A stretch of 20,961 nt of DNA. It comes from a virus. Within the stretch, counting starts at the first letter, position 1, and every line of letters starts with the position of its first letter. Positions 1 to 20,961 of this stretch are shown here, in pieces. The notes beneath the pieces were generated by a model that saw nothing but the letters and a program-made list of their open reading frames with translations, was not told the origin of the DNA and made no database searches. The position numbers and the translations under genes are program-made. The stretch spans positions 1-20,961 of IMG/VR virus record IMGVR_UViG_3300030107_002663; one strand, given 5' to 3'.

Positions 1-1419
1 AGGGTGTATCTCTTCATTGGAAGACCGCAAGCATGGGATAACGAAAACTCGCCTCCACAGGCAGTTGACTCATTCTCAGAATTTTCAGGTTCTTATGATG
101 ACATGATCTCTCTTAAGAGAGTTCTTGCTTCTGATACCGTTCAAGTTGTTCGTAGAATTGACTGGGTTTCCCCAGAACAAACTACTGGTGGATTAGGTTT
201 CACTTATGACATGTATCGTCATGATTATTCTCCTAGTAAAACTGCTGCCTCAGGTGCTACTAAATTATATGATTCTGATTTTTACGTTGTAAACTCTCAG
301 TATCAGGTATATAAGTGCATCTATAACGGAACTTCCCCTAGTGATCCTAACGGAAAACCCTCAACTGTTGAACCTACTGGTACTTCTACCTCTATTGTTA
401 CTACTGGTGATGGTTATAGATGGAAGTATATGTACACTATTCCAGTTGCATCCGTCCTTAAATTCTTCTCTAATGACTACATGCCCGTCTTCACTAATGA
501 TGCGGTAAAAACAAATGCAGTTGCTGGTGAAGTTGATACTGTAGTTATTAATGCTGCAGGTTCTGGTTACAATAATGGTACTTATGACAACGTTTCTATT
601 AACGGTGATGGTACTGGTGGTCGTGTCTCAATTGTCATCGATGGTGGTCGTATTATTTCTGCTACCGTTACTTCTGGTGGTACTGGGTATACCTTTGGTA
701 AAATTTCTGTTGACAATATTACTGGTATTGGTACAGGTACTGGTGGTCAGGTGGATGTTATTATTCCTCCTCCTGGTGGTCATGGAAGCGACTCAGTTGT
801 TGAAGTCGGTGCTTTCAGAACTATGATTAACGCCAAACTCTCTTATGATGAGGGTGCTGGTGACTTCCCTGTAGATAATGACTATCGTCGAATTGGTCTT
901 ATCACTAACCCATTAAAATTCGGCACAACAGAATTAATCGCTGACCTAACAGTTTCTGCTTGTAAGGCAGTTATATTCTCTCCTACTTTCCAAGGTAATT
1001 ACGTACCAGACGAAATTATGACTCAAACACGTGTTGTTGGTGGTACTAACGTTACTGCTCGTGGTCGAGTGATTTCTTGGAATGCAACAACAAAAGTTTT
1101 GAAATATTATCAGAATGCTATTGATGGTATCTTCCCTGAAGTTACTGGTACACAGAATGAATTTGATGGATCTAACGTTATAAGTGGAGCAACTTCAGGT
1201 GCTGCTGGTCAACCAGACGTAAACTTCCCTGCTGTTCCAAACTCTTCTTCTAGAACTATTAACAATACTGAATATGATTTGGGTATGAGATTCAATAATG
1301 GTTATGCAAAACCAGAAATTGCTTCAAATAGCGGTCAGGTTGTTTACATAGATAATAGGAGATCCATTAGTCGTGCAAACGACCAAGTAGAAGATATTAA
1401 AATCGTAATCGAGTTCTAA
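1..1419 (+). CDS. 8: Baseplate wedge protein gp8 (5' truncated)
   Basis: Homologue of T4 gp8, a subunit of the baseplate wedge. The frame is open from the first base, so the true start lies upstream; the GTG at base 4 is probably internal, because T4 gp8 has roughly 40 residues before the equivalent point. Counting the first codon as 1, conserved gp8 landmarks are FIGRPQAW (5-12), VVRRIDW, a YQVYKC segment, GDGYRWKYMYTIP, RRIGLITNPL (about 296-305) and the C-terminal IDNRR plus NDQVEDIKIVIEF, which match the T4 gp8 blocks in order. It is longer than T4 gp8 (334 aa) because of two inserts. One is a Gly-rich GSGY/GTGY beta repeat at about codons 181-258. The other, at about 330-400, contains VTARGRVISW, resembling a module seen in gp14 and the giant protein downstream. 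The next gene starts 4 nt after the stop. Family assignment is firm; the insert reading is inference. Confidence 0.9.
   Translation, partial: RVYLFIGRPQAWDNENSPPQAVDSFSEFSGSYDDMISLKRVLASDTVQVVRRIDWVSPEQTTGGLGFTYDMYRHDYSPSKTAASGATKLYDSDFYVVNSQYQVYKCIYNGTSPSDPNGKPSTVEPTGTSTSIVTTGDGYRWKYMYTIPVASVLKFFSNDYMPVFTNDAVKTNAVAGEVDTVVINAAGSGYNNGTYDNVSINGDGTGGRVSIVIDGGRIISATVTSGGTGYTFGKISVDNITGIGTGTGGQVDVIIPPPGGHGSDSVVEVGAFRTMINAKLSYDEGAGDFPVDNDYRRIGLITNPLKFGTTELIADLTVSACKAVIFSPTFQGNYVPDEIMTQTRVVGGTNVTARGRVISWNATTKVLKYYQNAIDGIFPEVTGTQNEFDGSNVISGATSGAAGQPDVNFPAVPNSSSRTINNTEYDLGMRFNNGYAKPEIASNSGQVVYIDNRRSISRANDQVEDIKIVIEF
541..774 (+). repeat. GSGY/GTGY beta-repeat insert in gp8
   Basis: Two degenerate half-units, INAAGSGYNNGTY and VTSGGTGYTFGKI, each followed by a Gly-rich strand (GDGTGGRVSIVI and GTGTGGQVDVII). 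They interrupt the gp8 fold between YMPV and the RRIGLITNPL block and have no counterpart in T4 gp8. The same pattern recurs four times near the C-terminus of the fibre gene at 14719-15597. Confidence 0.65.
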
Positions 1420-1423
1420 ACGA

Positions 1424-4400
1424 ATGGCACAAAACACTAATTTAAACGTAACACCGTATTACGACGACTTTGATAAAGCGAAGAACTTTTATCGAGTGTT
1501 ATTCCGTCCTGGATTTCCAATACAGGCAAGAGAACTTACAACTGCTCAGTCTATACAGCAGAATCAGATTGAGAACGTTGGATCGCACCTATTTAAAGAT
1601 GGTGCTATGGTCATTCCAGGTCAAGTTGGTTATGACCTGAATGTTGATGCGATCATGCTCCAAGAGAGTTTCTTGGGTGCTGATGTAGAAAATTATCGTA
1701 GTCAACTTAATAATAAAATAATTACTGGTTTGACTTCTGGAGTCAAAGCAAAAGTACTTTTCAGTATATCTGAAACAGATTCTAGTAAAGGTTATATAAC
1801 TCTTTATGTTAAGTATATTGAATCTGGTACTGCAACAGGTGGTACTGCAAATACTCAGGCAACATTCTCAAATAACGAACAGTTAGTTACAGATACAGAA
1901 ATTACATTTGGAACTACACTAATTGAAGTTGGGTCTCCATTCGCTCAACTATTACCTACAGCATCAATCCAAACAGGATCTGTTGCTTATGTACAAGAAG
2001 GTGTTTACTTCATCAGAGGTTTCTTTGTTGATGTACCCTATCAATATATACTACTTGATCAATATGGAACAACTCCACAATATAGAATCGGACTCGAAAT
2101 CCTTGAGTCAATTGTTACCCCAGAAGATGACTTATCACTCAATGATAACGCTGCAGGAACATCTAATTATGCTGCTCCTGGTTCTCACAGGTTCAGAATA
2201 ACTACTAACCTAATTAAGAAACTTTTAGATGATGATGCTGATAAAGACTTTATCGAACTATTACGTATTAATGGTGATAAAGTTGAGAAATTAGTTGATC
2301 GTAGTGCATACGATGAACTAGAGAAATCCATGGCTCTTAGAACTTATGAAGAGTCTGGAGATTATGTTGTTAATGATTTCCAAATCACTATGAGGGAAAA
2401 CCTCAACGATGGATTTAACAACGGTGTTTATAAATCAGGACAAATAACAAGTGGTGGTGTAGCTGCAACTGAAGCAAATTATTCAGTTGAGTTTGGACCA
2501 GGTACTGCATATGTTAGAGGATATAGAATTAAAACTCTTGCTCCAACTTATCTTGATCTACCTAAACCTAGAGATACAGATTCTGCTCAGAACGTAATTA
2601 TTCCATTCCAGTTAGGAAACTGGTCAACCATTAGTAATGTCTATGGTTTCCCTAATGTTGCTGGATCTACAATTACAAATGCATATCAAACTGTAGAACT
2701 ACGTGATACATTTACAGCAACTCCTGGTGATGCTGCTGGTAATATTATTGGATATGCCCGTGTAGCTTCTTGTGAACATATTGCTGATCCAGATGGTACA
2801 TTTGGTACTGCTGATGATCAATACAAACTGAACCTTTTTGATGTTCAGATGATTACAGTTCTTAGATTAAATTCTACTGAAACTGTTGCTCAAGGATCTG
2901 TAGTTGTTGGTGCAACTACTGGTGCAAGAGCATTTGTTATTGATGGTATTAGTGGTGCAGATCATCTTCCTGTTTATCAGGTAGAAGGTACATTTGAAGT
3001 TGGCGAAATGTTAACTTTAGATGGTCAAAATTTAGATACAGTTACACATTACTATACATATCAGTATTCTGATACTAGACAAGTCTTATCAAAAGATGAA
3101 GGTACTAGTGCTGTAGAATTTACTGCTGATGTTAAGTTAGAAGATTTAAAAGCAATTCAAGGTGCTACCTTTACATATGATGCTACTGGTGGTTCTGAAA
3201 ATATTATTGGTGTACTTTCAAACTTTGCTGCAGATTTAAGAGCAGGGGATAGAATATATTTCACCAATACAAAGTATGTTGATGTTGATTCTATTAATCC
3301 AGCAACTTTACAGACAACTAATAATGGTAGTATCTTTGATAATGCTGCCCAAAAAGTTAATGTAACACCTGCTGGTGGTGGTGCTGCTCCTAGTGCAGGA
3401 ACATATACTACTTTAATACGTTATAGAGCTGCTTTAAATGATAAGCAAAATGCTCACTTGTTTAGTGAGATGCCAAAAACATTTATTAAAAGTATCTCTG
3501 ATGAATCGTGTTCTGTTAGAAGAACTTTTGATGCTCAAACAGTAGCATCTAACTCTATTTCAATTACTCTTCCAGAGAATGAACAGTTTGCAGCATTATC
3601 AAACTCAAACTATACATTTACTGTGATGGGTGGAACCAACGGTACTTATCCTGTTGGTGATCAAATTCCTATTGATACTACAAACTCTGGTAATTTAGGA
3701 TATACAAACTTCACATCTGCTGATAGAACTACTATACAGATTGCTAACTTAACTAATATAACATCTATAAAAGTTACTGCTACAATCTCTAAGAACGTTA
3801 CTGCTAGAAAGACAAAAGCATCTCAAAAGATGTTTATCTTAAAAGTTAATAAGACTACTGAAAATTTAGATAAGCAGAATTATGGATTAACCTTTTCTGG
3901 TCTTTATGGTACAAGAATTGAAGACCAAGATCTTTCATTAGGTTTAGTTGATGGATATAAAGTTCATGCTGTTTATGAATCAAATGATGATGCAGATCCT
4001 ATAATTCCATCAGTTATATTAGTTGAACCTACATTCTATGCTACAGGAACAATTGTAACTGGTAGAACATCTAAAGCAAGAGCAAGTGTTGTTGACTTCA
4101 ACTCAAGTACACTTAAACTAACAGTTGTATATCTTGAAGGTAAATTTACTGCTGGTGAAACACTTGATGGATTTGATAGTAATAATACTGCAATTTCAGG
4201 TATTATTAACGACTCTGTTGGATCAATTGTAGAAGGATCTAAAGTTATTACAGACCGTTATGAATTACAATTCGGTCAAACAGATTTCTTATATGGAACT
4301 TCTTGGTTGAAGAGACTTAAGGGTGTTGCTAAACCAATCAGAAAAGTTAAGGTCGTAATGGACTTCTATCAGCATTCTGCTACAGGTGATTATTTCGGTG

Positions 4401-7400
4401 GTCAATCATATCTTTCTACAGATTACAAAGATATTCCAACATACAATTTCCAATTCTTAGCAGATTACTTAGACTTCCGTCCAGGATGTAAGAATCTTTA
4501 TAGTGGAACAGGTTCAGTTGCTTCTCCAGCGTATGTAAACTGTTCTACATTTGACTTTAAGTCAAGAACATTTGGAACCTCTGGCACACCATCTGCAACA
4601 TTATTTGATATACCAAAATTAACAAGTGATTTCAGATGTGACTTTGATTGGTATCTTGCAAGAATTGATAAAATATTCTTGTTACCTAATGGTGAATTCC
4701 AGTTAATTAAAGGTAAGTCTGCAGAAGATCCTGATGAACCAGATGATCTACAGGATGGTATGCATTTAGCTACCTTGAAACATGATCCTTATGGTTTCGA
4801 TCCATCAACGGATGTAGTTATTCAGAAGTCTGAGCATAAGAGATATACCATGAGAGATATTGGTAATCTTGAACAACGTATTAACTCTGTTGAGTATTAT
4901 ACTTCACTTAATATGTTGGAGTCTGATACCTTTAATATTGATATTACAGATGCTTCTGGTAAGAGTAGACTTAAAAATGGTTTTGTAGTTGATGACTTTA
5001 CAGATCATTCTAAGTGTGATCTTGATGCAGAAGATTTCTCTGCTTCTTTAGATTTTGAATTTGGAGAATTACGTCCATCACACTATACAACAAACTGTGC
5101 TCTAGAAATTAACTCAGGATTATCAACTAATATTCAGACAACTGGTCCTGTTATTACTCTTCCATATAGTGAAGAGGTATTAATTAAACAACCATATGCT
5201 TCTAGAGTTGAGAACGTAAACCCATTTAACGTATTCACTTATATTGGACGTATTGATCTAACTCCAGCATCTGATGACTGGGTTGATACTCGTCGTTTAC
5301 CTGTTAATGTACAAAACGTTGAAGGTAACTTTAGAGCAACTAGAAGAAGATTAAGAGTTGATCAAAATGGTTTCTCCCCAACACAATGGAGAGCATGGAG
5401 AACTAACTGGACAGGAACATCAAGTTCTGGATGGAGAAGAAGAAGGGAACATACCTTTAGAAACTTCAGACCAGGTAGAGGTCGTCGTGTTATGGGAACT
5501 AGGACAACTACAACCACTAACAGACAAACTAGAACTGGTATTAGAACAAGGGTTATCCCTAGAATTGATAGAATATCACAAGGAGATAGAGTAGTATCAA
5601 GGGTAGCAGTACCTTGGATTAGGTCTAGAAACGTTGAACTAAAAGTTGCTCGTATGAAGCCTAGAACAACATTCTATGCATTCTTTGATGGAGAAAAAGT
5701 TGATGACTATCTAACTCCAAAAATTATTGAACTTATTAAAGACCCTACAGTTGATAGTAGAACAAACTCAACACCATTTGTTGCTGGTGAAACAGTAACT
5801 GGTCTTACTAGTGGATGTAAACTTCAAGTTGATCCTTCAGATAATTTCTATGCATACAATCCATATGATGATACTGCTATGCCATCATCATATGCATCAA
5901 CTACCAATTTCTTGAATATTGATACTGATGCTATGGCAAGACAAGCATCAGGTGCTTATTATGGAAATATACAAGTAGGTGAAGTATTACAAGGTGCTTC
6001 GGGTGCTAGAGCAGTTGTTAAAGATCGTAGAATTGTTTCTGATAGATTAGGACAATACAACGCTTCTTTCTTTATTCCACCCCCACAGGTTAATACAAAC
6101 CCACGTTGGGCTGTTGGTACACGTGTCATACGTTTAACAACTAATGCTGATGATTCTAGACTTCCAGGTACTGTAGAATCTTCTGCACAGGCAGATTATA
6201 AAGCAGAAGGAACTCTGAATACAATACAAGAAAACGTATTAGCAATTAGAAATGCTGATGTTGTTAGAGATACTGTTACTCAGGATAGAACAGTTAGATC
6301 AACTAGAACTGAGTCACGTCAGGTTGGTTGGTGGGATCCACTCGCACAATCATTCTTGATTGATGAAGAAGGTGGTACATTCCTTACATCTGTTGATATT
6401 TACTTTAATGCTAAGGATACTAATATTCCTATCTCTATGCAGATAAGGACTATGGAGAATGGATATCCTACAACTACGATTCTTCCTTTCTCTGATACAA
6501 CCTTAACTCCTGCTCAAGTTTCTATATCAGAAACAGGTGCAGTTGCTACTAGATTCTATTTTAGAGCACCAATTTACATTCCTCAATCAGTTGAACACTG
6601 CTTTGTTCTATTCTCTGACTCCAACTCTTATCAGGTTTGGATATCTAGAATGGGTGAATTGGATATTTCTGGAGACAGAACTATATCAGAACAGCCTTAT
6701 GCTGGTGTACTATTCAAGTCACAGAACGCATCTACGTGGACTGCTGACCAGTACGAAGACTTGAAATTTAATATCTATAGAGCAAAGTTTGATAATACTG
6801 GAGTCTCCAGACTTACACTTAATAACTGTACCTTAGATAGAGGTAATAACGGAAAGATAGTTTTAGGTACTGATGCTGTAGCAACATTCCAACCTGAATT
6901 ACAGTTGGTATTAAATTCTACAACATTACCATTTACTAATGGTGCTAGAATATATCAAAAGACAACACTTGCTGAAGGTACTATTACTAATGTTGGTAGT
7001 AGTGTTGGTGGTGTAGTTTTAACTATTAATGATATATCTGGTAACTGGCAAGCAGGTTCTAATACAGGTGGTGTTATTACTAATAGGGTAGTTTCATCTA
7101 AAGCACTTGCTACTATGGTAGTTACTGGTGCATCTGGTGACTTTACTGTTGGTGAGACAATTACTGGTAACTCCTCAACAACTCCTACTGCTGAAGTTGT
7201 AACTTGGACTGCTGGTACAAACACACTTACTCTTAAGTATGTTTCTACTGACTTTACTGCATCTACTGAAACTATTACTGGTGGTGGATCATCAGTTACA
7301 GCAACAGTTAGTAGCGTAACTTATAGTGGTGACGTTATTGAGGGTGGTGCAGTTAGTGATGCTTATGTAGGTACTGCTCCAACATATACAACATCTCAAA

Positions 7401-8614
7401 GAAAGATTAGAGTTTATCATTCTAATCATGGTATGCATGACTTGGATAATAATGTGACACTAGAAGGTGTTATATCTGAAATATCTGATAACTATCTAAC
7501 ATCTGCTATATCAGCATCTGATACTAGTATTGCTGTTAATGACGCTAGTGCATTCCATAGGACTATTAATGGTGCTACCATTAGTGCATCTAATGTAGGA
7601 TACATTAAGATTGATGATGAGATAATTTCTTACTCTGCTATTAGTGGCGATGCTAAGACTATTACTGCTCATGAAAGAGGTCTTGATGGTACTACTGCAG
7701 TAAGTCATATTGATGAATCTATTGTTCAGTGTTATAACTTAGATGGTATTCCTCTAATAGAAATCAACAAGACACATAATGCTGTATCCAGTCCATCAAT
7801 TGATACCTATGATTTGGCAACTTCATCTATCGCTAAACTAGGAATTAAGTCAGGTGGTAATAATATTGTTGCGACACAAAACGTACAATACGAAACACTT
7901 TCACCTCAGATTCAAAAACTATTATTACCTAAAACAGATGTAACAGCAAGAGTTCAAACTATTACTGGTACTTCTATTAATGATGGTCAATCACTAGCAC
8001 AAAATTCATTCTCTAATACTGGAGAATTCTATGATGTGTTGTTGAGTGAAGATAATCATTTTGGTTCTCCTCAATTAATTTGTTCAGCAATTAATGAGTC
8101 AACAGAACTTAATGGTGATAAGTCCTTTAGAATGGATCTAACATTAACATCTACTTCTCAGTACGTAACTCCAGTTGTTGATACTGATAGGATGTCTATT
8201 ACATTAACTTCTAATAGGATTAATGCTCCTACGGATGCTAATGCTGCTAAGTTACCATTTGGTGATGCACATGATGCTGTTTATATTAGTAAGACTGCTA
8301 TATTAACAAACCCATCATCTTCTATCAAATTGATCTTTGCGGGATACCGTCCACCAAATACATTTATCAAACCTCTATATAGAGTTGTTCCAAATGGCTC
8401 TACAGATTCTATCGAATCTTACGGTTTTGATTTCTTCCCAACAAATGATGCTACAATTCCTCCAACGGAAGAAGCAGAATTTTTCCAAGATTATGAATAT
8501 GAGGTAGCTGGTTTAGACTTTACACAATATCAAATTAAAATTGTGTTTGTTTCTGCTAACCAATCCCTAGTTCCTAAGATTAAGGATATGAGAGCAATTG
8601 CACTTGCTGTATAA
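1424..8614 (+). CDS. Giant DUF4815-type virion structural protein (2396 aa)
   Basis: Probable baseplate/tail-fibre structural protein in the position T4 uses for gp9-gp12. The N-terminus (11-66: PYYDDFDKAKNFYRVLFRPG, then QARELTTAQSIQQNQIE, then HLFKDGAMVIPG) is the signature I recall for DUF4815. That family is found in many tailed phages and is usually annotated only as virion structural protein. Other landmarks are an extremely Arg-rich, Lys-free belt at 1303-1403, the IRSRNVEL...FYAFFDG block just after it (about 1399-1425), and WWDPLAQSF at 1636-1644, the start of a predicted beta-sandwich region. Copies of a GETVTG-type module lie at about 491-536, 873-931, 1452-1475, 1515-1535 and 1845-1969. 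A fibre-type module with IKIDDEIISY and ERGLDGTTAVSH lies at about 2025-2105. I see no signal peptide or membrane segment. It starts 4 nt after gp8 with only a weak SD. Its stop overlaps the next ATG (TAATG). The family call is fairly firm; the exact place in the virion is inference. Confidence 0.8.
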   Translation: MAQNTNLNVTPYYDDFDKAKNFYRVLFRPGFPIQARELTTAQSIQQNQIENVGSHLFKDGAMVIPGQVGYDLNVDAIMLQESFLGADVENYRSQLNNKIITGLTSGVKAKVLFSISETDSSKGYITLYVKYIESGTATGGTANTQATFSNNEQLVTDTEITFGTTLIEVGSPFAQLLPTASIQTGSVAYVQEGVYFIRGFFVDVPYQYILLDQYGTTPQYRIGLEILESIVTPEDDLSLNDNAAGTSNYAAPGSHRFRITTNLIKKLLDDDADKDFIELLRINGDKVEKLVDRSAYDELEKSMALRTYEESGDYVVNDFQITMRENLNDGFNNGVYKSGQITSGGVAATEANYSVEFGPGTAYVRGYRIKTLAPTYLDLPKPRDTDSAQNVIIPFQLGNWSTISNVYGFPNVAGSTITNAYQTVELRDTFTATPGDAAGNIIGYARVASCEHIADPDGTFGTADDQYKLNLFDVQMITVLRLNSTETVAQGSVVVGATTGARAFVIDGISGADHLPVYQVEGTFEVGEMLTLDGQNLDTVTHYYTYQYSDTRQVLSKDEGTSAVEFTADVKLEDLKAIQGATFTYDATGGSENIIGVLSNFAADLRAGDRIYFTNTKYVDVDSINPATLQTTNNGSIFDNAAQKVNVTPAGGGAAPSAGTYTTLIRYRAALNDKQNAHLFSEMPKTFIKSISDESCSVRRTFDAQTVASNSISITLPENEQFAALSNSNYTFTVMGGTNGTYPVGDQIPIDTTNSGNLGYTNFTSADRTTIQIANLTNITSIKVTATISKNVTARKTKASQKMFILKVNKTTENLDKQNYGLTFSGLYGTRIEDQDLSLGLVDGYKVHAVYESNDDADPIIPSVILVEPTFYATGTIVTGRTSKARASVVDFNSSTLKLTVVYLEGKFTAGETLDGFDSNNTAISGIINDSVGSIVEGSKVITDRYELQFGQTDFLYGTSWLKRLKGVAKPIRKVKVVMDFYQHSATGDYFGGQSYLSTDYKDIPTYNFQFLADYLDFRPGCKNLYSGTGSVASPAYVNCSTFDFKSRTFGTSGTPSATLFDIPKLTSDFRCDFDWYLARIDKIFLLPNGEFQLIKGKSAEDPDEPDDLQDGMHLATLKHDPYGFDPSTDVVIQKSEHKRYTMRDIGNLEQRINSVEYYTSLNMLESDTFNIDITDASGKSRLKNGFVVDDFTDHSKCDLDAEDFSASLDFEFGELRPSHYTTNCALEINSGLSTNIQTTGPVITLPYSEEVLIKQPYASRVENVNPFNVFTYIGRIDLTPASDDWVDTRRLPVNVQNVEGNFRATRRRLRVDQNGFSPTQWRAWRTNWTGTSSSGWRRRREHTFRNFRPGRGRRVMGTRTTTTTNRQTRTGIRTRVIPRIDRISQGDRVVSRVAVPWIRSRNVELKVARMKPRTTFYAFFDGEKVDDYLTPKIIELIKDPTVDSRTNSTPFVAGETVTGLTSGCKLQVDPSDNFYAYNPYDDTAMPSSYASTTNFLNIDTDAMARQASGAYYGNIQVGEVLQGASGARAVVKDRRIVSDRLGQYNASFFIPPPQVNTNPRWAVGTRVIRLTTNADDSRLPGTVESSAQADYKAEGTLNTIQENVLAIRNADVVRDTVTQDRTVRSTRTESRQVGWWDPLAQSFLIDEEGGTFLTSVDIYFNAKDTNIPISMQIRTMENGYPTTTILPFSDTTLTPAQVSISETGAVATRFYFRAPIYIPQSVEHCFVLFSDSNSYQVWISRMGELDISGDRTISEQPYAGVLFKSQNASTWTADQYEDLKFNIYRAKFDNTGVSRLTLNNCTLDRGNNGKIVLGTDAVATFQPELQLVLNSTTLPFTNGARIYQKTTLAEGTITNVGSSVGGVVLTINDISGNWQAGSNTGGVITNRVVSSKALATMVVTGASGDFTVGETITGNSSTTPTAEVVTWTAGTNTLTLKYVSTDFTASTETITGGGSSVTATVSSVTYSGDVIEGGAVSDAYVGTAPTYTTSQRKIRVYHSNHGMHDLDNNVTLEGVISEISDNYLTSAISASDTSIAVNDASAFHRTINGATISASNVGYIKIDDEIISYSAISGDAKTITAHERGLDGTTAVSHIDESIVQCYNLDGIPLIEINKTHNAVSSPSIDTYDLATSSIAKLGIKSGGNNIVATQNVQYETLSPQIQKLLLPKTDVTARVQTITGTSINDGQSLAQNSFSNTGEFYDVLLSEDNHFGSPQLICSAINESTELNGDKSFRMDLTLTSTSQYVTPVVDTDRMSITLTSNRINAPTDANAAKLPFGDAHDAVYISKTAILTNPSSSIKLIFAGYRPPNTFIKPLYRVVPNGSTDSIESYGFDFFPTNDATIPPTEEAEFFQDYEYEVAGLDFTQYQIKIVFVSANQSLVPKIKDMRAIALAV
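5330..5632 (+). other. Arg-rich, Lys-free belt in the DUF4815-type protein
   Basis: Residues 1303-1403 contain 27 Arg and no Lys in 101 residues by hand count, with clusters TRRRLR and GWRRRRE and a TRTTTTTNRQTRTGIRTR stretch. The rest of the protein is neutral to acidic. The belt sits between the N-terminal DUF4815-like region and the conserved IRSRNVEL/FFDG block. A role in binding an acidic partner (protein, LPS or nucleic acid) is inference. Confidence 0.75.
6956..7330 (+). repeat. GETVTG-type beta modules in the DUF4815-type protein
   Basis: Consecutive degenerate units of about 35-45 residues: an AEGTITN unit, then GDFTVGETITG with AEVVTW, then STETITGGGSSVTATV. The DNA at 7139-7167 matches 17316-17344 in gp14 at 27 of 29 positions (hand count). 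Related single copies lie at about 2894-3031, 4040-4216, 5777-5848 and 5966-6029 in this gene, and at 15709-15876 in the fibre gene. Confidence 0.65.
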
Positions 8615-8844
8615 TGAACGAATTACCGATAAAAGATAAAGAAGGTTGGTATAAAAATACCGAAACTGGATCTATCCAATCAGCTGATACTGCTAGGTAT
8701 CAGAAGTATATGAAATCATATTATGCTGATATAGCAGAAAAAGATAAACAAAAGGCTTTACAAAATGATGTTTCTGAGTTAAAATCAGAGATGAGTGAGA
8801 TCAAAGCACTCTTACTTACGTTAGCTAACAAAGACAAGACTTGA
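8614..8844 (+). CDS. Small coiled-coil protein (76 aa)
   Basis: No assigned function. The ATG overlaps the stop of the giant protein by one base (TAATG), so translational coupling is likely. The N-terminal half is polar and Tyr-rich (GWYKNTETG, RYQKYMKSYYADIAEKDKQK). The C-terminal half, about 47-72, is a heptad-like coiled coil (LQNDVSELKSEMSEIKALLL). There is no signal peptide or membrane segment. Together with the next gene it forms a pair of small coiled-coil proteins between two giant fibre-like genes. T4 uses a small coiled-coil chaperone (gp57A, 79 aa) to fold its trimeric fibres, so a fibre-assembly role is a reasonable guess. I cannot show homology to gp57A. It could equally be a minor virion part. 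Confidence 0.75.
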   Translation: MNELPIKDKEGWYKNTETGSIQSADTARYQKYMKSYYADIAEKDKQKALQNDVSELKSEMSEIKALLLTLANKDKT

Positions 8845-8846
8845 CT

Positions 8847-9107
8847 ATGACTAGTACTCCCGTTGAAAAGGTATCACAACCTGAAATGCTTGCTCAATTT
8901 AAAGAAAGATTGGGTAAGATAGTAACAGAGAATCAACAACTCTCTGCAAAAATAAAAGAAAATGAAGTCACAGCACTAAAATTACAAGGTGCTATTGAGA
9001 CTCTCGAATATTATGGGGTAGAAGGGGAAGCACCTCCTACCGAAGTAGATAATGTCGATATTCCTGGTGACGATGTTACAGATGGATCCCCTGACCTAAC
9101 AAATTAA
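8847..9107 (+). CDS. Small coiled-coil protein with acidic tail (86 aa)
   Basis: No firm function. I place the start at ATG 8847, 2 nt after the previous stop. A TTG two codons upstream (8841) overlapping that stop is the alternative, and there is no clear SD for either. About residues 12-54 form a coiled coil (FKERLGKIVTENQQLSAKI, then LKLQGAIETLEYY). The last 30 residues are acidic and unstructured (VDNVDIPGDDVTDG). A coiled coil with an LQG.(I/L).E.. motif and an acidic tail resembles the overall layout of T4 gp57A, the tail-fibre chaperone. This is a resemblance in layout, not demonstrated homology. It is the last gene before a terminator, so it closes the gp8 transcription unit. Confidence 0.75.
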   Translation: MTSTPVEKVSQPEMLAQFKERLGKIVTENQQLSAKIKENEVTALKLQGAIETLEYYGVEGEAPPTEVDNVDIPGDDVTDGSPDLTN

Positions 9108-9117
9108 AGATTAAAAC

Positions 9118-9142
9118 AAGGGGAACTAAGTTCCCCTTTTTT
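9118..9142 (+). terminator. Rho-independent terminator
   Basis: A perfect inverted repeat, AAGGGGAAC (9118-9126) and GTTCCCCTT (9130-9138), with loop TAA and a T run at 9137-9142. It starts 11 nt after the stop of the upstream gene and ends just before a late promoter box, so it separates two transcription units. Confidence 0.9.
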
Positions 9143-9147
9143 AGTGA

Positions 9148-9155
9148 CATAAATA
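9148..9155 (+). promoter_or_regulatory. T4-type late promoter (CATAAATA)
   Basis: CATAAATA matches the T4 late -10 box TATAAATA at 7 of 8 positions and fits the NATAAATA form reported for cyanophage late genes. It lies 37 nt before the fibre ATG at 9193, and directly after a terminator. T4 late promoters need no -35 box; they use the gp55 sigma factor with gp33 and the sliding clamp. The remainder of 9108-9192 is the untranslated leader, with no obvious SD before the ATG. Confidence 0.75.
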
Positions 9156-9192
9156 ACTGGGAAGCATGTTCTCATAGAGTTGTCCTAATAAA

Positions 9193-12100
9193 ATGGCAAA
9201 TAGAATTCAATTAAGACGAGGTGGTGCCCAGGAATGGGCTAACTCAAACCCAACCCTAGCACAGGGCGAACTTGGGATAGAATTAGATACTGGACGATTT
9301 AAAATTGGAGATGGCGTTTCAGCGTGGAACTCTTTGATATATTCACGTCCTGTTGAATCAACATCTAATACTGCAAATACTTTAGTACAGAGAGACGCAG
9401 ACGGTAATTTTGCTGCAGGTACTATTACAGCAACATTAATTGGTAACTCTTCAACTGCTGCACGACTTGCTTCTACACGTCAAATACAGTTATCTGATGA
9501 TATACAAGGATCAGGTGTATTTGATGGATCTGCCAACTTAACTCTTCAAACATCATTACAATTAATTTCCACTTTACCACATTATGATGGTACTGCATCT
9601 TCAACAGGGACATATACAAAACTAACAGTTGATGCAAAAGGTAGAATTACAAATGCTTCTAACCCAACAACTCTTGCTGCTTATGGTCTAGATGGAACTG
9701 TAGAAGGATCTTCAGCACAACCATATGATTTAGATTTAGTTGCAGTTGCTGGACTTACTACTACTGGTATATTATCCAGAGTTAGTGGTGGAAGTATGGC
9801 AACCAGAACTGTTACTGGTACTGCCACAAGAATTGGTGTTACTAATGGTGACGGTGTATCTGGAAACCCAACGTTAGATCTTATTACAACTGCTGTTACT
9901 GCTGCTGAATACAACGGAGCATCACTAACATCAGTTGCTGGATCAGAAACTGTTAACGCAACAAACTATACCGTTGATGGATATGGTAGACTAACTGCAT
10001 CAGCAACGTTGCCAATTGCAACTGCTACAGAAGGTACTACAGCAGCAGCATATAATAATGGATCGACCTATTCCCGTGGTGATAAAATCACTAATGCATC
10101 GAAACTTTACGAAGCCATCGCAGGAATTAGTGCAGGAGCTGGTGCTCCTACTCATTCAGATACTTCGGATGCTGGATCGTGGAGACATCTTGGTGCGAGT
10201 GCAACACCGCAGAAAGGTCTCGCTTCCTTTAGTCAAGAAGATTTCGATGTATCTGCAGCAGGTCACGTTACTTTCGCTACTGCTGGTATTGACAATTCTC
10301 AACTTCAAAACAGTAGAATTTCCTTTGCTGACGGTAACGCAAAAGAAGACTTCGACCTTGACCAAGAACTAACTTCTACTACAGGATATCGTGGATTCAA
10401 TAAACTCAACTATATCAAGATTAATGATACAAGTGGCAATCTACTGTTTGGTGCAAATAATACGGGTGATGGTAGTGCTGGAGAGGTTGACATCAACGTC
10501 CGCACCTATATCAGTGATCCTGACATTACCCTCGACGGAGGGGTTGCACAAACTCTAGACAAGACTGGAGATGGTAATTTAACATTCCAGACTACACAGG
10601 ACTCATCTTCTGCTAGAACATTAAGTATTTTAGCAACTAATGCTGGTACTGGTGCTAGTGGTGTTGTAGTAACTGCAGAAAATACAGTTACAATTACTGC
10701 ATCAGATGCTGCTGGTAAAGTACAAGTAGAAGACATGTACTTCCAAGGGGATTACATTGCTTCCTCTGCTGCTACCATGATCCTAGATCCTGGTGATGAT
10801 AGAGCAGTAAGTGGTAAAGTTCAGATAATGGGGGATTTACAAGTTGATGGAACGACTACAACAATTAATTCGTCAGTCACTACTCTGGATGACCCTATCA
10901 TCACTCTTGGTGGTGATACTGCTCCAGGCTCGGATGACAACAAGGATCGAGGAGTTGAATTCAGATATTACGACGCATCAGCAAAAGTTGGATTCTTTGG
11001 TTACGATGATTCGGCCGCTGATCTTGGAGGACATACAGGAACATTTACATTCCTCTACGATGCCACAAATACCTCAGAGGTATTCTCTGGAACAGATGCA
11101 GGGATCGTCGCTGGTAACTTAAAACTAACAACTAATACTAACTCAACATCTAATACTACTGGAGACTTAGTGGTCGCAGGTGGTGTTGGAATTGGTGATG
11201 ATGTTAATATCGGTGGTTCTGTAGATATTGATACTAACTTAGGTGTTACAGGTACATCACTCTTTACTGACGAAGTAGTAATTAAAGGTGCATCTAAGAA
11301 TTTCATACTTAAGGATGGTAGTAACAACGCTAAGATTACTGCTGTAACTACATCTGGTAACCTAACAATGGCAGGAATTCTTGCTGTTACAGGTAACGTT
11401 GATGTTAATAGTAACAAGTTTAATATCACAGCAGCATCTGGTAATACTGCTATTGCTGGTACTTTAGATGTATCTGATGCTACTACTATCAAGGCAGATA
11501 ACAAGTTCTTTAAAATACAGACTGCTAATGGAACAGATAAGTTTACAGTTGATACAGATAATGGTAATCTAGATTCTGCTGGTAGTGCAAATATTGCAGG
11601 ACTTGTTTATCTTGAAAGTACAGATGCTCCTGATATTTTATCTGGTGCTCCTCACTCAATTCAGAATAGTGACTATGGTGCATTAAGAGTAGATGGTGGT
11701 GGATACTTTGATAAGGATGTATTGTTCAACGGTGACATTTATCTTAATGGTGACTTTAACCAGCAAGAAGATGCAACTGAGAACTACGGTTTAAGAAACT
11801 ATCTATCTGTCAGATATAAACTACGTGCTGGTTCTGTTGGTGCATACACTCCAAGTTATTCAAACCATAACACTTCTAACTTAAGAGTATTTGGTGGTGC
11901 TGGTGTTAATACAACACTACACGTTGGTGGTACAGGATCTGGAGAAGGATTATTTGTTGGTAAGAAAGTATCTGGAGACACAGTTAAGTTTAGTGTTCTG
12001 GGTGCTACAGGTAATACAGATATTCAAGGTACACTTGATGTTGCTGGCAATTCAGAATTTAATGGAACTGTAGATGTTGATGGTAACTTTGCAGTTCGTA

Positions 12101-15100
12101 ATAGTACAACAGATAAGTTTACTGTTGCTTCTTCTACTGGTAATGCAGTTGGTGAAGGAGATCTAAACATTAAGGGTGCAGTTGATTTTGACACTACACT
12201 TAATGTAGATGGTACTGCAACTATTCAAGATGATCTTATTGTCAAGTCTGACAACAAGATGTTCAAGGTTCAGAATGCATCTGCAGCAGATAAGTTTACA
12301 GTTGATACTGATAACGGTAATACTGTAATCTCAGGAACTTTACAAGTTGATGGTCAGATTAACGTTAATGATTCTCTAGTAATCGATGAGGCAAACGAAG
12401 TATTCTCTGTACAAAACGGTTCTGCAGTTGCGAAGTTTGAGGTTGATACAGATAATGGTAATACCAATATAATTGGTACATTAACCGTTGGTGATGCTAC
12501 ACAGATTAACGATACATTCGGAACATCTGGTGTTAATACATTTACTAACAACACAGAACAAACTTTATCAGGATCATACGCTGCTGATGGTTCTGCAAGA
12601 TACTCTGGTGGTATAGGTTTAGCTAAGAACTTAGCAGTTGGTGGCGGGGCAAGGGTCTATGGTAATACAGAATTAACTGGTACTTTAGATCTTAATAACG
12701 ATGCTGATATTTCAGGTAATTTAGTTGTAAGTAATACACAAGAGGCAACATCACTTGCTGATGGCACAGTTGCTCTTCAAGTTGCTGGTGGTGCCACAAT
12801 TGATAAGAACACTTATGTTGGTGGAAACTTTGTAGTTTATGATGCAGGTAATACACGAGCAGCATTCACCGTAACTAATTCTAGTGGTGATGCAGAGTTA
12901 CATAATAATCTTACAGTTGGAGGTAACTTAATAGTAAATGGATCAACAACTACAGTCAATAGCACGGTCACAACTCTCGATGACCCTATTATTACTCTGG
13001 GTGGTGACACAGCACCAGGCTCTGATGATGCTAAGGATAGGGGTGTTGAGTTCCGTTACTACGACGGCTCTGCTAAAATCGGATTCTTTGGTTTCGACAG
13101 ATCCTCCCAAGAATTCGCATTCCTAACAACTGTTACCAATACATCAGAGGTAATGGCAGGAACAGATGGTGCTCTTAGAGTTGGATCTGTTCATGTAACT
13201 GGTGCTGGTACTGCAGTTGATATAGACAATAATTTAAATGTAGATGGTACTGCTACAGTTGATGGTCAAATAATTTCAAATCTTGCTTCAGGTACTGCTC
13301 CATTCTCTATTGCGTCAAATACTAAAGTTTCAAACCTGAACGTTGACTTGCTGGATGGCATGACAACTGCAAGTTCTAATACAGTATCTACAGTTGTTAA
13401 TCGTGATGCATCTGGTGACTTTGCTGCTAATCAAATTACTGCTGCTTCTTCTGCAGGTGCTGGTGCTGGATTCTTAGGTAATGCATCTTCTGCTGATATA
13501 TGGAAGACTGCTAGAACATTAACAATTGATGGTGTTGTAGATGGTAGTGTATCTATTGATGGTAGTGCTGCTGTTACTCTTACAACTACTTACAACGATG
13601 CAGATATAACTGCTTTAGCAGCGATGTCTGGTACAGGATATGTTGTAAGAACTGCTGCAAACACTTATGCACAAAGAACACTTGCTGTAACAGCATCATC
13701 TGGTATTACATTAACTAATGCTGATGGTGTATCAGGTAACACAACAATTAACGTTGCTTCTTCAGATACAAACGCTGCTAACAACTTAGTCTTACGTGAT
13801 GCATCTGGTAACTTTGCTGCTGGTACAATTACTGCAGATTTAACAGGTACTGCTTCTATAGCAACAACTGTAACTGTAGCTGATGAGTCAGCAGATACTT
13901 CATGTAATGTTCTCTTTACAACTGATGCTACTGGTAATCTTGCACCGAAGAGTGGAACAAATCTAACATTCAATTCTTCTACTGGAGTACTTACTGCTAC
14001 TGGATTCTCTGGTCCTATAACTGGTGAAGTTACAGGAAATGCCTCTACTGCTACTGCCCTTGCAACAGCAAGAGATATCGGTGGGGTATCATTTGATGGT
14101 ACTGCTGCAATCAACCTACCAGGCGTTAATACAGCAGGTAATCAGGATACATCTGGTACTGCTGCACTTGCTACAGAATTTACAACTAGTGCTAACAACT
14201 CAACAGATGAAACTGTTTACCCAGTATTTGTTGATGGTGCTACAGGAGCACAAGGAGCAGAAACTGACACAGGATTAACATATAATCCAAGTTCAGGAGA
14301 ACTAACCTCTACTCAGTTTACAGGTGCTTTATCTGGTAATGCCTCTACAGCAACTACTGCTGCTGCATTAACAACAGCAAGAACTATCGGTGGCACATCC
14401 TTTGACGGATCTGCTGACATCGCTGTAGGACTTGCAGGAACTGCTACTGCTTTAGCAACTGCTAGAAATATTGGTGGAACATCATTTGATGGTACTGCTG
14501 ACATTACTCCAGCAACTGCTACTCAAGCAGCAAACCTAACCAATCATAATACTGGTGGACTATCAGAAGGTACAAATCTTTACTATACGGAAGCAAGAGT
14601 TCAGGCAAAACTTGATAATGCATACGCTCAACTTACAGCGATGCTCAACAACCTTGCAACTTCAACTACATTAACACTTAATTTATCTGGTGATCCTACT
14701 CCAGGTGTCGTTGTTACTCTCGGAGCAATTACTGCTAGTGGTCTTGGGGGATTTACTGGAGCAACTAACGTTGCCACATCTGGTGGAACTGGATCTGCAT
14801 TAACAGTTGATACTACAGTTAATGCTGCTGGTGCTATTACTGCAATTGCTTTAAATACTGCTGGTGCTGACTATCTTGCAACTGATACTCTTACAATTAC
14901 TAACCCTAATCTTGGTGGTGTTTCTACTTTAAACTTGGGTACATTATCAGGTGGTACTGGATATGCTAACGGAACTGCAATAGCAACTTCTTCTAGCGGT
15001 TCAGGAACAGGTGCTACTGTTGACATCACTACTTCAAGTGGTGTTATTACAAACGTAACAGTTAATGCTGCTGGATCTGGATATGCTATCGGTGAAACCC

Positions 15101-15876
15101 TAACTATTACTAACGCTAACTCAAGTGGTATTAAGACCCTTGGTTCTATTAGTGCTGCTGGTACTGGATACTCTGCTGGATCTGCAATTGCAACAAGTGC
15201 TTCTGGATCTGGATCTAGTGCAACTGTTGATATAACAGTCGGTGCAAATGGTGCTGTTACTGGAGTTACTATTAATGATGACGGATCTGGTTATGCTGCA
15301 TCTGAAGTCTTGACTATCACTAACGCTAATGCCTCTGGTATTAATACCGTAGGTAACATCGGTGCTACTGACGCAGCAAGGGCTGAAGGTACATATAATA
15401 TCGGTGCTTCTGATTATATTTCTCAAGCATCTGGTCAAAATGCAACCTTTACTATTGTTGTTGATGCTAATGGTGCTGCTACAGTTACTGTTGTTAATGA
15501 TGGTGATACTTGGATTGCTAATGAAACAGTTACTGTTGCTGACGCACAACTTGGTGCAGGTGGCGGTGCTGCTCTCACCTTTGATGTCACAGCAATTCAT
15601 GGTAGCCTTGCTACTATTCCTGTTTCTGCTATTCATGGTAATGGAGCAACACTTAATACAGCAACAGTCTTTACTAATGCTACGTTCGCTCTATCTGATA
15701 TCACAACGATGGAAGTTGGTGCAACTGTAACAGGTGGAACCTCTGGTACAACTGGAGTTATTACTGCTCTTGGTGCTACTTCAGTCACCGTTGATAATGT
15801 TGATGGATTCTTCAAGGTTGGAGAAACTGTCGGTGCTAATGATGTAACTAACTTGACGATCTCCTCATTCGCTTAA
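9193..15876 (+). CDS. Giant repetitive tail fibre protein (2227 aa)
   Basis: Probable host-contacting fibre. The N-terminus (2-50: ANRIQLRRGGAQEWANSNP, GELGIELDTGRFKIGDG, AWNSLIY) matches the fibre-anchoring domain seen in the phage major tropism determinant N-terminal family and in many fibres. A carbohydrate-binding-like insert lies at 287-334 (YSRGDKI, KLYEA, APTH, SWRHLG). Two copies of a TLDDPIITLGGDTAPGSDD module start at 552 and 1249. Three FTVDTDNGN units lie between them. LATARxIGGxSFDG units, typical of long fibres, lie at 1617-1771. Four tandem beta repeats of about 70 residues lie at 1843-2135, and a GETV-type module ends the protein. I see no Peptidase_S74 intramolecular chaperone at the C-terminus, so trimer folding may need a separate chaperone. 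The gene has its own late promoter and terminator-bounded start. No SD is visible. Receptor specificity cannot be read from the sequence. Confidence 0.88.
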   Translation: MANRIQLRRGGAQEWANSNPTLAQGELGIELDTGRFKIGDGVSAWNSLIYSRPVESTSNTANTLVQRDADGNFAAGTITATLIGNSSTAARLASTRQIQLSDDIQGSGVFDGSANLTLQTSLQLISTLPHYDGTASSTGTYTKLTVDAKGRITNASNPTTLAAYGLDGTVEGSSAQPYDLDLVAVAGLTTTGILSRVSGGSMATRTVTGTATRIGVTNGDGVSGNPTLDLITTAVTAAEYNGASLTSVAGSETVNATNYTVDGYGRLTASATLPIATATEGTTAAAYNNGSTYSRGDKITNASKLYEAIAGISAGAGAPTHSDTSDAGSWRHLGASATPQKGLASFSQEDFDVSAAGHVTFATAGIDNSQLQNSRISFADGNAKEDFDLDQELTSTTGYRGFNKLNYIKINDTSGNLLFGANNTGDGSAGEVDINVRTYISDPDITLDGGVAQTLDKTGDGNLTFQTTQDSSSARTLSILATNAGTGASGVVVTAENTVTITASDAAGKVQVEDMYFQGDYIASSAATMILDPGDDRAVSGKVQIMGDLQVDGTTTTINSSVTTLDDPIITLGGDTAPGSDDNKDRGVEFRYYDASAKVGFFGYDDSAADLGGHTGTFTFLYDATNTSEVFSGTDAGIVAGNLKLTTNTNSTSNTTGDLVVAGGVGIGDDVNIGGSVDIDTNLGVTGTSLFTDEVVIKGASKNFILKDGSNNAKITAVTTSGNLTMAGILAVTGNVDVNSNKFNITAASGNTAIAGTLDVSDATTIKADNKFFKIQTANGTDKFTVDTDNGNLDSAGSANIAGLVYLESTDAPDILSGAPHSIQNSDYGALRVDGGGYFDKDVLFNGDIYLNGDFNQQEDATENYGLRNYLSVRYKLRAGSVGAYTPSYSNHNTSNLRVFGGAGVNTTLHVGGTGSGEGLFVGKKVSGDTVKFSVLGATGNTDIQGTLDVAGNSEFNGTVDVDGNFAVRNSTTDKFTVASSTGNAVGEGDLNIKGAVDFDTTLNVDGTATIQDDLIVKSDNKMFKVQNASAADKFTVDTDNGNTVISGTLQVDGQINVNDSLVIDEANEVFSVQNGSAVAKFEVDTDNGNTNIIGTLTVGDATQINDTFGTSGVNTFTNNTEQTLSGSYAADGSARYSGGIGLAKNLAVGGGARVYGNTELTGTLDLNNDADISGNLVVSNTQEATSLADGTVALQVAGGATIDKNTYVGGNFVVYDAGNTRAAFTVTNSSGDAELHNNLTVGGNLIVNGSTTTVNSTVTTLDDPIITLGGDTAPGSDDAKDRGVEFRYYDGSAKIGFFGFDRSSQEFAFLTTVTNTSEVMAGTDGALRVGSVHVTGAGTAVDIDNNLNVDGTATVDGQIISNLASGTAPFSIASNTKVSNLNVDLLDGMTTASSNTVSTVVNRDASGDFAANQITAASSAGAGAGFLGNASSADIWKTARTLTIDGVVDGSVSIDGSAAVTLTTTYNDADITALAAMSGTGYVVRTAANTYAQRTLAVTASSGITLTNADGVSGNTTINVASSDTNAANNLVLRDASGNFAAGTITADLTGTASIATTVTVADESADTSCNVLFTTDATGNLAPKSGTNLTFNSSTGVLTATGFSGPITGEVTGNASTATALATARDIGGVSFDGTAAINLPGVNTAGNQDTSGTAALATEFTTSANNSTDETVYPVFVDGATGAQGAETDTGLTYNPSSGELTSTQFTGALSGNASTATTAAALTTARTIGGTSFDGSADIAVGLAGTATALATARNIGGTSFDGTADITPATATQAANLTNHNTGGLSEGTNLYYTEARVQAKLDNAYAQLTAMLNNLATSTTLTLNLSGDPTPGVVVTLGAITASGLGGFTGATNVATSGGTGSALTVDTTVNAAGAITAIALNTAGADYLATDTLTITNPNLGGVSTLNLGTLSGGTGYANGTAIATSSSGSGTGATVDITTSSGVITNVTVNAAGSGYAIGETLTITNANSSGIKTLGSISAAGTGYSAGSAIATSASGSGSSATVDITVGANGAVTGVTINDDGSGYAASEVLTITNANASGINTVGNIGATDAARAEGTYNIGASDYISQASGQNATFTIVVDANGAATVTVVNDGDTWIANETVTVADAQLGAGGGAALTFDVTAIHGSLATIPVSAIHGNGATLNTATVFTNATFALSDITTMEVGATVTGGTSGTTGVITALGATSVTVDNVDGFFKVGETVGANDVTNLTISSFA
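10051..10194 (+). other. CBM5/12-like insert in the fibre
   Basis: Residues 287-334 follow the pattern Y..GD.I...KLYEA....G..APTH......W..LG. This is the spacing of small chitin/carbohydrate-binding modules of the CBM5/12 type and of similar PTH-containing inserts in other phage fibres. The aromatic residues Tyr293, Tyr306 and Trp330 sit where sugar-stacking residues would. It is a pattern match only. Confidence 0.5.
10846..11007 (+). repeat. Fibre module TLDDPIITLGGD, copy 1
   Basis: 54 residues (552-605), 46 of 54 identical by hand count to copy 2 at 12937-13098. Similarity continues weakly to the TNTSEV..GTD motif ending near 11103, with extra residues in this copy (DLGGHTGTF). The codons differ widely between copies at third positions, so the duplication is old. 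Confidence 0.9.
11536..12462 (+). repeat. Interspersed FTVDTDNGN fibre repeats
   Basis: Three near-identical short units at 11536-11568, 12289-12321 and 12433-12462 encode KF(T/E)VDTDNGN. Each is preceded by FKI/FKV/FSVQN.. and followed by a GTL.V.. strand. A weaker unit, DKFTVASSTGN, lies near 12113-12145. Repeating strand-turn-strand units of this kind fit an extended trimeric beta fibre shaft. Confidence 0.85.
12937..13098 (+). repeat. Fibre module TLDDPIITLGGD, copy 2
   Basis: Residues 1249-1302, the second copy of the module at 10846-11007. It keeps TLDDPIITLGGDTAPGSDD, KDRGVEFRYYD and GFFGFD, and ends with TNTSEVMAGTDG near 13167. Differences are conservative (I/V, S/T, Y/F), which indicates purifying selection on the fold. 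Confidence 0.9.
14041..14505 (+). repeat. LATARxIGGxSFDG fibre repeats
   Basis: Three units begin at about 14041, 14341 and 14440 and encode ALATARDIGGVSFDG, ALTTARTIGGTSFDG and ALATARNIGGTSFDG, each followed by .A.I. Looser relatives are at about 9439-9550 and 13470-13580. This is a well-known motif of long side tail fibres. Confidence 0.9.
14719..15597 (+). repeat. Four tandem ~70-aa beta repeats in the fibre C-terminus
   Basis: Units start at 14719, 14935, 15139 and 15349, so the periods are 216, 204 and 210 nt; the fourth runs to about 15597. Each has a Gly-rich start (GGTGY, AAGTGY), an AIATS.SGSG strand, a GAVT/GVIT turn, a GSGY motif and a LTITNAN end. Units 2 and 3 are most alike, and unit 4 is the most diverged. 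Confidence 0.85.
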
Positions 15877-15881
15877 AATAA

Positions 15882-16688
15882 ATGTCTGCTACAAGACCCG
15901 CAACTAAAACTGAATTAAAAGACTATGCTCTTCGCAGGTTAGGATATCCTACGGTAGATATCAACGTTGCTACTGAACAACTAGATGATCTAGTTGAAGA
16001 AGCAATAGATTATTATCAAGAATATCACTATAATGGAAGTTACAAAACTTTCATGAGAGTTGAAGTTACACAGGCTATGTTGGATTCGGGAAGAGGAACA
16101 ACTCAGATAGGTTCTAGTGCTTGGTATGGAACGGATAATTATATTGATACACCTCCAGGTGTGTTAAACATTAATCATGTTTACACAAACATAGGTGCCT
16201 CAAGAATGTCTAGTGGTAATATATTCAATATTAAATATCAACTTTTCTTAAATGATATCTATCATATGACACATGGAAATATTTTACATTATTTCCTCAC
16301 TTCACAATATCTTGAAACTTTAAACTGGATTACTAATTCTCAAGAAAATCGTAGAATTAAATGGAATGAATTGCAAGGTAGACTTTATATGGACTTTGAT
16401 TGGGATGATATGGAGGTAGGTGATTACATTATGGTTGATTGTAATATGCGTCAAGACCCAGAGACCTATACTTCCATGTATAATGATAACTGGATGAAGG
16501 ATTATGTGGAAGCATTATTCCAACAACAATGGGGTCGCAACCTAAGTAAGTATGATGGTATACAAATGTTAGGTGGAGTAACGCTTAATGGTCGTCAGAT
16601 ACTTGAAGATGGATCAACTTATAAACTTGATCTTGAAAAAGAACTTCGTGATCGTTATGAACTTCCACCTATGGACTTAGTGGGGTAA
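15882..16688 (+). CDS. 13: Neck protein gp13 (head completion)
   Basis: Homologue of T4 gp13, which with gp14 seals the portal after DNA packaging and forms the platform for tail joining. The N-terminal helix region has the typical form (TKTELKDYALRRLGYP at 9-23, INVATEQLDDLVEEAIDYYQ at 27-46, then EYHYNG). The middle is rich in aromatics (NILHYFLTSQYLETLNW). Length 268 aa against 309 in T4, as in other marine relatives. The ATG is 5 nt after the fibre stop (15876) with no visible SD, so translation is probably coupled or otherwise SD-independent. gp14 follows after 6 nt. An AAATAAAT string at the start codon is too close to the ATG to act as this gene's late promoter. Confidence 0.88.
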   Translation: MSATRPATKTELKDYALRRLGYPTVDINVATEQLDDLVEEAIDYYQEYHYNGSYKTFMRVEVTQAMLDSGRGTTQIGSSAWYGTDNYIDTPPGVLNINHVYTNIGASRMSSGNIFNIKYQLFLNDIYHMTHGNILHYFLTSQYLETLNWITNSQENRRIKWNELQGRLYMDFDWDDMEVGDYIMVDCNMRQDPETYTSMYNDNWMKDYVEALFQQQWGRNLSKYDGIQMLGGVTLNGRQILEDGSTYKLDLEKELRDRYELPPMDLVG

Positions 16689-16694
16689 TCACTA

Positions 16695-17627
16695 ATGGTT
16701 TACAGAAACACACCAGCTCAGGACTATGTACAATCAGACTATAGTAATGCTGCTAGACTAAATTTAAATGGATCTGCTCAAGAGCAGAAGTTCATGGAAA
16801 ACCTTATAGTGGAGAGTATTGAAATTTATGGACAAGACATTTATTATGTTCCTAGGACGATTGTCAACAAAGATACAGTCTTCGGGGAAGATTCTGACTC
16901 AACGTTTGATAGTGCGAGAGCAATCAGAGCCTACGTCAATAATGTCGAAGGATGGGAGGGACAAGGCGAACTACTTAGCAAATTTGGAGTACGCATCGAA
17001 GATAAAACGACGTTTATATTCTCCCGTGAAAAGTTTAAAGAAAAGGTTGACGACCTTGAAGTCCTTAATGTCGAAGGAAGACCTAATGAAGGGGATTTAA
17101 TTTATTTCCCTGTAACAAAACATTTATTTGAAATACAGTTTGTAGAAGTAGAACGTCCTTTCTATCAGTTAGGTAAAGGATATGTTTGGGAATGTCAATG
17201 TGAACTCTTCGAGTACAGCGATGAGGAGATTGATACTGGTATTGCTGAACTGGATGCTATCGAGACTGCCTTTGCTAATGCAATTACAGTTGGTCTCGTA
17301 GCAGGTGGTAGTGGAGACTTTACTGCTGGTGAGACAGTTACTGGAGGTAGTTCTAATGTAACTGCTGAGGTTAAGTCTTGGGATAGCTCCACAAGAACAC
17401 TTATTGTCCTTAATCGTTCTGGTACTTTCACTATACCAGAAACACTTACTGGAGGTACATCTAGTGCATCTTGGACAACTGCTACATATAATACGATAGA
17501 TAATAAAAATGCTGCTATCAGCATCGATCAAAACTACGAATTTGAAACAGCCGATAATGATATTATCGACTTCTCAGAAGCCAACCCATTTGGAAGTGTT
17601 GGAAGTTCAACTGATGTTACAATCTAA
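16695..17627 (+). CDS. 14: Neck protein gp14 with a C-terminal-half insert
   Basis: Homologue of T4 gp14, partner of gp13 in the neck. The signature region is at 33-74 (FMENLIVESIEIYGQDIYYV, then PRTIVNKDTVFGED), followed by a conserved beta part with REKFKEKVDDLEV, FPVTKHLFEIQFVE and GKGYVWECQCELFEYS (a typical gp14 segment). It is 310 aa against 256 in T4. The excess is explained by an insert at about 199-266 made of two GETVTG-type units (GDFTAGETVTGGSSNVTAEV and FTIPETLTGGTSSASW). After the insert the gp14 sequence resumes with NYEFETADNDIIDFSEANPF. The stop overlaps the ATG of gp15 by one base (TAATG). A GGGG stretch 9 nt before the ATG is a weak SD. Confidence 0.88.
   Translation: MVYRNTPAQDYVQSDYSNAARLNLNGSAQEQKFMENLIVESIEIYGQDIYYVPRTIVNKDTVFGEDSDSTFDSARAIRAYVNNVEGWEGQGELLSKFGVRIEDKTTFIFSREKFKEKVDDLEVLNVEGRPNEGDLIYFPVTKHLFEIQFVEVERPFYQLGKGYVWECQCELFEYSDEEIDTGIAELDAIETAFANAITVGLVAGGSGDFTAGETVTGGSSNVTAEVKSWDSSTRTLIVLNRSGTFTIPETLTGGTSSASWTTATYNTIDNKNAAISIDQNYEFETADNDIIDFSEANPFGSVGSSTDVTI
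17289..17492 (+). repeat. GETVTG-type module inserted in gp14
   Basis: About 68 residues, two units, absent from T4 gp14. The DNA 17316-17344 is 27/29 identical to 7139-7167 in the giant DUF4815-type gene (hand count). This points to exchange of DNA between the two genes, or from a shared source. Confidence 0.7.
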
Positions 17628-18658
17628 TGCTAGGAACATATTCATACCACGAGATATTTCGTAAGACAATTGTCTCGTTTGGTACATTATTCAATAATAT
17701 AGAATTACGTCGTCAAGACGAGGTGATGAAAGTACCTCTTGCTTATGGTCCTAAGCAGAAATTTTTGGCACGTTTAGAACAGAATCCAGATCCAACAAAT
17801 AAAAGAGTACAAATAACTCTTCCCAGATTATCATTTGAAATATCAGGGGTATCTTATGATTCATCTAGAAAGGTTTCACCTACACAAAAGATCAAATTTA
17901 AAAAAGATGTAGATGAAAATAAGAACGCTTTTATGCCTGTGCCTTACAATATTGGATTTGAACTGGCAATTATATCAAAGAACCAAGATGATGGATTACA
18001 AATTATTGAACAAATTCTTCCTTTCTTTCAACCTCATTATAACCTATCAGTTAAACTTGCAACAACAATAGGGGAAGTAAAAGACGTACCTGTCGTACTA
18101 CAAAATATTGATTATGAAGATGATTATGAAGGAGACTTTGCGAATCGCAGAGCAATTATTTACACGCTTCAGTTCCAAGCTAAAACGTATCTATACGGAC
18201 CAATCACAGACGCAAAAGTCATCAAGAAGTCCATTACAGATTACTATACCAGTACTGATACTACAAAAGCACCAAGGCAGAAGCGATATACAGTTACGCC
18301 TACTTCGACAATCGATAGGGACGGAGCAGCAATAACTACTCTAACTAACGGAGTAGATACTACTGCTGGTATCTTTACTCTTGGAAGTGTATCAGGTCTT
18401 GCACAAGGAGATGACATTCAGATTGGTACTGAAGTCATGCATATTAATAGAGTCGTTGGTAGCACAGTACATGTTTCACGAGGATGGAATTCTAGTACAA
18501 TAGCAGAACATACTGCTGGTGCTAGTATACTTAAGATAGATGCTGCTGATGCTGCACTACTTGATTCTGATGACGACTTCGGATTTGGCGAACTATTCTC
18601 AGACTTTACAGATATGAAGAAACGTGATCCTACTAGCGGTGCTGATGTAGCAATTTAA
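17627..18658 (+). CDS. 15: Tail sheath stabiliser/terminator gp15, C-terminally extended
   Basis: Homologue of T4 gp15, which caps the finished tail tube and sheath and joins the tail to the neck. Matching blocks in order are YSYHEIFRKTIVSFGTLFNN (5-24) with IELRRQD, LPRLSFEISGVSYDS (65-79), then QIIEQILPFFQPHYNL (125-140), and the RRAIIYTLQFQ...YLYGP segment (174-192), each with a clear T4 gp15 equivalent. It is 343 aa against 272. The extra 70 or so residues are a C-terminal module (about 237-307) with IGTEVMHINRV, VHVSRGW and AEHTAGASI, then an acidic tail. The ATG overlaps the gp14 stop (TAATG). gp16 starts 2 nt after this gene. Confidence 0.88.
   Translation: MLGTYSYHEIFRKTIVSFGTLFNNIELRRQDEVMKVPLAYGPKQKFLARLEQNPDPTNKRVQITLPRLSFEISGVSYDSSRKVSPTQKIKFKKDVDENKNAFMPVPYNIGFELAIISKNQDDGLQIIEQILPFFQPHYNLSVKLATTIGEVKDVPVVLQNIDYEDDYEGDFANRRAIIYTLQFQAKTYLYGPITDAKVIKKSITDYYTSTDTTKAPRQKRYTVTPTSTIDRDGAAITTLTNGVDTTAGIFTLGSVSGLAQGDDIQIGTEVMHINRVVGSTVHVSRGWNSSTIAEHTAGASILKIDAADAALLDSDDDFGFGELFSDFTDMKKRDPTSGADVAI
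18335..18547 (+). other. Fibre-type module appended to gp15
   Basis: Residues 237-307 have the pattern T.GSVSG...GD.I.IGTEVM.I..V.GSTV.VSRGW..S....H..GA.I. It resembles the IDDEIISY...ERGLDGTTAVSH module of the DUF4815-type protein (7500-7740) and similar modules common in fibre and virion proteins. T4 gp15 has nothing corresponding. Confidence 0.6.
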
Positions 18659-18660
18659 TT

Positions 18661-19083
18661 ATGAGTACTTTTGATGGTTTAAATAAAGTTTTTGGTGAGG
18701 AACCAACAGAACTAGAACAACATGTAGAGAAGACAAAATCTCTTAGAACTGATCTTCCTGATATACAACAGGACTATGAGACTTCTCGTGCTCAACTACA
18801 TAACTTGGTAATGAAAGGACAGGAGGCTGTAGATGGTATACTTGATGTGGCACGAGCAAGTGATCATCCTCGTGCTTATGAAGTTGCTGGTCAACTCATC
18901 AAACACGTGGCAGACACGACAGACAAACTAATCGACCTGCAAGGGAAGATGAAAGAATTGGATAAAGAAGAGAAGAAAGGACCGTCTACAGTAAATAATG
19001 CTCTATTTGTTGGCAGTACTGCTGAACTTCAGAAGTTATTAAAGCAACAAAAAGATATAAATAATAAGACAGAAACAACATAG
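18661..19083 (+). CDS. 16: Small terminase subunit gp16
   Basis: Homologue of T4 gp16, the DNA-recognition/regulatory subunit that works with the gp17 motor-nuclease during packaging. Evidence: DYETSRAQLHNL (38-49), the ASDHPRAYEVAGQLI block (66-80) followed by a long amphipathic helix, TDKLIDLQGKMKEL (87-100), and the C-terminal NNALFVGSTAELQKLL (112-127). All three blocks align with T4 gp16 in order. Length is 140 aa against 164 in T4, the shorter N-terminus being the main difference. It is helical throughout, with no insert of the beta modules seen in its neighbours. Its 3' end contains a perfect late promoter box. gp17 is not adjacent; at least six small or medium genes come first. Confidence 0.9.
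   Translation: MSTFDGLNKVFGEEPTELEQHVEKTKSLRTDLPDIQQDYETSRAQLHNLVMKGQEAVDGILDVARASDHPRAYEVAGQLIKHVADTTDKLIDLQGKMKELDKEEKKGPSTVNNALFVGSTAELQKLLKQQKDINNKTETT
19056..19063 (+). promoter_or_regulatory. T4-type late promoter (TATAAATA), inside gp16
   Basis: An exact match to the T4 late -10 box TATAAATA, inside the gp16 coding sequence (in the KDINN codons) and 32 nt before the ATG at 19096. This nearly equals the 37-nt spacing of the promoter before the fibre gene, which supports both. It would start a unit running through 19096-20308 and probably on to gp17. Confidence 0.75.
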
Positions 19084-19095
19084 ACCCGACAAGAC

Positions 19096-19650
19096 ATGAC
19101 TGTTCTTAATGTATTAAGCACTAATTCCATAGCATCAGGTGCATCTGAATATCAAACTGTTCAGACTGGATTTTACAGAGTGAGTGCTACTGCTGCAGCA
19201 ACCGTACAATTCGGTGCTGGACCTGTTATTCAAATTTTGGCAGGAACTGCAGTTCTATTAAAAGGTAATGCAAAACCAGGACAGGCAAAGATTGTCAAGG
19301 CAGTAGATGATGCTACTGCTGATTATGTATTGGGTACTAACTATCCTCTAGAGACAACTAATACTCATCCATTTTCTGTGGGTGACTTTATTGCTGTAGT
19401 TAATAATAGCACTGACCCTGCTATCGATAGTAACTTCCTTTCTGCTGGTACTGCTGGCAAGAAGGTAACTGCTGTTTCGAGTAATGGTACAACTATTAGT
19501 ACTGATGTTGATTCATCATCTGCAAGTGCAGATTATACTTGGGATCCAGCTGGAGCTTCTAACAATCAAGCGATTGTTCAACGTGCTGTAAAGATTACTG
19601 CTGGCGGTAATGCTATTATAGTAGAAGAAGTACAGGTGGTCGGAGGTTAA
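19096..19650 (+). CDS. Hypothetical beta-rich protein (184 aa)
   Basis: Not recognised. The composition is that of a phage surface protein: rich in Ala, Thr, Val and Ser, no Cys, few charges, with many short strands and turns (TVLNVLSTNSI, QTGFYRVSATAAATVQFGAG, VIQILAGTAVLLKG, HPFSVGDFIAVVNN, KKVTAVSSNGTTIST). No signal peptide, membrane segment or coiled coil. It ends in a strand, AIIVEEVQVVGG. A late promoter lies 32 nt upstream of the ATG, so high late expression is likely. That suits a virion decoration or head/tail surface protein, but no homology supports a specific role. A strong SD for the next gene overlaps its last codons. Confidence 0.75.
   Translation: MTVLNVLSTNSIASGASEYQTVQTGFYRVSATAAATVQFGAGPVIQILAGTAVLLKGNAKPGQAKIVKAVDDATADYVLGTNYPLETTNTHPFSVGDFIAVVNNSTDPAIDSNFLSAGTAGKKVTAVSSNGTTISTDVDSSSASADYTWDPAGASNNQAIVQRAVKITAGGNAIIVEEVQVVGG
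19642..19646 (+). promoter_or_regulatory. Strong ribosome binding site (GGAGG)
   Basis: GGAGG with 5 nt to the ATG at 19652, inside the last codons of the upstream gene. It fixes the start of the basic protein and contrasts with the weak or missing SDs of the large structural genes. Confidence 0.8.
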
Positions 19651-19651
19651 A

Positions 19652-20308
19652 ATGCCTCTCGTTAATCAAAAGGCAGAGCGAATAGTCAGAGGAATGAAAA
19701 AAAGATCCTTTGATTTTAAAAGACTCTATGGAAAACGTGATAAAGAAGTCATGTATGCTACTGCCAATAAATTAGCACAAAAAGAAAATCTAAAGGTTAT
19801 GTATTATAAGGACTTTATTAATATCGTAGAAGGTAATCCTACTACACGAATGCTCACCAAGTCTAAGACAAAAGTGACTGGTAATATTTCAGCAGATCGT
19901 GGTAGTGATGAATCCAAGAATCGTACGAAACGTAAAGGTCTTGAAAAGGATTTAAAAAAGAAAGGCATTGGATATAAGAAAGGAGTCGGAGAATATAAGT
20001 ACGGTGACGGTAAAACTGGACGTGAAGTCTCATACCAAACTAGTAAACCCGACAAGATGTCCAAGCGTCGTTTCGGCAAAACCATGCGTCGTCTTGGTAG
20101 AAAGCATGGTCAAGAATCAGTAATAACAAAAGATAAAAGTAAACCAGCAAGGTTGCATGATACTGAATCTAAGAAACCAAAAAAATCCATTAATTTAGGT
20201 AAGTCTGCACCAGGTAAACATCCCAAGGGAGATGGAGAAACTTCAGGGAGTAAAGTAAGGTCAGGTAAACTATCTAAAACTAATAAGCCAGCGTACCACT
20301 ACAAGTAA
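19652..20308 (+). CDS. Highly basic protein with DUF3293-like centre (218 aa)
   Basis: No assigned function. The start is set by GGAGG at 5 nt. Residues 8-45 (AERIVRGMKKRSFDFKRLYG, then VMYATANKLAQKE) resemble an N-terminal motif common in cyanophage hypothetical proteins. Residues 75-170 have the order VTGNISADRG, KGLEKDLKKKGIGYKKGVGE, REVSY, RRLGRKHGQESVI (147-159) and KPARLHDTE. This recalls DUF3293, a small family with an LGR.(F/H)GQ..(V/I) motif and unknown activity. The C-terminal 50 residues are a Lys/Gly/Ser-rich, disordered tail. Lys plus Arg dominate the whole chain, so DNA or RNA binding, or packaging with the genome as an internal head protein, is possible. It lies between gp16 and the expected gp17. 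The DUF3293 link is from memory and moderate. Confidence 0.78.
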   Translation: MPLVNQKAERIVRGMKKRSFDFKRLYGKRDKEVMYATANKLAQKENLKVMYYKDFINIVEGNPTTRMLTKSKTKVTGNISADRGSDESKNRTKRKGLEKDLKKKGIGYKKGVGEYKYGDGKTGREVSYQTSKPDKMSKRRFGKTMRRLGRKHGQESVITKDKSKPARLHDTESKKPKKSINLGKSAPGKHPKGDGETSGSKVRSGKLSKTNKPAYHYK

Positions 20309-20324
20309 GTAAGGACGCAAAGAA

Positions 20325-20486
20325 ATGACTAAACCCGATGAAGATAGAAAGCGGGAAGGAAAAGAAGTCGCTAAATATAAAAAACTACTAGATTTAACTT
20401 TGAAGCATCAAAAACGATCTGGTGAAATTCCATATGGACATTATGACAGATATGATGAAATCTGTGAGCAACGCAGTGTGTCCTAA
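20325..20486 (+). CDS. Small charged protein (53 aa)
   Basis: Starts at ATG 20325 with AAGGA (20311-20315) 9 nt upstream. The protein is MTKPDEDRKREGKEVAKYKK followed by LLDLTLKHQKRSGEIPYGHY and DRYDEICEQRSVS. The N-terminal half is a charged helix, and the second half has an IPYGHYDRYDEIC motif of the type seen in small cyanophage proteins. No function known. It overlaps the next gene by 53 nt in another frame, an unusually long overlap even for a phage. If the next gene starts at ATG 20455, the overlap falls to 32 nt. Confidence 0.6.
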   Translation: MTKPDEDRKREGKEVAKYKKLLDLTLKHQKRSGEIPYGHYDRYDEICEQRSVS

Positions 20487-20661
20487 ATGTGATGCTAGAT
20501 GGTTTAATGGACAATTATATTGGTCTAATGGCAAAGAAGGTTGTCCTCATGATTTAGCTGGATTAGTATGTAACGATTATGGTGATGATAAATGTATCAA
20601 TCCTTGCAAAGGATCTACTAGTGGTCAAACTTGGGAACTAAGGAGGAATTATGTGGATTAA
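20434..20661 (+). CDS. Small Cys-rich, zinc-ribbon-like protein (75 aa)
   Basis: Six Cys in about 45 residues: AVCPKCDARWFNGQLYW, then EGCPHDLAGLVCND and KCINPCKG. The CxxC knuckle and the later CPH/C pairs suggest one bound zinc. The pattern C..C...WFNGQLYW.....DLAGLVCN is one I recall from cyanophage hypothetical proteins, which supports the frame as real. The start is uncertain: ATG 20434 (GGTGA 8 nt upstream), ATG 20452 or 20455, or GTG 20422. The C-terminus runs 11 nt into the next gene and carries that gene's AGGAGG signal. No catalytic residues are visible. A regulatory or protein-binding role is only a guess. Confidence 0.68.
   Translation: MDIMTDMMKSVSNAVCPKCDARWFNGQLYWSNGKEGCPHDLAGLVCNDYGDDKCINPCKGSTSGQTWELRRNYVD
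20641..20646 (+). promoter_or_regulatory. Perfect ribosome binding site (AGGAGG)
   Basis: AGGAGG with 4 nt to ATG 20651, placed within the end of the upstream Cys-rich gene. It decides the start of the 48-aa membrane protein. Confidence 0.85.
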
Positions 20662-20797
20662 AAAAGGATTTAATAAAGCAGTAGAGTGGGATAAGAAACT
20701 GATTAAAAAGTTTCAAGACAAGTTCAATCTCACTGATTATCAAGTATTATGCATATCATTTGCTAAAGGATTTATCATAGGAGCAATACTGTTGTGA
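20651..20797 (+). CDS. Tiny single-pass membrane protein (48 aa)
   Basis: Starts at ATG 20651 with a perfect AGGAGG. The N-terminal 30 residues are basic and amphipathic (MWIKKGFNKAVEWDKKLIKK, FQDKFNLTDYQ). The last 18 form a hydrophobic segment (VLCISFAKGFIIGAILL) that could span or insert in a membrane. It overlaps the previous gene by 11 nt, and the next gene's GTG overlaps its stop by 4 nt (GTGA). Similar short proteins ending in a SFAKGFIIG-like segment occur in cyanophages, as I recall; the function is unknown. A membrane role at lysis or in virion-membrane contact is speculation. Confidence 0.72.
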   Translation: MWIKKGFNKAVEWDKKLIKKFQDKFNLTDYQVLCISFAKGFIIGAILL

Positions 20798-20961
20798 CTA
20801 TATTACTATCACTAATTTTTATAGCAACTATGTTATCTCTTACAGGGGCAGCATTTGCTTTGATATTAAAAAATCTTAGTGATATTAATAAACTCAATAA
20901 ACCAAGAAAAGTTAGATTATCACATCCAGAACTTGAAGGTGTGAAGCAAGGTGATGAATTA
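20794..20961 (+). CDS. Small membrane-anchored protein (3' truncated)
   Basis: The frame is open to the end of the window: 56 codons from GTG 20794, which overlaps the previous stop (GTGA), a classic coupled start. ATG 20830 is the alternative but would cut the membrane segment in half. Residues 2-26 are hydrophobic (TILLSLIFIATMLSLTGAAF), followed by a polar region and a KVRLSHPELEGVKQGDEL motif. I recall HPE(M/L)..VK.GDEL from small cyanophage proteins. Likely topology: N-terminal anchor, cytoplasmic tail. Function unknown. Confidence 0.65.
   Translation, partial: MTILLSLIFIATMLSLTGAAFALILKNLSDINKLNKPRKVRLSHPELEGVKQGDEL

Follow-up and report, generated by a model that had tools for sequence, protein, structure and literature searches.

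The gene at positions 19652–20308 (plus strand) of the window, by which we mean the whole 20,961-nucleotide stretch of viral DNA analysed here, probably encodes the precursor of an S-adenosylmethionine (SAM) lyase that is made late, carried in the virion, trimmed to 17.5 kDa and injected with the DNA. We give this reading a probability of roughly 0.68. Profile matches and a predicted structure together show that residues ~65–218 belong to the phage SAM-lyase family, in family assignment, fold and active-site conservation, and the gene product appears on this basis to be an enzyme that destroys SAM. An earlier note, made from the DNA letters alone, had described a DUF3293-like protein that might serve as an internal head protein or injected effector, and taken as a whole that interpretation is partly supported.

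The gene and its setting

The window comes from among the structural genes of a cyanophage of the T4-like kind (Kyanoviridae relatives). The open reading frame (ORF) is real and conserved, opens with ATG and encodes a precursor protein of 218 amino acids in the T4-GC110 / phrog_12788 family (phrog_12788, 1.4e-111). The protein is, as had been claimed, very basic and Lys-rich (computed pI 10.36; K+R 61 vs D+E 22), and the good ribosome-binding site attributed to it can be read directly from the sequence as a Shine-Dalgarno GGAGG (19642–19646, plus strand), lying within the final codons of the preceding gene and 5 nt before the ATG. The ORF is the second gene after gp16 (18661–19083; phrog_445, 1e-60), the intervening gene being a DUF7243 gene (19096–19650, plus strand; phrog_682, from profile matches) that forms its upstream partner in the same operon; gp17 lies beyond the window, and P-SSM4 has the same gene order, ending in gp17. 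A short S-SZBM1 protein (87 aa), whose position was deduced to be that of the DUF7243 gene, has been detected in S-SZBM1 virions.

The whole ORF protein is matched in 238 phage records at E ≤ 0.01 (tblastn), in 21 of them across 80% or more of the protein, and relatives are encoded on 395 IMG/VR stretches, so that conservation is above chance, even though many of the homologues counted are close relatives and the counts are therefore not independent. The orthologues make up T4-GC 110 and are labelled hypothetical in P-SSM4, P-SSM7, P-RSM4 and S-SSM5. No cellular relatives were confirmed by a profile search of genome contigs with alignment A1, an NCBIfam search of the ORF protein gave a chance-level match and nothing more, and phmmer with the single ORF protein found no match in the PDB. 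A match of residues 11–80 to the Bse634I restriction endonuclease (E 0.0072; 16.2 bits vs a cut-off of 27), seen in 1 of 23 homologues, was set aside as chance.

A predicted capsid-targeting and protease site

Directly before the lyase domain stands the sequence YYKDFINIVE|GN. Its first ten residues, 51–60 of the protein (19802–19831, plus strand), resemble the capsid-targeting sequence of T4 internal proteins combined with a prohead-protease-type site, with a predicted cut at E60|G61. Cleavage there would leave a mature protein of residues 61–218 (19832–20305, plus strand), 158 amino acids long with a computed mass of 17.5 kDa and pI of 10.5. F55 and E60 are invariant in alignment A2, which comprises 23 diverse family members. 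Across the family, F..F followed by x-x-E and G/S/K/N is found in 203 of 206 ORFs, with [LIVM]xE|[GSA] in 201; of the three that lack a cleavage site, one comes from a truncated contig, and the other two resemble each other and differ from the rest at the N-terminus. A later scan found 80 ORFs, 66 of them outside the first set and 55 after removal of identical ones. The pattern with G/S/K/N after the Glu is present in just 11 of these 55, because most carry Thr there, and an N-terminal F..F..E (unanchored, near the start) occurs in 41. Two lyase homologues of 293 aa (L176 and L177) keep an E|SS junction with no F..F motif before it.

T4 ipII and ipIII start MKTYQEFIAE|A and ipI starts MKTFKEF; in T4 such an N-terminal sequence is a capsid-targeting sequence that is cut off by the gp21 protease (PMC9026906). 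Relatives of the window protein that lack its N-terminal tag open at the targeting site with a Met of their own, in the style MKTFQEFL...E: P-SSM2 begins MRTFQEFLQLCE|GG, the AG-345-L05 type MKTFKEFLEE|SS and the later-fetched type MKTFQEFMVECYSIQE|TS, while S-SZBM1 carries ITYREFIAE|GN inside its long protein. The likeness to T4 IPI, IPII and IPIII thus covers a targeting sequence of the MKT[YF].EF type cut by the prohead protease, as well as small size and basic charge (PMC9026906); outside the targeting sequence no sequence relation was seen. In T4 the motif is N-terminal, whereas in the window protein it is internal and follows a 50-residue tag. The cargo differs too: IPI, which is injected and counters restriction (PMC3012670), is a nuclease inhibitor, and the ORF's cargo resembles an enzyme. 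Taken together, the sequence strongly suggests that the ORF protein is packaged and cleaved.

The tag itself, NQ.AERI..GM...LYG.R.KEVMYATANKLAQK, occupies residues 1–47 (19652–19792, plus strand) and is predicted to be removed. It is helical in the AlphaFold2 model (residues 3–17 and 19–44), is conserved in alignment A3 and also occurs in the neighbouring T4-GC119 family when no lyase is present. A cyanophage-type motif at the N-terminus had been noticed earlier, and tblastn with residues 1–56 bears it out with 229 matching records, against 33 for a 125-residue central/C-terminal piece; the protein is modular. The second (lyase) module stands alone in P-SSM2 and forms the C-terminus of proteins of 472–769 residues in P-RSM6, S-WAM1, P-TIM40 and S-SZBM1. 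In S-SM1 and Syn9 no lyase was found at the locus and the same tag heads a long T4-GC119 protein, a comparison from which insertion of a lyase cassette after the tag seems likely. T4-GC119 modules match two S-CREM2 virion proteins detected by mass spectrometry (MS). The idea that the tag labels many proteins genome-wide was dropped, as it gives a single match per record, in 5 of 10 cyanophage records, at this locus only.

Long proteins at the locus (L098:3001–4488, L003:6100–7431, L088:1192–3501, L090:1426–3549, L285 and L291) resemble polyproteins, with short conserved peptides between xxE|A/G/S-like sites. Some of their modules match separate S-CREM2 virion proteins detected by MS, and in L285–L289 the order is targeting sequence, then a WHPD peptide module, then lyase.

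Timing of expression and presence in virions

A T4-type late promoter, TATAAATA (19056–19063, plus strand), precedes the DUF7243–lyase gene pair and corresponds to the cyanophage late consensus NATAAATA (PMC2984593). One exact copy of TATAAATA is found in the window vs 2.3 expected by chance, so its mere presence proves nothing and was dropped as evidence; its fixed position alone counts. Of the 59 homologous loci whose upstream DNA reaches far enough, 55 have the consensus 540–620 bp ahead of the start, in keeping with the late promoter named in the earlier note. Among relatives beginning with an MKTF of their own, an upstream TATAAATA is present in 0 of 71 and 1 of 28, and the late-promoter argument is accordingly limited to gp16-linked genes. 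The T3 SAM lyase, in contrast, is the product of the earliest gene, the first protein made, and acts intracellularly (PMC8406200), whereas the ORF is a predicted late gene whose lyase is preceded by a tag and a putative capsid-targeting/protease site. A SAM-destroying enzyme made only late would be of no use in time to its producer cell, unless it were intended for the cell infected next, and the loading signal would offer a route there.

Virion data are available for two relatives. S-CREM2 ORF6, described as a SAM hydrolase, is represented by 19 unique peptides in purified virions (PMC10665884, Table 3). It is 37.6% identical to the ORF protein over 117 aa (E 6e-9), matches the SAM-lyase family PF23780 at E 2.3e-19 and has a targeting-type start, MKDFDSFLEEF. 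It differs in its length of 414 aa, its long C-terminal extension, the absence of an N-terminal tag and its genome position among nuclease and methylase genes. The S-CREM2 authors consider co-purification possible (PMC10665884). The S-SZBM1 homologue, a 707-aa fusion deduced from gene order to be S-SZBM1_194, is absent among the 30 virion proteins listed for S-SZBM1. The earlier suggestion of an internal head protein or injected effector is well supported by the T4-like targeting site and by the published virion MS of the S-CREM2 homologue, with a negative result in S-SZBM1.

These observations bear on the strongest alternative, in which an active, late-made SAM lyase works in the producer cell, for example in keeping progeny DNA unmethylated or shutting down host methylation, and is unpackaged or only incidentally trapped. 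The intracellular action of the T3 enzyme, the missing S-SZBM1 homologue and the caveat of the S-CREM2 authors all speak for it. However, the targeting/cleavage element abuts the lyase whatever precedes it, be it the lyase's own Met, the tag or 300–600 residues of modules, and the T3 enzyme is made first (PMC8406200), as opposed to the late promoter here. We regard action in the producer cell as unlikely, though it deserves to be kept in mind.

The targeting motif was also considered as a predictor of packaging in its own right. A strict F..F..E pattern after the Met picks out 5 of 52 MS-detected S-CREM2 virion proteins vs 0 of 167 others (one-sided Fisher p 6e-4), a test that is not blind, since the pattern was written after the S-CREM2 virion N-termini had been seen. 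The five are ORF6 (SAM hydrolase), ORF13, ORF14 (APH-like kinase), ORF136 and ORF154 (cytidylyltransferase). The pattern was then applied unchanged to T4, S-SZBM1 and P-SSM4. Among 75 typed T4 CDS it finds ipII and ipIII and no others, missing ipI; among 1234 S-SZBM1 ORFs of at least 50 aa it finds 4 distinct ones, including a 362-aa cytidylyltransferase that is the sole enzyme in the S-SZBM1 virion proteome as listed; and in P-SSM4 it finds 1 of 933, whose product resembles a cytidylyltransferase weakly (17.1 bits, cut-off 21). A cytidylyltransferase is present in S-SM1 virions as well (PMC3037559).

APH/protein-kinase-like and cytidylyltransferase-like proteins of S-CREM2, S-SZBM1 and P-SSM4 share the T4-internal-protein-like targeting start, in the forms VKRFDAFLTEE, MKNFSSFLTEA, MRFRQFIIEA and MKKFSAFLKEA (L209:10579–12846, minus strand; L211:26609–27469, plus; L219:2389–3477, minus; L232:15692–16843, plus), and the S-CREM2 and S-SZBM1 members of this set are reported in virions. 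The 'Cas9-like' nuclease of S-CREM2 (L209:7704–10313, minus strand; 869 aa), also found in virions, has an internal targeting-like RFASFMAEA near residues 18–27; it gave no Pfam match at E ≤ 0.01.

The lyase domain

PF23780 (S-AdoMet_lyase) matches residues 79–185 of the window protein at 27.5 bits and E 3.4e-6, which is 0.5 bit below its gathering cut-off of 28. All 23 members of alignment A2 match at E ≤ 0.1 (best 2.1e-19), and six divergent homologues searched singly scored 33.0–70.3 bits, every one above the cut-off. Together with the model (residues 76–170) and the VIA-align superposition, these matches place a putative SAM-lyase domain with a PII-like beta-alpha-beta-beta-alpha-beta fold at residues 76–185 (19877–20206, plus strand). 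When the A2 profile was run against all PDB sequences, one distinct sequence was matched, the Svi3-3 SAM lyase, and because E was 0.84 (weak alone) the residue register weighs more than the score: G113, Y115, E125, Q154 and E155 align exactly with Svi3-3 G56, Y58, E69, Q104 and E105. In the hmmsearch alignment to 6zm9, G113-E-Y115 (19988–19996) corresponds to G56/Y58, which make ribose and gamma-carbon contacts, E125-V-S127 (20024–20032) to the catalytic E69 and to S71, and Q154-E155 (20111–20116) to Q104/E105, all on the plus strand, with E125 and Q154 invariant in A2. In Svi3-3, E69Q and E69A almost abolish activity and Y58F and E105Q lower it; both G56 and Q104 are ligand-contacting residues (PMC7877911). 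The active-site pattern is kept in 203 of 206 family ORFs, the exceptions being a Ser-to-Thr change, a truncated contig and a Tyr-to-Trp/Ser-to-Ala variant, and in 52 of the 55 distinct ORFs from the later scan.

The AlphaFold2 model is of moderate quality (pLDDT 73, pTM 0.59; 23 sequences, single chain), and the beta-alpha-beta-beta-alpha-beta order is predicted at residues 76–170. Foldseek ranked phage SAM lyases first to fourth (best E 1.3e-3). With VIA-align, model residues 65–218 superpose on residues 3–152 of T3 SAM lyase chain 8bb1_E with Z 14.4 over 132 residues at 2.6 Å; a second T3 entry gave Z 14.3, Svi3-3 8.3 and the remainder at most 7.5. The resemblance to T3 SAMase and Svi3-3 (PF23780) therefore lies in the fold and in the G/Y/E/Q/E active-site residues, which are in register, and the T3 chains, of 147 and 152 residues, are close in length to the predicted mature form. 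The difference lies in sequence, with ~11–14% identity in the structural alignments. Phage SAM lyases of this family are homotrimers whose active sites lie at the subunit interfaces.

A relative that has lost catalysis or is merely incidental, and that persists as a basic internal head protein condensing DNA, would account for the Lys-rich composition and pI of 10.4, and T4 internal proteins are small and basic too (PMC9026906). Yet almost every homologue, even those ~28–38% identical, retains all five active-site positions, and a purely structural role is disfavoured because it would not require them; we consider a dead relative improbable. A shade less probable again is the identification as a SAM-AMP lyase, which would act against CRISPR by degrading the type III messenger and leave SAM alone. 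The SAM-AMP lyases (from C. botulinum, and the phage candidate AcrIIIB4) share the PII-type trimer fold and the catalytic Glu, and a phage example with an extra N-terminal domain exists (PMC12255297), but the structural match reaches only Z 5.8 (9gad; 5.7 for 9gab), so that the model is much nearer the T3 SAM lyase at Z 14.4.

The name DUF3293 has to be given up, although the observation that led to it was sound. The motif LGRKHGQESVI is present at residues 148–158, and since its QES holds the Gln/Glu of the putative SAM-lyase active site, it was a genuine lead under a wrong name. DUF3293 (PF11697) matches residues 86–157 weakly, at 14.8 bits (15 in the own-genome search) against a cut-off of 25 and E 0.045, whereas PF23780 is stronger on the same residues and the fold search returns SAM lyases. 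In its favour, 17 of the 23 aligned homologues match DUF3293 at E ≤ 0.1 (best 5.9e-4), but the five of six divergent homologues for which a match is listed also fall below the cut-off, and a DUF3293 protein of unknown function is the least credible reading. Because those 17 SAM-lyase homologues match DUF3293 weakly on the same residues, the bacterial DUF3293 proteins may, judging from these alignments, be distant relatives of PII-type SAM lyases.

Proposed mechanism

For the virion-carried SAM lyase that we favour, the following course can be envisaged. The precursor would be synthesised late, alongside head and tail proteins, and the tag (residues 1–47) and targeting sequence (51–60) would bring it into the prohead core. 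A gp21-type prohead protease would cut after E60, leaving a 158-residue, very basic lyase packed with the DNA. Ejected with the genome, the lyase would form its trimer in the cell and convert SAM to methylthioadenosine and homoserine lactone ahead of all phage gene expression, and the loss of SAM would starve restriction-modification, BREX and host methylation. Late synthesis and prohead-core targeting are suggested by the promoter and targeting sequences, and we infer the remaining steps, from packaging in this phage through cleavage and injection to catalysis, together with the defence purpose.

A broader proposal is somewhat better than an even bet: that in the T4-like phages of marine picocyanobacteria the T4-internal-protein-type sequence acts as a general enzyme loading tag, such that a ready-made enzyme set is injected and SAM is removed at DNA entry, ahead of phage transcription. 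The cargo would comprise the SAM lyase, a cytidylyltransferase, an APH-like kinase and perhaps the Cas9-like nuclease.

Significance

SAM lyases as such are not new, and a 2023 paper on S-CREM2 had put forward a SAM hydrolase carried in the virion to serve the same end (PMC10665884); among the matches listed it was the one directly relevant paper on SAM lyases in cyanophages, and for capsid targeting in cyanophages a T4 review alone came up. In a literature that leaves out most subscription papers and bioRxiv preprints, we found in print neither an assignment of the gp16–gp17 family as SAM lyases nor a T4-type capsid-targeting/processing site on this lyase and other cyanophage virion enzymes; the loading signal and the family-wide SAM-lyase assignment look new. 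A gene between gp16 and gp17 that is labelled hypothetical in many Prochlorococcus and Synechococcus phages thereby gains a testable biochemical function. If the reading is true, a virion-delivered SAM lyase would solve the timing problem of anti-restriction, being present from the start, whereas that of T3 must be made first. A recognisable loading signal would also allow the proteins that such phages carry into the cell to be listed from sequence only, and would let cargo loading be tested in the model system T4.
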